Assembly: GCF_003074055.1 (NCBI RefSeq)
Contig: NZ_CP029043.1
Span: forward strand, 2,348,501-2,412,500
Reading direction: 5' to 3'
DNA from: Streptomyces nigra
GTDB taxonomy: Bacteria > Actinomycetota > Actinomycetes > Streptomycetales > Streptomycetaceae
DNA: 64,000 nt
Position 1 is the stretch's first letter, and every line of letters starts with the position of its first letter. A model generated the notes under the pieces. The model did not search any database, was not told the origin of the DNA, and was given only the letters and a program-made list of their open reading frames with translations. Below are positions 1 through 64,000 of this stretch, piece after piece. The translations under genes were made by a program, and so were the position numbers.

Positions 1-1
1 T

Positions 2-850
2 CGGCGGCGCGAGCTGCGCGAGTTCCTGATGAGCAGGAGGGCCCGGGTCTCGCCGGGCGAGGCGGGACTGCCGGACGGTGGTGCGCGGCGCCGCACTCCG
101 GGGCTGCGGCGCGAGGAGGTCGCCGTGCTCGCGGGGGTGGGCGCCTCCTGGTACCAGTGGCTGGAGCAGGGGCGGGACATCTCGGTGTCGCCGCAGGTGC
201 TGGACGCGGTGGCGCGGGTGCTGCGGCTGAGCAACGCCGAGCGCCGGCATCTGTATCTGCTGGCCGGGCTGAACCCGCCGGCCGCCGAAGTCGCCCCGGA
301 CAAGCGGGAGATGTGCGAGGGGCTGCGGCGGCTGATCGACGCGTGGATGCCGTATCCGGCGCACATCATGGACCGGTACTACAACGGCGTGATGTACAAC
401 GAGGCGGCCGCGACCGTGCTGGGCATGGCCCCGGGCCGTCGCTGGAACTGCCTGATCGACTTCTTCACCGACCCCATGTACCGCTCCCGGTCCCGGAGTT
501 GGGAGGCGAACGCCTCCTCGGTCGTCGCCCAGTTCCGCGCCCTGTGCTCGGCCAATCCGGACGACGAGGGGTTCCAGGAGGTGCTGGCCGAGGCGCGGGC
601 GTGCAGCCCGGAGTTCGCCGCGCTGTGGGAGCGGCGGGACATCGAGGACGCGGGGCAGATCCGCAAGGAGCTGGACCATCCGCTGGTCGGGCTGCTGTGC
701 ATGGAGTCGAGCGTGATGCAGATGCCGGTGCGCCCCGATCTGTCGATCGTGCTGCACACCCCGCTGGACGAGGCGAACACGGCGGCGAAGCTGGAGTGGC
801 TGGCCTCCCCCGAGGGGCGGCGCGGGGCGATGTACCCCGTGGCCGGGTAG
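2..850 (+). CDS. Xre-type helix-turn-helix regulator with MmyB-like ligand domain, 5' end missing
   Basis: The frame is open back to base 2, and the residues before the first internal ATG (RRRELREFL) are the usual N-terminal residues of this family. The true start therefore lies left of the window. The N-terminal third is a helix-turn-helix domain carrying the family signature RRTPGLRREEVAVLAGV and WYQWLEQGR. The rest (MDRYYNGVMYNEAA onward) matches the MmyB-like C-terminal domain thought to bind a small ligand. Streptomyces carry dozens of such regulators, usually acting on an adjacent gene; the target here is unknown. It ends 28 bases before the next gene on the same strand. Family is secure; ligand and target are not known. 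Confidence 0.9.
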   Translation, partial: RRRELREFLMSRRARVSPGEAGLPDGGARRRTPGLRREEVAVLAGVGASWYQWLEQGRDISVSPQVLDAVARVLRLSNAERRHLYLLAGLNPPAAEVAPDKREMCEGLRRLIDAWMPYPAHIMDRYYNGVMYNEAAATVLGMAPGRRWNCLIDFFTDPMYRSRSRSWEANASSVVAQFRALCSANPDDEGFQEVLAEARACSPEFAALWERRDIEDAGQIRKELDHPLVGLLCMESSVMQMPVRPDLSIVLHTPLDEANTAAKLEWLASPEGRRGAMYPVAG

Positions 851-878
851 GGCCGGCGGCGCTCCGTATGCTCGGGTC

Positions 879-1232
879 ATGACCGACAGCAGCGCGCTCG
901 ACCCCGAGGACCGCAAGATCGTCACCCTGGCCCGTTCCGCGCGGGCCCGCAACGGCGTGCCCGAGGGGGCGGCCGTACGGGACGAGACCGGCCGTACGTA
1001 TGTCGCCGGGACCGTCGACCTGGACTCCCTGAAGCTGAGCGCGCTGCGCACGGCGGTGGCGATGGCGGTGGCCTCCGGCGCGAAGTCGCTGGAGGCGGCG
1101 GCGGTCGTGACCGAGGACGAGGGCGCCCGCGCCGAGGACATCGCGGCCGTGCGCGACCTGGGCGGCGACGGGACGCCGGTGCTGGTGGCGGGCCCGGACG
1201 GCACGGTCCGTACGACGTTGCGGGCGGGCTGA
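879..1232 (+). CDS. Cytidine-deaminase-like protein lacking catalytic residues
   Basis: A 117-residue protein that databases often label cytidine deaminase. The central segment (GAAVRDETGRTYVAGTV then LKLSALRTAVAMAVASG) lines up with the start of the deaminase fold. The zinc/proton-relay C/H-A-E motif is replaced by S-A-L, and the downstream P-C-x-x-C motif is absent. There is no cysteine in the whole protein, so zinc-dependent deamination is not expected. This suggests a structural or ligand-binding relative. From memory, in many Streptomyces this gene sits next to era, but here a VOC protein gene follows. Start ATG; no strong Shine-Dalgarno seen. Fold assignment is by eye and moderately confident. 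Confidence 0.75.
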   Translation: MTDSSALDPEDRKIVTLARSARARNGVPEGAAVRDETGRTYVAGTVDLDSLKLSALRTAVAMAVASGAKSLEAAAVVTEDEGARAEDIAAVRDLGGDGTPVLVAGPDGTVRTTLRAG

Positions 1233-1314
1233 GCCCGCCGGTCCGGGTGTGCGGCGGGCGGGCGCCGGTGCGGGATGTCAGGCTGGTGCCGAGGACCCGC
1301 GAAAGGGGATCGTC

Positions 1315-2121
1315 ATGATCACCACCGACTCCGCCCCCGGCTCCCCCTGCTGGCTGGATCTCGGTGCACCGGACGTGCGGGCCGCGGCGGACTTCTACGG
1401 CGCGGTGCTCGGCTGGCGGTACGCGCCCATGGGTGAGGCCGAGGACGCCGGCGGCGGGATGTTCCAGAAGGACGGCAAGGCCGTCGCCGGGCTGGGCCCG
1501 CTCACCGAGGAGGGGGCGCGGTCGGCCTGGATGATCTACTTCGCCGTCGAGGACGCCGACGCCACCACGCGGGCCGTCGAGAGCGCCGGGGGCTCGGTGC
1601 GCGTGGCGCCGAAGGATCTCGGGGACTGGGGCCGCATGGCGCAGTTCACCGATCCGCTGGGCGGGCAGTTCGCCGTCTGGCAGCCCGGGAGCAACGCGGG
1701 CTTCGAACTGACGGACGCGCCGGGCGCCCTGGCGTGGACCGAGCTCTACACGAGTGACGCCGAGGCCTCGAAGGAGTTCTACGGCGGGGTCTTCGGCTGG
1801 CAGTACAGCGACATGGAACTGCCGGGCGATGGGGGCGCGTACACGCTGATCAGGCCCGCCGGGCTGCCCGAGGAGCGGATGCAGGGCGGTCTGATGGAGC
1901 TGCCGAAGGAGAGCCTCGCGCCGGCGGACGGACGGCCGTACTGGCACCCCGTGTTCGGCGTCACCGACTGCGACGCGGCGGTCGCGCAGGTCACCGGTCA
2001 CGGCGGCACCGTGCAGATGGGCCCGGTGGACGCGGAGGGCGTCGGCCGGCTGGCGGTCTGCCTCGACCCGTCGAACGCCGACTTCGTCCTGCTGACCCCG
2101 GCCCCGCCCCCGGCGGCCTGA
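1315..2121 (+). CDS. VOC (glyoxalase/bleomycin-resistance fold) protein, two domains
   Basis: A 268-residue protein with two tandem vicinal-oxygen-chelate modules. The first (residues about 10-125) begins GSPCWLDLGAPDVRAAADFYGAVLGW and ends FTDPLGGQFAVWQPG. The second (about 135-265) repeats the plan with AWTELYTSDAEASKEFYGGVFGW. The ATG at 1315 is preceded by GAAAGGGG at a good distance, so the open frame further upstream is not used. Tandem VOC proteins of this kind are common in actinomycetes; members include glyoxalases, dioxygenases and antibiotic-binding proteins. No specific substrate can be assigned. It ends six bases before the convergent kinase gene. Confidence 0.88.
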   Translation: MITTDSAPGSPCWLDLGAPDVRAAADFYGAVLGWRYAPMGEAEDAGGGMFQKDGKAVAGLGPLTEEGARSAWMIYFAVEDADATTRAVESAGGSVRVAPKDLGDWGRMAQFTDPLGGQFAVWQPGSNAGFELTDAPGALAWTELYTSDAEASKEFYGGVFGWQYSDMELPGDGGAYTLIRPAGLPEERMQGGLMELPKESLAPADGRPYWHPVFGVTDCDAAVAQVTGHGGTVQMGPVDAEGVGRLAVCLDPSNADFVLLTPAPPPAA

Positions 2122-2127
2122 GCGCGG

Positions 2128-3285
2128 TCAGGCAGAGCGGCGGAAGCCGATCGTCGGGACGGCCCGGCGCAGCGGCCACGGCCGCCCCGACTCCTCCGGC
2201 ACCAGATCGGCGAGAAAGGCGTACCGGCGCAGGGCCTCCCGGTCCTGGCCGGCCAGCGACCGCACCTGGCGCCACCAGGCGCCGATCTCCGCCCAGCCGG
2301 GCGCCGACAGGGAGCCGCCGAACTCCTGGACGGACAGCGCGGCGGTCAGCCCGGCGAAGGCGAGCCGGTCGGCGAGCGGCCAGCCCGCGAGGGTGCCGGT
2401 GACGAACCCGGCCACGAAGACATCGCCCGCGCCGGTGGGGTCCAGCGCCTCCACGGCGATCGCGGGGACGACGGCGGTCTCGCCGGTCCGTCCGTCGACG
2501 GCGTACGCGCCCTCCGCGCCCAGGGTCACCACGGCGACCGGCACATGCTCGGTGAGGGCGTGCGCGGCCTCCTGCGGGGAGCCGGTGCGGGTGTAGCGCA
2601 TGGCCTCCTCGGCGTTCGGCAGGAACGCCTCGCAGTGCTCCAGGTCGGCGAGGCCGGCCAGGTCCCAGGCGCCGGTGTCGTCCCAGCCGACGTCGGCGAA
2701 GACCCGGGTGCCCTTGCTCGCGGCCTGTGCGATCCAGGGGGCCCTGGTGCCCGGGACCAACGAGGCGACGGCGGCCCGGGCGCGGGGCGGGCAGTCCGGC
2801 GCGGGCTCCTCGGGGGGCGGCTCATGGCCGTGGGAGACCATGGTGCGCTCGCCCTCGTAGGCCATGGAGACGGTGACCGGCGAGTGCCAGCCGGGCACGG
2901 TGCGGGAGGGCGAGAGGTCGATGCCCTCGCCCTGCTCCAGCGCGTCCCAGCAGTAGTCGCCGTAGTGGTCGTCGCCGAAGGCCGCCGCGAGCGACGTCTT
3001 CAGGCCGAGGCGGGCGAGCGCCGTCGCCATGTTGGCCACGCCGCCGGGGCTGGAGCCCATGCCGCGGGCCCAGGACTCGGTGCCGCGCACCGGGGCGGAG
3101 TCGAGGCCGGTGAAAATGATGTCGAGGAAGACCGTGCCGGTCAGATACACGTCCCAGGGCGGGTCGCCGGGCTCGCGCAGCCCGGCGAGCGGGTCGGTCG
3201 TCGCCCGCCGGTACGGCCCCTTGGACAGGGGTGGCGGCCCCTGGGGCGAGGGTCCCTTCCCGGTGGGCGCGGTGGGCGTGGTCAC
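2128..3285 (-). CDS. PfkB-family carbohydrate kinase
   Basis: A 385-residue sugar kinase of the ribokinase/PfkB family, transferring phosphate from ATP to a sugar or nucleoside hydroxyl. Visible hallmarks are the N-terminal substrate glycine segment (GMGSSPGGVANMATALARLG) and the C-terminal anion-hole signature DPTGAGDVFVAGF with its catalytic aspartate. A proline-rich N-terminal tail of about 40 residues and a C-terminal extension of about 60 residues are additions to the core. It lies 87 bases downstream of the sugar-acid dehydratase gene on the same strand, so the two may be co-transcribed and share a sugar-catabolic role. The substrate is not determinable here. Confidence 0.88.
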   Translation of the reverse strand: MTTPTAPTGKGPSPQGPPPLSKGPYRRATTDPLAGLREPGDPPWDVYLTGTVFLDIIFTGLDSAPVRGTESWARGMGSSPGGVANMATALARLGLKTSLAAAFGDDHYGDYCWDALEQGEGIDLSPSRTVPGWHSPVTVSMAYEGERTMVSHGHEPPPEEPAPDCPPRARAAVASLVPGTRAPWIAQAASKGTRVFADVGWDDTGAWDLAGLADLEHCEAFLPNAEEAMRYTRTGSPQEAAHALTEHVPVAVVTLGAEGAYAVDGRTGETAVVPAIAVEALDPTGAGDVFVAGFVTGTLAGWPLADRLAFAGLTAALSVQEFGGSLSAPGWAEIGAWWRQVRSLAGQDREALRRYAFLADLVPEESGRPWPLRRAVPTIGFRRSA

Positions 3286-3372
3286 GGTGCGCTCCCTGAC
3301 GTGGTCCTGATCTGGCCAGTGTGCACCACGCCACGGACAACGCCATGTGTTCCCCGCCGGGGGGCCCTCAGG

Positions 3373-4338
3373 TCACAGGGCGGCCCCCACCAGGGCGAGT
3401 CCGGTGGTGAGGAGGCCGCGCAGATCGGCCAGGTCGGCGGGGGACGGGTCGGTCAGCGGGGCGCGGACCGGGCCGACGGTGCGGCCGCGCAGCCGGGCCG
3501 CGGCCTTGACCAGGGACACCGCGTAGCCGGGCACCCGGTCGCGGATCTCGGCGAGCGGGGCGTAGAAGTCGCGCAGGAGGCGGGTCACGGTGGCGTCGTC
3601 GCCGTCCCGGAGCGCGGCGAAGAAGGCGTTCGCGATCTCGGGGGCGAAGGCGTGCACGGCGGAGGAGTAGGCGGGGACGCCGACCCCGGCGTAGGCGCGG
3701 GCCTGGAGTTCGGCGGTGGAGGCGCCGTTGAAGAAGAGAAAGCCGTCGGGGGCGGCGAGGGTGAGGCGCTGGAGGCGGTCGAGGTCGCCGTGGCCGTCCT
3801 TGAGGCCGACGAGGGTGGGGATGCGGGCGGCGTGGCGCAGCGCGGCCGGGGTGAAGGCGACCTGTCCACGCTGGTAGGCGACGAGCGGCAGCCGGGTCCG
3901 GGCGGCGATCGACTCCAGTTGGGCGACGAGGCCGTCCTGCGGGGCGGCGACGAGATAGTGCGGCAGGACGAGGAGGGCATCGGCGCCGGCCTCCTCGGCG
4001 ATCCGGGCGAAGCGGGCGGCCTGCGCCCAGCCGTAGCCGACGCCGGCCACGACGGGCACCCGTCCGGCGGTCTCCTCGACGGCGGCGGTGACGACCGCGC
4101 GGTACTCGTCCTCGTCCAGCGAGAAGAACTCGCCGGTGCCGCAGGCGGGGAACACGGCGCCGGGACCGGTGGCGAGCTGACCGGCCAGGTGGGCGCGGAA
4201 GCCGTCCAGGTCCAGGGAGCCGTCGGTGTGGAAGCTGGTGAGCGGGAAGGACAGCACGCCCCGGGCCATGGCGTCCCGCAGCCGCCCGGCGGTGTCCACG
4301 GCTGTTTCCGTAGTCGCGGCAAGGCCCACGCCCATCAT
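3373..4338 (-). CDS. kdgD: 5-dehydro-4-deoxyglucarate dehydratase (DapA superfamily)
   Basis: A 321-residue class I aldolase-fold enzyme. The family converts 5-dehydro-4-deoxy-D-glucarate to 2,5-dioxopentanoate, releasing water and CO2, in glucarate/galactarate catabolism. The Schiff-base lysine is K180 in LVGLKDGHGD, and the supporting tyrosine is in PLVAYQRG. The N-terminal FPLTSFHTDGSLD and the PACGTGEFFSL loop are characteristic of KdgD rather than DapA, which has G-T-T-G-E. An internal ATG further in (around MARGVLSF) is a possible later start. It is divergent from an IclR-type regulator, a classic arrangement for sugar-acid catabolic genes, and upstream of a PfkB kinase. Confidence 0.85.
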   Translation of the reverse strand: MMGVGLAATTETAVDTAGRLRDAMARGVLSFPLTSFHTDGSLDLDGFRAHLAGQLATGPGAVFPACGTGEFFSLDEDEYRAVVTAAVEETAGRVPVVAGVGYGWAQAARFARIAEEAGADALLVLPHYLVAAPQDGLVAQLESIAARTRLPLVAYQRGQVAFTPAALRHAARIPTLVGLKDGHGDLDRLQRLTLAAPDGFLFFNGASTAELQARAYAGVGVPAYSSAVHAFAPEIANAFFAALRDGDDATVTRLLRDFYAPLAEIRDRVPGYAVSLVKAAARLRGRTVGPVRAPLTDPSPADLADLRGLLTTGLALVGAAL

Positions 4339-4356
4339 CTCCCCATCTGAACATCG

Positions 4357-4374
4357 TCCATGTATGAGAATGGA
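4357..4374. promoter_or_regulatory. Possible IclR operator between divergent kdgD and iclR-type genes
   Basis: In the 95-base divergent intergenic region TCCAT and ATGGA form an inverted repeat separated by eight bases. A related ATCTCCCCAT lies about 20 bases to the left. Position between regulator and target fits an IclR-type operator, but the arms are short and no consensus was matched. Confidence 0.35.
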
Positions 4375-4433
4375 GATTAGGTGAGTGAACGGTGGAGCGT
4401 CAACGGCCCCTCCCTCCGGATTACGATCGCCCC

Positions 4434-5222
4434 ATGTCAGACACAGGCGGCGTCCGCGAGGTGAAGTCCGCGGCGCGCACGGTCGAGCTGCTGGAGCTCC
4501 TCGCCGCGCGCGGGGACCGCCCGGCCCGCCTCCAGGAACTCGCGGACACCCTCGACGTCCCGCGCAGCTCCATGTACGCGCTGTTGCAGACCCTGATCTC
4601 GCGGGGCTGGGTGCGCACCGACGTCACCGGTTCGCTCTACGGCATCGGCATCCACGCCCTGCTGACCGGCACCAGCTATCTCGACTCCGACCCGCGCGTC
4701 CGCCTCGTACGGCCGTATCTGGACGAGGCGTCGCAGGCGCTCGGCGAGACGGTGCATCTGGCCCGGCTGGACGGGCGGGACGTCGCCTATCTGGCCACCC
4801 GTGAGTCGCACGCGTATCTGCGGACCATCAGCCGGGTCGGCCGGCGTCTGCCCGCCCACGCGGGCGCCCTGGGCAAGGCCCTGCTCGCCGAACGCCCCGA
4901 CTCCGACCTCCCCGAGGGCCCGTATCCGACGCTGACGCCCCGCACCCGCACCACCCGCGCCGCCCTGGCCGCGGACCTCGCCGAGGTGCGGGAGCGCGGC
5001 TGGTCGGTCGACCGCGAGGAGAGCGTCCCCGGCATCATCGGGCTCGGCTTCGCCCTGCGCTACGACACCCCCGCGCAGGACGCGATCAGCTGCTCCGTGC
5101 CGGTGGCCCGCTGGTCGCCGCGGCACGAGGAGCGGATCGTCGCGGTGCTGCGGGAGATCCGCACGAAGATCGAGGCGACGGCTCCCGGCGCGGCGGGCGG
5201 TTCGGTGCACTGGCGCAGGTGA
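4434..5222 (+). CDS. IclR-family transcriptional regulator
   Basis: A 262-residue regulator with an N-terminal winged helix (VELLELLAARGDRPARLQELADTL, followed by DVPRSSMYALLQTLISRGWV) and a C-terminal IclR effector domain of about 180 residues. IclR proteins bind small organic acids or sugars and usually control a neighbouring catabolic operon; the divergent kdgD-type gene is the obvious candidate. Start choice is uncertain. A GTG at 4392 has a fair Shine-Dalgarno (AGGTGAG), but the 14 extra codons use poor third positions, so the ATG at 4434 is preferred. Signal is secure for family, inferred for target. Confidence 0.88.
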   Translation: MSDTGGVREVKSAARTVELLELLAARGDRPARLQELADTLDVPRSSMYALLQTLISRGWVRTDVTGSLYGIGIHALLTGTSYLDSDPRVRLVRPYLDEASQALGETVHLARLDGRDVAYLATRESHAYLRTISRVGRRLPAHAGALGKALLAERPDSDLPEGPYPTLTPRTRTTRAALAADLAEVRERGWSVDREESVPGIIGLGFALRYDTPAQDAISCSVPVARWSPRHEERIVAVLREIRTKIEATAPGAAGGSVHWRR

Positions 5223-5421
5223 GAGGGGTTTTCAGCACCCTGTGAGGCAGCGCTTTTACCCCTGTTCGACACCTGCAAACCGAACGTGCCTCAGATCACA
5301 CCGCCCGGCCTTCTTCGCACGTCCCCGTGCTTGATACAAATTGCCCGCGCGTTCCTGTCCGTCGACGGCCTGCGCCCCTCCCCCTTTCCGTGCCTCTCTT
5401 TCGCATGCCCTGGGAACGCCC

Positions 5422-6690
5422 GTGCTCGCCCCTCGCACCACCCCCTGGCCCCTCGTCGCCCTTTTCACGGCCGGGTACCTCGCCCCGTATCTGCTGCCGA
5501 CCGTCGTCGGCCGCCTCGACTCCGGGCTTCCGCTCACCCCGACCCAGGCCGGCGCCATCGGCAGTGCCCTGCTGCTGAGTTCGGCGTCGGCGGGCTTCCT
5601 GCTGGCCTCCCGCGTGGAGCGCCTGGGCGCCCGCCGGCTCGCCCGGACCGGGCTGCTCCTGGCCCTGCTCGGCTACGGCGGGGCCGCGCTCGCGCACGCC
5701 GTACCGGCCGTCGTCGCCGGTGTCATGGCCGGTGGCCTCGGCTCCGGCACGGTCACCGCGGTCGCCGCCACCCGGATCGCCGCCCTCGGGGCGTCCTCGC
5801 CCCGCACCGGACGCGGGAGCTGGCGCACCGACCCGCACCGGGTCACCACCGCCGGGCTGCTCGGCGTCTCCGCCCTCGCGGGCGCCCTCTATCTGACGGT
5901 CCCGCACCTCGGCGCCGGCCACGACCGGCCGCTGGCCGCGATCGCCCTCACCGCGCTCGCGGTGTGGCCGCTCACCGGCCGGCTCCCCGCCGCCGAGGCC
6001 ACGTCCGGCACCTCGGCGGCACGGCCCGCGGCGCCGCTCCCCCACCGCCGGCACGGCCTCGTGCTCGCCGGCTGCATGCTGCTGTGGTCCCTCGCGCAGA
6101 ACTCCCTGTGGGGCGTCAGCGGCCGGATCGGCCTGGAACAGGCCCATATGACGGAGGCCGCGGTCGGCGCGGTGTTCGCCGTGGCGCTCGGCGCCGGACT
6201 GCTCGGTGTGACCGGCGCGGGCGCGCTCGGCCCCCGGCTCGGCCGCGCGATGCCCGTCGGCGGCGGCACCGTCCTCATCGCCGTGTGCATCGCGCTCAGC
6301 GCCTCCGCGACGGACCTGACGTCGTTCGCGACCGGCGAGATCGCCTGGAACACGCTGTACCCGATCGTGCTGTCGTACGTCATCGGCCTGGCCGCCTCCC
6401 TCGACGGGCGGGGCCGCTGGGCGGTGCTCGTCGGCTCGGCCTCCTCGCTGGGCACGGCCGCGGGCCCGCTCACCGGGAGCGTGCTGTCGGCCGGGGCGGG
6501 CTTCCCGATGATGGGCGTGATCCTCGCGGCGGGGCTGCTGCTGGTCGCCGTACCGCTGACGGTGGTGGCGCTCGGCCGCCGTACGCCGGAGCCGGACGGG
6601 TCCGCGGACGGCGTCGAGGTCGTCTCGATCCCGCTGGACACCGCCGAGGCCGCCCCGGCCGCACCGGAGCGCCTGGCCCCCGCGACCTAG
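5422..6690 (+). CDS. Major facilitator superfamily transporter
   Basis: A membrane protein of about 422 residues with a run of hydrophobic helices (for example WPLVALFTAGYLAPYLLPTV and GSALLLSSASAGFLLASRVE) typical of MFS permeases. The conserved inter-helix 2-3 basic loop is seen as RVERLGARRLARTG. The C-terminal 40 residues are soluble and acidic. The GTG at 5422 directly before the first helix is preferred; the open frame extends to a TTG at 5341. The substrate is unknown; there is no adjacent regulator except the IclR gene 200 bases upstream on the same strand. It converges with the RNase Z gene, leaving only four bases between stops. Confidence 0.85.
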   Translation: MLAPRTTPWPLVALFTAGYLAPYLLPTVVGRLDSGLPLTPTQAGAIGSALLLSSASAGFLLASRVERLGARRLARTGLLLALLGYGGAALAHAVPAVVAGVMAGGLGSGTVTAVAATRIAALGASSPRTGRGSWRTDPHRVTTAGLLGVSALAGALYLTVPHLGAGHDRPLAAIALTALAVWPLTGRLPAAEATSGTSAARPAAPLPHRRHGLVLAGCMLLWSLAQNSLWGVSGRIGLEQAHMTEAAVGAVFAVALGAGLLGVTGAGALGPRLGRAMPVGGGTVLIAVCIALSASATDLTSFATGEIAWNTLYPIVLSYVIGLAASLDGRGRWAVLVGSASSLGTAAGPLTGSVLSAGAGFPMMGVILAAGLLLVAVPLTVVALGRRTPEPDGSADGVEVVSIPLDTAEAAPAAPERLAPAT

Positions 6691-6694
6691 GTGG

Positions 6695-7606
6695 TCAGTT
6701 GGGCCGGCGCTTCGGGAAGGGCACCCGGAGCAGGTCGTGCGCCACGGTCAGGTCCGCCTCGAAGCCGGCGGCCCGGGCCTGGCGCTCGAACTCGCCCGGG
6801 TCGGTGTAGCGCTGGCTGAAGTGGGTGAGGACCAGATGGCCCACCCCGGCGTCCCGCGCGACCCGGGCGGCCTGACCCGCGGTCAGATGGCCGTGCTCCT
6901 CGGCGAGGGCGGCGTCCTCGTCCAGGAAGGTGGACTCGATGACGAGCATGTCGCAGCCGTCGGCGAGGGCGTACACGCCGTCGCACAGCCTGGTGTCCAT
7001 GACGAACGCGAACCGCTGCCCGCGCCGGACCTCGCTCACGTCGTCGAGCGTGACCGAGCCGAGCGCGCCATCCCGCTGGAGCCGGCCGACGTCCGGGCCC
7101 TCGATGCCGTGCGCGGCGAGCCGCTCGGGCAGCATGCGGCGGCCGTCGGGCTCGACCAGGCGGTAGCCGTACGACTCGACGGGGTGGGACAGCCGGGCGG
7201 TGTGCAGCGTGTAGGAGCCGGCGTCGGCGACGACCCCGTCGGAGTCGACCGGGGCCGGCGCGATCTCGGCGGTCTCCCGGTAGGCGGTGGCGTACCGCAA
7301 CCGGTCGAAGAACCGCTGCCCGGAGCGCGGATAGTGGGCGGTGACCGGGTGCGGGACCCGGTCGAGGTTGATCCTCTGGATCACCCCGGCCAGGCCCAGC
7401 GAGTGGTCGCCGTGGAAGTGGGTGACGCAGATCCGGTTCAGGTCGTGGGCGGCGACCCCGGCCCGCAGCATCTGCCGCTGGGTGCCCTCGCCCGGGTCGA
7501 ACAGGATGCCCTCGCCGTCCCAGCGCAGCACATAGCCGTTGTGGTTGCGGTGCCGGGTCGGGACCTGGCTCGCGGTGCCGAGGACGACCAGTTCACGTAC
7601 GGACAC
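6695..7606 (-). CDS. rnz: Ribonuclease Z (metallo-beta-lactamase fold)
   Basis: A 303-residue MBL-fold phosphodiesterase of the ELAC1/RNase Z type, which cleaves the 3' trailer of tRNA precursors. The metal-binding motif H63-F-H65-G-D67-H68 is intact. Further ligands are supplied by later histidines ([12 protein letters not shown] and [10 protein letters not shown]), and an aspartate region reads [10 protein letters not shown]. Length is typical of the short bacterial RNase Z. The protein starts [21 protein letters not shown], which is the usual N-terminus. It is immediately followed on the same strand by the HIT gene region but is transcribed after it, six bases separating them. Confidence 0.92.
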
Positions 7607-7612
7607 GGCGAC

Positions 7613-7966
7613 TTATCCGGGGGGCCACTCGAGGCCGCGGCCGCCGAGGACGTGGGCGTGCGTGTGGAAGACCGTCTGGCCCGCACCCGCACCGGTGTTG
7701 AACACGATGCGGTAGCTGTCCAGCTTCTCGTCGTCGGCGACGGCCTGCGCCTCGCGCAGGAGGTCCGCGGCGAGCTCCGGTTCGGCGGTGGCGAGCGCGG
7801 CGGCGTCCTTGTGGTGCGCCCTGGGGATGATCAGGACATGGGTGGGCGCCTGCGGGTTGATGTCGCGGAAGGCGACGGTCGTCTCGGTCTCCCGCACGAT
7901 CGTCGCCGGCACATGCCCAGCGACGATCTTGCAGAACAGGCAGTCGTCCTGCGGCTCCCCAGCCAT
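7613..7966 (-). CDS. HIT-family (histidine triad) hydrolase
   Basis: A 117-residue HINT-type protein, a nucleoside phosphoramidate/AMP-lysine hydrolase family. The catalytic triad is H101-T-H103-A-H105 in TVFHTHAHVLGG, and the N-terminal CLFCKIVAG motif carries the paired cysteines usual for zinc-binding HIT proteins. The ATG at 7966 is preceded by GGAGG, which decides the start; the long frame running further upstream overlaps the Tricorn gene and is not real. It probably forms an operon with the RNase Z gene downstream. Confidence 0.93.
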   Translation of the reverse strand: MAGEPQDDCLFCKIVAGHVPATIVRETETTVAFRDINPQAPTHVLIIPRAHHKDAAALATAEPELAADLLREAQAVADDEKLDSYRIVFNTGAGAGQTVFHTHAHVLGGRGLEWPPG

Positions 7967-8057
7967 GGTCCCTCCGGGCGTTGGACGGCGATGGTGTGAC
8001 CGGGGCATCGTATCGTCGCCGGGTGCCGCCGCGCGGGGAGTGGTCGCGCGGCGCCCC

Positions 8058-11000
8058 TCAGCGCTCCGGCAGGGCCGGCGGGGTCTTCGCCGGACGGGTC
8101 TCCAGCGCCTCCAGCGCGAGGCGGATCGCCTCGTCCAGCTGCGCGTCCCGGCCCGCCACCCAGTCCTGCGGGCGCTGGACCACCTCGACGTCCGGGTCGA
8201 CCCCGTGGTTCTCCACGTCCCAGCCGAACCCCTCCAGCCAGATGGCGTACTTGGGCTGGGTGACCAGGGTGCCGTCGACCAGGTGGTAGCGGCTGTCGAT
8301 GCCGATGACCCCGCCCCAGGTGCGGGTGCCGACGACCGGGCCCAGGCCGAGCGCCTTGATCGCCGCGTTGACGATGTCGCCGTCGGAGCCGGAGAACTCG
8401 TTCGCCACGGCCACCACCGGACCGCGCGGCGCGTCCATGGGATAGCTGTTCGGCCGCATGCCGCGCGGCATCTCCCAGCCGACGATGCGCCGGGCGAGCT
8501 TCTCCACGACCAGCTGCGAGGTGTGCCCGCCGCCGTTCTCCCGCACGTCGACGACCAGGCCCTCGCGGGCCACCTCGACCCGCAGGTCACGGTGGATCTG
8601 GGCCCAGCCGGGCGCCTGCATGTCCGGCACGTGCAGATAGCCGAGCCGGCCGCCGGACCGCTCGTGGACGTACGCCCGCCGGTCCGCGACCCACGCGTGG
8701 TAGCGCAGCGGCTGCTCGTCGGCGACCGGGACGACGACGGTGTGCCGGGCGTCCCCGCCGCCGGCCGGCGCGATCGTCAGCTCCACCGGCTTGCCCGCGG
8801 TGCCGACCAGCAGCGGTCCCGGCCCGGTCACCGGGTCCACCGGCATCCCGGCCACCGCGGCGATCGCGTCCCCGGGGCGCACGGCGACGCCCGGGGCGGC
8901 CAGCGGCGCCCGTGCCTCCGGGTCGGAGGTCTCCGACGGCAGGATCCGGTCGATCCGCCAACTGCCGTCCTCATGGCGGGAGATGTCCGCGCCGAGCAGG
9001 CCCTGCCGGGGCCCGCCGCCGTAGCCGCGCGAGCCGACGTACGCGTGCGAGGTGCCCAGCTCGCCCTGGACCTCCCACAGCAGGTCGACCAGGTCGTCGT
9101 GGGTGGCCACCTTGTCCAGCAGCGGCCGGTAGCGGTCGAGGACGCCCGCCCAGTCGACGCCGTTCATGTCGGCCCGCCAGAAGTGGTCGCGCATGATGCG
9201 CCCGGTCTCCTCGAACATCTGGCGCCACTCCGCCGCCGGGTCGACGCGCCGGCGGACCCGGCCGAGGTCCACGGTGATGTTCGAGTCGCCGTCCTCGTCG
9301 CCGGAGGCCCGCCGGTCGCTCGGGACGACCTTGAGCCGCCGGTCCGTCCACAGCAGCACCCGCCGGCCGTCGCCGCTGACCTCGAAGTGGTCGGCGTCGT
9401 CGGCGAGATGCTCCACCCGCCGCTGCACGAGGTCGTAGCGCTCCAGCTCGGTCTTCGGCTCGGGGTCGTCGAGGCTGGCCCGGGCCGCGCCGAGCGCGCC
9501 CTGCACGGGATGCCGCAGCCACAGCACACCGTCCTTGGCGGCCCGCAGATGCGAGTAGCGGGCGGCCTCGACCGGGAAGGGCACGATCCGGTCGGCGAGG
9601 CCCTCCAGGTCGATCCGGGTGGCCGGGGTGCCCTCGCTGTCGGGCGTCTCGTCCTTGTCCGGGGCGTCGAAGGCGCGCCCGTGCCGCTGCGGGCCGAAGG
9701 GCGACGGGGTGGTCGCGGCGAGCGTGATCAGATGCGGCCGGGAGCCCACCACGAAGGCGAGGTCGAAGACGTGCTCGTCGTAGACGGGGTCGAAGGCCCG
9801 GGTGGACAGGAACACCAGGTGCTTGCCGTCGTGGGTGAACGCGGGCGCGTAGTCCCGGAACCGCAGCGGGGTCGCCTCGGACACCGACAGATCGGTGGTG
9901 TTGGCGAGCTTCAGCTGGGACAGCGGGTCGGGGCCGGGATGCGCCCAGGCGAGCCAGGCCGAATCGGGCGAGAAGACCAGCCCCGAGACATTGCCGTCGG
10001 CGCTGCGGTCGACCTCGCGGACCTCGCCGCTGTCCCGTTCGACGAGCAGGAGCCGTCCGTCGTGCGCGGCGACCGCGGCCCGGCTGCCGTCGGGGGCCAT
10101 GGCGAGCTCCAGCACCCGTCCGAGCCGTCCGGCGGCGAGCCGGCGCGGGGTGGTGCCCGGCGCGAGACCGGTGGCCGGGGCGAACTCGAGGGCGTCCTCG
10201 CCCTCCGCGTCCGTCACCCACACCACCCACTCCTCGCCGTCCGTGCGGAAGGTGCGCGGCAGCCGGGCGCGGACGCCGGGCTCGGCGGCGAGGGCGCGGG
10301 CGGGCCCGGAGCGGTGGGTGACCCAGTGGACGCTGCCGCGGACGGCGACGGCGCTGCCGCGCGCGGTGTGGTCGGGGGACGCGGAGCCGAACCAGCGGGC
10401 GGCGTTCAGCACGTACGGCCGCCGGTCGGTGCGCTGTCCGCCGAGCCGGACGGCGAGGCGCCGCGGCTCGGCCGTGTCCAGGTCGTCGAGCAGCCACAGG
10501 TCGCCGGCGCTCGCGTGGACGACCCGGGAGCCGTCCCCGGCGGCGTGCCGGGCATAGAAGCCGTCGATCGGCGTGTGGCGGCGCAGGTCGGTGCCGTCGG
10601 CGAGGGACGAGTACAGGGCGCCCACGCCCTCGTGGTCGGAGAGGAACGCGACCCGGTCGCCCACCCACAGGGGGCACTCCAGGTTCCCGTCCAGCTCCTC
10701 GTGCAGCCGGACGAATGCGCCGTCGCCGTCGCGGTCGATCCACAGCTTGCCCGCGGTGCCGCCCCGGTAGCGCTTCCAGCGGGCGGCCTCCAGACCCATC
10801 GGCGCGGAGGCGAGCAGCAGCCGCGGCCCGTGCACGACGTCGCCGACGGGCCCGTACGGCAGGGTGGTGGCGGGTCCGCCGTCCAGCGGGACGGCGTGCG
10901 CCCAGGTGCGGCGGCTGCCGGCCTGGCCCCAGGTGCTGGTGGCGAGGACCCGGCCGTCCGGGGTCCAGCCCCGGACCCGGGTGCGCGGGCTGCCCCAGTG

Positions 11001-11273
11001 GGTGAGGCGGGTCGAGGGGCCGCCGTCGACCGGCGCGATGTGCACCTCGGGGGCGCCGTCGCGGGTCGACGTCCAGGCGACGGTGGTGCCGTCGGGCGAG
11101 ATGCGCGGCGAGGTGACGGGGACGTTGTCGGCGCTGACCCGCCAGGCGCGGCCGCCGTCGAGCGGGGCGAGCCAGACGTCGTCCTCCGCGGTGAACGCGA
11201 CGAGGTCGCCGTGCAGATGCGGGTACCGCAGGTAGGCGGGCTGGGCCGGAGCGGAGGTCGCGGGCTGTGTCAC
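8058..11273 (-). CDS. Tricorn protease homologue (S41 family)
   Basis: A 1071-residue protein matching the Tricorn plan: N-terminal six- and seven-bladed propellers (repeated SPDG/DG strands from residue about 20 to 660), a PDZ domain (about 755-840), and a C-terminal serine protease core. The catalytic residues are visible as H743 in LGTSHAYVG and S963-D964 in NEFSGSDGDIVNAA. These numbers are almost identical to H746 and S965-D966 of the Thermoplasma enzyme. Tricorn degrades peptides released by the proteasome, so it likely acts in cytosolic peptide turnover. No signal peptide is seen. It stands alone with about 90 bases before the HIT gene. Confidence 0.93.
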   Translation of the reverse strand: MTQPATSAPAQPAYLRYPHLHGDLVAFTAEDDVWLAPLDGGRAWRVSADNVPVTSPRISPDGTTVAWTSTRDGAPEVHIAPVDGGPSTRLTHWGSPRTRVRGWTPDGRVLATSTWGQAGSRRTWAHAVPLDGGPATTLPYGPVGDVVHGPRLLLASAPMGLEAARWKRYRGGTAGKLWIDRDGDGAFVRLHEELDGNLECPLWVGDRVAFLSDHEGVGALYSSLADGTDLRRHTPIDGFYARHAAGDGSRVVHASAGDLWLLDDLDTAEPRRLAVRLGGQRTDRRPYVLNAARWFGSASPDHTARGSAVAVRGSVHWVTHRSGPARALAAEPGVRARLPRTFRTDGEEWVVWVTDAEGEDALEFAPATGLAPGTTPRRLAAGRLGRVLELAMAPDGSRAAVAAHDGRLLLVERDSGEVREVDRSADGNVSGLVFSPDSAWLAWAHPGPDPLSQLKLANTTDLSVSEATPLRFRDYAPAFTHDGKHLVFLSTRAFDPVYDEHVFDLAFVVGSRPHLITLAATTPSPFGPQRHGRAFDAPDKDETPDSEGTPATRIDLEGLADRIVPFPVEAARYSHLRAAKDGVLWLRHPVQGALGAARASLDDPEPKTELERYDLVQRRVEHLADDADHFEVSGDGRRVLLWTDRRLKVVPSDRRASGDEDGDSNITVDLGRVRRRVDPAAEWRQMFEETGRIMRDHFWRADMNGVDWAGVLDRYRPLLDKVATHDDLVDLLWEVQGELGTSHAYVGSRGYGGGPRQGLLGADISRHEDGSWRIDRILPSETSDPEARAPLAAPGVAVRPGDAIAAVAGMPVDPVTGPGPLLVGTAGKPVELTIAPAGGGDARHTVVVPVADEQPLRYHAWVADRRAYVHERSGGRLGYLHVPDMQAPGWAQIHRDLRVEVAREGLVVDVRENGGGHTSQLVVEKLARRIVGWEMPRGMRPNSYPMDAPRGPVVAVANEFSGSDGDIVNAAIKALGLGPVVGTRTWGGVIGIDSRYHLVDGTLVTQPKYAIWLEGFGWDVENHGVDPDVEVVQRPQDWVAGRDAQLDEAIRLALEALETRPAKTPPALPER

Positions 11274-11348
11274 GCGATCACCCTAGGGAAGCGCGGCTGC
11301 TCGGGACAGGGCTTCGGGACAGTTCCCCACGGTCCGGTGGCCGACCGC

Positions 11349-11885
11349 TCACTTGCCCTCCGGCCAGCAGTTCGGGCGCTCCTGGCAGTACACGGTCTTC
11401 GTCACGGTGACGGTGACGGTCGGGCCGGGCTGCTGCCCTCCGTCGCCGGGGCCCACCGGGGACGGGGTGCTGTCGCACCGGCCGAGCCCGTTGACGTGGA
11501 ACCACTCCTTGCCGCCGACCTCGGCGACCAGATCGCCACGTACGCAGGAGCCGCTGACGGCGCGGGTGATCCGGCCCGTGACGGTGATGTCCCTGCCGTC
11601 GGAGGTCTCGCCCTCGCAGTCGACCTTGACGACCGTCCGCTCACCGGCCTTCGGCGAACTGCCGCCGCCTCCGCCGTCGTAGGAGCCGGTGCAGTTCAGC
11701 CACTGGACGTCGGCCTTCTGCCGCTCCAGCTCCTTGGTCACGGTCTGGTCGGTCGTGAACGCCACGGACGCGGCGCTCAGTCCGCCCGGATCGCAGGCGG
11801 CGATGCCGCCGGCTCCGAGGACGGCGAGCGCCGTGACGGCGATCCCTCGTGCCGCACGGCTCCGGATCCTGTGCGATACCCCCAT
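11349..11885 (-). CDS. Putative secreted lipoprotein, unknown function
   Basis: A 178-residue protein with a lipoprotein signal: basic MGVSHRIRSRAARG, a hydrophobic core, and a lipobox IAAC before DPGG. The mature part carries several cysteines (NCTGS, DCEGE, SCVRGD, RCDSTP, YCQERPNCWPEG) that could form disulphides outside the membrane. A Gly/Ser linker and a Thr-Val-rich stretch (TVTVTVTKTVY) lie between them. I do not recognise a domain; the central part (GERTVVKVDCEGETSDGRDITVTGRI) resembles small DUF4333-like secreted proteins only loosely. An earlier in-frame start at 11930 exists, but it would add a non-hydrophobic tail before the signal peptide. Confidence 0.8.
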   Translation of the reverse strand: MGVSHRIRSRAARGIAVTALAVLGAGGIAACDPGGLSAASVAFTTDQTVTKELERQKADVQWLNCTGSYDGGGGGSSPKAGERTVVKVDCEGETSDGRDITVTGRITRAVSGSCVRGDLVAEVGGKEWFHVNGLGRCDSTPSPVGPGDGGQQPGPTVTVTVTKTVYCQERPNCWPEGK

Positions 11886-11970
11886 GGGAGGGCAGCCTGC
11901 CACTGTCCCGCGCGGCGCGGTAGGGCGCATACGGCCACTGTGGGCTCCCCTCCCCCGGCGGCGCGCTCGG

Positions 11971-12726
11971 TCAGGACCAGCGGCCGGTGCGGCCCAGCAG
12001 CAGGGCCGTCGCGGCGGTCCCGGCGGTGGAGGTGCGCAGCACGGACCGCCCGAGCCGGTACGCCGACGCGCCCGCCGCCTCGAACAGGGCCAGCTCCTCG
12101 GGGGAGACGCCCCCTTCGGGTCCGACGACGAGCACCAGGTCGCCGTCGGCGGGCAGTTCGGCGGTCGCCAGCGGCCGGCTGCCGTAGTCCCGGTCCTCGT
12201 GCAGCACGGCGGCGAACGCGGCCTCCGCGAGAAGGCCGGCGACCTGCTTGGTCGTCGCCGCGTCCATGACCTCGGGGAAGCGCACCCGGCGCGACTGCTT
12301 GCCGGCCTCGCGGGCGGTGGCCCGCCACTTGCCGAGGGCCTTCGCGCCGCGCTCGCCCTTCCACTGGGTGATGCAGCGCGAGGCCGCCCACGGCACGATC
12401 CGGTCGACGCCGGTCTCGGTCATGGTCTCGACGGCCAGTTCGCCCCGGTCGCCCTTGGGCAGCGCCTGCACGACGGTGATCGTCGGCCGGGGGGCGGGCT
12501 CCTCCGCGACGGCGCCCAGGTCGACGACGAGCCGGTCCTTGCCCTCGGCGGCGGTGACGACGCCCTCGGCCCAGTGCCCCAGGCCGTCGGTGAGGACGAC
12601 CGCCTCGCCGGGCCGCAGCCGCTTCACGGACACGGCGTGCCGCCCCTCGGGCCCGTCGAGGACGTACGGACCGCGCGGGGCCCCGGTGGGCTCCAGGGTG
12701 TCGACGACGAAGACGGGCGCGGTCAT
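11971..12726 (-). CDS. rsmE: 16S rRNA (uracil-1498-N3)-methyltransferase
   Basis: A 251-residue SPOUT-class methyltransferase that methylates U1498 of 16S rRNA using S-adenosylmethionine. Family motifs are present: the PUA-like N-terminus (FVVDTLEPTG through HAVSVKRLRPGE), QALPKGDRGELAVETMTETG, the CITQWKGERG segment, and the trefoil-knot SAM loop LVVGPEGGVSPEELALF. Near the end RLGRSVLRTSTAGTAATALL closes the knot. The ATG at 12726 overlaps the stop of the upstream nitronate monooxygenase gene by four bases (ATGA), so the two are translationally coupled. Confidence 0.93.
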   Translation of the reverse strand: MTAPVFVVDTLEPTGAPRGPYVLDGPEGRHAVSVKRLRPGEAVVLTDGLGHWAEGVVTAAEGKDRLVVDLGAVAEEPAPRPTITVVQALPKGDRGELAVETMTETGVDRIVPWAASRCITQWKGERGAKALGKWRATAREAGKQSRRVRFPEVMDAATTKQVAGLLAEAAFAAVLHEDRDYGSRPLATAELPADGDLVLVVGPEGGVSPEELALFEAAGASAYRLGRSVLRTSTAGTAATALLLGRTGRWS

Positions 12727-13850
12727 CGGGAGGGTCCCTTCGGGTGGGCGGACAACGCTGTCGAGGCCGCCTCGAGCTCGACGGCCAGGACCTCCACGAG
12801 CCGGCCCGCGGGCAGCTCCCGGGCCTGGCGGTGGCCCTGCCCGGCCCACAGCGCCATGCCCTGCGCGTCGCCGGAGGCGGCGGCCTTCTTGCGCAGCGGC
12901 GCGGTCAGGTGGTGCACCTCGGGGTAGGCCGCGGGGGCGTACGGGCCGTGCTCGCGCAGGAAGCGGTTGACGAGGCCGCGGGCGGGGCGGCCGGTGAAGG
13001 CGCGGGTCAGCTCGGTCCGGGTGAACAGCGGGTTGGTGAGCGCCTGCTTGTGCACGGCGTTCGCGCCGGACTCATGGGTGGCCAGGAAGGCGGTACCGAG
13101 CTGGGCGGCCGTGGCACCGGCGGCGAGGACGGCGGCGATCTGGCTGCCCCGCATGATGCCCCCGGCGGCGACCACGGGGATGTTCACGGTCTCCCGGATC
13201 TGGGAGACCAGGGTCAGCACGCCGAGCCCGGCGCACTCGGCCTCCGGGTTGTCGCGATGGGTGCCCTGGTGGCCGCCGGCCTCGACGCCCTGGGCGATCA
13301 CGGCGTCCGCGCCGGCCCGCTCGACGGCGAGGGCCTCGTCCGGGGTGGTGGCCGTGACGAGCGTGAAGGTCCCGGCGCGCCGGAGGGACTCCAGCACGTC
13401 GGCGCCGGGGACGCCGAAGTGGAAGGAGACGACCGGCACCGGGTTGTCGAGCAGCACGGCGAGCTTGGCGTCGTAGCCGTCGTCCCGGCCGCTGTCACGG
13501 TCCCCCAGCTCGGTCTCGTACCAGGCGGCCTCACCGGCCAGCTGGTGGGCGTAGACGTCGACGGCCGCCGCATTGGAGGGTGCGGCGCCGGCCGCTCCGG
13601 TGGAGCCGGTGCTTGCACCGGGATACTCCGGCTGGGGCATGAAGAGGTTGACGCCGAAGGGGCGCTGGGTCAGGCTCCGCAGCTGCTTGATCTCCTGGTA
13701 CATCCCGTCGGCCGTCTTGTACCCGGCGGCGAGAAAGCCCAGCCCCCCGGCCTCGGACACGGCGGCGGCGAGCTGCGGCAGGGAGACGCCGCCGGCCATG
13801 GGTGCCTGCACGATCGGGTGAGGCAGGAGATCGGTCAGTGCGGAGGACAT
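12723..13850 (-). CDS. Nitronate monooxygenase (2-nitropropane dioxygenase family)
   Basis: A 375-residue FMN-dependent TIM-barrel enzyme that oxidises alkyl nitronates such as propionate 3-nitronate. The N-terminal PIVQAPMAGGVSLPQLAAAV is the family hallmark, and the catalytic-histidine loop is seen as AQGVEAGGHQGTHRDN. The phosphate-binding glycines lie in PVVAAGGIMRGSQIAAVLAAGA. It overlaps rsmE by four bases in the same transcription unit. The physiological role is presumably detoxification of nitronates; no link to rRNA methylation is known. Upstream, a hairpin separates it from dnaJ. Confidence 0.9.
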   Translation of the reverse strand: MSSALTDLLPHPIVQAPMAGGVSLPQLAAAVSEAGGLGFLAAGYKTADGMYQEIKQLRSLTQRPFGVNLFMPQPEYPGASTGSTGAAGAAPSNAAAVDVYAHQLAGEAAWYETELGDRDSGRDDGYDAKLAVLLDNPVPVVSFHFGVPGADVLESLRRAGTFTLVTATTPDEALAVERAGADAVIAQGVEAGGHQGTHRDNPEAECAGLGVLTLVSQIRETVNIPVVAAGGIMRGSQIAAVLAAGATAAQLGTAFLATHESGANAVHKQALTNPLFTRTELTRAFTGRPARGLVNRFLREHGPYAPAAYPEVHHLTAPLRKKAAASGDAQGMALWAGQGHRQARELPAGRLVEVLAVELEAASTALSAHPKGPSR

Positions 13851-13888
13851 GACCGCATGTTGTCACGTCCCCCGAACAAGTCCGAATC

Positions 13889-13921
13889 GGCCCTTCCCCT
13901 TGCGGGGCAAGGGATCGGGCC
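13889..13921 (-). terminator. Hairpin downstream of dnaJ2
   Basis: A nested inverted repeat in the gap between dnaJ2 and the nitronate monooxygenase gene: CCCTTGC pairs with GCAAGGG around a GGG loop, enclosed by GGCCC and GGGCC. It probably terminates the hrcA-dnaJ2 transcript. There is no U-run, as is usual in Streptomyces. Confidence 0.45.
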
Positions 13922-13928
13922 GTCCGGG

Positions 13929-15065
13929 TCAGCGTCCGTTGAAGGCGTCCTTCAGGCGCGAGAACAGCCCCTGCTGACCGGGCTGGAACTGGCCCTGGGG
14001 CCGCTCCTCGCCGCGCAGCTTGGACAGCTCGCGCAGCAGGCGCTCCTGCTCCGGGTCGAGCTTGGTCGGGGTCTGCACCTCGACGTGGACGACGAGGTCG
14101 CCCCGGCCGCCGCCGCGCAGATGCGTGACACCGCGGCCGTGCAGCGGGATCGACTGGCCGGACTGGGTGCCGGGCCGGATGTCGACCTCCTCCATGCCGT
14201 CCAGCGTCTCCAGCGGCACCTTGGTGCCGAGCGCCGCCGCCGTCATCGGGATGGTGACGGTGCAGTGCAGGTCGTCGCCGCGCCGCTGGAAGGTGCTGTG
14301 CGGCAGCTCGTGGATCTCGACGTAGAGGTCGCCGGCGGGACCGCCGCCGGGGCCGACCTCGCCCTCACCGGCGAGCTGGATCCGCGTGCCGTTGTCGACA
14401 CCGGCCGGGATCTTGACGGTGAGGGTGCGGCGGGACCGCACACGTCCGTCGCCCGCGCACTCCGGGCACGGCGTCGGGACGACCGTGCCGAAGCCCTGGC
14501 ACTGCGGGCAGGGGCGCGAGGTCATGACCTGGCCGAGGAAGGACCGCGTCACCTGCGACACCTCGCCGCGACCGCGGCACATGTCACAGGTCTGGGCGGA
14601 GGTGCCGGGGGCGGCGCCCTCGCCGCTGCAGGTGTTGCAGACGACGGCGGTGTCGACCTGGATGTCCTTCGTGGTGCCGAAGGCCGCCTCGTCGAGCTCG
14701 ACCTCCAGCCGGATCATCGCGTCCTGGCCCCGCCGCGTCCTCGAGCGCGGGCCCCGCTGGGAGGCCGTGCCGAAGAACGCGTCCATGATGTCGGAGAAGT
14801 TGCCGAAGCCGCCGGCGCCGAAGCCGCCCGCGCCGCCGCCGCCCGCCTGGGACAGCGGGTCGCCGCCGAGGTCGTAGACCTGCTTCTTCTGCGGGTCCGA
14901 CAGCACCTCGTAGGCGGCGTTGATCTCCTTGAACCGCTCCTGGGTCTTCGGGTCCGGGTTGACGTCCGGGTGCAGCTCGCGGGCGAGCCGCCGGAAGGCC
15001 TTCTTGATCTCTTCCTGCGACGCGTCGCGACGCACGCCGAGCACGGCGTAGTAGTCCGTGGCCAC
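13929..15065 (-). CDS. dnaJ: Chaperone DnaJ (DnaJ2 type, linked to HrcA)
   Basis: A 378-residue Hsp40 co-chaperone stimulating DnaK ATPase. The J domain (residues 1-70) contains the invariant H32-P33-D34. A Gly-rich segment follows ([17 protein letters not shown]). The zinc-finger region has four CxxCxGxG-type repeats ([32 protein letters not shown]), then the C-terminal substrate-binding domains. The start is a GTG placed directly after the TAG stop of hrcA, with GGAG just upstream inside hrcA, so translation is coupled. Pairing with HrcA marks it as the second Streptomyces DnaJ, not the one in the dnaK-grpE-dnaJ-hspR operon. Confidence 0.95.
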
Positions 15066-16082
15066 CTACGACTCCGCCAGGATCTGTCCGACGTAACGTG
15101 CCACTGCGCGTACCGCTCCCATCGTTCCCGGGTAATCCATGCGGGTCGGTCCGACCACGCCGAGCTTGGCGACTGCCTCGCCGCCCGAACCGTAGCCCAC
15201 CGAGACCACGGACGTGGAGTTGAGTCCCTCGTAGGCGTTCTCGTGCCCGATCCGCACGGTCATGCCCGAATCCCCGGCCTCGCCAAGCAACTTGAGGAGG
15301 ACGACCTGCTCCTCCAGGGCTTCCAGGACCGGCCGGATGGTGAGGGGGAAGTCATGTCCGAAGCGGGTCAGATTGGCGGTGCCGCCGATCATCAGCCGCT
15401 CCTCGTTCTCCTCGACGAGTGTCTCCAGGAGGGTGGAGAGCACGGTCGAGACGGTGCCGCGGTCCTCGACGTCGAAGGCCTCGGGCAGGTCCTCGACGAG
15501 CCGGGGCACGTCGGTGAAGCGCCGGCCGGCGACCCGGCTGTTCAGCCGGGCGCGCAGGTCCGCGAGCGAGGCCTCGCCGACGGGGGCCGGGCAGTCGATC
15601 ATCCGCTGCTCGACCCGGCCGGTGTCCGTGATCAGGACGAGCATCACGCGCGCGGGGGCGAGCGAGAGCAGCTCGACGTGCCGGACGGTGGACCGGGTCA
15701 GCGACGGGTACTGGACGACGGCGACCTGCCGGGTGAGCTGCGCGAGCAGCCGCACCGTGCGGGCGACGACGTCGTCGAGGTCGACGGCGCCGTCGAGGAA
15801 GTTCTGGATGGCGCGCCGCTCGGGCGGGGTCATCGGCTTCACACCGGCGAGCTTGTCGACGAAGAGGCGGTAGCCCTTGTCGGTGGGGATGCGCCCGGCG
15901 CTGGTGTGCGGCTGCGCGATGTAGCCCTCGTCCTCCAGGGCCGCCATGTCGTTGCGTACGGTCGCCGGGGAGACGCCGAGGTTGTGCCGCTCGGTGAGCG
16001 CCTTGGAGCCCACCGGCTCCTCCGTCCCGACGTAGTCCTGGACGATCGCGCGCAGCACCTGGAGCCTGCGTTCACTCAGCAT
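15066..16082 (-). CDS. hrcA: Heat-inducible transcriptional repressor HrcA
   Basis: A 338-residue repressor that binds CIRCE operators and is folded by GroEL. The N-terminal winged helix ([18 protein letters not shown], then [30 protein letters not shown]) is diagnostic, followed by [14 protein letters not shown] and the dimer/GAF-like C-terminal domain. The ATG at 16082 is preceded by GGAGGTG, which rejects a longer upstream frame. It is first in an operon with dnaJ2, and a CIRCE-type inverted repeat lies about 40 bases upstream, so it should repress its own synthesis. Confidence 0.96.
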
Positions 16083-16123
16083 CTCGCGCACACCTCCAGC
16101 GGTCGGTCCTCTTGGCACCCTTC

Positions 16124-16150
16124 CTGGCACTCTGTCCGTCCGAGTGCCAG
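16124..16150 (-). promoter_or_regulatory. CIRCE operator, variant
   Basis: CTGGCACTC and GAGTGCCAG form a perfect 9-bp inverted repeat with a 9-base spacer. The family consensus is TTAGCACTC-N9-GAGTGCTAA; the outer bases are changed symmetrically, so dyad symmetry and the exact spacing are kept. It sits between the likely promoter and the hrcA start, as expected for autoregulation by HrcA. Confidence 0.88.
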
Positions 16151-16162
16151 CCGTCCCCGGCC

Positions 16163-16193
16163 AGTGTACGGCGGTGGGGTGCACCCCGGGCAA
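16163..16193 (-). promoter_or_regulatory. Likely hrcA-dnaJ2 promoter
   Basis: On the minus strand TTGCCC and TACACT are 19 bases apart, immediately upstream of the CIRCE element. The -10 fits the Streptomyces vegetative TAnnnT pattern; the spacer is slightly long. Confidence 0.45.
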
Positions 16194-16248
16194 GGCCGGT
16201 CGGTTTCACCTCCGTGCCCGGCGGGGGTGTCTTGGCTAGCGTCGCGGT

Positions 16249-16992
16249 ATGACGGTGACTTGGGAAGACCTGGGGTGGGAGCGGTTGGCGGACGGGGTGG
16301 GCCGGTGCCGTCTGCCGGGGTGGGACTGCACCGTGGGGCTGGTGGCGGGCGACGGCGCCGCGCTGGCCGTCGACGCCGGGTCGAGCCTCGCGGAGGGGGC
16401 GCGGCTGCGGACGCAGGCGCAGTGGCTCACGGGTCACCGTGTGACCCATCTCGCGCTGACCCACCCCCACTTCGATCATGTCTTCGGCGCCGCGGCCTTC
16501 GCGGGCGCGGAGGTCTACGGGCCGGTGGGCATGGGGACGGTCCTGGAGGGGCGGCACGCGCGCGAGGAGCTGCGCGCGGACGCGGTGCGCCACGGCCTGG
16601 ACGCGGCGGCGGCCGAGGAGGCGGCGGACGCGCTGGTCGTGCCCCGCCATCCGGTGAGCGGCGAGTGGACGCTGGACCTCGGCGGCGGGCGGCAGGTCCT
16701 GCTGGCGAACGTGGGCCCGGCGCACACGGCGCACGATCTGGTGGTGCTGGTGCCGGGCCGGCTCCCCGGCGACCCGGAGGTGGTGTTCTGCGGCGACCTG
16801 GTGGAGGAGTCGGGGGAACCCCAGGCCGGCCCGGACGCCGTGCCCTCGCACTGGCCGGCCGCGCTGGACCGGCTGCTGGACCTCGGCGGTGAGGACGCGC
16901 TGTACGTACCCGGTCACGGAGCGGTGGTGGACGCGGAGTTCGTCCGGCGCCAGCGCGACGGGCTGGCCGCCAGATTCGGCGTGTCGCGGTGA
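16249..16992 (+). CDS. MBL-fold metallo-hydrolase
   Basis: A 247-residue metallo-beta-lactamase-fold protein. The metal site motif is LTHPHFDHVFG (H-x-H-x-D-H), with later ligands in NVGPAHTAHDLVVL and VVFCGDLVEESG, and a terminal histidine in LYVPGHGAVVDAEF. This pattern matches the group containing glyoxalase II-like and class B beta-lactamase-like enzymes of unknown substrate. It is divergent from hrcA and lies 32 bases upstream of the DUF3097 gene on the same strand, which suggests co-transcription. No signal peptide is visible. Confidence 0.87.
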   Translation: MTVTWEDLGWERLADGVGRCRLPGWDCTVGLVAGDGAALAVDAGSSLAEGARLRTQAQWLTGHRVTHLALTHPHFDHVFGAAAFAGAEVYGPVGMGTVLEGRHAREELRADAVRHGLDAAAAEEAADALVVPRHPVSGEWTLDLGGGRQVLLANVGPAHTAHDLVVLVPGRLPGDPEVVFCGDLVEESGEPQAGPDAVPSHWPAALDRLLDLGGEDALYVPGHGAVVDAEFVRRQRDGLAARFGVSR

Positions 16993-17023
16993 GCGGGGGG
17001 CCGCTTCTCCTATCGTCGTGCGA

Positions 17024-17836
17024 ATGCGCCAGTACTCCCCGGACCTGACCCCGCCCTGGAAGAAGCCCACGTCCGTGCCCGAGGTCCCGGCGGAGCCGGG
17101 CCTGGTGGTCGAGGAGCCCGGTACGGGCTTCTGCGGCGCGGTGATCCGCTGCGAGGCGGGCACGGTCACCCTGGAGGACCGCTTCGGCAAGCACCGGGTG
17201 TTCCCGCTGGAGCCCCGGGGCTTTCTGCTGGAGGACCGCGTGGTCACCCTGGTGAGGCCGGCGGCGGGCCCGGCCCGCCCGGCACGCACGGCGTCCGGCT
17301 CCGTGGCGGTCCCCGGCGCGCGGGCGCGGGTGGCCCGGGCGGGGCGCATCTATGTGGAGGGCCGGCACGACGCCGAGCTGGTCGAGAAGGTGTGGGGCGA
17401 CGACCTGCGCATCGAGGGCGTGGTCGTGGAGTACCTGGAGGGCGTCGACGACCTGCCGTCGATCGTGGCGGACTTCGCGCCCGGCCCCGACGCGCGGCTG
17501 GGCGTCCTGGTGGACCCCCTGGAGCCGGGCTCGAAGGAGTGGCGGATCGCACAGGCGGTGACCAGCGAGCACGCGCTGGTCGTCGGCCACCCGTACATCG
17601 ACATCTGGGAGGCCGTGAAGCCCTCGTCCCTGGGCATCGAGTCCTGGCCCCGGGTCCCGCACGGCCAGGACTGGAAGAAGGGCGTCTGCCGCGCCCTGGG
17701 CTGGCCGCCGGACAACACCGGCGCGGTCTGGCAGGCCATCCTGAAACGGGTCGGCTCCTACAAGGACCTGGAACCGGAGCTGCTGGGCCGCGTGGAGGAA
17801 CTGATCGACTTCGTCACGGCGGGCGGCGGCGACTGA
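17024..17836 (+). CDS. DUF3097 family protein
   Basis: A 270-residue actinobacterial conserved protein of unknown function. The recognisable parts are the N-terminal MRQYSPDLTPPWKKPTSVPEV, a small beta-rich domain around GFCGAVIRCEAGTVTLEDR, and a C-terminal part GRIYVEGRHDAELVEKVWG. The last part resembles the TOPRIM-like start of primase/RNase M5 proteins (E-G followed later by D-P in GVLVDPLEPGSKE). The first ATG after the MBL gene is used. A catalytic role is an inference from the E-G...D-x pattern only. Confidence 0.82.
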   Translation: MRQYSPDLTPPWKKPTSVPEVPAEPGLVVEEPGTGFCGAVIRCEAGTVTLEDRFGKHRVFPLEPRGFLLEDRVVTLVRPAAGPARPARTASGSVAVPGARARVARAGRIYVEGRHDAELVEKVWGDDLRIEGVVVEYLEGVDDLPSIVADFAPGPDARLGVLVDPLEPGSKEWRIAQAVTSEHALVVGHPYIDIWEAVKPSSLGIESWPRVPHGQDWKKGVCRALGWPPDNTGAVWQAILKRVGSYKDLEPELLGRVEELIDFVTAGGGD

Positions 17837-17864
17837 CACCGGGTTCGGGAACTCGCCGGAGGGG

Positions 17865-19106
17865 TCAGTCCACCAGGTCCCGGACCACCGCGTCGGCCAG
17901 CAGCCGTCCTCGCAGGGTGAGGACCGCCCGCCCCTCCGCGTACGGCTCTTCCTTCAGCAGCCCTTCCTTCAGCGCCCGCCGCGAAGCCGCCAGGCCCTGC
18001 TCGCGCAGCAGGTCCAGGGGGGCGCCCTCGCGGAGTCTCAGTTCCAGGAGGATGCCTTCGACCCTTCTGTCCTCCTCGGACAGCAGCTCGCGGCCGGCGC
18101 CCGGGGAGCGGCCCTCCGCCAGGGCGGCCGCGTATGCGCCGGGGTGCTTGACGTTCCACCAGCGCACGCCGCCTACGTGGGAGTGGGCGCCCGGACCCGC
18201 GCCCCACCAGTCGGCGCCGCGCCAGTACAACTCGTTGTGCAGGCAGCGGCCCGCCTCGGAGGTCGCCCAGTTCGAGACCTCGTACCAGGCGTAGCCCGCC
18301 TCGGACAGGACGGACTCGGCGATCAGATAGCGGTCGGCGTGGACGTCGTCGTCGGTCATCGGGACCTCGCCGCGGCGGATGCGCCGGGCCAGCTGGGTGC
18401 CCTCCTCGACGATCAGGGCGTACGCCGACACATGGTCGGGCCCGGCGCCGATCGCCGCCTCCAGGGACGCCCGCCAGTCGTCGTCCGACTCGCCCGGGGT
18501 GCCGTAGATCAGGTCCAGGTTCACATGGTCGAAGCCGGCCGCGCGGGCCTCGGCGACACAGGCCTCGGGGCGGCCGGGGGTGTGCGTGCGGTCGAGGATC
18601 TTCAGGACGTGCTGCCTGGCGCTCTGCATGCCGAACGAGATCCGGTTGAAGCCGCCCTCGCGGAGCGTGGCCAGATAGGCCGGGTCGACCGACTCCGGGT
18701 TGGCCTCGGTGGTGATCTCCGCGTCCGGCGCCAGCCCGAACTCGTCGCGGATCGCCCCCAGCATCCGTACGAGGTCGCCGGCGGCCAGCAGGGTGGGCGT
18801 ACCGCCGCCGACGAAGACCGTGCGGACCTCGCGCGGGTCGTCGCCGAGCACCTTGCGGGCCAGACGGATCTCGTCGACGAGGGTCTCGGCGTAGTTGTCC
18901 CGGGACGCCAGGACGCCGCCGCTGCCGCGCAGCTCGGTCGCCGTGTAGGTGTTGAAGTCGCAGTAGCCGCAGCGGGTCGCGCAGTACGGGACGTGCAGAT
19001 AGAAACCGAGGGGGCGGTCGGCCGCGCCGGTGAGCGCGTGCGCGGGCAGCGCGCCGTCGGCGGGGACGGGCTCGCCGTCGGGGAGTGCGGAGGGCATGGG
19101 CTCCAT
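17865..19106 (-). CDS. hemW: HemW-type radical SAM haem chaperone
   Basis: A 413-residue radical SAM protein with the [4Fe-4S] motif C42-x3-C46-x2-C49 in YLHVPYCATRCGYCDF. The residue two after the third cysteine is Phe, not the fourth Cys found in oxygen-independent coproporphyrinogen III oxidase HemN. This places it with HemW, now regarded as a haem chaperone delivering haem to membrane enzymes. Other landmarks are TVFVGGGTPTLL and SFGMQSARQHVLKILDRTH. Some databases still call it coproporphyrinogen III oxidase. It starts 18 bases upstream-strand of the phosphatase gene's stop side and may share its transcript. Confidence 0.92.
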   Translation of the reverse strand: MEPMPSALPDGEPVPADGALPAHALTGAADRPLGFYLHVPYCATRCGYCDFNTYTATELRGSGGVLASRDNYAETLVDEIRLARKVLGDDPREVRTVFVGGGTPTLLAAGDLVRMLGAIRDEFGLAPDAEITTEANPESVDPAYLATLREGGFNRISFGMQSARQHVLKILDRTHTPGRPEACVAEARAAGFDHVNLDLIYGTPGESDDDWRASLEAAIGAGPDHVSAYALIVEEGTQLARRIRRGEVPMTDDDVHADRYLIAESVLSEAGYAWYEVSNWATSEAGRCLHNELYWRGADWWGAGPGAHSHVGGVRWWNVKHPGAYAAALAEGRSPGAGRELLSEEDRRVEGILLELRLREGAPLDLLREQGLAASRRALKEGLLKEEPYAEGRAVLTLRGRLLADAVVRDLVD

Positions 19107-19124
19107 TGTCCCGCACCGCGCGCG

Positions 19125-21299
19125 CTACTCGGCCTGCAGCACCAGCAGGGCGAGATCGTCGTCCGGCGGGCGGCCGCCGAACTCGTGCACCAGCCTGCGG
19201 ATGCGTTCCGCGATCAGCTCGGCGTCCAGGCCCGCGCAGCCGGCCAGGGCGGTCGCGAGGCCGTCGCCGTCGTCGAACTGGCGGGAGCCGCTGCGCCGCT
19301 CCGTCACCCCGTCCGTCACACAGAGCAGGGTGTCTCCGGAGCGCAGCTCGAAGGTCTCGCTGGTGTAGGTGGCGTCCTCGAAGACGCCGAGCAGGGTCTG
19401 CGGCTGGGCGGCGGAGTGGACCTCGCCGTCCGCGCCGAGGAGGAGGGGCAGCGGGTGCCCGGCGGAGCCGAGCGTGCAGCGGACACCGCCCTGGAACGGG
19501 GTGAGCTCGCCGTACAGCAGGGACAGGAAGCGGGTCTGCGGGCCGTCGCCGGGCGCGACGGGTCCTACGAGGGCGCGGGCGGCGGCGTCGGCGGCCTCCG
19601 TGGCGTCGTCCAGGAGCAGCTGGTTGAGCCGGTCGAGGACATCGGCGACGCGGTAGCCCTCGCGGGCGAGCAGCCGCAGCCAGGGGCGGGCGATGCCGAT
19701 CACCACGGCCGCCTCGGGTCCCTTGCCCTGGACGTCGCCGATGGCGAAGCACCAGCGGCCGTCGCCGGCCGGGAAGAGGTCGTAGAAGTCGCCGCTCGGG
19801 CCGCCCTTGTCGCACGGCTCGTGGACCAGCGCGCTGGCCACGCCGGGGATCTTCGCGACGGCGCCGGGCAGCAGCCCGCGCTGGAGCACCCGGCTGATGG
19901 TGGCCTGCCGCGCGTACTGGCGGGCCGCGCCGATGGCGAGGGCCACCCGCCGGCCGAGGTCCTCCACGAGCCCGGTGATCTCGTCCGGGAAGCTCGTCAC
20001 GCCGGCCCGTCCGATGACCAGCGTGCCCAGCGGGCGGCCCCCGGCGATCAGGCGATAGGCGAGTGCGGTGCCCCGCGCGCCGCGGGCGCCGAGTGCCACG
20101 CCGGGCCAGGGGTGGGTGACGGGCCCGGTGCGGTGGTCGTCCGCCGGGCACGGGGGCTCCTTCTCCAGGGCGCGGCGCAGCTCCTCGATGTGGTTCTCCG
20201 AGGCGTGCCAGACGCGGGCGAGGCGGGGGCCGGTGCCGTCCACCGGGCCGCTCCCGCCGGAGCCGGGGTGTCCGTGGCCCCAGCGCCCGGCGACCTCGTC
20301 CTCCAGCCACACCGCGCACCAGTCGGCGAGCCGCGGCACGATCAACTGGCCGGCGAGCGCGGCGACCAGGTTCTCGTCGAGCTGCCCGGCGAGCAGGTCG
20401 GACGCCTCGGCGAGAAAGGACAGGGCGCCGCGGTCGAGCCAGTCCCGCTCCCGCTCCCCGCGATGGGGGTGCTCCCCGGGATGGCCCCCCGGATGGCCCC
20501 CGGGGTGGTCGCCGGCCGGATCGGGCGGTTCGGACGGGGGCGGCTCCGGCGCGAGGATCTCGGCGACACGCAACCCGTCGTCCGGCGTGTGCTCCCCCGT
20601 GCCGGGGCGCGAGCCGTCCCGATCCGCCAGGGGGTCCTCGGGGGGCAGCCTGGCCCACACGGTCTTGGCCCCGGTGCGGTAGGTGACGCCCCAGGACTCG
20701 GCGAGCCGGGCCACCAGACGCAGTCCGCGCCCGTGCTCCGGGGTGTCGTACGGCCCGTCGGGCTCCGTGTCGCGCGGGGCGCGCGAGGGGTGGCGGTCCT
20801 GGACCTCGACGACCAGGGCGCCGGTGTCCGGCTCCAGCCGGCAGGTGAGCTGGACGTCGGTGCCGGCGTGGACGACGGCGTTGGTGACGAGTTCGCTGAC
20901 GGCCAGGACGGCGTCCTGGGTCTGGCGCTCGCGGATGCGGTCCGCGCCGGGGAGGCCGGAGGACGCCCACTCGGTCAGGGCGGAGCGCAGGAAGGTGCGG
21001 GCGGTGCCCGGGGAGAGGGGGCTGCCGGGGAGGGTGGCGCGGGTCTCGGCGGTCGGTAAGGGGTGCGCGGGGGCGGCGGTCGGGCGTGCAGGGGCGTCCG
21101 TGCGATGCCCAGGGGCGTCCGTGCGGTGCGCGGGCGCGTCCGTAGGGTGCGCGGGCGCACCGACGCGCGGGCCTCCGTGCGCAGGCGCGCTCGGGGCGTG
21201 CGCGGGCGCGTCCTGGGCGCGAGGGGGCGCGTCCTCCCCGTGTGCGGGCGCATCAGAGGCACGGGTGACGGTCTCCCGTTGCACCGGAATGGCCCCCAT
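19125..21299 (-). CDS. SpoIIE-type PP2C phosphatase with ATPase and GAF-like domains
   Basis: A 724-residue signalling protein. Residues 1-75 are a low-complexity tail built of about nine 7-residue units of the type TDAPAHR. Residues about 85-215 form an anti-sigma-factor-like ATPase with N-box SELVTNAVVHAG and G-box HGRGLRLVARL. About 280-440 is a GAF-like sensor region. The C-terminal 260 residues are a PP2C/SpoIIE phosphatase with metal aspartates in SGDFYDLFP, DVQGKGPEAA, LCVTDGVTER and DDDLALLVL. Such proteins regulate sigma factors through anti-sigma/anti-anti-sigma phosphorylation. It is divergent from the hybrid kinase gene, which may share its signal. Partner proteins are unknown. 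Confidence 0.9.
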   Translation of the reverse strand: MGAIPVQRETVTRASDAPAHGEDAPPRAQDAPAHAPSAPAHGGPRVGAPAHPTDAPAHRTDAPGHRTDAPARPTAAPAHPLPTAETRATLPGSPLSPGTARTFLRSALTEWASSGLPGADRIRERQTQDAVLAVSELVTNAVVHAGTDVQLTCRLEPDTGALVVEVQDRHPSRAPRDTEPDGPYDTPEHGRGLRLVARLAESWGVTYRTGAKTVWARLPPEDPLADRDGSRPGTGEHTPDDGLRVAEILAPEPPPSEPPDPAGDHPGGHPGGHPGEHPHRGERERDWLDRGALSFLAEASDLLAGQLDENLVAALAGQLIVPRLADWCAVWLEDEVAGRWGHGHPGSGGSGPVDGTGPRLARVWHASENHIEELRRALEKEPPCPADDHRTGPVTHPWPGVALGARGARGTALAYRLIAGGRPLGTLVIGRAGVTSFPDEITGLVEDLGRRVALAIGAARQYARQATISRVLQRGLLPGAVAKIPGVASALVHEPCDKGGPSGDFYDLFPAGDGRWCFAIGDVQGKGPEAAVVIGIARPWLRLLAREGYRVADVLDRLNQLLLDDATEAADAAARALVGPVAPGDGPQTRFLSLLYGELTPFQGGVRCTLGSAGHPLPLLLGADGEVHSAAQPQTLLGVFEDATYTSETFELRSGDTLLCVTDGVTERRSGSRQFDDGDGLATALAGCAGLDAELIAERIRRLVHEFGGRPPDDDLALLVLQAE

Positions 21300-21401
21300 C
21301 GACAGCTCCCCGAGCAGTTCGAACGAATACGCCTCGGACGACGCCGACAGAGTGACAGACTGGCCGCGCCCATAAGCACCGAGTTACCGAAGTGGGCCGC
21401 C

Positions 21402-24400
21402 ATGAGTGAGAACCGTGCTACGCCTGTGCTCGAAGACGGACCGATTGACGGCCGAATTCGAGCGGCGGAGCTGCGCCCCCTGCTCGCCGCGATGACCGCG
21501 GCGCGCGACGGCGAATTCCGCAGGCTCCCCGAGACCGGGGACGGCATGGTGGCCGAACTGACCGCCGTCTTCAACCAGATCATGGACCGAAGCACCCACT
21601 TCAACGGGGAGATGCAGCGGGTCAAACGGGAGCTGGTGCGCTACGGCCGGCTCGACGAGCGGCTCTCGGCGAGCCCGGGCCAGGGCGACTGGACGACCCG
21701 CGTCGACGACGTCAACGTCGTCCTGGACGCCCTCGTGGCACCGGCCGCCAACGCGACCCGGGTGCTCGACGCGGTGGCGGGCGGCGACCTCACCCAGCGC
21801 GTCGACCTGCACGACGGCAGCCGCCAGTTGCGCGGCGATCTGCGCCGCCTCGGCCGAGCCGTGAACACGATGGTCGACCAGCTCTCCCTGTTCACCGGCG
21901 AGGTGACCCGGGTGGCCCGCGAGGTCGGCACCGAGGGCCGGCTCGGCGGCCGCGCCAAGGTCCGCCGATTGTCGGGCAGTTGGCGGGACGTCACCGAGGC
22001 GGTCAACACGATGGCATCCCGGCTGACGGCCCAGGTGCGGGACATCGCGCTGGTGACGACGGCGGTGGCACGGGGCGATCTGACCCGTACGGTCACCGTG
22101 GAGGCGACGGGCGAGCTGCTGGAACTGAAGCTGACGGTCAACACGATGGTCGAGCAGCTCTCCGCGTTCGCCGACGAGGTGACCCGGGTGGCCCGCGAGG
22201 TCGGCACCGAAGGTCAACTGGGCGGCCGGGCCCAGGTCCGGGGTGTCTCCGGGGTCTGGAAGGACCTCACCGACAACGTCAACTTCATGGCGTCGAACCT
22301 GACCTCGCAGGTCCGCAACATCGCCCAGGTCACCACCGCCGTCGCCAACGGCGACCTCAGCCAGAAGATCACCGTCGACGCCAAGGGCGAGATCCTGGAG
22401 CTGAAGTCGACGATCAACACCATGGTCGACCAGCTCTCCGCGTTCGCCGACGAGGTCACCCGCGTCGCCCGCGAGGTCGGCACCGAGGGCAACCTCGGCG
22501 GCCGGGCCCAGGTCCGCGGCGTCTCCGGCGTCTGGAAGGACCTCACCGACAACGTCAACTTCATGGCGGACAACCTCACTTCCCAGGTCCGCAACATCGC
22601 GCTGGTGTCCACCGCCGTCGCCCAGGGCGACCTCGGCAAGAAGATCACCGTGGAGGCGAAGGGGGAGATCCTGGAGCTGAAGTCGACGATCAACACCATG
22701 GTCGACCAGCTCTCCGCGTTCGCCGACGAGGTCACCCGCGTCGCCCGCGAGGTCGGCACCGAGGGCAACCTCGGCGGTCAGGCCCAGGTCCGCGGCGTCT
22801 CCGGCGTCTGGAAGGACCTCACCGACAACGTCAACTTCATGGCGCTGAACCTGACCTCGCAGGTCCGCAACATCGCCCAGGTGACGACGGCCGTCGCCAA
22901 CGGCGACCTGTCGAAGAAGATCACCGTGGACGCGCGCGGCGAGATCCTCGAACTCAAGGACACCGTCAACACGATGGTGCAGCAGCTACGGGCCTTCGCC
23001 GACGAGGTGACCCGGGTCGCCCGTGAGGTCGGCACCGACGGCCGGCTCGGCGGCCGGGCGCAGGTGCTGGGGGTCTCCGGCGTCTGGAAGGACCTCACCG
23101 ACAACGTCAACTCCATGGCGGACAACCTGACCTCCCAGGTCCGCAACATCGCCCAGGTCACCACCGCCGTCGCCAACGGCGACCTGTCGAAGAAGATCGA
23201 CGTCGACGCGCGCGGCGAGATCCTGGAGCTGAAGACCGCCATCAACACGATGGTCGACACCCTCTCCTCCTTCTCCTCCGAGGTCACGCGGGTGGCCCGC
23301 GAGGTCGGCTCGGCCGGACAGCTCGGCGGGCAGGCCCGGGTGGAGGGCGTGTACGGCACCTGGAAGCGGCTGACGACGAACGTCAACGAGCTCGCCTCGA
23401 ACCTCACCACCCAGGTCCGCGCGATCGCCGAGGTGGCCTCCGCCGTCGCGCAGGGCGACATGTCCCGGTCGATCACGGTCGAGGCGCGCGGCGAGGTCGC
23501 CGAGCTGAAGGACAACATCAACCTGATGGTGGCCAATCTGCGCGAGACGACCCGCGCCAAGGACTGGCTGGAGTCCAACCTGGCCCGGCTCGCCGCGCTG
23601 ATGCAGGGCCACCGCGATCTGATGGAGGTCGCCGACCTGCTGCTGCGCGAACTGACGCCGCTGGTCAACGCCCAGTACGGGGCGTTCTTCCTGGCCGACC
23701 CGGACGAGGAGGACGCAGCGCTGCCCACCACCGTGCCCGGCAAGGGGCTCGCGTTCATCGCCGGGTACGGCTCCGCCCAGGGCACCACGCTCGAGACCGG
23801 CGGCCTGCCGGTGCACGGGCTGGTCCGGCAGGCGGCCCGGGAGAAGAAGCGGATCCTGGTCGAGGAGGCCCCGCCGGACTACATCAGGATCGCGAGCGGG
23901 CTCGGCGAGGCCGCCCCCACCAGCGTCGTCATCATCCCGATCCTGTTCGAGGACAAGCTCCTCGGGGTGATCGAGCTGGCGTCGTTCTCCCGCTTCTCCG
24001 ATGTGCACCTGGCGTTCTTCGACCAGTTCGTGAACACCATCGCGGTCGCCATCAACACGATCATCGCCAACTCCCGTACGGAGTCGCTGCTCGGCGAGTC
24101 CCAACGGCTGGCCCGGCAGCTCCAGGAGCGCTCGGACGAACTGCAGATGCAGCAGGCGGAGCTCCAGCGCTCCAACGCCGAACTGGAGGAGAAGGCGGCC
24201 CTGCTGGCCACCAGCTCGCAGTACAAGTCGGAGTTCCTGGCGAACATGTCGCACGAGCTGCGCACCCCACTGAACTCGCTGCTGATCCTCGCCCGGCTGC
24301 TCTCCGACAACCCGGACGGGCGGCTGTCCGACCAGGAGGTGCAGTTCGCGACGACGATCCACCGCTCCGGCTCGGATCTGCTCCAGCTGATCAACGACAT

Positions 24401-25484
24401 CCTGGACCTGTCGAAGATCGAGGCGGGCCGGATGGACGTACGCCCGAAGCGGCTGCCTCTGATCAAGCTGCTGGACTACGTCCACGCCACGTTCCGCCCG
24501 CTCACCCTGGACCGAGGGCTCGCCTTCGAGGTGCGGGTCGGCGAGGACGTGCCGCGCGAGATGTACTCCGACGAGCAGCGCCTCCAGCAGATCCTGCGCA
24601 ACCTGCTGTCCAACGCGATCAAGTTCACCGCGTCCGGCAAGGTGGAGCTGCGGGTCGGCCGGGTACGCGATCCCGATGCCGACGGCGAGGAGATCATCGC
24701 GTTCGCGGTGACGGACACCGGCATCGGCATCGCCCCCGAGAAGCTGCCGGTGATCTTCGAGGCGTTCCAGCAGGCCGACGGCACCACCAACCGCAAGTAC
24801 GGCGGCACCGGGCTCGGCCTGTCCATCAGCCGGGAGATCGCGGGCCTGCTGGGCGGCCGTATCGTCGCCGAGAGCGAACCGGGGCGGGGCTCCACGTTCA
24901 CCCTGTACGTGCCGGTCGTCAGTCCCGGGCACTCCATGACCGGCGCGCTGGGCGAGCAGCGGCTGCCACCGGTGCCGCAGCAGCTGTCGGCGGAGCCGTT
25001 CGCGGCGCTCCACGAACCGGACGACTCCTGGCCGGCGCCGGCCAAGCTGGAGTCCTGGCAGACCGGCCGCCCGGGCCGGGTGCTGCCGGGCCGCAGGGTG
25101 CTGATCGTCGACGACGACATCCGCAACGTCTTCGCGCTCACCCATGTCCTGGGCCGGGTCGGCATGCCGGTGCTGTACGCGGAGAACGGCCGTGAGGGCA
25201 TCGAGACGCTGGAGCGCGCACCGGACGTCGAGCTGGTCCTGATGGACATCATGATGCCGGAGATGGACGGCTACGAGACGATCTCCGCCATCCGCCGCAC
25301 CCCGCGCTGGGCGGACCTGCCGATCGTCGCCCTGACCGCGAAGGCGATGCCCGGCGACCGGGAGAAGTCCATCGCGCGGGGCGCCAACGACTACGTACCG
25401 AAACCGGTGGACGTGGACCAGCTGCTCACCGTCGTCTGCGACCTCCTGGACCCCGAAGAGGTCCCGTCCACCATCACCGAATGA
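21402..25484 (+). CDS. Poly-HAMP hybrid histidine kinase
   Basis: A 1360-residue hybrid sensor kinase without evident transmembrane segments. Residues about 125-720 are a chain of HAMP-like units: six near-identical 92-residue repeats containing [31 protein letters not shown] and [10 protein letters not shown]. Each repeat appears to hold two HAMP modules. About 740-880 is a GAF domain, then a coiled coil ([18 protein letters not shown]). The HisKA phosphoacceptor is H951 in [11 protein letters not shown], followed by an HATPase with DTGIGI and [12 protein letters not shown]-terminal receiver has phosphoacceptor D1282 in [13 protein letters not shown]. The plan matches osmosensing group III fungal kinases and Streptomyces poly-HAMP kinases. 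The ATG at 21402 has only a weak ribosome site. Confidence 0.93.
21900..23555 (+). repeat. Six tandem 276-bp repeats inside the hybrid kinase gene
   Basis: The codon run for [10 protein letters not shown] recurs at 21900, 22176, 22452, 22728, 23004 and 23280, exactly 276 bases apart. The middle copies are nearly identical at DNA level, implying recent duplication or gene conversion. Each unit encodes 92 residues (two HAMP-like modules). Confidence 0.92.
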
Positions 25485-25495
25485 GGCTTTTTCCC

Positions 25496-26071
25496 ATGAT
25501 CGCTGAGGCAACGGCCGACGAGCGCGCCGGCATCCTTCTGGTCGACGACATGGAGGACAACCTGATCGCCCTGGAGGCCGTGCTCGGGTCCCTCAACGAG
25601 CCTCTCGTCCGGGCGCGGTCGGGTGAGGAGGCGATGAAGGCGCTGCTGCGGCAGCGGTTCGCGCTGGTGCTGCTCGATGTGCGGATGCCGGGCATGGACG
25701 GGTTCGAGACCGCCGCGAACATCAAGCGGCTCGACCAGACCAAGGACGTCCCGATCATCTTCCTGACCGGCGCGGACGACGAGCCGGGCTTCGCGTTCCG
25801 CGGGTACGCCACGGGGGCCGCCGACTATGTGACGAAGCCGTTCGACCCATGGGTGCTGCGCGCCAAGGTCAGCGTGTTCCTGGAGCTGCACCGCAAGAAC
25901 CAGCAGCTGGCCCGGCTGCTGGCGCGCAGGCCGCCGCGCGCCACCGAGTTCCTCATACGCCTGGACGCCCTGGAGCGGGAACTGGACCGGCAGGACCCGC
26001 CGGACACCGCGACGCTGCGCGACCGGGTCCGGGAGCTGCGGGAGCTGGCGACCGGACCGCACGGCACCTGA
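25496..26071 (+). CDS. Stand-alone response regulator (receiver without DNA-binding domain)
   Basis: A 191-residue protein. Residues 10-125 are a CheY-like receiver with acidic pair DD in ILLVDDMEDN, phosphoacceptor D61 in LVLLDVRMPGMDG, Thr in FLTGADDE, and Lys in YVTKPFDPWVL. The C-terminal 65 residues are helical and charged (LARLLARRPPRATEFLIRLDALERELDR), not a known output domain. The ATG at 25496 is favoured by TGAGG ten bases before it; an ATG at 25481 overlapping the kinase stop is the alternative. Tight linkage suggests it receives phosphate from the hybrid kinase. Confidence 0.9.
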   Translation: MIAEATADERAGILLVDDMEDNLIALEAVLGSLNEPLVRARSGEEAMKALLRQRFALVLLDVRMPGMDGFETAANIKRLDQTKDVPIIFLTGADDEPGFAFRGYATGAADYVTKPFDPWVLRAKVSVFLELHRKNQQLARLLARRPPRATEFLIRLDALERELDRQDPPDTATLRDRVRELRELATGPHGT

Positions 26072-26088
26072 CGGGCGCCGTGCGGTCC
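26054..26088. terminator. Bidirectional hairpin between receiver and acyl-CoA ligase genes
   Basis: GGACCGCACGGC and GCCGTGCGGTCC form a perfect 12-bp stem with an 11-base loop that contains the receiver's stop codon. It lies between convergent genes and could terminate both. Confidence 0.6.
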
Positions 26089-26101
26089 CCCGCCGGAGGG
26101 G

Positions 26102-27976
26102 TCAGGCCTCCCGCGTGCCCGCGTACATCTCCTCGATGAGGTCCTTGTACTCGCGCTCCACGACGGGCCGCTTGAGCTTGAGGCTCGGCGTGATCTCACC
26201 GTGCTCGACGTCGAGGTCGCGCGGCAGCAGCCGGAACTTCTTGATCGTCTGCCACTTCTGCAGCCCGGCGTTGAGCTGCTGCACATAGGCGTCGACCATG
26301 GCGACGGTCTGCGGCGCGGCCACGATCTCGGCGTACGGCTTGCCGGCCAGCCCGTTCTCCTCGGCCCACGGCTGGAGCGCGATCTCGTCGAGCGCGATCA
26401 GCGCGGTGCAGAAGTTCCGGTCGGCGCCGTGCACAAGGATGTTCGAGACGTACGGGCAGACCGCCTTGAACTGGCCCTCGACCTCGGCGGGCGCGATGTA
26501 CTTGCCGCCGGACGTCTTGATGAGGTCCTTCTTGCGGTCCGTGATGCGCAGGTAGCCGTCCGGGGACAGCTCGCCGATGTCACCGGTGTGGAACCAGCCG
26601 TCGGCCTCCAGGACCTCGGCGGTCTTCTCAGGCAGGCCGTGGTAGCCCTGCATGATGCCGGGGCCGCGCAGCAGGATCTCGCCGTCGTCGGCGATACGGA
26701 CCTCGGTGCCGGGCAGCGGCTTGCCGACCGTGCCGGTGCGGTACGCCTCGCCCGGGTTCACGAAGGACGCGGCGGACGACTCGGTGAGGCCGTAGCCCTC
26801 CAGGATGTGGATGCCGGCGCCGGAGAAGAAGTAGCCGATCTCGGGCGCGAGGGCGGCCGAGCCGGAGACGCAGGCGCGCAGGTTGCCGCCGAAGGCCTCG
26901 CGGATCTTGGCGTAGACGAGCTTGTCGGCGACGGCGTGCTTGGCGCGCAGTCCGGCCGGGGCGGTCGCGGTGCCGGTGCGCCGGAAGTTGTCCTGGGTGA
27001 CCTTGGCGTACTCACGGGCGACACCCGCGGCCCACCGGAAGATCTTGTACTTGGCGCCCCCGCCGGCCTTCGCCTTGGCGGCGACGCCGTTGTAGACCTT
27101 CTCGAAGATGCGCGGCACGGCGGCCATGTAGGTCGGCTTCACGACCGGCAGATTCTCGATGATCTTGTCGACCCGGCCGTCGACTGCGGTGACATGGCCG
27201 ACCTCGATCTGGCCGGAGGTGAGCACCTTGCCGAAGACGTGGGCGAGCGGCAGCCACAGGTACTGCACGTCGTCCCCGCCGACCAGGCCGGTCGCGGCGA
27301 TCGCCTTGGCCATGTACGACCAGTTGTCGTGCGGCAGGCGCACCCCCTTGGGGCGACCGGTGGTGCCGGAGGTGTAGATGAGGGTGGCGAGCTGGTCCTT
27401 GGTGATCGCGCCGACCCGCTGCTTGATCAGCCCGGGCTCCTTCTCCAGCCGGGCGGCGCCGCGCGCCTCCAGCTCGGAGAGGGCGATCACCCAGTCGTCG
27501 GTCTCGACGCCGGCCGGGTCGACGACCACGACCTGGAGGAGCTGCGGCAGCTCTGCGCGCTTCTCGCGCGCCTTGGCGACCTGTGCCGCGTCCTCGGCGA
27601 TCAGCACCCGGCTCTCGGAGTCCGCGAGGATGAACGCCGACTCCTCGGCGTTGGTCTGCGGATAGACGGTGGTCGTGGCGGCGCCGGCGCACATGATGCC
27701 CAGGTCGGCGAGGATCCACTCGATCCGGGTGGAGGAGGCGAGGGCGACCCGCTGCTCGGGCTGGACCCCCAGCTCGATGAGCCCGGCGGCGATGGCGTGC
27801 ACCCGCTCGGCGGCCTGCGCCCAGGTCAGCGACTTCCAGTCGTCGGGGCCCTCCCCCGACGCGGGCGGAGTGGGATAGCGGTACGCCTCGGCATCCGGCG
27901 TGGCGGCCACGCGCTCCAGGAAGAGGGTCGCCACGCTCGGCGGACGGTTCTCGATCAGTGTCTGTGTGTCGCTCAC
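26102..27976 (-). CDS. Long-chain acyl-CoA ligase (AMP-forming)
   Basis: A 624-residue ANL-superfamily enzyme that activates fatty acids through acyl-adenylate to acyl-CoA. The P-loop signature is TLIYTSGTTGRPKGV, the A5 region EGYGLTESSAASFVN, the A7 motif WFHTGDIGELSPDGYLRITDRKKDLIKTSGGKYIAP, given here as separate parts of one segment, and a C-terminal lysine in EITPSLKLKRP. Length and the N-terminal SVATLFLERVAATPDAEA match FadD15/FACS-type ligases of actinobacteria. GTG start with GGAGG six bases upstream. An isolated gene; a palindrome upstream may be its operator. Confidence 0.92.
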   Translation of the reverse strand: MSDTQTLIENRPPSVATLFLERVAATPDAEAYRYPTPPASGEGPDDWKSLTWAQAAERVHAIAAGLIELGVQPEQRVALASSTRIEWILADLGIMCAGAATTTVYPQTNAEESAFILADSESRVLIAEDAAQVAKAREKRAELPQLLQVVVVDPAGVETDDWVIALSELEARGAARLEKEPGLIKQRVGAITKDQLATLIYTSGTTGRPKGVRLPHDNWSYMAKAIAATGLVGGDDVQYLWLPLAHVFGKVLTSGQIEVGHVTAVDGRVDKIIENLPVVKPTYMAAVPRIFEKVYNGVAAKAKAGGGAKYKIFRWAAGVAREYAKVTQDNFRRTGTATAPAGLRAKHAVADKLVYAKIREAFGGNLRACVSGSAALAPEIGYFFSGAGIHILEGYGLTESSAASFVNPGEAYRTGTVGKPLPGTEVRIADDGEILLRGPGIMQGYHGLPEKTAEVLEADGWFHTGDIGELSPDGYLRITDRKKDLIKTSGGKYIAPAEVEGQFKAVCPYVSNILVHGADRNFCTALIALDEIALQPWAEENGLAGKPYAEIVAAPQTVAMVDAYVQQLNAGLQKWQTIKKFRLLPRDLDVEHGEITPSLKLKRPVVEREYKDLIEEMYAGTREA

Positions 27977-28036
27977 GACATCCTCCGGGGGCCCGCGACG
28001 GTGCGGCTGGTTCCACGTTCCACTCGCGCTTGTTTA

Positions 28037-28046
28037 ACTCGCGAGT
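28037..28046. promoter_or_regulatory. Palindrome upstream of acyl-CoA ligase, possible TetR operator
   Basis: ACTCGCGAGT is a perfect 10-bp palindrome in an A/T-richer setting (TTTAACTCGCGAGTAACT), with another ACTCGCG 15 bases to the left. On the minus strand it reads TTACTCGCGAGTTAA. TetR-type regulators of acyl-CoA metabolism use operators of this look. It is about 60 bases upstream of the ligase start. Confidence 0.45.
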
Positions 28047-28141
28047 AACTATCGAGCAGGGATCAGGTTAAAGGTCGACGGCCCCCTGCGTAAGAGCCTG
28101 CGCCCTGTCACTTCCTCCGAACGGGCACGACGCGCACACAA

Positions 28142-28175
28142 AAGGGCCCGCCGTGCTTTCGCACGACGGACCCTT
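28142..28175 (-). terminator. Intrinsic terminator of lepA
   Basis: On the minus strand a 13-bp stem with G-U pairs around the four-base loop GAAA is followed by TTTTG. It lies 40 bases past the lepA stop and before the acyl-CoA ligase promoter region. The U-run makes this one of the clearest terminators in the window. Confidence 0.85.
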
Positions 28176-28214
28176 CATGCGGCGATTTGCCGGGTCACGG
28201 AGTGTTACCCGCGG

Positions 28215-30083
28215 TTACTTCTTGCCCTTGCCCGACCCCGCGCTGTCATCGCTGCTCAACACGGCGATGAAGGCCTCCTGGGGAACCTCCACGGAACCCA
28301 CCATCTTCATCCGCTTCTTGCCTTCCTTCTGCTTCTCCAGCAGCTTGCGCTTCCGGGAGATGTCACCGCCGTAGCACTTGGCGAGGACGTCCTTGCGGAT
28401 GGCGCGGATGGTCTCGCGGGCGATCACCCGGGAGCCGATGGCCGCCTGGATCGGCACCTCGAAGGCCTGCCGCGGGATCAGCTCGCGCAGCTTGGCGACG
28501 AGCCGCACCCCGTACGCGTACGCGGCGTCCTTGTGGGTGATCGCCGAGAAGGCGTCCACCTTGTCGCCGTGCAGCAGGATGTCGACCTTGACCAGGCTGG
28601 AGGTCTGCTCGCCCGTGGGCTCGTAGTCCAGCGAGGCGTAGCCGCGGGTCTTGGACTTCAGCTGGTCGAAGAAGTCGAAGACGATCTCCGCGAGCGGCAG
28701 GGTGTAGCGGATCTCCACCCGGTCCTCGGAGAGGTAGTCCATGCCGAGCAGGGTGCCGCGCCGGGTCTGGCACAGCTCCATGATCGAGCCGATGAACTCG
28801 GTGGGCGCGAGGATCGTGGCGCGCACGACCGGCTCGTACACCTCGTTGATCTTGCCCTCGGGGAACTCGCTCGGGTTGGTGACGGTGTGCTCGCTGCCGT
28901 CCTCCATCACGACCCGGTAGACCACGTTCGGCGCGGTCGCGATCAGGTCGAGGCCGAACTCGCGCTCCAGCCTCTCCCGGATCACGTCCAGGTGCAGCAG
29001 GCCGAGGAAGCCGACGCGGAAACCGAAGCCGAGGGCGGCGGAGGTCTCCGGCTCGTAGACCAGCGCGGCGTCGTTGAGCTGCAGCTTGTCCAGGGCCTCG
29101 CGCAGCTCCGGGTAGTCGGAGCCGTCCAGCGGGTACAGGCCGGAGAAGACCATGGGCTTGGGGTCCTTGTAGCCCCCGAGCGCCTCCGTGGCCCCCTTGT
29201 GCTGGCTGGTGACGGTGTCACCGACCTTGGACTGGCGGACGTCCTTCACACCGGTGATGAGGTAGCCCACCTCACCGACGCCCAGGCCGTCGGCCGGGAG
29301 CATCTCGGGTGAGTTCGTCCCGATCTCCAGCAGCTCGTGGGTGGCGCCGGTCGACATCATCTTGATGCGCTCGCGCTTGTTGAGCTGGCCGTCGATGACA
29401 CGGACGTACGTCACGACACCGCGGTAGGAGTCGTAGACCGAGTCGAAGATCATCGCGCGGGCGGGGGCGTCCGCGACGCCCACCGGGCCGGGCACCTCGG
29501 CCACGACCTTGTCGAGCAGCGCGTCGACACCGAGCCCGGTCTTCGCGGACACCTTGAGCACGTCGCTCGGGTCGCAGCCGACCAGGTTGGCGAGCTCCTC
29601 GGCGAACTTCTCGGGCTGCGCGGCCGGCAGGTCGATCTTGTTCAGCACGGGGATGATCGTGAGGTCGTTCTCCATCGCCAGGTAGAGGTTGGCGAGGGTC
29701 TGGGCCTCGATGCCCTGGGCGGCGTCGACGAGGAGGATGGTCCCCTCGCAGGCGGCGAGCGACCGCGAGACCTCGTAGGTGAAGTCGACGTGCCCCGGGG
29801 TGTCGATCATGTTGAGGATGTGCGTGTTGCCGGGGTCGTGGGTGGGAGCCCACGGCAGCCGCACCGCCTGGGACTTGATCGTGATGCCGCGCTCGCGCTC
29901 GATGTCCATCCGGTCGAGGTACTGAGCACGCATCTGCCGCTGCTCGACCACACCGGTCAGCTGGAGCATCCGGTCGGCGAGCGTGGACTTGCCGTGGTCG
30001 ATGTGCGCGATGATGCAGAAATTGCGGATCAGAGCCGGGTCGGTACGGCTCGGCTCGGGCACATTGTTAGGGGTCGCGGGCAC
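28215..30083 (-). CDS. lepA: Elongation factor 4 (ribosome back-translocase)
   Basis: A 622-residue translational GTPase that remobilises stalled ribosomes. G-domain motifs are present: G1 [10 protein letters not shown]3 DTPGHVD, G4 NKIDLP. These are followed by EF-G-like domains II, III and V and the LepA-specific C-terminal domain ([28 protein letters not shown]). The likely start is the GTG at 30083 ([16 protein letters not shown]), with AGGA seven bases before it; the frame continues to 30143 but with atypical codons. Divergent from rpsT, the usual actinobacterial arrangement. Confidence 0.96.
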
Positions 30084-30172
30084 GCAGGGTCCTGTCTCTT
30101 GAGGCGCCTTATGCCTCGGGTCGGATCGATACGTAGGTTCCATGGTCCCATGGGCGGCGACCTGGAGCGGGT

Positions 30173-30202
30173 TTGGGCCATTCTTCGGCCCACTGGTAGT
30201 CT
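30173..30202 (+). promoter_or_regulatory. Putative rpsT promoter
   Basis: TTGGGC and TAGTCT are separated by 18 bases, about 120 bases before the rpsT start in the lepA-rpsT divergent region. The boxes are close to the Streptomyces vegetative consensus. No operator was identified. Confidence 0.42.
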
Positions 30203-30268
30203 GGGTGGCTGTGTCTCATGCCCTCTCAGCGCGAGGCACACCTTCAAGAAATCACCTGGTACGGGACC

Positions 30269-30288
30269 GGTCTCCGCTTCGGGAGGCC
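30269..30288 (+). other. Hairpin in the rpsT leader
   Basis: GGTCTCC pairs with GGAGGCC (one U-G) around a GCTTCG loop, 35 bases upstream of the rpsT start. S20 is autoregulated in some bacteria, so a leader structure is plausible, but this is only a position-based guess. Confidence 0.35.
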
Positions 30289-30322
30289 CCAGGCCCGTGC
30301 CTGAACCTGAAAAGGCTCATTC

Positions 30323-30589
30323 GTGGCGAACATCAAGTCCCAGATCAAGCGGATCAAGACCAACGAGAAGGCCCGGCTGCGCAACAAGGCCGTCAAGTCC
30401 TCCCTCAAGACCGCGATCCGCAAGGCCCGCGAGGCCGCTGCCGCGGGTGACGTCGAGAAGGCCACCGAGTACCAGCGCGCTGCCGCGCGTCAGCTCGACA
30501 AGGCCGTCTCCAAGGGCGTCATCCACAAGAACCAGGCCGCCAACAAGAAGTCGGCGCTTGCTTCGAAGGTCGCGACCCTCAAGGGCTGA
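30323..30589 (+). CDS. rpsT: 30S ribosomal protein S20
   Basis: An 88-residue basic protein of the body of the 30S subunit, contacting 16S rRNA near helices 9 and 44. The sequence [20 protein letters not shown] followed by [18 protein letters not shown], and the end of the protein with [20 protein letters not shown], is typical of the family at its normal length. GTG start with AAAAGG eight bases upstream. A monocistronic gene followed by two large hairpins. Confidence 0.98.
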
Positions 30590-30659
30590 CACCTTTCTGA
30601 TCTGACCGCCGGAGGGACTCGAGCGGGCCCTCTCTCATCCGCTCCCGTCCGGCACCCCC

Positions 30660-30701
30660 GGATCCGCACGCGGCCTGCGTTCGCCACGCGGGTGCGGATC
30701 C
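30660..30701 (+). terminator. Hairpin downstream of rpsT
   Basis: GGATCCGCAC and GTGCGGATCC form perfect 10-bp arms with additional inner GCG/CGC pairing, 70 bases after the rpsT stop. There is no U-run. It is likely the rpsT terminator. Confidence 0.55.
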
Positions 30702-30718
30702 AGCAGCTTGAACCCGGA

Positions 30719-30759
30719 GGCCCCGGCGCCCACCCTTCCCCAGGGCGGGTGCCGGGGCC
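30719..30759. terminator. Second hairpin between rpsT and the SnoaL-like gene
   Basis: A stem of about 16 bp with one mismatch (GGCCCCGGC against GCCGGGGCC at the outer end) lies just before the 39-bp repeat array. Placed between convergent genes, it could act on either transcript. Confidence 0.5.
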
Positions 30760-30911
30760 TTCGGCATGCCCTCGGGGCGGGTCAGCTCCAGAATCGGCTT
30801 CGGCACGCTCTCGGGGCGGGTCAGCTCCAGAATCGGCTTCGGCACGCTCTCGGGGCGGGTCAGCTCCAGAATCGGCTTCGGCACGCTCTCGGGGCGGGTC
30901 AGCTCCAGAAT
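30759..30911. repeat. 39-bp tandem repeat array overlapping a stop codon
   Basis: Three perfect 39-bp units at 30772, 30811 and 30850 and a fourth partial unit ending at 30911 where the SnoaL-like gene closes; a degenerate part-unit precedes. On the minus strand each unit carries ATTCTGGAGCTGA, the very end of that gene including its TGA. The array thus grew by copying the gene terminus downstream. In another minus-strand frame it would encode repeats of ELTRPESVPKPIL, but there is no sign of translation. Confidence 0.93.
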
Positions 30912-31297
30912 TCGTCGGCCGTGTCGAGGTCCGCGACGCACTCGTCGAGATCGGTGATCTTGTCGCCGACGATCCGGAAGACGATGCCGCCGTCCTCGTC
31001 GATGTGCTTGTCGCCCCGGTCGGCGGTGAAGCGGTGCACGGAGACGGCGTGCCCACGCCCGTCGACGAACACATCGCGCAGCTCCACGCGGAACGAGCCG
31101 CCCGTCTCCGACTGGAGCCGGCCGTAGTAGCCGCTGAGAATCGCGTCGATCCCCTTGTGGTCCCCCGACAGCGGATGCGTACCGGGCACATGGTGTGTGC
31201 AGTCCCCGGTCATCAGGGAGCGCAGTGTGTCCATGTCCCCGTTCTGGAACGCCGTGTACCCCTTGCGTACGAGGGCAGCGTGCGGGTGCTCAGCCAT
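30899..31297 (-). CDS. SnoaL/NTF2-like fold protein
   Basis: A 132-residue protein with the cone-shaped alpha+beta barrel pattern of SnoaL-like polyketide cyclases and NTF2-like proteins: HAALVRKGYTAFQNGDMDTLRSLM, then DCTHHVPGTHPLSGDHKG, then FRVELRDVFVDGRGHAVSVHRF and RGDKHIDEDGGIVFRIVGDKI. The family covers isomerases, cyclases and small-molecule binders; substrate unknown. ATG at 31297 has AAAGGTGG upstream. Its last 13 bases are the seed of the 39-bp tandem repeat, so the C-terminus ends EFWS exactly inside the last repeat unit. Confidence 0.88.
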   Translation of the reverse strand: MAEHPHAALVRKGYTAFQNGDMDTLRSLMTGDCTHHVPGTHPLSGDHKGIDAILSGYYGRLQSETGGSFRVELRDVFVDGRGHAVSVHRFTADRGDKHIDEDGGIVFRIVGDKITDLDECVADLDTADEFWS

Positions 31298-31410
31298 CGT
31301 GATCGCCACCTTTCGCCGTCCGGCGACAACAGCTGATACGTCCGATTCTCCTCGCCCTGGGGACGCCTGTCGTTCGGATCGGGGGCCGGGGGGCGGGTGG
31401 GTGGCGGGCG

Positions 31411-32400
31411 TCAGGCGCGGCCGCGGGAGCGGGCGGCGCGGGCGATCGTCACGACCGCCTTCTCGAGGGCGTACTCCGGGTCGTCCCCGCCGCCCTTCAC
31501 CCCGGCGTCGGCCTCGGCGACCGCCCGCAACGCGACCGCGACACCGTCCGGCGTCCAACCCCGCATCTGCTGGCGCACCCGGTCGATCTTCCAGGGCGGC
31601 ATCCCCAGCTCCCGGGCCAGATCGGCGGGCCGGCCCCCGCGGGCGGAGGACAGCTTGCCGATGGCCCGCACGCCCTGCGCCAGCGCACTGGTGATCAGGA
31701 CGGGGGCGACACCGGTCGCCAGCGACCACCGCAGCGCCTCCAGCGCCTCCGCCGCTCGGCCCTCCACGGCCCGGTCGGCGACGGTGAAGCTCGACGCCTC
31801 GGCCCGGCCCGTGTAGTAGCGCCCGACGACGGCCTCGTCGATGGTGCCCTCGACATCCGCGACCAGCTGGGTCACCGCGGACGCCAGCTCCCGCAGATCA
31901 CTGCCGATGGCGTCGACCAGCGCCTGGCACGCCTCGGGCGTCGCGGATCTGCCGGTCGCCCGGAACTCCTGCCGGACGAACGCCAGCCGGTCCGCCGGCT
32001 TGGTCATCTTCGGGCACGCCACCTCGCGTGCCCCCGCCTTGCGGGCGGCGTCGAGCAGCTTCTTGCCCTTGACGCCACCGGCGTGCAACAGCACCAGCGT
32101 GATCTCCTCGGCCGGGGAGGAGAGATACGCCGTCACGTCCTTGATGGTGTCCGCCGACAGGTCCTGCGCGTTCCGCACCACGACGACCTTGCGCTCGGCG
32201 AACAGCGACGGGCTGGTCAGCTCCGCCAGCGTGCCCGGCTGCACCTGGTCCGCGGTGAGGTCCCGTACGTCCGTGTCGGCGTCGGCGGCCCGCGCGGCGA
32301 CCACCACCTCCCGCACGGCACGGTCGAGCAGCAGCTCCTCCTGACCCACGGCGAGGGTCACGGGGGCGAGGGGATCGTCGTTCGCAGTCTTCCTGGCCAT
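31411..32400 (-). CDS. holA: DNA polymerase III subunit delta
   Basis: A 329-residue clamp-loader subunit that opens the beta clamp. Family features are the N-terminal PVTLAVGQEELLLDRAVREVV, the FAERKVVVVRNAQDL segment, and the C-terminal helical collar domain (LREL ASAVTQLVADV region and PPWKIDRVRQQMRGW, which are characteristic of HolA). The ATG at 32400 is used; an earlier in-frame start adds ten residues. Upstream lies comEC/comEA on the same strand, the typical bacterial comEA-comEC-holA order, although small genes are inserted between here. rpsT follows nearby in many genomes, as here. Confidence 0.94.
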   Translation of the reverse strand: MARKTANDDPLAPVTLAVGQEELLLDRAVREVVVAARAADADTDVRDLTADQVQPGTLAELTSPSLFAERKVVVVRNAQDLSADTIKDVTAYLSSPAEEITLVLLHAGGVKGKKLLDAARKAGAREVACPKMTKPADRLAFVRQEFRATGRSATPEACQALVDAIGSDLRELASAVTQLVADVEGTIDEAVVGRYYTGRAEASSFTVADRAVEGRAAEALEALRWSLATGVAPVLITSALAQGVRAIGKLSSARGGRPADLARELGMPPWKIDRVRQQMRGWTPDGVAVALRAVAEADAGVKGGGDDPEYALEKAVVTIARAARSRGRA

Positions 32401-32447
32401 CGCGTACAGCATGGCACGCGGGTACGACAACGCCGGCCGGTGCCGTA

Positions 32448-32480
32448 CCGCTGCCGCTGCCGCTGCCGCTGCCGCTGCCG
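32448..32480. repeat. Hexanucleotide microsatellite (CCGCTG)5
   Basis: Five perfect CCGCTG units plus CCG in the 96-base gap upstream of holA. It could vary in length by slippage and change the distance between promoter and gene. Confidence 0.9.
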
Positions 32481-32496
32481 GAAGACTTCCCGGCGG

Positions 32497-32742
32497 CTAC
32501 GGCTCCTCCCGCCAGCCCTCCCACTCCCCCGCGAACGCGTCGAGCTCCGCGGGGTCGAGGCGCTCCTGCTCGTCGCGCAGCACCAGCAGCCACTGCGCGT
32601 CCTCGGCGTCGTCCTCGCCCGCGAGGGCGTCCCGCACCAGGTGCGGCTCCTCGTCGACGCCGAACCGCTCCCGCAGCGCCTCCGCCGCCTCCTCTGCCGC
32701 GTCACGGTCGGGCAGCACCAGCACATGTCTCACATCGCTCAC
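32497..32742 (-). CDS. Small conserved acidic protein, unknown function
   Basis: An 81-residue acidic protein: VSDVRHVLVLPDRDAAEEAAEALRERF at the start, an internal EEPHLVRDALAGEDDAEDAQWLLVLRD, and a C-terminal EFAG-like FAGEWEGWREEP. It has the alternating beta-alpha-beta look of a ferredoxin-fold regulator but no family was recognised. GTG at 32742 is preferred; a GTG six codons earlier (32760) is equally possible because neither has a strong ribosome site. It lies between the acetyltransferase gene and holA on the same strand and is probably co-transcribed with them. Confidence 0.75.
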   Translation of the reverse strand: MSDVRHVLVLPDRDAAEEAAEALRERFGVDEEPHLVRDALAGEDDAEDAQWLLVLRDEQERLDPAELDAFAGEWEGWREEP

Positions 32743-32780
32743 GGGGCAATTCTCGGACACGGGGCGGATGCCCGGTTCCG

Positions 32781-32825
32781 GGGGTGCCGGGGGTGCCGGC
32801 GGTGCCGGGGGTGCCGGGGGTGCCG
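32781..32825. repeat. 9-bp tandem repeat (GGGGTGCCG)5
   Basis: Five consecutive 9-bp units, four perfect and the third with one change, in the gap between the acetyltransferase gene and the small acidic protein gene. Flanked by further G/C runs. Confidence 0.9.
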
Positions 32826-32853
32826 GGGCCGCGGCACCGCTTGTGCCGCCCCC

Positions 32854-33681
32854 TTACCCGTTCCCGCCCGGTGTCCGGACCGTCGGCACCCGGTCCAGCG
32901 CGATGCCGAACCGGTCCCGGTACACCCCCAGCACCTCCTCGTCCGTGGCCAGCTCCCGCTCCGTACGGGTGCCGTCGGCCGCCGTCTCCTTGAACGTGCG
33001 GCCGCTGAGCGTGATCCGCCCTCCCTCGTCGGTGACCCGCGAGCACACCAGCGACTGGGTGAAGTGCGAGGCGGGCGAGGTGCTGTGCCACCACGCGCCG
33101 GACACGAAGTCCCCGAGCACCCGGGGCCGCCGCTCCAGCCGGTACTCGGGCCTGCCGTCCATCACCACATCCAGGTCCGCCTCCTGGCCCCCGCGCACCC
33201 CCGCCGCGTCCGGCCCGGCCTCGACGATCCGGAACACCCCCGCCGGATCCACCTGCTCCTCCCCGGTGCCGAGCGCCAGCGGGTGGTGGCTGTGCGCCCC
33301 GAAGCCCACGTCCGCCAGCCAGGCGCCCCCGTCCGCCGTCCGGACCTCCAGCGCCATGTGGTCGTAGGGGATGCCGAGTCTCCCCTCGTTGCCGTGCACG
33401 CGCGCCGCGAGCAGCGTCACCTCGAAGCCGAGCGCGCCGAGCAACGCCCCGAACGCGCCGTTCAGTTCGTAGCAGAACCCGCCGCGTCCCGCCCCCACCA
33501 CCTTGTCCACCAGCCGCTTCTCCTCCAGGACGATCTCCTCGCCGAGGTGGATCGACAGGTTCTCGAAAGGCACGGTGCGCAGATGGCGCAGATGCAGGTC
33601 GCGCAGGGCCTCGGCGGTGGGCCGGACCGGACGCTCGGCTCCCAGTCGGCTCAGGTAGGCATCGATCTCCACGGAATCCAT
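32854..33681 (-). CDS. nat: Arylamine N-acetyltransferase
   Basis: A 275-residue NAT enzyme transferring acetyl from acetyl-CoA to arylamines and hydrazines. The catalytic triad is complete: C70 in GRGGFCYELNGAFG, H108 in PYDHMALEV and D124 in WLADVGFG. The N-terminal VEIDAYLSRLGAERP and LHLRHLRTVPFENLSIH are family-typical. In actinomycetes some NATs act in aromatic or antibiotic biosynthesis (for example ansamycin amide synthases), but no such cluster is here, so a housekeeping/detoxification role is more likely. The ATG at 33681 follows TGAGGG. It begins only four bases from the comEC stop. Confidence 0.94.
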   Translation of the reverse strand: MDSVEIDAYLSRLGAERPVRPTAEALRDLHLRHLRTVPFENLSIHLGEEIVLEEKRLVDKVVGAGRGGFCYELNGAFGALLGALGFEVTLLAARVHGNEGRLGIPYDHMALEVRTADGGAWLADVGFGAHSHHPLALGTGEEQVDPAGVFRIVEAGPDAAGVRGGQEADLDVVMDGRPEYRLERRPRVLGDFVSGAWWHSTSPASHFTQSLVCSRVTDEGGRITLSGRTFKETAADGTRTERELATDEEVLGVYRDRFGIALDRVPTVRTPGGNG

Positions 33682-33685
33682 GCCC

Positions 33686-36310
33686 TCAGTCTCCCGCCAC
33701 ACCCAGCTCCGCACCCTCCCCGGTCACCGCCAGCGCCCCGTCCCGGTCCGTGCTGAGCACCACCGCGCCCATCGCCCGCAGCGCCGCGACCGTGCCGGGT
33801 GCCGGATGCCCGTAGGTGTTGTCCGCGCCCGCGGAGATGAGCGCGAGCCGGGGCGCCGCCCGGATCAGGAGCCCGGGGTCCTGATAAGCCGAGCCGTGAT
33901 GGGCGACCTTCAACACGTCCACCCCGCCCAGCAGCGGCCCGGCCGGTGATCTCAACAGGGCGCGCTGTGCCGGTGGTTCGAGGTCGCCGAGGAGCAGGAG
34001 CCGCAGGCCCGCCGAGCGGACGAGCAGGGCGACACTCGCGTCGTTCGGCCCTTCCGGCACCACGGTGGGATCCCCCGGCGGCCACACCACGCGCCAGCTC
34101 AGGCCACCGGTGCGGCGCTCCTCCCCGGCAGCGGCCCGCGTCACCGGAACGCCCCGCGCGGCCGCCTCCCGCCGCACGAACTCCGCCTGATCCGACGGTT
34201 CCTGGTACGCCGTCGTCTCGATGGCGCCGACCTGCCGGCCTCTCAGGACGCCGGGCAGGCCCGCCACATGGTCGGCGTGGAAGTGCGTCAGGACGACCAG
34301 GGGGATCCTCGTGATGCCGAGGGTGCGCAGGCACCGGTCGACCAACACGGGATCGGGTCCCGCGTCCACCACCACCCCCGTCCCCGCGCCCGCCGCGAGC
34401 ACCGTCGCGTCGCCCTGCCCGACGTCGCACATCGCGAACCGCCACGCCGGCGGCGGCCATCCCGTCACCACCCGCGTCAACGGCGGCGGCTGCAAAACGG
34501 CCAGCAGGAGCAGCACCCCGCACGCCCCGCACCACCAGGGGTGCCGCAGCAGTCGCCGCCCGGCGAGCAGCAGGGCCACCGTGGCGAGCGCGAGCAGCGC
34601 GGCCCCGGTCCAGCTGCCCGGCCAGTCGACGCCCGCGCCGGGCAGCGCGGCGCCGGTCCGGGCGACGTCCGCGATCCACCCGGCGGGCCATCCCGCGCAC
34701 CAGGCCAGCACCTTCGCCACCGGCATCGCCCAGGGTGCCGTCGCCAGCGCGGCGAACCCCAGCACCGTGGCCGGCGCGATCGCGAACTCCACGAGCAGAT
34801 TGCAGGGCACCGCCACCAGGCTCACCCGGGCCGACAGCACCGCCACCACCGGTGCGCACAGCGCCTGCGCGGCGGCAGCGGCGGCCAGCGCCTCGGCCAG
34901 TCGCGGCGGAACCCGGCGTGCACGCAGCGCCGCGCTCCACCCGGGCGCCAGGGTGAGCAGCGCCCCGGTGGCCAGGACGGACAGCAGAAAGCCGTAACTG
35001 CGGGACAGCCACGGGTCGTACAGCACCAGCAGCAGTACGGCTGTCGCCAGCGCCGGGATCAGCGAGCGGCGGCGCCCGGTCGCCAGGGCGAGCAGCGCCA
35101 CCGCTCCACAGGCCGCCGCCCGCAGGACGCTCGGATCGGGCCGGCACACGATGACGAACCCGAAGGTCAGAGCCCCACCGAGCAGCGCGGTCGTCCGCAG
35201 GGAGATACCGAGGCGCGGCGCGAGCCCACGCCGCTCCACGCGCTGGGCGAGCCCCGGCGGGCCGATGAGCAGGACCAGGATGATCGTGAGGTTGCTCCCC
35301 GACACCGCCAGCGTGTGCGCCAGATCGGTCTCCTTGAACGCCTCGTCCAGCTCCGGCGTGATCCGCGCGGTGTCCCCGACGACCAGCCCGGGCAACAACG
35401 CCCGGGCGTCCGGGGCCAGCCCGTCGGTCGCCTCCCGCAGCCCGGCCCGCAACCGCCCCGCCAGCCGCTGCGCCGCCGACGGCTCCCCCACCACCTCCGG
35501 CACCTTTGAGTCCCGCACCCGCAGCACCGCCGCGATGTCCCCGCCGTCCGCGGGCGGCACCACACGGGCCGTCACCCGCACCCGCGTCGAGGGCAGCAGG
35601 GCGAGCCACGGCGACGGCCGGTCCCCGGCGAAGGAGGTGGAAGAGGCGAAAGAGTCGGAAGAAGAACGCCGTCTCTCGACGTCGACCACCATCAGCACCG
35701 GGGTCCGGGTCACCACGGTCGCGCCGTCCCGCGTCTCCACGCGCCGTACGTCAGCCTCGAACAGCACGGCGGTCGGCGCCGGTGCCGGGCCTCTCACCCG
35801 GGGCCGGACGAGCCGGGGGTCCGAGGTGATCTCCGCCTCGGCGATGACCGTGGCGTACCGCTCGGCGAGCCCCGGCAGCGGCCCGCGCCGCAGGTCCGCC
35901 CCGTGCAGCCCGGCCGAGACGGCGGCCGCCGCCACACAGACCAGGACGGCCGCGGCGGTGACGGCAGGCCAGCCGGACCGGCCGCCCGTCATCACCCCGG
36001 GCACCCGACGCGCCCAGCTCACCCGACCCGTCCGCCTCACCCGGCTCACCCGGCACACCCCCAGGGTCATCAGCACGCCGGCCGCGGCCAGGCACCCGAC
36101 CGCCGTGCCGGTCACCCACGCCGGTGCGGCGTCCAGCATCACCGCCGAGGTCGCCCAGGCGGCCAGCGCGGGCGGCACCAGCCGTAGATCGGCCGGTCCC
36201 TCCTGCCGCGGATGGGCCGCCCCGAGCCGCCCGCCGGACGCGGCGTGCACGGCCTTCCGGGTGTCGCGCCGCCCCTCGTCCCGCCGGTCGTCGTCCCCCT
36301 CCTCCCTCAT
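33686..36310 (-). CDS. comEC: ComEC/Rec2-type DNA-uptake channel protein
   Basis: An 874-residue polytopic membrane protein. The N-terminal 40 residues are charged, then helices (LVPPALAAWATSAVML and others), an OB-like DUF4131 domain, the competence domain with about seven helices (AVSGSNLTIILVLLIGPPG is the family signature), and a C-terminal MBL domain with metal motif LTHFHADHVAGLPG and DGHxG-like VAHHGSAYQDPGL. ComEC forms the channel for single-stranded DNA during natural transformation. Its start overlaps the comEA stop by four bases (ATGA). Natural competence is not established in Streptomyces, so the role there is open. Confidence 0.93.
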   Translation of the reverse strand: MREEGDDDRRDEGRRDTRKAVHAASGGRLGAAHPRQEGPADLRLVPPALAAWATSAVMLDAAPAWVTGTAVGCLAAAGVLMTLGVCRVSRVRRTGRVSWARRVPGVMTGGRSGWPAVTAAAVLVCVAAAAVSAGLHGADLRRGPLPGLAERYATVIAEAEITSDPRLVRPRVRGPAPAPTAVLFEADVRRVETRDGATVVTRTPVLMVVDVERRRSSSDSFASSTSFAGDRPSPWLALLPSTRVRVTARVVPPADGGDIAAVLRVRDSKVPEVVGEPSAAQRLAGRLRAGLREATDGLAPDARALLPGLVVGDTARITPELDEAFKETDLAHTLAVSGSNLTIILVLLIGPPGLAQRVERRGLAPRLGISLRTTALLGGALTFGFVIVCRPDPSVLRAAACGAVALLALATGRRRSLIPALATAVLLLVLYDPWLSRSYGFLLSVLATGALLTLAPGWSAALRARRVPPRLAEALAAAAAAQALCAPVVAVLSARVSLVAVPCNLLVEFAIAPATVLGFAALATAPWAMPVAKVLAWCAGWPAGWIADVARTGAALPGAGVDWPGSWTGAALLALATVALLLAGRRLLRHPWWCGACGVLLLLAVLQPPPLTRVVTGWPPPAWRFAMCDVGQGDATVLAAGAGTGVVVDAGPDPVLVDRCLRTLGITRIPLVVLTHFHADHVAGLPGVLRGRQVGAIETTAYQEPSDQAEFVRREAAARGVPVTRAAAGEERRTGGLSWRVVWPPGDPTVVPEGPNDASVALLVRSAGLRLLLLGDLEPPAQRALLRSPAGPLLGGVDVLKVAHHGSAYQDPGLLIRAAPRLALISAGADNTYGHPAPGTVAALRAMGAVVLSTDRDGALAVTGEGAELGVAGD

Positions 36311-37356
36311 GGCCGTACGAGGTTCCGCAGGTCGGCGAAGCGGCGGTCGCCGATGCCGTTCACGTCGCGCAGTTCGTCCACCGAGCGGAAGCCGCCGTGC
36401 CGGGTGCGGTGGTCGATGATGTGCTGCGCCAGCACCGGTCCCACGCCCGGCAGGGTGTCCAGCTGTTCCAGCGTGGCCGTGTTGAGCGACACCGGGGCGG
36501 TGGGCGTGCCCCCGGGACCGGACACGCCGCCCGTTCCGGCAGCCGGGGCCGGGGCCGGTCCGGCGACGCCGGGCGGGGCGCCGACGATGACCTGCTCGCC
36601 GTCCACCAGGAAGCGGGCCTGGTTCAGACCGTCGGTGTCCGTGCCGGGCCGCACCCCGCCGGCCGCGCGCAGGGCGTCGGCGACCCGCGATCCGGCGGGC
36701 AACCGGTGGACGCCCGGTTCACGGACCTTGCCGCCCACGTCCACCACGATCTCGGCACCGGGCGAGCCCGCGGCACCCGGCCCGGCGGAGGTCAAGGCGC
36801 CGGGCTCTGCCATCCCGCCACGCGCTCCGTCACCGTGGGAGGCGACCGCGCGCACCACGTCGGGTGCCCGTACGGGCTCCACGCGCCCGGCCCAGAAGTG
36901 CTGCACCGCCAGGGCGGCCGCGAGGACGAGCACGGCGACGAGCGCGATCACACTGCGCCGCTCCAGACCGCACCGCGCCTGCACCCACACCGGCAGCCGC
37001 TCCCGCAACGCCGGCCCGAGCCGCCCGCGCAGCCCCCGTGCGCCGGGATCCGGACGCCGAGCCGGCTCCGTCTCGACGACTGGCCGGACGACTGGCTGGA
37101 CGACTGGCTCAGCGACTCCTGGTGGGCCGTTCCCCGACTCCCGCCGGTCCCCGCCCCGTTCGGCGAAGATCAGCTCCGCCCGGCGGCGCAGCTCCTCGGC
37201 CGAGGCCCGCCGCTGCCCCGTCCTGCCTCGGCCGTCGCTGTGCGTGCCCCGCCGATGGCGTGCCCGGCCGTCGGAGGCGGGTCCGCGTCCCGGGCCGCTG
37301 GTGACCCTCGTGGAGCGAACCCGGGGAGATGTGGATGTGCGTGATCGAAGTGCCAT
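36307..37356 (-). CDS. comEA: ComEA-family DNA-binding protein
   Basis: A 349-residue protein. It has a long charged N-terminal cytoplasmic part, a membrane anchor (SVIALVAVLVLAAALAVQHF), an SLBB domain (EIVVDVGGKVREPGVHRLPAG through LVDGEQVIVG) and a C-terminal helix-hairpin-helix pair (LNTATLEQLDTLPGVGPVLAQH and VDELRDVNGIGDRRFADL) that binds DNA non-specifically. The cytoplasmic part contains a short repeat VVQPVVRPVVE encoded by three 12-bp units. The ATG at 37356 is preferred. Operon with comEC, overlapping four bases. Confidence 0.92.
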   Translation of the reverse strand: MALRSRTSTSPRVRSTRVTSGPGRGPASDGRARHRRGTHSDGRGRTGQRRASAEELRRRAELIFAERGGDRRESGNGPPGVAEPVVQPVVRPVVETEPARRPDPGARGLRGRLGPALRERLPVWVQARCGLERRSVIALVAVLVLAAALAVQHFWAGRVEPVRAPDVVRAVASHGDGARGGMAEPGALTSAGPGAAGSPGAEIVVDVGGKVREPGVHRLPAGSRVADALRAAGGVRPGTDTDGLNQARFLVDGEQVIVGAPPGVAGPAPAPAAGTGGVSGPGGTPTAPVSLNTATLEQLDTLPGVGPVLAQHIIDHRTRHGGFRSVDELRDVNGIGDRRFADLRNLVRP

Positions 37357-37517
37357 GCGACGAGCATCCGGCACCCGTCGCATTCGCGATGATCATGCTC
37401 AATTTCCGTGGACCACGGCACACTTGTGGAAAACCACGCCACCCCAACGAGTGACGACCCGGCTGACGACCCGCGCGACGACCCGCGACCCGCGGCCCGA
37501 GCGATGCCGCCCCGGGG

Positions 37518-38363
37518 TCACCGAGGCGAAACCACAACCCCCAGCAACCCGGGCCCGGTATGCGCCCCGATCACCGCCCCCACCTCACTGACATGCAGAT
37601 CGGCCAGCCCCGGCACCCGGGTGCGCAGCCGGTCCGCGAGCGCCGACGCCCGTTCGGGGGCCGCGAGATGGTGGACCGCGATGTCGACCTGTGCGCCGCC
37701 CGCCCGCTCGGCCGCGATCTCCTCCAGCCGGGCGATCGCCTTCGACGCCGTCCGCACCTTCTCCAGGAGGTCGATCCGGCCCCCGTTCAGCTGCAGCAGA
37801 GGCTTCACCGCCAGCGCGGAGCCCAGCAGCGCCTGCGCCGCGCCGATCCGGCCGCCACGGCGCAGGTATTCGAGCGTGTCGACGTAGAAGTAGGCGGCGG
37901 TGCCCCCGGCCCGCTTCTCCGCGGCGGTGACGGCCTCGTCCACCGTGCCGCCCGCCTCCGCCGTCTCGGCGGCGGCCAGCGCACTGAACCCGAGGGCCAT
38001 GGCGACCATCCCGGTGTCCACGACCCGTACCGGCACCGGCGCCTCGCGCGCGGCGAGGACCGCGGCGTCGTAGGTGCCGGAGAGTTCGGCGGAAAGGTGC
38101 AGGGACACGATGCCCGTGGCGCCGGACTCGGCGACCTTGCGGTAGTGCTCGGCGAAGACCTGCGGGCTGGGCCGCGAGGTGGTGACGGGGCGTCGCTTCT
38201 GCAACGCCTGCGCGAGGGAACGGGTCGAGATCTCGGTGCCCTCGAGGAGCGCCTGGTCGCCGAGGACCACGGTCAGGGGGACCGCTGTGATGCCGTGGCG
38301 CTGCATCGTCCGGAGCGGCAGGTAGGCCGTTGAATCGGTGACGATCGCGACATGGCGGGACAT
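37518..38363 (-). CDS. DegV-family fatty-acid-binding protein
   Basis: A 281-residue DegV protein. The family binds a fatty acid and, in Firmicutes, presents it to fatty acid kinase FakA. Hallmarks are VAIVTDSTAYLP at the N-terminus, TTSRPSPQVFAEHY, SLHLSAELSGTYDAA, the RRGGRIG segment and EVGAVIGAHTGPGLLGV at the C-terminus. No FakA partner is visible in this window. It lies upstream of comEA on the same strand with a 160-base gap containing short GACGACCCG repeats. Confidence 0.93.
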   Translation of the reverse strand: MSRHVAIVTDSTAYLPLRTMQRHGITAVPLTVVLGDQALLEGTEISTRSLAQALQKRRPVTTSRPSPQVFAEHYRKVAESGATGIVSLHLSAELSGTYDAAVLAAREAPVPVRVVDTGMVAMALGFSALAAAETAEAGGTVDEAVTAAEKRAGGTAAYFYVDTLEYLRRGGRIGAAQALLGSALAVKPLLQLNGGRIDLLEKVRTASKAIARLEEIAAERAGGAQVDIAVHHLAAPERASALADRLRTRVPGLADLHVSEVGAVIGAHTGPGLLGVVVSPR

Positions 38364-38455
38364 GAGCTGGAGGTTACCTGGCGTAGTGCCCGGGCGGCAG
38401 CCCGACCCCGCTCAGCCGGTGCCGTCGTGACCGGAACGGATCGTGCCGCGGGGGC

Positions 38456-39268
38456 TCAAGTCGTGCTCTCCGGGCGGGGTTTCTTCTGCCACGGATAGGT
38501 GGGACGGGGTGCCGCCGGGCTGATCGCGGGCCTGGTCGGCTCCTCGGCCTGCCGGGTCCGGGGCGTGTCCGGCCAGGTCTGCTCGGGTGCCGTACCGGGC
38601 TCGGTGGCGGGGGCCTCGGGCCACGGCGGCGCGGGGCGCTCGGGAGCCTCGGCGGCCCGCGCGGGCTCGGAGGCTGCCCTGGCGGAGGGCGCGGAGGATG
38701 CCGTGGGAGAGGGCTCGGACTCGGCGGTCTGCCAGTGCCGCAGGGCGCCGGCCTCCATGTCGATCTGGGTGCTCAGCGAGTCCAGGTCGTCGTCGGCGAA
38801 GCGGCGGGCGCGGTCGCGGGCCGCCCAGCGCAGCGAGTCGGCGGAGTGCGCGATGCGCTCGGTGCGTTCGCGCAGGTCGGGCAGGCGTGCGGCGAGGGTG
38901 GCGCGGTCCGGCTCGGACTCCAGGCGGCGCAGCTCGGCGTCCAGTTCATGGCCGTGGGCGCTGAGCCGCTGGAAGAGGCCGAGGGACTCCTTGACGGACG
39001 CGTCCTCGGCGGCGAGGGCCTCCAGCGCCTCCTGGGTGGCCCGCATGGAGGTGCGCAGCGTGAGGCGGAGCTGGGCGACCTCCCCGGCCGGGCCGGGGCG
39101 GCCGAGCGCCTTGGCCTTGAGGGTGTGGTCCTCGACGGTGCGGCGGGCCTGGGTGATGTGCTTGTCGGCGCTGCGCTTGGCGGCGCCCACCACCTTGACG
39201 GTGGCGAACACGCCGAGCGCGACGAAGAGCACGAAGAGCAGGGCGATGACTGCGATCACTTCTGCCAC
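38456..39268 (-). CDS. Single-span membrane protein with coiled-coil and Pro/Ala-rich tail
   Basis: A 270-residue protein whose first 30 residues are a membrane anchor (AEVIAVIALLFVLFVALGVFATVKVV). Charged helical segments from about residue 35 to 175 follow (KHITQARRTVEDHTLKAKAL, LSTQIDMEAGALRHWQ), probably coiled coil, then a Pro/Ala/Glu tail ending YPWQKKPRP. The GTG at 39268 follows a run of GGAGGAGG, a very strong ribosome site, and decides the start. The family is a conserved Streptomyces hypothetical; function unknown. It lies between leuS and degV on the same strand. Confidence 0.85.
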   Translation of the reverse strand: MAEVIAVIALLFVLFVALGVFATVKVVGAAKRSADKHITQARRTVEDHTLKAKALGRPGPAGEVAQLRLTLRTSMRATQEALEALAAEDASVKESLGLFQRLSAHGHELDAELRRLESEPDRATLAARLPDLRERTERIAHSADSLRWAARDRARRFADDDLDSLSTQIDMEAGALRHWQTAESEPSPTASSAPSARAASEPARAAEAPERPAPPWPEAPATEPGTAPEQTWPDTPRTRQAEEPTRPAISPAAPRPTYPWQKKPRPESTT

Positions 39269-39329
39269 GGGCTCCTCCTCCTCCTGCCTGGCGCGACCTG
39301 CGCCAGGCCGCCTCTCCACGGTAAACGCA

Positions 39330-39372
39330 ACGGGCAGGCCCGTAGTTCCGACGGAACCCCGAACCTGCCCGT
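39330..39372 (-). terminator. Hairpin downstream of leuS
   Basis: ACGGGCAGG and CCTGCCCGT form perfect outer arms, with GTTCC/GGAAC nested inside, 70-115 bases past the leuS stop. On the minus strand the stem is followed by TTGCGTTTA. Confidence 0.6.
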
Positions 39373-39443
39373 AGGGGATCACCCTGAACCCGGCTGCGGG
39401 ACCGCCGAGGCAAGATCACCTCGACCGGCCGCCGCATCGGCGC

Positions 39444-42317
<2,874 letters not shown>

Positions 42318-42363
42318 GATCCTCAAAGCTCCATCGATCGTCTCTGCCCGCGGCTGCGATTGT

Positions 42364-42397
42364 CGAAAAACGAAAAATCCCCTCGCACAGGAGGGGA
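42364..42397 (-). terminator. Attenuator terminator in the leuS leader
   Basis: On the minus strand TCCCCTC pairs with GAGGGGA around a six-base loop and is followed by TTTTTCGTTTTT, a strong intrinsic terminator. It lies between the leader peptide stop and the leuS start, 47 bases before the gene, so it would stop transcription before leuS unless disrupted. Confidence 0.85.
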
Positions 42398-42444
42398 CGC
42401 CGCGCCGATGCCGACCATCCGAATCGCCCGGTGGTCGGGAGTGA

Positions 42445-42483
42445 TCAGCGCGGCTCGCTAAGCAGAAGGCGTACGGCACGCAT
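42445..42483 (-). CDS. leuS leader peptide with three consecutive Leu codons
   Basis: A 12-codon ORF reading [12 protein letters not shown], followed by TGA. The three leucines are CTT CTG CTT; CTT is rare in high-GC Streptomyces, which would strengthen ribosome pausing when charged tRNA-Leu is low. No Shine-Dalgarno is visible, but TACCCT (a possible -10) lies six bases before the ATG, so the leader mRNA may be leaderless. The end of this ORF (GCCGCGC) is complementary to GCGCGGC just before the terminator. An arrangement of this type is classical transcription attenuation. Confidence 0.75.
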
Positions 42484-42611
42484 GGCGTCAGGGTACCGCA
42501 GCGCCGGAGCGCGGAGCGACGGGCTTTCGACGGGCGCGCGCGTGAACATCGGCGCCCCCTGCTGCGTACCTGAGGAATGTGAAGACATCGAAAAGCTGAA
42601 CAAGGTTCAAT

Positions 42612-42628
42612 TGTTACCTGGCGTAACA
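42612..42628. promoter_or_regulatory. Inverted repeat upstream of the redox operon
   Basis: TGTTAC and GTAACA are separated by five bases in an A/T-richer stretch 136 bases before the membrane protein gene. It is a candidate operator. Also in this 280-base gap is TAGATA at 42664, which could be a -10 box. No known consensus was matched. Confidence 0.4.
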
Positions 42629-42763
42629 GACGCTAAGGGACATCGGGCGCCACGCGCGGCCCGTAGATAACAACGCAATAACTCAAACGCCGTACCCCCC
42701 GGTATGGAGCCACTTAGAGTGCGGCACCGGGACCGCCTTCCCGAACCGCTCGGAGTTGCCCCC

Positions 42764-44089
42764 ATGAACCCTCGTCGTAGTAACAGTTCGCTCCCCCAAC
42801 CGGGCCGGTCGGCCTACGGGGTCGCGACGGCCGCCGTCCTGCTGCTCATACCCCTGGTCGTCTTCCTCGGCGGCAGCTGGCTCCAGGAGTTCCTCAACTT
42901 CGGTGCCGGCGTCCTGTCCCTCGTCTGTCTCACCTGCTCCGTGATCTGGGGTCTGGTCGCCCAGGACCGGATGATCCTCGACACCCGCCAGCGGATCATC
43001 GCGCAGGGCGTCCACCGGGTGACCGCCGTCGCCTCGATCGCGTTCCTTCTGGTGCACATCGGCGTCAAACTCGCCCTGGACCACGCGAGCCCGATGGCCG
43101 CGATCATCCCGTTCAGCCTCGTCTTCTTCGGCGGCGACGAGATCCCGGGCAGCGCCTTCCTGATCGGCCTGGGCTCCATGGCCGCGCTGCTCATGATCTT
43201 CGTCGGCGTCACCGGCGCGCTGCGCAACCAGTTCGCCTCCCCCGCGCCGGTCGCCGCCCGCTGGCGCGCGATGCACATGCTGGCCTACCCGGCCTGGTGC
43301 GCCGCCCTGATCCACGGCCTGTTCGCCGGGCGCCCGGCGAAGACCTTCTTCATGGTCAGCTACGAGCTGTGCGTGGTCGGCGTCGCCGCCGCCCTCGCCC
43401 TGCGCGCCGCGCCGCGCCCGGTCAAGCGCCGGTTCGCCGACCGGATCGCCCAGATCGTCGGGAACGAGCCTGGGGTCCGCGAGGGCCTCGAGGAGAGCCG
43501 CGCCCGGGCCGCCTCCGGGTCGGCGGGTTTCGACGCCCCGCGCTCCGAGAAGCGCGCGTCCCGCGACGGCCGGCCCGGTCCCCTGCCCGGCATGCCGGCG
43601 CAGCCCCCGTCGGCCGCCGAGACCACCGCCGGCTTCGCCGCCGCCTACCGGGCCGTCTCCCCACGCTCCGGTGGCGGCCAGGAGTCGTACGCGGCCGACC
43701 GCACGGCCCGGATGGACCTGCCGTTCGACACCCAGCCCACCCAGGCCGTCCCGCGCGCGGACGGCGGCACGGGCAGCTGGCCGATCCCCTCCCCGCCGCC
43801 GGTCGGCGAGGCACCCCCCTCGGCCTACGACCCGCTCAACGACACCGGCTTCAACAACATCCCCGCCTACGGCACCACGGGCGCCGCGGGCTACGGAGGC
43901 GGCGCCGCCGGCTACGGGTCGAGTGATGTGTACGACACCTCCGAGACAAACGCCGTCTTCGGTACGTACAACCAGAACGACACGTACAACAGCGGTCCCG
44001 CCACTGAAACGATGCCCGGTGCTTCCTACGACTTCGACGCACCGGGTCCGGGCGAACCTTGGAACACGCCTTCCGGAGGCTTTAAGTGA
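42764..44089 (+). CDS. Membrane protein with bis-haem-like histidine pattern (ferric-reductase-like)
   Basis: A 441-residue protein. Residues about 20-230 contain six hydrophobic helices. Two helices carry paired histidines: GVHRVTAVASIAFLLVHIG (13 residues between) and MHMLAYPAWCAALIHGLF (12 between). That is the haem-ligand pattern of ferric-reductase/cytochrome b561-like proteins. The C-terminal 200 residues are Ala/Pro/Gly-rich and disordered (GYGGGAAGYGS, TYNQNDTYNSG). The ATG is preceded by GGAG. Its last codon overlaps the GTG start of the NuoF-like gene (GTGA), so the two are coupled. Likely function: electron transfer between the membrane haems and the flavoprotein. Confidence 0.82.
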   Translation: MNPRRSNSSLPQPGRSAYGVATAAVLLLIPLVVFLGGSWLQEFLNFGAGVLSLVCLTCSVIWGLVAQDRMILDTRQRIIAQGVHRVTAVASIAFLLVHIGVKLALDHASPMAAIIPFSLVFFGGDEIPGSAFLIGLGSMAALLMIFVGVTGALRNQFASPAPVAARWRAMHMLAYPAWCAALIHGLFAGRPAKTFFMVSYELCVVGVAAALALRAAPRPVKRRFADRIAQIVGNEPGVREGLEESRARAASGSAGFDAPRSEKRASRDGRPGPLPGMPAQPPSAAETTAGFAAAYRAVSPRSGGGQESYAADRTARMDLPFDTQPTQAVPRADGGTGSWPIPSPPPVGEAPPSAYDPLNDTGFNNIPAYGTTGAAGYGGGAAGYGSSDVYDTSETNAVFGTYNQNDTYNSGPATETMPGASYDFDAPGPGEPWNTPSGGFK

Positions 44090-45708
44090 ACGAGGCCCTG
44101 CCCGACGTCCCCGAAGTCCGCGTGGTCGGCCTTCCCCAGCTCACGTCGGGCTTCGACCTTGTGGAACGACTGGACCTGCCCATGCACCTCAAGGTGCACG
44201 GGCCGCTCGAACCGATGGGCGGCGAGCAGCTCGCGAAGCTCGCCGAGAACATCAACCTCAAGGGGCGCGGCGGCGCGGGCTTCCCCTTCCACAAGAAGCT
44301 GCGCTCGGTCGCCGAGTCCGCGATCAAGCGCGGTGTGCGGCCGGTCGTCGTCGTCAACGGCAGTGAGGACGAACCGGCCTGCCGCAAGGACACGGTGATG
44401 ATCAACCGTGCCCCGCACCTCATCCTGGACGGCGCGCTGCTGGTCGCCGAGGCCCTGGGTGCCCGCACGCTCGTGGTGGGGGTCACCCGGGAGTCGACCC
44501 AGCGGTCCATGGAGGCCGCGCTGGCCGAGCGCGGTCTGAGCAACAGCCGCCGCTCGGCGCTACGCGCGTTCGTGCAGCGCAATCCGGTGCGCATGGTCAC
44601 CGGCGCGGCGGCGTCCCTGATCCGCTCCATCGACGGCGGCCCGGCGATCCCGCCCGGCCGCAAGGTCAGCGCCTCGCAGAACGGCGTGGGCGGCGCGCCG
44701 ACCCTGCTGTCGAACGCCGAGACGTTCGCGCAGCTGGCCATCGCCGCCCGCATCGGCCCCGAGCGCTACGGCAACACCGGTCTGTACGACGAGCCGGGCA
44801 CCGTCATGCTGACGGTCTCCGGCGCGGTGGCGCGCCCCATGGTCATCGAGGTCCCCACGGGCGTGCCGCTGCGCTACGTCCTCCAGCTCGCCGGGGCGCC
44901 GCCGATCCCGCAGGGCGTGCTGACCGGCGGCTACCACGGCAAGTGGATCGACGCGGCGACCGTGAACGAGGCGATCGTCTCCCGCAACTCGCTGGACGCG
45001 GTGGGCGGTTCGCTGGGCGCCGGCGCGATCCTGCCGATCAGTCAGGAGACCTGCCCGCTGGGCGAGTCGCTGCGAGTGGCGCAGTGGCTGGCCGAGGAGA
45101 GCGCCGGTCAGTGCGGGCCCTGCTACCTGGGACTGCCGGCCGCGGCGCGCGGCATGGAGGACATCATCAACGGCGGCGGCCCGGCCGCCCTGGAGGCGCT
45201 GAAGCAGGTCGCCAAGAACGTGAAGCGGCGCGGGGCGTGCTCGCACCCGGACGGCTCGGCGATGTTCCTCGAGTCGACCATCAAGGCGTTCACGGACGAC
45301 CTGGCCGCCCATGTCCTCGGCAACGGCTGCGGACGGCCCGTGGAGGGCGTTCTGCCGCTCTTCGAGGGCGGCAAAGCGCCGACGGGCATCCCGGGCGGCG
45401 GCGAGTCCGAGGAGAACGGTCCCAGCCGTCAGAAGATCTACGTCGACTGGACGCTGTGCCGGGGCCACGGCCTGTGCGCGGACATCCTCCCGGAGGTCTT
45501 CCAGCTCGGCGCCGACGGCTTCCCGACCGTCGCCCAGGCCATGGTGCCGCGCTACGCGGAGGCCAAGGCCCTGCGGGCGGTGCGGCGTTGCCCGGCGCTC
45601 GCCCTGCGGATCGAGGAGGACACCCGGGGGCAGGCCCCGTCGCGCAACAACCTGCCGGTGCTGTCCCAGGGCCGCGAGGGCCGGGGCCGGCGCGCACTGG
45701 GCCGCTGA
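44086..45708 (+). CDS. NuoF-like NADH:FMN flavoprotein fused to a ferredoxin
   Basis: A 540-residue protein. Residues about 40-420 resemble the NuoF 51-kDa subunit of complex I: FMN/NADH motif INLKGRGGAGFPFHKKL and VVVNGSEDEPACRKD. In the N3 cluster region the motif reads ESAGQCGPCYLG: A340 replaces the first cysteine, with C343, C346 and C385 remaining. Residues about 450-510 are a ferredoxin with C458-x5-C464 and C502-P, typical of a [3Fe-4S] or unusual [4Fe-4S] centre. The C-terminus is basic. It is coupled to the preceding membrane cytochrome-like gene, suggesting NADH to ferredoxin or haem electron transfer. It is not the respiratory complex I, as no nuo neighbours are present. Confidence 0.87.
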   Translation: MNEALPDVPEVRVVGLPQLTSGFDLVERLDLPMHLKVHGPLEPMGGEQLAKLAENINLKGRGGAGFPFHKKLRSVAESAIKRGVRPVVVVNGSEDEPACRKDTVMINRAPHLILDGALLVAEALGARTLVVGVTRESTQRSMEAALAERGLSNSRRSALRAFVQRNPVRMVTGAAASLIRSIDGGPAIPPGRKVSASQNGVGGAPTLLSNAETFAQLAIAARIGPERYGNTGLYDEPGTVMLTVSGAVARPMVIEVPTGVPLRYVLQLAGAPPIPQGVLTGGYHGKWIDAATVNEAIVSRNSLDAVGGSLGAGAILPISQETCPLGESLRVAQWLAEESAGQCGPCYLGLPAAARGMEDIINGGGPAALEALKQVAKNVKRRGACSHPDGSAMFLESTIKAFTDDLAAHVLGNGCGRPVEGVLPLFEGGKAPTGIPGGGESEENGPSRQKIYVDWTLCRGHGLCADILPEVFQLGADGFPTVAQAMVPRYAEAKALRAVRRCPALALRIEEDTRGQAPSRNNLPVLSQGREGRGRRALGR

Positions 45709-45740
45709 AGGGCCTTAGAGGGGCCGTGGAACGCGTGTGG

Positions 45741-45767
45741 AGGGGCCGTCCGATCCGGACGGCCCCT
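45741..45767 (+). terminator. Terminator of the redox operon
   Basis: GGGGCCGTCC and GGACGGCCCC form a perfect 10-bp stem with a five-base loop, 33 bases after the flavoprotein stop, followed by TTCGTG. Confidence 0.7.
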
Positions 45768-45819
45768 TCGTGCGTCTCCCGCGCCTCCCGGGCAACGACG
45801 CCCGCACCACGCGCACATG

Positions 45820-45855
45820 AAAAAGATCCCCCGGGTCTCATCGACCCGGGGGATC
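45820..45855 (-). terminator. Terminator of the first tRNA-Ala gene
   Basis: On the minus strand GATCCCCCGGGT and ACCCGGGGGATC form a perfect 12-bp stem, followed by TTTTT. It begins only six bases after the tRNA 3' end. Confidence 0.88.
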
Positions 45856-45861
45856 TCACTG

Positions 45862-45934
45862 TGGAGCTAAGGAGAATTGAACTCCTGACCTCCTGCATGC
45901 CATGCAGGCGCTCTACCAACTGAGCTATAGCCCC
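45862..45934 (-). tRNA. tRNA-Ala, anticodon GGC (copy 1)
   Basis: A 73-base cloverleaf. The acceptor GGGGCTA pairs with TAGCTCC (one G-T), discriminator A. D-arm GCTCAGTTGGTAGAGC, anticodon stem CCTGC/GCAGG with loop ATGGCAT giving anticodon GGC, T-arm with TTCAATTC. CCA is not encoded. Identical to the second copy at 46834-46906. Confidence 0.97.
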
Positions 45935-45971
45935 TTGCTCGGTCCGCCCGATCTCCCCGGCGGCGACGCCA

Positions 45972-46001
45972 ACATTACCGGTCGACGGGGCGCTCCACCA
46001 A
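45972..46001 (-). promoter_or_regulatory. Promoter of the first tRNA-Ala
   Basis: On the minus strand TTGGTG and TAATGT are separated by 18 bases, about 38 bases upstream of the tRNA 5' end. A good match to the vegetative consensus. Confidence 0.55.
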
Positions 46002-46096
46002 ATCCATTACCCTCCTGCCCGATATGTCCACCCATGTCGGATTACCTGACAGTTGAGGGACCCCCAGGACGGACCCCTGGAAGCAGGGCACCACCG

Positions 46097-46330
46097 TCAC
46101 GCCGTGACGAAGGAGTAGAAGCGCTTGAGCGTGCAGTGCTCCTCGAGCAGACGCCCGTAGATCGGCTCCCCTTCGAGCTCACGGTAGGTCTCGATGGGGT
46201 CGCCTTTTATGATCAGCGCCCGCGCGCATTCCTCGCACCAGTACTGGTAGTCGGGGTTCACCGGTTCCATGTCACGGACGATCGGCGTTCCGCTGCCACA
46301 CCAGTCGCACTTTCGCCTGTGTGCACCCAT
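46097..46330 (-). CDS. Small zinc-binding protein, CxxC type
   Basis: A 77-residue protein with two CxxC pairs, CDWC (residues 8-11) and CEEC (32-35), the pattern of a small treble-clef or zinc ribbon. The C-terminal half is helical and charged (DPIETYRELEGEPIYGRLLEE HCTLKRFYSF region). Function unknown. It begins three bases after the stop of the next small zinc-ribbon gene (46334-46507), and its ribosome site GGAG lies inside that gene, so the two are translationally coupled. Both genes are framed by the two tRNA-Ala genes. Confidence 0.8.
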   Translation of the reverse strand: MGAHRRKCDWCGSGTPIVRDMEPVNPDYQYWCEECARALIIKGDPIETYRELEGEPIYGRLLEEHCTLKRFYSFVTA

Positions 46331-46333
46331 CGA

Positions 46334-46507
46334 TCAGCTCCAGCTGTGGCCGCAGGCCGTGCACACGTAGGAGATTCCGCCGTTGTCCCCGAGAAGCTGG
46401 GCGACGTGGCCGGAACCGCAGGAAGGGCAGCTGAGGCGGATGATGGTGTCCCGTGCCAATGCCGTCTCGAAGAGGTGACCGACCTCTCCGAGGATGCTCG
46501 CAGGCAT
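46334..46507 (-). CDS. 57-residue zinc-ribbon protein
   Basis: A short gene reading MPASILGEVGHLFETALARD, then a zinc ribbon with CPSC (residues 27-30) and CTAC (49-52), ending [15 protein letters not shown] lies seven bases before the ATG at 46507, a strong ribosome site supporting it as real. The knuckles CPSCGSGHVAQLL and YVCTACGHSW resemble transcription-factor-like zinc ribbons. It is the first gene of a two-gene unit with the downstream 77-residue zinc protein. Function unknown; nucleic-acid binding is a guess from the fold. Confidence 0.85.
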   Translation of the reverse strand: MPASILGEVGHLFETALARDTIIRLSCPSCGSGHVAQLLGDNGGISYVCTACGHSWS

Positions 46508-46833
46508 CACTGCTCCCTCCCGTCGGGACGCGCCCCCTTCCGGCCGTCTGATTCTGCCACGGCCGGGCCAATACGGTCAGCGACGCCTCAGTACCAGTCC
46601 GGACACGGCGGCCCCGTCGGCGTACGGGACCGCGCGTCCACCGCGCCTGGACGCCTCCTCAGAGGTATACGCCTGCGGGGCCCAAGTCACTCAAGCCGGA
46701 CCGGAACAGTTCCCGCGGGATCTCGTCCCGTGCGAACCGGCCCCGCGCCGGAGGACGTTGGTCCGGGCACCCGTGCCGGATACCAGAAGATCCCGCCGAT
46801 CGGATCGATCGGCGGGATCTTGTTGTCTCGCTG
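46508..46833. other. Gap of about 325 bases between small zinc genes and second tRNA-Ala
   Basis: No convincing gene was found. The stretch holds the tRNA terminator (46788-46820) at its right end. Near 46660 on the minus strand TATACC has a TTGAGT 19 bases upstream, a possible promoter for the small zinc-protein genes with a leader of about 145 bases. Confidence 0.4.
46788..46820 (-). terminator. Terminator of the second tRNA-Ala gene
   Basis: AGATCCCGCCGATCG and CGATCGGCGGGATCT form a perfect 15-bp stem with a three-base loop, 13 bases past the tRNA 3' end. It lacks the U-run of the first copy's terminator. Confidence 0.75.
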
Positions 46834-46906
46834 TGGAGCTAAGGAGAATTGAACTCCTGACCTCCTGCATGCCATGCAGGCGCTCTACCAACTGAGCTAT
46901 AGCCCC
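46834..46906 (-). tRNA. tRNA-Ala, anticodon GGC (copy 2)
   Basis: A 73-base cloverleaf identical over its whole length to the copy at 45862-45934, anticodon GGC, no encoded CCA. The flanks differ apart from a few adjoining bases, so this is an older duplication whose tRNA sequence has been kept identical. Confidence 0.97.
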
Positions 46907-46946
46907 TTGTCGCTGTTCTTCCCGCTCAGCGGGGCGAACAAGAAGA

Positions 46947-46976
46947 ACTTTAGCCTGCGACCTGCCGGAAAGTGAA
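46947..46976 (-). promoter_or_regulatory. Promoter of the second tRNA-Ala
   Basis: On the minus strand TTCACT and TAAAGT are separated by 18 bases, about 40 bases upstream of the tRNA, the same geometry as for copy 1. Confidence 0.5.
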
Positions 46977-47027
46977 ATCCGGGTCCCGGGCCGCCCCGGC
47001 CGGGACCGTCGGCGTCCGTCCTCGGCG

Positions 47028-47699
47028 TCAGTCGTCGTCGCCGAGCACCGGCTCCGGCAGGGTGCCGGCGTTGTGCTCCAGCAGACGCCAGCCGCGGGCG
47101 CCCTCTCCGAGGACGGACCAGCAGCAGTTCGACAGCCCGCCCAGGCTCTCCCAGTGGTGCGGCTCGAGCCCCAGGAGGCGGCCGATGGTCGTACGGAGCG
47201 TGCCGCCGTGGCTGACCACGACGAGCGTGCCGTCCGCGGGGAGCTTCTCGGCGTGGCGCAGCACGACCGGGGCGGCGCGGTCGGCCACCTCGGTCTCCAG
47301 CTCGCCGCCGCCGCGGCGGACCGGCTCACCGCGCTTCCACGCGGCGTACTCCTCGCCGTACCGGGCGATGATCTCCTCGTGCGTCAGCCCCTGCCAGACA
47401 CCCGCGTAGGTCTCGCGCAGGGACTCGTCGTGGGTGACGTCAAGGCCGGTGAGCACCGCCAGCTCGGCGGCGGTGCGGGCGGCGCGCATCAGGTCGGAGG
47501 CGATGATCGCGTCCGGCTTGAGGCCGGCGAGCAGCCGGGCGGCACGGCGGGCCTGGGAGACGCCGACCTCGGTGAGGTCGACGTCCGTGGAGCCCTGGAA
47601 GCGGCGCTCCACGTTCCACGAGGTCTGGCCGTGCCGCCACAGGATGAGGCGGCGCCCCCGGCCGGGACGACCGGCGGTCACCTCACCGGTGGCGCTCAC
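47028..47699 (-). CDS. Histidine phosphatase (phosphoglycerate-mutase-like)
   Basis: A 223-residue branch-1 histidine phosphatase. The catalytic RHG is in LILWRHGQTSWN; the second motif is in ASDLMRAARTAAELA, and the second catalytic histidine in VVSHGGTLRTTIGRLL. The GTG at 47699 overlaps the rsfS stop by four bases (GTGA), pointing to translational coupling with rsfS; a GTG two codons earlier is the alternative. Such proteins next to rsfS in actinomycetes are annotated phosphoglycerate mutase, but a broader phosphatase role, for example on glucosyl-3-phosphoglycerate, is likely. Substrate not determined. Confidence 0.9.
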   Translation of the reverse strand: MSATGEVTAGRPGRGRRLILWRHGQTSWNVERRFQGSTDVDLTEVGVSQARRAARLLAGLKPDAIIASDLMRAARTAAELAVLTGLDVTHDESLRETYAGVWQGLTHEEIIARYGEEYAAWKRGEPVRRGGGELETEVADRAAPVVLRHAEKLPADGTLVVVSHGGTLRTTIGRLLGLEPHHWESLGGLSNCCWSVLGEGARGWRLLEHNAGTLPEPVLGDDD

Positions 47700-48142
47700 C
47701 GCCACTCACCGTCCAGCTCGGCGGCCTCCTCCGCGGCCTGGAGCTTGGCGTGCTCGGCCGCCTTGCCGCGGGTGGCCTTGGCGTCGTCGGGAAGGTCGAG
47801 CTCGGGGCAGTCCTTCCACAGGCGCTCCAGGGCGTAGAAGACGCGCTCCTCGGAGTGCTGGACGTGGACGACGATGTCGACGTAGTCCAGCAGCACCCAG
47901 CGGGCCTCGCGGTCGCCCTCGCGGCGCACCGGCTTGGCGCCGAGCTCCTTGAGGAGCCGCTCCTCGATCTCGTCGACGATCGACTTGACCTGGCGGTCGT
48001 TGGGCGCGGAGGCGAGCAGGAAGGCGTCGGTGATCGACAGGACGTCGCTCACGTCATAGGCGATGATGTCGTGCGCGAGCTTGTCGGCGGCCGCCTGGGC
48101 GGCGGTGCGGACGAGCTCGGTCGAACGGTCGGTAGCGGTCAC
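47696..48142 (-). CDS. rsfS: Ribosome silencing factor
   Basis: A 148-residue protein of the RsfS/Iojap family, binding L14 of the 50S subunit and blocking subunit joining in starvation. Family motifs: AHDIIAYDVSDVLSITDAFL, SAPNDRQVKSIVDEIEERL, and WVLLDYVDIVVHVQHSEERVFYALERLWKD. An extra acidic C-terminal tail (HAKLQAAEEAAELDGEWR) is common in actinomycetes. GTG at 48142 is preferred (VTATDRSTEL). In the usual order nadD-rsfS are linked; here the LCP gene lies between them. Confidence 0.94.
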   Translation of the reverse strand: MTATDRSTELVRTAAQAAADKLAHDIIAYDVSDVLSITDAFLLASAPNDRQVKSIVDEIEERLLKELGAKPVRREGDREARWVLLDYVDIVVHVQHSEERVFYALERLWKDCPELDLPDDAKATRGKAAEHAKLQAAEEAAELDGEWR

Positions 48143-48198
48143 TACAAGGCTTTCGGTCGGTGGACACTTGTCTCCAAGGGTCTCACGGACCGGTGACA

Positions 48199-48232
48199 GC
48201 ACCCCACGTGATGGGTGGCGTACGTGGGGTGC
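48199..48232 (-). terminator. Hairpin between the LCP gene and rsfS
   Basis: GCACCCCACGT and ACGTGGGGTGC form a perfect 11-bp stem with a 12-base loop just past the LCP gene stop. It may terminate or attenuate read-through into rsfS. Confidence 0.55.
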
Positions 48233-48238
48233 CGGGCT

Positions 48239-49903
48239 TCACGACTTCGGGTCGTAGTCCTGTCCGAGGACCACCGTGACATCCGCGTTGGCGGACACCT
48301 CGCCCTTGACGACCGCGTCGGCGGGCAGCCCCAGGGTCTTGGCGACCTCGGTGGCGTCGGCCTTGTCGGCGGCGTCGGAGTAGCGGACCGAAGAGGTCGC
48401 CGCGGCGGACGCGGTGCCGCCCTCCAGGAAGGTGAAGCCGCCGTTGAGCAGCACCACGCGCGCCTTGCCGGAGTTGTCCTTGACGCCGCTGGCGTTGCGG
48501 ACGGACACGCGGACGGCGGCGTCCTTGTCGGGGCTCTTGGCGGTGCCGCCGAGGACGTCCTTGACCACGCTGGCGCTGGCCTGCTGACTCAGCGTGCCGT
48601 CGTCCTGCACGGGCAGCAGGGCCGTCTTGTAGTCGCCGCCCTTGGCCAGGTCGGCGAGCCGGGCGAGGAAGGCACCGAGGTCCTTCTCGGTCAGCGGCGG
48701 CTCGATGATCATGCCGAGGGTCTGCACGGTGGTGGTCGCGCCGCCGCTGTCCGAGGTCAGCTTGCGCAGCACGGCCTGCATGACCTGCCCGAACCGCTGG
48801 AGCTGGGCGTTCTGGGCCTCGCCGGAGCCCTGGTAGGTGGCGTAGGCGACGGCCGTCTTGCCGCTGAGGGTCTGGTCCTTGCCCTTGCGGACGAGGGGTG
48901 CGGCGCCCTTGGACTTGGCGGACGGGTCCGGGACGTCCACGTCGGTGTCGACCTCGATGTTGCCGATCAGGTCGACGAGGTTCTGCAGATAGGGGGTGTC
49001 CAGCCGCCAGGTGCCCTGGATCTCGGTGCCGAGGACGGTGTCGATGGCGTCGCGGGTGCCGGCCGAGCCGTCGTCGTCGACGGACTTGGCCAGGGTGGTC
49101 GTGGAGCCGTCGTCGGAGGCCACGGCGAGGGAGTTGGGCAGCAGGACGGTGGTGCCCTGCTGGGTGGTGGTGTTGTCGACGAGCAGGGCGGTGGAGGTGC
49201 CGCCCTTGGCGGTGTTGTGCAGATGGACGACGATCACGTCGCGCTTCTGCGCGCCGACCGGCGTCGCGGTGTTCGTCTTGCCGTCCGACGAGCCGAGGCC
49301 GGGCAGCTTCCCGGCGTACCAGAGGTAGCCGACGCCGCCCGCCGCGACGAGGGCGAGGACGACGACGAGCGCGATCACGCGCGCGCGTGCCCGGCGCCGG
49401 GCCTCCTCGCGCCGCTCGGTGCGGTTCTCGGTGAACTTCAGCCAGTCGATGACGTCCTCGGAGTCCTGGTCGGGCTCCTCGACGAAGGCGAACTGCTCGG
49501 TGCGGTAGTCCCGGTCGGCCCGCTCGCCGGTCTCCGGCTCCTCGGCCGGGCCGGCCTGCTGCGGGATGTAGGCGGTCTGCTCGGCGACGCGGGGCTGCCG
49601 GCCGCCGGCGGCGGTCTGCCCGTAGGGGTCGTACTGGGCGTGCGTGCCGGCGCCGTACGGGTCGTAGGAGGCGGGGGCGGGCTCCTGCGGACCGGTGTCG
49701 CCGAAGGGGTCGTACGGCGGTGTCTGCGGCTGGGTGCCGGTCGCGTACGGGTCGTATCCGTAGCCTTGCTGAGCGTAGGGATCGTAGTGCTGCTGGGGCT
49801 GCTGCTGCGCCGGGATCTGCCGGTACACCGGCTGCCCGTACTCGTCGTAGCCGACCAGTTCGTAGGGGACGTCCCCGTAGCCCGCGTCGTATCGGTCGTT
49901 CAC
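48239..49903 (-). CDS. LytR-CpsA-Psr (LCP) family wall-glycopolymer ligase
   Basis: A 554-residue protein. Residues 1-155 are a cytoplasmic tail rich in Tyr/Pro/Gln with repeated YDPYG-type motifs, then charged residues and a transmembrane helix (RVIALVVVLALVAAGGVGYLWY). The LCP domain follows (KRDVIVVHLHN, then TTQQGTTVLLPNSLAV and ATYQGSGEAQNAQLQRFGQVMQAVL). The end is a LytR_C domain (RVSVRNASGVKDNSGKARVV). LCP enzymes transfer lipid-linked polymers to peptidoglycan. Position matches, as I recall, S. coelicolor SCO2578 (PdtA), linked to a polydiglycosylphosphate spore-wall polymer. GTG start after GAGAGGGG. Confidence 0.88.
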   Translation of the reverse strand: MNDRYDAGYGDVPYELVGYDEYGQPVYRQIPAQQQPQQHYDPYAQQGYGYDPYATGTQPQTPPYDPFGDTGPQEPAPASYDPYGAGTHAQYDPYGQTAAGGRQPRVAEQTAYIPQQAGPAEEPETGERADRDYRTEQFAFVEEPDQDSEDVIDWLKFTENRTERREEARRRARARVIALVVVLALVAAGGVGYLWYAGKLPGLGSSDGKTNTATPVGAQKRDVIVVHLHNTAKGGTSTALLVDNTTTQQGTTVLLPNSLAVASDDGSTTTLAKSVDDDGSAGTRDAIDTVLGTEIQGTWRLDTPYLQNLVDLIGNIEVDTDVDVPDPSAKSKGAAPLVRKGKDQTLSGKTAVAYATYQGSGEAQNAQLQRFGQVMQAVLRKLTSDSGGATTTVQTLGMIIEPPLTEKDLGAFLARLADLAKGGDYKTALLPVQDDGTLSQQASASVVKDVLGGTAKSPDKDAAVRVSVRNASGVKDNSGKARVVLLNGGFTFLEGGTASAAATSSVRYSDAADKADATEVAKTLGLPADAVVKGEVSANADVTVVLGQDYDPKS

Positions 49904-49928
49904 CGTAGCCCCTCTCGGCTCACTCGCC

Positions 49929-50552
49929 TCACTCGCCGCGGTACAGCTCGCGCTTGTCGATGTAGCGCACGACTCCGTCCGGCACCAGATACCAGATGGG
50001 GTCCTTCTTCGCGACTCTCGCACGGCAATCGGTGGACGAGATGGCCAGCGCCGGGACCTCGACCAGCGAGACGCCGCCCTCCGGCAGGCCGGCGTCGTCG
50101 AGCTGGTGGCCGGGCCGGGTGACCCCGACGAAGTGCGCGAGGGAGAACAGCTCCTCGGAGTCGCGCCAGGTCAGGATCTGACCGAGGGCGTCGGCTCCGG
50201 TGATGAAGAAGAGGTCCGTGTCGGGATTCAGCGCGCGCAGATCGCGCAGCGTGTCCACGGTGTAGGTGGGGCCGCCCCGGTCTATGTCGATGCGGCTGAC
50301 GGAGAACTGGGGGTTCTCCGCCGTGGCGATGACCGTCATCAGATAGCGGTCCTCGGCCGGGGAGACGTGCCGGTGGCTCTTCTGCCACGGCTGGCCGGTC
50401 GGCACGAACACGACCTCGTCCAGGTGGAACCGCGCGGCGACCTCGCTGGCCGCGACGAGGTGCCCGTGGTGGATCGGGTCGAACGTCCCGCCCATGACGC
50501 CGAGACGGCGCTTGCCGGAGTTCGTCGGTCCGTTTCCGGGGCCGGTAGGCAT
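49929..50552 (-). CDS. nadD: Nicotinate-nucleotide adenylyltransferase
   Basis: A 207-residue enzyme of NAD synthesis converting nicotinate mononucleotide plus ATP to deamido-NAD. The nucleotidyltransferase signature is [18 protein letters not shown] (the H-x-G-H motif), and the second is [13 protein letters not shown], corresponding to the ISSTxxR motif. Start: the ATG at 50552 has GGGAGAG six bases before it; another ATG at 50567 is possible. It is immediately upstream of the LCP and rsfS genes on the same strand. Confidence 0.95.
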
Positions 50553-50643
50553 GTCCTGCTCTCCCATGCGTGCAGACCCTACCGGCCCCGTCCGAGGGCT
50601 CCGGCCGGCGGTCGCGCGGGCGGAGCCTCGAGGCCGGCCGGGA

Positions 50644-50808
50644 TCAGCGGTCGCGGTTGAAGCGGGTGGTGACCCACAGCAGCAGCAGGAGGATGACGAA
50701 GGCACCGCCGCCGGTGAGCCACGGGCTGATGCTGTCGTGGTTGCCCCCGTGCTGCTCGCCCTCGGCGGCGAGAGTGACCAACTGGGCAGCTGCGCTGTGG
50801 AAGCTCAT
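50644..50808 (-). CDS. 54-residue single-span membrane microprotein
   Basis: Reads [20 protein letters not shown], then [18 protein letters not shown] with a hydrophobic run [12 protein letters not shown] and a basic C-terminus RFNRDR. This indicates N-terminus outside and C-terminus in the cytoplasm. It lies upstream of nadD on the same strand. A ribosome site is weak (TAGGT at -12). A second microprotein of similar topology lies 130 bases further up. No family recognised. Confidence 0.7.
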
Positions 50809-50937
50809 CTTCGGCGTGACCTATCGGTGTGGGCGGGATAAAGACGTCGGCTCATCGTATGCGGCCACCATGACGGCGATCACGCCGACTCCACCGTTGG
50901 TGGCGCTCCGGTCCGCCCGGGGAACCTTCCCCGCGGC

Positions 50938-51099
50938 TCAGTCGTCCTTCTGCCTGTAGCCCCGCAGCAGCAACCACGCGGTCAGCACAGCGCCCACGAC
51001 CACCACGATCAGCACGATCCTGAGCAGATTGCCCGACACCGGCTCCTCGGCCGCGCCCGCGGCCTCGGCGAACCAGGCGGCCGCGGTGATGTGCTCCAT
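50938..51099 (-). CDS. 53-residue single-span membrane microprotein
   Basis: Reads MEHITAAAWFAEAAGAAEEP, then a transmembrane segment IVLIVVVVGAVLTAWLLL and a basic C-terminus RGYRQKDD. AAGGAG nine bases before the ATG at 51099 is a good ribosome site. Same strand as nadD; divergent from the M48 protease. Similar plan to the 54-residue protein, without obvious sequence similarity. Function unknown. Confidence 0.78.
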   Translation of the reverse strand: MEHITAAAWFAEAAGAAEEPVSGNLLRIVLIVVVVGAVLTAWLLLRGYRQKDD

Positions 51100-51225
51100 G
51101 ACGCCGAACTCCTTCGCTGTAGTGCCCGTCCACGGTAACTGCGCCTAGGCTGAGCCCAGCCTCGGGGACGCAAAGGGCCGCACAAGGGTCCGCAAAGGCC
51201 ACACTCACGCACATGGGGGAAAGAC

Positions 51226-52335
51226 ATGTCCGATGGCCACGAGCAGGTGCCGAGCAGGCGGCGCACGCGTTTCCCCGGGATCTCCTCCCGCGCCTACGAG
51301 CACCCCGCGGACCGCTCCGCCCTGGTGGCCCTGCGCAAGCTCACCGGCTTCGACACGGTCTTCAAGGCGCTCAGCGGCCTGCTCCCCGAGCGCAGTCTGC
51401 GGCTGCTGTTCCTGTCGGACTCGGTCCGGGTCTCCGACGAGCAGTTCGCGCACCTCAACGACATGCTGCGGGACGCCTGCTACATCCTGGACCTGGAGAA
51501 GGTCCCCCCGATGTACGTCAACCAGGACCCGGTGCCCAACGCCATGTGCATCGGCCTGGACGAGCCGATCATCGTCGTCACGACGGGGCTGCTGGAGCTG
51601 CTCGACGAGGAGGAGATGCGGGCCGTCGTCGGCCACGAGGTGGGCCACGCCCTCTCGGGCCACTCGGTGTACCGCACGATCCTGCTCTTCCTGACCAGCC
51701 TCGCCGTCCGGGTCGCCTGGATCCCGCTGGGAAATCTGGCGATCATGGCGATCGTGACGGCCCTGCGGGAGTGGTTCCGCAAGTCGGAGCTGTCCGCGGA
51801 CCGCGCGGGGCTGCTCGTCGGCCAGGACCTCCAGGCGTCGATGCGCGGCCTGATGAAGCTCGCCGGCGGCCACCATCTGCACGAGATGAACGTCGACGCC
51901 TTCCTGAAGCAGGCCGAGGAGTACGAGGCGGGCGGCGACCTGCGCGACTCGGTCCTGAAGATCCTGAACGTCCTGCCCCGCTCGCACCCCTTCACCACGG
52001 TCCGCGCGGCCGAGCTCAAGCGGTGGGCGGAGTCCCGCGACTTCCAGCGGATCATGGACGGCCACTACCCGCGCCGCTCCGAGGACAAGGACACCTCGGT
52101 GACCGACTCGTTCCGTGAGTCGGCGTCCCACTACGCCGGCCATGTGAAGTCGTCCAAGGACCCGCTGATGAAGCTGGTCACGGACATCGCCGGGGGCGCG
52201 GGCGACCTGGGCGGCCGGGTGCGCAGGGGCTTCGGCGGCTTCACGGGCGCGGGCTCGGGGTCGGGGTCGGGCTCGACGCCGAAGGACGGGCCCGCGCGCG
52301 AGGACGGCGACGGGGCCTCCGGCAGCACGGCCTGA
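51226..52335 (+). CDS. M48-family zinc metalloprotease
   Basis: A 369-residue protein with the HExxH motif H137-E138-V-G-H141 in AVVGHEVGHALSGH and a third-ligand region RKSELSADRAGLLV. Between them are two hydrophobic helices (TILLFLTSLAVRVAWIPLG and LAIMAIVTAL), so the protease is probably membrane-embedded like HtpX. The C-terminal tail is Gly/Ser-rich (GAGSGSGSGSTPKDG). M48 proteases act in membrane protein quality control. It stands alone with its own promoter region; 22 bases separate its stop from the convergent membrane protein gene. Confidence 0.9.
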   Translation: MSDGHEQVPSRRRTRFPGISSRAYEHPADRSALVALRKLTGFDTVFKALSGLLPERSLRLLFLSDSVRVSDEQFAHLNDMLRDACYILDLEKVPPMYVNQDPVPNAMCIGLDEPIIVVTTGLLELLDEEEMRAVVGHEVGHALSGHSVYRTILLFLTSLAVRVAWIPLGNLAIMAIVTALREWFRKSELSADRAGLLVGQDLQASMRGLMKLAGGHHLHEMNVDAFLKQAEEYEAGGDLRDSVLKILNVLPRSHPFTTVRAAELKRWAESRDFQRIMDGHYPRRSEDKDTSVTDSFRESASHYAGHVKSSKDPLMKLVTDIAGGAGDLGGRVRRGFGGFTGAGSGSGSGSTPKDGPAREDGDGASGSTA

Positions 52336-52356
52336 GGCGGGTCTCGGACGGGCTGC

Positions 52357-53439
52357 TCAGACCTTCGGCTGGGATCCCGGCGCCAGCGAGCCGCACAGGG
52401 CCGTGGCCCCGCCGGTGGCGTATGGGTCGGTCCCGGCCGGTCCGCCCTCCTTGGCGGTCTGGCCGGCCAGCAGCGGGTGCAGCCGGTTCACGGAGTCCTC
52501 GGCGCAGGACAGCGGTCCGGCCTGGACGTAGGAGACGACCAGCTGGGCCTGGTGCAGCCGCAGATCCTCGCGGTCGAACCGGAACTGCAGCTCTCGGCGC
52601 ACCGTGAACAGCGACGCGTCGGCCTTGTCCCCGCCCGCGTCCTCGCGCGCGGGGCGCAGCGCGTAGACGAAGGTGTGGTCGGCGGTGACCTCCAGCGTGC
52701 CGGCGTCGCTCTCGGCGGCCTGGAGGGTGCCCTGCACCCGGATCCTGCGGTCGGCGAGCTCCGCCTGGGAGGGGTCGAAGCGCACCAGCCAGCCGGTGGG
52801 CGCGTGCCGTCCGTCCGGGGCGGGGTGGCTGAAGCTGCGGTCGAACTGGTCGAGCTGCTCGGGATCGAGCAGCATCCGCACGGGGCGGGTCTGGTCGCCG
52901 GTCAGCACCTCGGGGTAGAGGGCGGACCGCACGATGTAGTCCTTGGCGATGGACAGCGCGCCCGTGACCTGGCTGTCCGAGAAGTGCGCGGTGCGCCGGG
53001 CGGCGGGCAGCGGGACGCCCTCGGCGCCGATGCGGAACTGCGCGGCGGGGCTGCGGGCGTACAGCAGGTCGGTGTCGGCCGCTCCGGGCACCTCGCCCCG
53101 GGGGGAGAGCGGGATGACGGTCATGCGCAGCGGCTCGGCGGGCGGTCCGGAGCCGTCGGGGGCCTGGTAGGGGTGGCGTACGCCCATGTAGATCGCGGTG
53201 CCGAACGCGAGGGCCATCAGCAGGACCAGGATCAGGGCCTGCCGGGACAGCCCTTTGCGCAGCGGCGGGAGGCTGCGGACGGCGGGAGCGTGATCGGTGA
53301 TGCGCTCCTGTGCGGAGAACTCCTGGAGACGGGCAGCCCGCACGAACGATTCGTCGAAGACGACGGACCGGTATTCGTCCTCGCCACCTCCGGGGCCGCC
53401 TTCGGGTGTCCCCTCAGGTGGGTCCGCTGACCCTCCCAT
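52357..53439 (-). CDS. Membrane protein sharing the SVVFDExFVRAA motif
   Basis: A 360-residue protein. The cytoplasmic N-terminal part contains EDEYRSVVFDESFVRAARLQEFSAQER, followed by a membrane span (QALILVLLMALAFGTAIYMGV) and a C-terminal extracytoplasmic domain of about 240 residues ending CAEDSVNRLHPLL and ALCGSLAPG, with two cysteines. No known domain. The next upstream gene shares the N-terminal motif, marking a paralogous pair. From memory they correspond to S. coelicolor SCO2583/SCO2584; SCO2584 has been reported among spore-wall synthesis proteins. ATG at 53439. Confidence 0.82.
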   Translation of the reverse strand: MGGSADPPEGTPEGGPGGGEDEYRSVVFDESFVRAARLQEFSAQERITDHAPAVRSLPPLRKGLSRQALILVLLMALAFGTAIYMGVRHPYQAPDGSGPPAEPLRMTVIPLSPRGEVPGAADTDLLYARSPAAQFRIGAEGVPLPAARRTAHFSDSQVTGALSIAKDYIVRSALYPEVLTGDQTRPVRMLLDPEQLDQFDRSFSHPAPDGRHAPTGWLVRFDPSQAELADRRIRVQGTLQAAESDAGTLEVTADHTFVYALRPAREDAGGDKADASLFTVRRELQFRFDREDLRLHQAQLVVSYVQAGPLSCAEDSVNRLHPLLAGQTAKEGGPAGTDPYATGGATALCGSLAPGSQPKV

Positions 53440-53552
53440 ATCTTCAGGGTAGGTCTCGCGGAGCCCGGGTAAACGCCCGTCCACAGGACAACTTCTGACA
53501 GGTTCTCACCAGTTTTGACCGGTCGGCCCAGGGGTTGTCCGGCGCTCCGGGG

Positions 53553-54149
53553 TCAGGGCGTGCGCGGGATCGCCGAGACGGTCGGCCGGGAGTAGTCGGC
53601 GGAGGCCGACGGCACCGGTCCCCCGCCCTGCTCCAATCCGGTGGTGGCCGGCACGGGAGCCTGGTCGCCGCTGCTGGAGGAGGCGCCCCGGTAGACGGCG
53701 GCGAAGGCCAGCGCGACCATGCCGACGCCCATCACCACGGCGAGGACCCAGGCGACCGGACGATGCCAGCGGACCTGCTTGCCGAACGCCCCGGAGCCGC
53801 CGTAGCCGTCCTCGAGGAGGCCCCGGTCGTCCAGGTCGTCGAAGTCGGGGTCGTGGCCGAAGCCGGTGAGCTCGCCGTAGGCCTCGTCGAACCGGTCGCC
53901 GCGGCCATGGGCCCGGCGGGCCTCCGCCTCGGAGGCCTCGGCTCTCGCCTGCGCGGCGGCCAGGAGGCGCTCGACGGCGGTCGGCTCGTGCACCACGGCC
54001 GCGCGTACGAATGCCTCGTCGAAGACCACGGAGGCGAACTCTTCGTCCGACACCCCGTGGTCGTGGTCGTCGTCGGGCTCCCAGCCGTCAGGGAACGGCG
54101 TGCCCCCCACGTCCTCCGGCACGGACCCAGAGTAGACCTGGGGGGTCAT
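53553..54149 (-). CDS. Membrane protein, paralogue with SVVFDEAFVRAA motif
   Basis: A 198-residue protein. The N-terminal acidic region contains DEEFASVVFDEAFVRAAVVHEPTAVERL, near-identical to the motif in the next gene, then an alanine/acid-rich stretch and one membrane span (WVLAVVMGVGMVALAFAAVYRG), with a short Ser/Pro-rich outer tail. ATG at 54149 is preferred; an upstream GTG (54191) adds 14 residues; neither has a clear ribosome site. Function unknown; a motif docked by a partner is a reasonable guess. Confidence 0.8.
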   Translation of the reverse strand: MTPQVYSGSVPEDVGGTPFPDGWEPDDDHDHGVSDEEFASVVFDEAFVRAAVVHEPTAVERLLAAAQARAEASEAEARRAHGRGDRFDEAYGELTGFGHDPDFDDLDDRGLLEDGYGGSGAFGKQVRWHRPVAWVLAVVMGVGMVALAFAAVYRGASSSSGDQAPVPATTGLEQGGGPVPSASADYSRPTVSAIPRTP

Positions 54150-54252
54150 TTTGGGCAGACCGTATGGAAATTCATCCGTCTGCTGAGACACCCGCCCGGG
54201 GCGCGGACGCCTGCGGGAGCGCGTGTCGGACGCATATGCCCCGGCTGTGCGC

Positions 54253-54283
54253 CGGGCGCCCCGAGGCTTCTCGCGGGCGCCCG
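54253..54283 (-). terminator. Hairpin downstream of proA
   Basis: CGGGCGCCC and GGGCGCCCG form perfect 9-bp arms with a 13-base loop, about 26 bases after the proA stop. Confidence 0.6.
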
Positions 54284-54308
54284 TGAGCCGGGCCGCAGCG
54301 GCCCCGGA

Positions 54309-55595
54309 TCAGCGCCGGATGTGCCCGTCGCCTGTGACGATGTACTTCGTGCTGGTCAGCTCGGGCAGGCCCATCGGGCCGCGCGCGTGCAGCTTCTGGG
54401 TGGAGATGCCGATCTCCGCGCCGAAGCCGAACTGGCCGCCGTCGGTGAACCGGGTGGAGGCGTTCACGGCGACCGTGGTGGAGTCGACCAGTTGGGTGAA
54501 GCGGCGGGCGGCCTGCTGCGAGGTGGTCACGATGGCCTCGGTGTGACCGGAGGTCCACAGGCGGATGTGCTCGACCGCCCGCTCCAGCGAGTCCACGACC
54601 GCGGCGGCGATGTCGTACGACAGGTACTCGGTCTCCCAGTCCTCGGCGGTCGCCTCGACGACGGTGGCCTTGGAGTCCTCGGCGTACGCCATCACCCGGT
54701 CGTCGGCGTGCACGGTCACGCCGGCCTCCGCGAGGGCGTCCAGGGCGCGCGGCAGGAACTCGGGCGCGATGTCCTGGTGGACCAGGAGGGTCTCGGCGGC
54801 GTTGCAGACGCTGACGCGCTGGGCCTTGGAGTTGATCAGGATGTCGATGGCCATGTCGAGGTCGGCGTGGGCGTCGACGTAGACGTGGCAGTTGCCGGTG
54901 CCGGTCTCGATCACCGGGACCGTGGACTCGGCGACGACCGTCTGGATCAGGGAGGCGCCGCCGCGCGGGATCAGCACGTCGACCAGGCCGCGGGCGCGCA
55001 TCAGCTCGCGCACGCTCTCGCGGCTCTCGCCCGGCACCAGCTGCACGGCGTCGGCGGGCAGCCCGGCGCCGCCGACGGCGTCCCGGATCACTCGGACCAG
55101 CGCGGAGTTCGACTCGTACGCGGAGGCCGAGCCGCGCAGCAGCACGGCGTTGCCGGACTTCAGGCAGAGGGCGGCGGCGTCCACGGTGACGTTCGGGCGG
55201 GCCTCGTAGATGATCCCGACGACACCCAGCGGGACGCGGACCTGGCGCAGGTCGATGCCGTTGGGCAGGGTCGAGCCGCGGACGACCTCGCCGACCGGGT
55301 CGGGCAGGGCGACGACGTCCCGTACGTCGGAGGCGATGGCCCGGACCCGCTCGGGGGTGAGGGTCAGCCGGTCGACGATCGCCTCGCTGGTGCCGGCCTC
55401 GCGGGCCTTGGCGATGTCCTTGGCGTTCGCCTCGACGATCTCGCTGGTGCGGACCTCCAGGGCGTCCGCGATGGCCAGCAGCGCGTCGTCCTTCTCGGCC
55501 CGCGGCAGGGGGGCCAGGTCGGCCGCGGCGGCCTTGGCGCGGTAGGCGGCCTGGGTGACCGGGGTCATGGCGTCGTACGGGGAGAGCGAGGTCAT
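54309..55595 (-). CDS. proA: Gamma-glutamyl phosphate reductase
   Basis: A 428-residue aldehyde-dehydrogenase-fold enzyme reducing glutamyl-5-phosphate to glutamate semialdehyde with NADPH, the second step of proline synthesis. Landmarks are [35 protein letters not shown], the catalytic cysteine region [15 protein letters not shown], and the C-terminal [21 protein letters not shown]. The ATG at 55595 ([13 protein letters not shown]) is chosen. The gene lies downstream of proB, separated by the 154-residue unknown and the MITE region. Confidence 0.96.
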
Positions 55596-55675
55596 ACCAC
55601 GAAGGGTAGTGCGCCCGCCGTATCGTTCCAGCGCGCATTCCGCACCGCGAGACGGGCCCGGGGCGTGCGCGGCGG

Positions 55676-56140
55676 TCAGAAGGGGTGGACGCCCACCGGC
55701 GTGGCCGGCAGCGGCCCGTACCCCTCCGCGACGCGCTGGTGGTAGGTCTCCCGGTCGATGACCTCCAGGCCGACGATCTCCCAGGGCGGAAGGCCCGCGG
55801 TCTGGCGGTGCTCGCCCCACAGCCGCAGGGCGACGGCGGCCGCGTCGTGCAGATCGCGGGCCTCCTCCCAGTAGCGGATCTCCGCGTGGTCGTTCGCGTA
55901 CCGGCTCGTCAGCAGAAAGGGGTGGTCGTGGGCCAGCTGTTCGAGCGCGCGCCGGACGTCCTTCAGCGGGGCCTCCTTGCCGGAGACGCTGAGGGTGACG
56001 TGCCACAGGCGGGGCAGCTCCTCCGGCTGCTCGAACCGGTCGCCGGCCGCGACGCTCGTCAAGGCGCGCTCCTCACCGGCCGCGCGGGACGAGCCCCCAC
56101 CGGCACTGCGGGGCGCCGTCCCAGGGCGCACTCGTCTCAC
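55676..56140 (-). CDS. Conserved hypothetical protein between proB and proA
   Basis: A 154-residue protein. After a basic N-terminal 25 residues ([15 protein letters not shown]), the conserved part reads [60 protein letters not shown] and [20 protein letters not shown]. This looks like a compact alpha/beta domain but is not a family I recognise. GTG at 56140 follows AAGGAGG at five bases, which decides the start over a longer open frame. Same strand as proB and proA; may be co-transcribed with proA. Confidence 0.82.
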
Positions 56141-56505
56141 GACGGCCTCCTTCACGCAGTGACCGACCGGACGGTCGGCGGAATGTGTCCGTGAGACAAA
56201 GTTGAGCAGGCCGCAAGGGCTCGCGGGGCGATTTTGCGGAACGTCCACCTCATGACGACGTTCACAACGGGGTGTTCCCCCCGTTTTCGGCTTTTCGCCG
56301 TGACGCGGGGGCACGGGTGGGGCCGAACAGACGGGTCACGGCCGACGGGCGTCCGAGGCCTCGGTGCCGACACGGCCCAGGCGGCCAGCGGCTTCAGGCG
56401 TTCCCCGGATGGTGAGCCGGGGTCCGCGGTCCCGACGCCCAGGGTCTCCGGATCGTCGGCGGGGGTGCGCTCACCGACAAGCGGCTGCGCCGGCGGTGAC
56501 CCTAA
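56141..56505. other. Gap of about 365 bases upstream of the hypothetical gene
   Basis: No convincing coding sequence on either strand despite open frames due to GC content. It holds an A/T-richer promoter-like stretch near 56170-56270, the plus-strand terminator-like hairpin at 56266-56296, and then G/C-rich sequence of no evident function up to the MITE. Confidence 0.5.
56266..56296 (+). terminator. Orphan intrinsic terminator-like hairpin
   Basis: AACGGGG and CCCCGTT form a 7-bp stem with loop TGTTCC, followed on the plus strand by TTCGGCTTTT. No gene on the plus strand precedes it, so it could end a small RNA or a read-through transcript. Confidence 0.5.
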
Positions 56506-56665
56506 GGGCTGTCCCGTAATTCCCGGCGGGCGCGCGGCGACAGCTACGGCACCTCGCCGCGTTGTCGGGTCGTCCGCATACATCCAGGATGCGGACGGCC
56601 CTCCGCCTTGCGATGCACCGCATCCGACGCCGCGCGCCGATCCACCGGGAATGACGGGACAGCCC
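56506..56665. mobile_element. MITE-like element with terminal inverted repeats
   Basis: A 160-bp element. The left end GGGCTGTCCCGTAATTCCC and right end GGGAATGACGGGACAGCCC are inverted repeats with one mismatch over about 21 bases (56506-56526 and 56645-56665). Inside lies another hairpin, GTCCGCAT with ATGCGGAC. No ORF. The left flank is CTAA, but the right flank is the proB stop codon and no clear target duplication was found. These ends are like those of Streptomyces IS-derived MITEs. Confidence 0.85.
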
Positions 56666-57793
56666 TCAGGGGGTGAGCAGCACCAGGTCGTCGCGGTGGA
56701 CGACCTCCCGTTCGTACTCGGCGCCCAGTTCACGGGCGAGTTCGCGGGTCGAGCGGCCGAGGAGCTGGGGGATCTCCTTGGCGTCGAAGTTGACGAGACC
56801 GCGGGCGACCGCGCGGCCGGCGCCGTCCCGCAGTTCGACAGGGTCGCCGGCGCTGAACTCGCCCTCGACGGCGGCGATCCCGGCGGGCAGCAGCGACTTG
56901 CGGCGCTCCACGACCGCGCGGACCGCGCCGTCGTCCAGGGTCAGCGAGCCCTGCGGGGTGGAGGCGTGCTGGAGCCACAGCAGACGGTCGGCGGAGCGCT
57001 TGCCGGTGGCGTGGAAGTACGTACCGGTGTCGCGGCCGGAGAGCGCCTCGGCGGCGTGGACCGCGCTGGTCAGGACCACGGGGATGCCGGCCGCGGCGGC
57101 GATGCGGGCCGCCTCGACCTTGGTGACCATGCCGCCCGTGCCGACGCCCGCCTTGCCGGCGCTGCCGATCTCGACGTGGGCGAGGTCCTGCGGGCCGCGC
57201 ACCTCCGCTATCCGCGAGGTCCCCGGCGTGCTGGGGTCGCCGTCGTACACGCCGTCGACGTCGGACAGCAGCACCAGCAGGTCGGCGTGGACGAGGTGGG
57301 CGACGAGGGCGGCGAGCCGGTCGTTGTCGCCGAAGCGGATCTCGTCGGTGGCGACGGTGTCGTTCTCGTTGACGATCGGGAAGGCGCCCATCGCCAGCAG
57401 CTTGTCCAGGGTGCGTGAGGCGTTGCGGTGGTGGGCGCGGCGGCTCATGTCGTCGCTGGTCAGCAGCACCTGGCCGGCGCGGACGCCGTAGCGCGCGAAC
57501 GAGGCGGTGTAGCGGGCGACGAGCAGGCCCTGGCCGACGCTTGCGGCGGCCTGCTGCCGGGCCAGGTCACGGGGGCGGCGGCGCAGCCCCAGCGGGGCGA
57601 GCCCGGCCGCGATGGCGCCGGAGGAGACGAGGACGATCTCCCGCTCCCCGCCGCTGCGGCTCTTGGCGAGGACGTCGACCAGCGCGTCCACGCGGTCGGC
57701 GTCCAGGCCGCCGGACGCGGTGGTCAGCGAGGAAGAGCCCACCTTGACGACGATCCTGCGGGCCTCGTGCACGGCCTGCCTTGCCCCTGCCAC
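56666..57793 (-). CDS. proB: Glutamate 5-kinase
   Basis: A 375-residue enzyme phosphorylating L-glutamate at the 5-carboxyl, the first and feedback-controlled step of proline synthesis. The amino-acid-kinase fold begins RRIVVKVGSSSLTT, with LVSSGAIAAGL, the NENDTVATDEIRFGDNDRLAALVA substrate region and GVGTGGMVTKVEAA. The last 100 residues form a PUA domain. GTG start at 57793. Its stop codon directly touches the right end of the MITE, so the C-terminus LLTP is preserved. The usual upstream gene obg is replaced here by the glycopolymer cluster. Confidence 0.95.
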   Translation of the reverse strand: MAGARQAVHEARRIVVKVGSSSLTTASGGLDADRVDALVDVLAKSRSGGEREIVLVSSGAIAAGLAPLGLRRRPRDLARQQAAASVGQGLLVARYTASFARYGVRAGQVLLTSDDMSRRAHHRNASRTLDKLLAMGAFPIVNENDTVATDEIRFGDNDRLAALVAHLVHADLLVLLSDVDGVYDGDPSTPGTSRIAEVRGPQDLAHVEIGSAGKAGVGTGGMVTKVEAARIAAAAGIPVVLTSAVHAAEALSGRDTGTYFHATGKRSADRLLWLQHASTPQGSLTLDDGAVRAVVERRKSLLPAGIAAVEGEFSAGDPVELRDGAGRAVARGLVNFDAKEIPQLLGRSTRELARELGAEYEREVVHRDDLVLLTP

Positions 57794-57987
57794 CTCTGCT
57801 CTTTTCCCTCGTGTCCGCCGAAAGCCTCTCCCGGCAATCTACGCGAAGGGGATCGTGCGGCGCGCGGGCGTTCCAGCCCCCGGGACACAGGCGGGTGGTA
57901 ACCGCTTGCTCACGCCACGCGTACGGTGAAAAGGTTGCGTTGGTTGCCTATGGAAATTAAAGATGCGGCAAACCTAGGGTGACGAGC

Positions 57988-59394
57988 GTGTCACACGCTC
58001 CCCAGGATCCCCGCAGCACGCAGCGTCTTCTTCTTCGTTCGGGCAAAAGTCCGTACGACGTGGTCCCCGTCGAGGAGGCGCTCGAACAGGACGTCATCGC
58101 CACCAATTCCGGCAACCTGATCTTCAGCGACGCCACGCACAAGATCCTCGAGACGCCGCGCACGGAGGTCGTCTCCAACGGCATCCGCACGGACGTCTCG
58201 GCGGCCGGCCGGATCAACGAGGAGTTCGACGCCTTCGTCATCCCGTTGGCGAACGCCTTCCGGCCGTCGTTCGAGGCGCAGCTGAAGCGGCTGACCCGGC
58301 TGATCGAGAAGCTGCGCATCCCCGTGGTCGTCGTCGGCGTCGGCGCGCAGGCCGGGCTCGGCTACAACGCGGCCCGGCTGAAGGGCATCGAGCCCGCCGT
58401 GCGCGCGTTCGTCTCCGCCGTGCTGGACCGCAGCGCCTCGATCGGCGTGCGGGGCGAGTTCACCGAGAAGTACCTCAACGACCTCGGCTTCCGGGACGTC
58501 GAGGTCATCGGCTGCCCGTCGCTGTTCCTGTACGGCAAGGAGCTCACGGTCACCAAGAAGGAGCCCGCCCTCGGCGCCGGCTCCCGGATCGCGGTCAACG
58601 GCTCGCACAGCGCCGTGAAGTCCCAGGGTCTGGACCGGGTCATCGACCGGGCGCACGCCCGCTACCCGCATCTGCGCTTCATCGGGCAGAACCTCAGCGA
58701 CGCGCGGCAGCTCCACTGGCGCGACCTGTCGGACCCGAACGCCCTGGTCACGGCGATGCCCACGCATCCCGAGCACCCGATGTACCGGGAGGACAAGGTC
58801 CGCGTCTACATCGACCCGGTCACCTGGATCGACGATCTGCGCGGCTTCGACTTCTCCTTCGGCTCCCGCATCCACGGCAACATCGCCGCGCTGCTCGCGG
58901 GCACCCCGGCGACCGTCCTGTGCGGTGACTCGCGGACGCTGGAGCTGTGCCGGTACTTCGGCATCCCGCACCGCCGGATCGACAAGCTGACGGGCGAGGT
59001 GGACCCGGCGGCGCTGTACGAGGAGGCCGACTTCGGCCCCCTCATGAGCGGCCACCAGGAGCGCTTCGAGCGGTTCACGGCGTTCCTCGACCGCAACGGC
59101 CTGGAGAACACCTTCACGCACGGCGACGGCGGCGCCGCCTTCGAGGAGCGCATGCGCTCGCTGACCTTCCCGGCGGGTATCGGCCCCTGGAACGAGGTCG
59201 ACCTCACCTCGCTGAGCAGCCGCTTCGCCTTCCTGCAGCGCCGGGTCGGCGAACTGGGCAAGGACAACGAGCGGTTGCGGCGCGAGCTGGGCCGGGCCAC
59301 CCAGAGCGGCGGAACGCTCCCGACGTCGGTCTACCGGCGCGCGCGCCGCGTGGTGGGCGGCCCGATCCGCCGGGCCCTGCAGTCGGGGCGGTAG
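57988..59394 (+). CDS. Polysaccharide pyruvyl transferase family protein
   Basis: A 468-residue protein. The core resembles CsaB/WcaK-type pyruvyl transferases, which add ketal pyruvate to surface sugars using phosphoenolpyruvate: VVVVGVGAQAG, DRSASIGVRGEFTEKYLND, EVIGCPSLFLYG, and the signature DFSFGSRIHGNIAALLAGTPATVLCGDSRT, here read as consecutive parts. The C-terminus is coiled coil (ELGKDNERLRRELGRA) and basic. GTG at 57988 follows AGGGTGA; a GTG at 57979 is less likely. First of the glycopolymer cluster and likely decorates its product. Confidence 0.85.
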   Translation: MSHAPQDPRSTQRLLLRSGKSPYDVVPVEEALEQDVIATNSGNLIFSDATHKILETPRTEVVSNGIRTDVSAAGRINEEFDAFVIPLANAFRPSFEAQLKRLTRLIEKLRIPVVVVGVGAQAGLGYNAARLKGIEPAVRAFVSAVLDRSASIGVRGEFTEKYLNDLGFRDVEVIGCPSLFLYGKELTVTKKEPALGAGSRIAVNGSHSAVKSQGLDRVIDRAHARYPHLRFIGQNLSDARQLHWRDLSDPNALVTAMPTHPEHPMYREDKVRVYIDPVTWIDDLRGFDFSFGSRIHGNIAALLAGTPATVLCGDSRTLELCRYFGIPHRRIDKLTGEVDPAALYEEADFGPLMSGHQERFERFTAFLDRNGLENTFTHGDGGAAFEERMRSLTFPAGIGPWNEVDLTSLSSRFAFLQRRVGELGKDNERLRRELGRATQSGGTLPTSVYRRARRVVGGPIRRALQSGR

Positions 59395-59510
59395 GGGGAG
59401 GAGACACCCCTCCAGCACGGGGCACACGGTCACTCCTGACGACACGGGCGTGTCGTTGCCGGGGCGCCGCGCGTTGAACCGGACGCACGACGTCCCGCGC
59501 CGACCTTGGA

Positions 59511-61562
59511 GTGACCGCGTTGCCCGCACCCCTGTCCCGCATCCCGGCGGGAGCACTCGTCTCGGCCCTTCTGGCCGCCGCCTTCTGCGTCCAGGCCGGC
59601 GCGGCGCTGCGCCCACACGTCCCGCTGCTGCTCACGGCGACGGTGGTGTCCCTGGCCGTGGAGGGCGTGCTGTTCCGCTGGCAGCGCGTGGTGCTGACCG
59701 CGTTCGCCAAGGCGCACGCCGACATCACCGTGCGGCATGTCCTGCGGGACCTGCTGCTCGTCGTGGCCCTGCTGCGGCTCGGCGAGCAGCAGGAGCCGCT
59801 GTACACCCCGCTCGTCGGGGGCCTGCTCGCCTTCTACGCCCTGCACTGCGCGATCCAGGCGGTGTCGGTGCTGGTCCGCCGCACGCGCACCCTCCCGGTG
59901 GTCACCCGCAACATCGACGCCTCCGCGCTGCGCCTGTCCGCCGCGCCGCCGGTGCTGCTGCGCCGCCCCGGCCCCCGGCTGGTGCTGTTCGGGCTGCCGG
60001 CCACGGCGGGCCTGCTCACCACGGCGGCCACCGGTGACCCGCGCTGCGCGGCCCTCGGGGTCGCCCTGTCCCTCGGGCTGGCCGTCCTGGGTCTGGCCGA
60101 CCTGCTGGTGCGGCTGCTGCCGGGCCGTCGCCCGGTCGGCGAGCGGGAGGCCCTGGAGTGGCTCGACGCCTGGCTGGCGGAGTACCGGCCGACGGCCGGG
60201 CTGTACTTCTCCGGCGGCGTGTCCTCGGCGTACCAGGCGAACATGTGGCTGGAGCCGCTGGCGAAGCTGGAGGGCCGGCCGCTGATCGTGCTGCGCGAGC
60301 GGTTCATGGTGCAGAAGATCGCGCCGACCGACGTGCCGATCCTGTGCCTGCCGAAGGTGTCCACCCTGATGCGCCTGGAGGAGTCGTCGCTCCAGGTGCT
60401 CATCCACCCCTCGAACTCCGGGAAGACCTCCCAGGTCCTGCGCATCCCCACGCTGAAGCACACCTTCGTCAACCACGGGGAGAGCGACAAGCTGTCGTCG
60501 TGCAACCCCTACGCGAAGGCGTACGACGAGGTGTGGGTGGCCGGACCGGCGGCCCGCGAGCGGTACGCGTACGCCGAGGTCGGCGTCGAGGACAAGGACG
60601 TCGTGGAGATCGGCCGCCCGCAGCTGGACGGCGTACGGCCGTACCAGGGACCGCCGTCAGGGCCCTGGACGACGGTGCTGTACGCGCCGACCTGGGAGGG
60701 CTGGGACGGCAACCCGGGCAACACCTCGGTGATCGAGGCCGGCGAGAACGTCGTACGGGCGCTGCTCGCCGATCCCGGGGTGCGGGTGCTGTACAAGCCG
60801 CACCCCCTGACCGGTTCGGTGGACCCGCGGGCCGGGGCCGCCGACCTGCGCATCCGGGAGCTGATCCGGGCCGCGAACCGGGAGCGGGCCGTGCCGCGCC
60901 CTCGCGACACCGGTGGGCTCGACGCGCTGACCCGGGAGCTGGACCGCCTCACGGCGCTCGCCGGGCGGCCCGGCGCCGACCAGGTCGAGCGAATGCTCGT
61001 GCAGTCGGCGCCGGAGCCGGGGCGGGCCGAGGCGGTGGCGCGGGCCACGGCCGCCTGGGAGGAGGCGTACTGGGCGTCGCTGCCGGAGGGCGAGCACCAG
61101 ATCGTGGTCGACGCCCGGCCCACCCTGTACTCCTGCTTCAACCAGGCGGACCTGCTGATCAGCGATGTGTCGAGTGTGATCAGCGACTTCCTGGCGAGCG
61201 GGAAGCCGTACGCGGTGGCGAACACCAGCGGTCTGGCGGAGGACGTGTTCCACAAGACCTTCCCGACCGTGCGCGCGGCGACCGTACTGACGCCGGACGC
61301 GGCCGGGGTGCCGGAGCTGCTGGACGCCGTACGCCATCCCGAGAAGGACGAACTGGCCGACGCCCGGGCCGAGTTGAAGCGGCACCTGCTGGGACCGGAC
61401 GAGCCGACCTCGCAGGAGCGCTTCAACCGGGCGGTACGGGAGCTGTGTTCGGCGGCCCTGGCGCACCGGGCCCGGATGGAGGAGCGGCTGGCGGAGGAGG
61501 TCCCGACCGAGATCCCCGACCAGCGGCGGTCCGCTACACCGCCGCAGCGCGCCCACCCGTAG
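59511..61562 (+). CDS. TagF-like CDP-glycerol/poly(glycerol or ribitol)-phosphate polymerase family protein
   Basis: A 683-residue protein. The N-terminal 215 residues have several hydrophobic helices (GALVSALLAAAFCVQAGAAL, DLLLVVALLRLGE and others). The C-terminal catalytic domain has family motifs VNHGESDK, VLYAPTWEGWDGNPGNTSV, LYKPHP and LLISDVSSVISDFLASGKPYAV. Enzymes of this family polymerise alditol or sugar phosphates into teichoic-acid-like chains at the membrane. The stop lies 29 bases inside the convergent glycosyltransferase gene. GTG at 59511 is used; TTG at 59520 with GGAGTGA before it is an alternative. Donor substrate not certain. Confidence 0.85.
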   Translation: MTALPAPLSRIPAGALVSALLAAAFCVQAGAALRPHVPLLLTATVVSLAVEGVLFRWQRVVLTAFAKAHADITVRHVLRDLLLVVALLRLGEQQEPLYTPLVGGLLAFYALHCAIQAVSVLVRRTRTLPVVTRNIDASALRLSAAPPVLLRRPGPRLVLFGLPATAGLLTTAATGDPRCAALGVALSLGLAVLGLADLLVRLLPGRRPVGEREALEWLDAWLAEYRPTAGLYFSGGVSSAYQANMWLEPLAKLEGRPLIVLRERFMVQKIAPTDVPILCLPKVSTLMRLEESSLQVLIHPSNSGKTSQVLRIPTLKHTFVNHGESDKLSSCNPYAKAYDEVWVAGPAARERYAYAEVGVEDKDVVEIGRPQLDGVRPYQGPPSGPWTTVLYAPTWEGWDGNPGNTSVIEAGENVVRALLADPGVRVLYKPHPLTGSVDPRAGAADLRIRELIRAANRERAVPRPRDTGGLDALTRELDRLTALAGRPGADQVERMLVQSAPEPGRAEAVARATAAWEEAYWASLPEGEHQIVVDARPTLYSCFNQADLLISDVSSVISDFLASGKPYAVANTSGLAEDVFHKTFPTVRAATVLTPDAAGVPELLDAVRHPEKDELADARAELKRHLLGPDEPTSQERFNRAVRELCSAALAHRARMEERLAEEVPTEIPDQRRSATPPQRAHP

Positions 61563-62751
61563 CGGCGGCGGCGGACCTCAGCATCCGCCCCGCCTTCCGC
61601 GCCGCTCTCCGCAGCAGGGTGCCCGGGCCGCCCTCCCGGTATCCGGGGTAGGCGCGGGCCTCGCGCGGTTCCGCGAGGTACACGGAGTCGGGGATGCCGG
61701 CCCCGGCCTCGCGGAAGTGCGGGTAGGCGAGGTAGAGGCGGCGGCCGCCGCGCTCCAGGAGAGCCGCCGGCTGCTTCTTGTCCTTGAGGAACTTCGCGAC
61801 GGACACCAGGAGTTCGGGCCGCTGCTCGGCCACGAGGTGCAGCCGCAGACGCTCCTCGACCTTGAGCCGGCGGGCGATGCCGGGGGTCCAGTAGGCGTCC
61901 ATGAGGGGCTTGGCCAGTTCGAGCTTGCGCCGGCGGACCTCTTCGCTGTCCTTCGCGAACCGGGGCCCGAACTGCGGGAGCAGGGTCACGGTTAACGGGC
62001 GCGTCATGAGCAGGTCGCGGCGCTCGCCCGCCGGCAGGTGCTCGGCGATCAGGTGCATCAGGGCCCGCGCGGAGTCGAAGCGCAGTTCGTAGCCGCCGCT
62101 CTTGGTCACATGCTTGCCGTCGTCGCGGCCCACCAGGTAGTAGCAGGTGTAGTCGGCGATCACGGAGACGCCGTCGGCCCGCAGATACGCCTCCATGGTG
62201 AACAGCGCGTCCTCGCCGGTCCACAGCGACTCGTCGAAGCGCATGCCGTGCCGGGTCAGCAGCTCACGGCGGAACAGCTTCTGCGCGCTCAGCGTGTACC
62301 GGATGTTGGAGGAGAAGACGTCGGTCCGCTCCAGCGTCCGGCCCCACATCGACTTCGGCGCACCGCGGTTGACGCCCTCGATCCGGCCGAGCACCACGTC
62401 GGTGCCGTTCCGGTCGGCCATCGCGACCATGCGTTCCAGCGCCTCGGGACCGAGCCGGTCGTCGGCGTCCAGGAAGAAGACGTAGCGCCCCGTGGCCTTC
62501 CCCAGACCGACGTTGCGCGGGCCGCTCGGGCCTCCCGAGTTCTCCTGCCTGATCACGGTCACCGGCATGGCCGCCCGGGCCGCGAACTCCTCCAGGTACT
62601 CCCCCGTGCCGTCCGTCGAGCCGTCGTCGACGGTGATGATCTCGATGCGCTCCGGGTCGATGGTCTGTGCCTCGACCGATGCGAGGCACTCGACCAGATA
62701 CGGCATCGCTTCGTACGCCCCGATGATCACGGACACATCAGGCTGCGTCAC
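61534..62751 (-). CDS. Family 2 glycosyltransferase
   Basis: A 405-residue enzyme with a GT-A fold: DVSVIIGAYEAMPYLVECLASV, TVDDGSTDGTGEYL, and D95-A-D97 in FFLDADDRLGPEAL as the DxD metal site. A catalytic-base-like region is in LWTGEDALFTMEAYL. The C-terminal 110 residues are basic and may contact membrane (GTLLRRAARKAGRMLRS). It transfers a sugar from a nucleotide donor during glycopolymer synthesis. It is convergent with and overlaps the TagF-like gene's 3' end by 29 bases. Confidence 0.88.
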   Translation of the reverse strand: MTQPDVSVIIGAYEAMPYLVECLASVEAQTIDPERIEIITVDDGSTDGTGEYLEEFAARAAMPVTVIRQENSGGPSGPRNVGLGKATGRYVFFLDADDRLGPEALERMVAMADRNGTDVVLGRIEGVNRGAPKSMWGRTLERTDVFSSNIRYTLSAQKLFRRELLTRHGMRFDESLWTGEDALFTMEAYLRADGVSVIADYTCYYLVGRDDGKHVTKSGGYELRFDSARALMHLIAEHLPAGERRDLLMTRPLTVTLLPQFGPRFAKDSEEVRRRKLELAKPLMDAYWTPGIARRLKVEERLRLHLVAEQRPELLVSVAKFLKDKKQPAALLERGGRRLYLAYPHFREAGAGIPDSVYLAEPREARAYPGYREGGPGTLLRRAARKAGRMLRSAAAATGGRAAAV

Positions 62752-62921
62752 GTTTCCCCCTCGCCAATGGGATATTCCCCCCGTATCGCCTCATTCACTA
62801 CTTACTAGACGGCCAGGCGTGAACAGGGGTTGCCTCCTGGGCAGGTTTTGGTGAGTCAGATCACAGACGGTCAGAGCGCAGGCGGTCAGATCACGCGCAT
62901 GCAGATCACAGGCATGCGAAC

Positions 62922-62961
62922 GGCGCGGCCCCCGAGGAAAGTGCTCCTCGGGGGCCGCGCC
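62922..62961 (-). terminator. Strong hairpin downstream of the right-edge TagF-like gene
   Basis: A perfect 17-bp stem with a six-base loop lies 20 bases after the stop of the gene at the right edge. No U-run, but the stem is among the longest in the window. Confidence 0.75.
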
Positions 62962-62979
62962 TCGTGTGGTGCCGCGGGG

Positions 62980-64000
62980 TCAGGCCGTCACGTCGTCGCC
63001 CGCCGCCGCGACCCGCTGGGCGGGTACGGCCGCCGTGCGGGACTCCTGTCCGACGTTGCGGGTCTCGGCCTTGATGGCGAGGTCCGCCACGGCCGTGTTG
63101 AACTGCTCGATGGACGTCGGCTCGTCCGGGCCGAGCAGGTAGCGCTTCAGCTCGGTGCGGTCGGCGGCCAGCGGGTCGGCGGACGGGTCGCGGACCGCGT
63201 CCAGCAGCTCTCCCAGCGGCTCCGCCCGGTTCGACAGGATCGTCGCGGCGCGCACGGCCGTGTTCTGCCGCTTGAACTCCTCCACGCCCAGCTCGGCGGA
63301 GTCCGTGACGGCGTACGGCTTGCCGCTGGCGATGAAGTCGGAGACGACGCTGGAGATGTCGGAGACCATCGCGTCGGAGACGTTGAAGCAGTCGTACAGG
63401 CGCGGCTCGGCGCCCGTGATGACACGGTGCTCGTGGGCCGGGAAGGAGCGCCAGTAGGCGTCGTTCCACTCCGCGCGCAGCCGGGCGACCTCCTCGTGGC
63501 GGGCCGGGTCGAGCAGGCCGTCACGGGTGGCCTCGGCCTCGTCGCCGCTGCTGCCGCCCTTGCCGGACAGCTCGGCGAGCCGGGCCTCGATACGGGCCAG
63601 CTCGGCCTTGGCGGCGGCCTGCGCGGCCGTGTCGGCGGTGAAGCGCGGGTCGGCGGCACGCTCGGCGGCGGCACGCTCGACGAGGGCGGTGATCCGCTGG
63701 TGGGCGGCGCCGGCCTCCTTGTTGACGGTGCCGGTGAAGGGGTGCGGCTTGTAGAGCACGCGGACCGGCGGGTCGGCGGTGACGAGCTTGCGCACGATGT
63801 TCTCGCCGGCGAGCACGATCGAGGTGTTGCCGGGGTTGCCGTCCCAGCCCTCCCAGGTGGGGGCGTACAGCACGGTCGGGACACGGCCCTCGGGGACGCC
63901 CTGCCAGGTCTGGATGGGGGCGAGCTGCGGGCGGCCGACCTCCACGATGTCGTCGTCGCGCACGCCCACGTCGGCTATGGCGTAGCGGTCGCGGCCCGCG
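62980..64000 (-). CDS. Second TagF-like polymerase, N-terminal part beyond right edge
   Basis: At least 340 residues, open through the right edge; the frame continues as AGRDRYAIADVGVRDDDIVE, matching AARERYAYAEVGVEDKDVVE of the other TagF-like protein. Shared motifs are VLYAPTWEGWDGNPGNTS, VLYKPHPFTGTVN and AMVSDISSVVSDFIASGKPYAV. An alanine/glutamate-rich coiled segment of about 75 residues (RITALVERAAAERAADPR and AELARIEARLAELSGKG) is inserted between. It is a paralogue of the gene at 59511. The gene is truncated only by the window, not broken. Confidence 0.87.
   Translation of the reverse strand, partial: AGRDRYAIADVGVRDDDIVEVGRPQLAPIQTWQGVPEGRVPTVLYAPTWEGWDGNPGNTSIVLAGENIVRKLVTADPPVRVLYKPHPFTGTVNKEAGAAHQRITALVERAAAERAADPRFTADTAAQAAAKAELARIEARLAELSGKGGSSGDEAEATRDGLLDPARHEEVARLRAEWNDAYWRSFPAHEHRVITGAEPRLYDCFNVSDAMVSDISSVVSDFIASGKPYAVTDSAELGVEEFKRQNTAVRAATILSNRAEPLGELLDAVRDPSADPLAADRTELKRYLLGPDEPTSIEQFNTAVADLAIKAETRNVGQESRTAAVPAQRVAAAGDDVTA

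Follow-up and report, generated by a model that had tools for sequence, protein, structure and literature searches.

Leader-peptide attenuators ahead of leuS, the gene for leucyl-tRNA synthetase (LeuRS), are known from Streptomyces. In the sections of their study concerned with such genes, Seliverstov et al. (2005) reported candidate attenuators of the classical kind ahead of the leuS genes in S. avermitilis and S. coelicolor (PMC1262725). In the corresponding part of the 2021 re-annotation of S. lividans TK24, a leader peptide named LeuL2 was placed before leuS, with leaderless transcription seen by RNA-seq and a hairpin followed by a U-stretch (PMC8079986). The leader described here lies in a 64,000-nt stretch of the Streptomyces nigra genome (hereafter, the window) and shares with these elements, as those sections present them, the gene, the kind of leader, a terminator with a U-run and, apparently, leaderless transcription. 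Since the leuS attenuators and LeuL2 are published, the leader itself is not new and belongs to a kind already described in Streptomyces. What is new is its spread, the near-fixed CTY codon, the flush geometry and the purge of codons from leuS; the same sections treat Streptomyces only and mention neither CTY invariance, nor flush geometry, nor leuS depletion (PMC1262725, PMC8079986). In the available main text of the term-seq studies on S. clavuligerus and S. griseus, leuS is not named (PMC8269248, PMC8914203).

Enterobacterial trp, his and leu attenuators resemble the leuS leader in possessing a leader ORF with regulatory codons, an intrinsic terminator and an RNA fold that is set by the position of the ribosome. 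The leuS leader differs from them in that it is apparently leaderless, its upstream helix abuts the terminator, its target is a tRNA synthetase and a competing 2:3 antiterminator is not well supported. Lopatovskaya et al. reportedly also dealt in 2010 with attenuation in operons for amino acids and aminoacyl-tRNAs, and that work may contain further leuS cases. A proteobacterial example of an attenuated tRNA synthetase, cited in the relevant part of the 2005 study, is pheST (PMC1262725). The LEU element before leuA of Actinobacteria, as outlined there, is a pseudoknot without a typical terminator, whereas the leuS element has a helix (P1) and a terminator. T-box riboswitches are likewise sensors of tRNA charging ahead of synthetase genes; the leuS leader, in contrast, has a leader ORF, and no T-box was found in the window at the Rfam gathering thresholds, where the only matches were two tRNAs and no family matched the leader. 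An earlier note on this DNA, made from the letters alone, had set a leucine attenuator before leuS against the T-box control expected in Actinobacteria and had called it notable. The contrast is a fair one and the attenuator is well supported by its conservation; its novelty falls away, Streptomyces leuS attenuators having been predicted since 2005.

Anatomy of the leuS leader

The gene downstream of the leader was identified as leuS by TIGR00396 (leuS_bact; 923.6 bits, cut-off 548.4). The features that the earlier note had listed are all present (Table 1): the 12-codon ORF with CTT CTG CTT, the intrinsic terminator with its U-run between this ORF and leuS, the inner hairpin, and the -10-like TACCCT six bases before the ATG, which had been taken as a hint of leaderless transcription. 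The rarity that the note ascribed to CTT was borne out, this codon making up 1.7% of the 1599 Leu codons in the other ORFs of the window. The leader thus combines a short ORF containing codons for the cognate amino acid with an intrinsic terminator before the gene, and the peptide before leuS, the terminator with its U-run and, judged by the position of the -10-like element, the start site agree with LeuL2. In P1, GCCGCGC, followed by TGAT, pairs with GCGCGGC, preceded by ATCG. The folding energy of the 113-nt leader was −55.6 kcal/mol (z −3.13; 2 of 200 shuffles equally good), better than expected by chance. A scan for consensus promoters found no sigma-70 site at the leader, the -10 element alone being evident. 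The Leu triplet CTNCTNCTT taken alone is unremarkable, with 11 occurrences in the window, and the case therefore depends on context and conservation.

Table 1. Features of the leuS leader in the window.
Feature	Position	Strand	Remarks
-10-like TACCCT	42490..42495	minus	6 nt upstream of leader ATG; putative leaderless promoter
Leader ORF, 12 codons	42445..42483	minus	ATG at 42483; peptide identical to published LeuL2 of S. lividans
Leu codons CTT CTG CTT	42460..42468	minus	third codon, 42462-42460, is the nearly invariant CTY
P1 helix, 5' arm GCCGCGCTGAT	42444..42454	minus	overlaps end of leader ORF and stop codon; covariation
Inner hairpin CCGACCA/TGGTCGG	42411..42438	minus	within P1 spacer
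P1 helix, 3' arm ATCGGCGCGGC	42399..42409	minus	flush on terminator; covariation
Intrinsic terminator hairpin GTCCCCTC-CTGTGC-GAGGGGAT	42377..42398	minus	loop is CTGTGC
Terminator U-runs TTTTTCGTTTTT	42366..42377	minus	includes U-run 42377-42373
leuS, leucyl-tRNA synthetase, 957 aa	39444..42317	minus	TIGR00396

The inner hairpin is missing from homologues with a short P1 spacer, such as L029. Directly before leuS, at 42350-42321 on the minus strand, the window reads GGCAGAGACGATCGATGGAGCTT, which is very similar in most of the Streptomyces loci compared. In S. nigra it contains ATG GAG CTT TGA and is possibly just the ribosome-binding region.

Spread across actinobacteria

With the leader DNA as the query, matches were obtained in 12 of 13 genomes of the same genus (the source genome included) and in one of eight genomes from elsewhere in the order. 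A model (R1) built from 18 of 80 named leuS loci aligned with the window recovered the window itself along with 47 of those 80 loci at E < 1e-6, in each case just upstream of leuS. Its matches within the class fell in 164 of 393 genomes, representing 57 of 122 genera, and the matches listed included 44 genomes of the same genus. R1 was trained on CTT; a covariance model built without any Leu codon (R2) matched 176 of the 393 genomes (58 of 122 genera), a count that includes leaders of other genes, since the R2-only genomes mostly carry citramalate synthase leaders. In a draw from the phylum, R2 matched 32 of 396 genomes, five of them outside the class. Three of these five precede leuS, all within a single genus (L217-L219), and the other two (L220 and L221), with neither leuS nor cimA, were rejected as chance matches.

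Besides Streptomyces, named carriers include Micromonospora, Plantactinospora, Catellatospora, Glycomyces, Blastococcus, Geodermatophilus, Amycolatopsis, Saccharopolyspora and Brachybacterium. No R1 match was found at the named loci of Rhodococcus, Mycobacterium, Corynebacterium, Gordonia, Nocardia and Frankia. The leader precedes both types of LeuRS, the main type being about 60-95% and the divergent type about 40% identical to the LeuRS of the window. One genome (G208) has two leuS genes of different types (L119/L359 and L120/L360), each with its own leader; CTC and CTT make up 0 of 67 Leu codons in its main-type leuS and 17 of 68 in the divergent one.

A nearly invariant codon at a fixed distance from P1

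Codons were counted in 135 leuS leaders, 104 from R1 and the named loci and 31 from R2, with one further leader (L377) kept separate and with L139, whose element is cut at the contig end, and three non-leuS loci excluded. The third Leu codon was CTT in 125 and CTC in 10 of the 135, and CTG in none. With L377, where it is absent, CTY thus occupies this position in 135 of 136 leaders; the earlier note had staked its reading on the Leu codons being conserved along with the terminator, and at the third position they are. The second codon is free (CTC 56, CTG 50, CTT 26, non-Leu 3). The first two codons vary and are not always Leu (L243 and L244), and the single Leu codon of L243 is the third-position CTT. 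In the leuS coding stretches of the 104 loci, CTG is the commonest Leu codon, and CTT accounts for 0.1% of Leu codons in the Streptomyces set and 0.7% in the others. The 32 R2 leuS leaders, which are not independent of the R1 set because 28 of them come from R1-matched genomes, have CTT in 28, CTC in three and no CTY in one. This last leader, L377 (genome G344; R2 E 8e-4), reads VIRGLCCPSGRAG..., and its sole Leu codon is a CTG in another frame with no CTY before P1, a sequence that suggests a rewired or decayed leader copy.

The position of the codon relative to P1 is also kept, the GCCG of P1 beginning five bases past the third Leu codon in 133 of 135 leaders. The leader stop varies, standing four codons after the third Leu in 96 and one codon after it in 21. 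A conserved nascent peptide is unlikely, since what the leaders retain are the Leu codons and their spacing from P1, with the stop free to follow just one codon later. In all 135 leaders, a TANNNT lies 6 nt (101) or 7 nt (34) before an in-frame ATG or GTG, the background being 13 of 1994 ATG/GTG triplets in the upstream regions of the named loci and on the minus strand of the window. This geometry is strong evidence, at the level of sequence, for leaderless transcription, in agreement with the published report.

P1 and the terminator were parsed in 130 leaders (L164, L170, L171, L242 and L260 being unparsed). The gap between them was 0 nt in 73 and 1 nt in 39, and at least five U followed within 8 nt past the terminator stem in 89. 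Covariation of P1 was seen in two alignments, of 19 and 21 sequences. P1 and the terminator had 95.7% and 97.6% paired cells, with 6 and 5 double-change pairs, compared to 43-50% and 40-55% paired in the respective slid controls; in alignment A2, one of five covariation measures (further pair types, 112/500) was not above the shuffles.

Depletion of CTC and CTT in leuS

The leuS gene of the window has 76 Leu codons, comprising 74 CTG, one CTC and one CTT (binomial p 2e-12), while CTC makes up 34.2% and CTT 1.7% of the Leu codons (together 35.9%) in the other ORFs. Depletion through expression-driven codon bias was rejected, since four other genes of the same genome, named by family searches, length and N-terminus, are undepleted (CTC and CTT together 35% in ileS, 44% in valS, 52% in EF-Tu and 49% in EF-G). 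Among the named loci, CTC and CTT accounted for 114 of 2320 leuS Leu codons where the leader is present (47 loci) and 589 of 1741 where it is absent (33 loci); in neighbouring frames, the counts were 638 of 1774 (36%) and 338 of 902 (37%), respectively.

Sixty further regions were hand-picked: 20 combining the leader with the main LeuRS type, 20 combining it with the divergent type, and 20 of the main type taken to lack it. The regions without a leader are all of the main type, so the divergent type has no leader-lacking set of its own. L335, one of the last 20, proved on reading to have a leader and was counted as leader-bearing in the depletion, Leu-box and tree analyses. In leader-bearing regions, CTC and CTT made up 426 of 2946 Leu codons in leuS and 2863 of 6963 in the neighbours; in the regions without a leader, the corresponding counts were 422 of 1488 and 1317 of 3235. 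Strong depletion was found in 25 of 41 leader-bearing regions and 3 of 19 without a leader (Mann-Whitney p 0.0005; p 0.013 on family means). A tree-corrected regression over the 60 regions gave a slope of −1.47 (p 0.0005; p 0.0017 when restricted to the main LeuRS type), and among eight four-codon boxes the depletion was confined to that of Leu.

The depletion of CTC and CTT in leuS therefore often follows the leader, with many exceptions. In 16 of the 41 leader-bearing regions it is not strong, and of the three strongly depleted regions without a leader match, two (L325 and L343) are from one genus and the third is L332. Among the named loci, leuS of Nocardia (L044 and L067) is depleted without a leader match, and L027, L033 and L078 are undepleted with one. 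Family f18 is reversed, its sole leader-bearing genome being undepleted and one of its two genomes without a leader depleted. We found no report of leuS codon depletion in the open-access literature, which is weak evidence that none exists. A bias like that of leuS, with 26 CTG among 27 Leu codons, was also seen in the gene of an MmyB-like HTH regulator at 29-850 of the window.

Proposed mechanism of attenuation

The leader is probably a sensor of charged leucine tRNA running short. We lean, by a modest degree, towards regarding it as a ribosome-mediated transcription attenuator of leuS that senses tRNA-Leu(GAG) and in which antitermination is brought about by P1 lying flush against the terminator. 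Transcription would begin on the leader ATG or immediately beside it, which would let the ribosome load at the 5' end of the RNA and read the 12-codon leader. With ample charged tRNA-Leu, the ribosome would pass the third Leu codon and cover the 5' arm of P1, and the terminator would end transcription. When charged tRNA-Leu(GAG) is short, the ribosome would wait at the third Leu codon or short of it, and P1 would form. Lying immediately next to the terminator base, P1 would hinder completion of the terminator, allowing readthrough into leuS, whose mRNA would be translatable under the shortage because its CUC and CUU codons have been lost.

This scheme was compared with computed folds in which a ribosome masks positions −18 to +12 around the first base of the A-site codon, an assumed footprint. 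The predicted probability of P1 was 0.96 without a ribosome and 0.99, 0.76 and 0.34 with a ribosome at the first, second and third Leu codons, dropping to 0.025 one codon beyond the third and 0.008 at the stop codon. At only 0.34, a stall exactly at the third codon is ambiguous. P1 is lost when the ribosome stands at the stop; provided that the fed state is the one that terminates, P1 would mark the starved, readthrough state. The pairing of GCCGCGC with GCGCGGC that the earlier note had pointed out was substantiated, but this helix does not compete with the terminator for bases: P1 shares none with it, and its action would accordingly consist in sitting flush on the terminator base.

In a classical attenuator, as these elements are termed in the pertinent part of the 2005 study (PMC1262725), P1 would, as in the trp type, be the 1:2 helix, and a ribosome stalled on the Leu codons would mask its 5' arm and leave the 3' arm to pair with the 5' arm and loop of the terminator (2:3), preventing termination. 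The Streptomyces sequences allow this, since the loop CUGUGC offers a partner for GCGCGG in the 3' arm of P1 (−6.5 kcal/mol in the window, −6.7 kcal/mol in L029), and the stall at the third Leu codon that lowers P1 to 0.34 is accompanied by a predicted pre-emption of the terminator 5' arm of 0.34, compared to 0.31 without a ribosome (p 0.02). A 2:3 antiterminator is, however, possible in Streptomyces alone. Over the 130 leaders, the native 2:3 pairing (−6.04 kcal/mol) was weaker than that of swapped (−6.41) or shuffled (−6.89) sequences, and extension of P1 into the terminator paired at expectation (13 leaders identical over 36 nt being merged). In addition, a ribosome at the stop masks P1 more fully than the stalled one, and the predicted pre-emption at the stop (0.39) is higher than in the stalled state; the starved and fed states of the classical scheme therefore lack the needed difference in direction. 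We consider this alternative rather unlikely; the leader looks like an attenuator in which no competing antiterminator is evident.

It is unlikely, too, that CTY is kept for reasons of RNA sequence and that the avoidance of CTC and CTT in leuS is unrelated to the leader. The depleted genes without a leader match and the undepleted genes with one agree with such separate causes, but the second Leu codon is free and the third is never CTG, the commonest Leu codon, and the depletion tracks the leader after tree correction and is confined to the Leu box. That P1 is an RNA polymerase pause hairpin keeping the polymerase in step with the ribosome, with an unseen step deciding on termination, is quite improbable: at most 1 nt separates P1 from the terminator in 112 of 130 leaders, and outside the Streptomyces set P1 is followed by TG at bases 9/10 or 10/11 in 67 of the 97 unique leaders, a spacing about like that at hairpin-stabilised pauses, but this signal is a modest one that overlaps the loop of the terminator, and a pause alone would leave termination undecided.

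The isoacceptor that may be sensed is tRNA-Leu(GAG), which reads CUU and CUC. Among 15 tRNA loci examined of the 71 listed, the tRNA-Leu genes were CAG (one), GAG (two), UAG (one), UAA (one) and CAA (one). With two GAG genes and one CAG gene, it is CAG and not GAG that would bear the heavier load by gene copy. According to the relevant part of the theory of Elf and Ehrenberg (2005), an isoacceptor that is scarce relative to codon use loses its charge first, and attenuators use the codon of the isoacceptor that is uncharged first (PMC1183508). By gene copies alone GAG would not be the weakest, so this theory does not simply predict GAG, a point against the idea in its simplest form. In the part of a study of leucine-starved E. 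coli that concerns codons, the Leu codons that vary strongly are CUU, CUC and CUA (PMC3783181). Across much of the class the putative sensor codon hardly changes, and leuS itself frequently shuns the codons in question, which would make isoacceptor-specific sensing testable through single codon swaps. If the proposal is correct, the purged leuS stays translatable once the switch opens.

Leaders of the same architecture before other genes

leuS lay downstream of 57 of 60 R1 matches and 31 of 45 R2 matches examined. In the 15 genomes matched by R2 alone, 13 matches were citramalate synthase leaders, one preceded an acetolactate synthase-like gene (L375) and one preceded leuS (L377). In total, 60 R2 matches were examined, of which 32 were before leuS and 28 were not, 25 of the latter being before citramalate synthase; the 17 non-leuS loci from the first R1 and R2 sets comprised 15 before citramalate synthase and two chance matches. 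R1 and R2 together matched cimA leaders at 28 loci (L167, L169, L172, L245-L255, L257, L363-L374 and L376), 27 in family f17 and one in f4. These leaders contain Ile, Val and Leu codons within the same P1-terminator architecture as the leuS leaders. The identity of cimA was assigned by a best match to TIGR00977 in the two partial proteins scanned and by tblastn in the others. An assignment of the f17 leaders to ilvB was rejected, the downstream gene being citramalate synthase.

These leaders may represent a class of leaderless actinobacterial attenuators in which a single CUY codon, five bases ahead of a helix flush with the terminator, reads the charging of tRNA-Leu(GAG), leuS is purged of the codons of this isoacceptor, antitermination acts through steric abutment and not through alternative pairing, and the architecture is reused, as before citramalate synthase; we put forward this generalization tentatively. 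The leader at L375, found by R2, has Ile, Leu and Val codons, and its downstream gene resembles acetolactate synthase by eye. Many non-Streptomyces leaders (L034, L035, L048, L121, L133 and others) show a TGYCCG(G)-like motif after the U-run.
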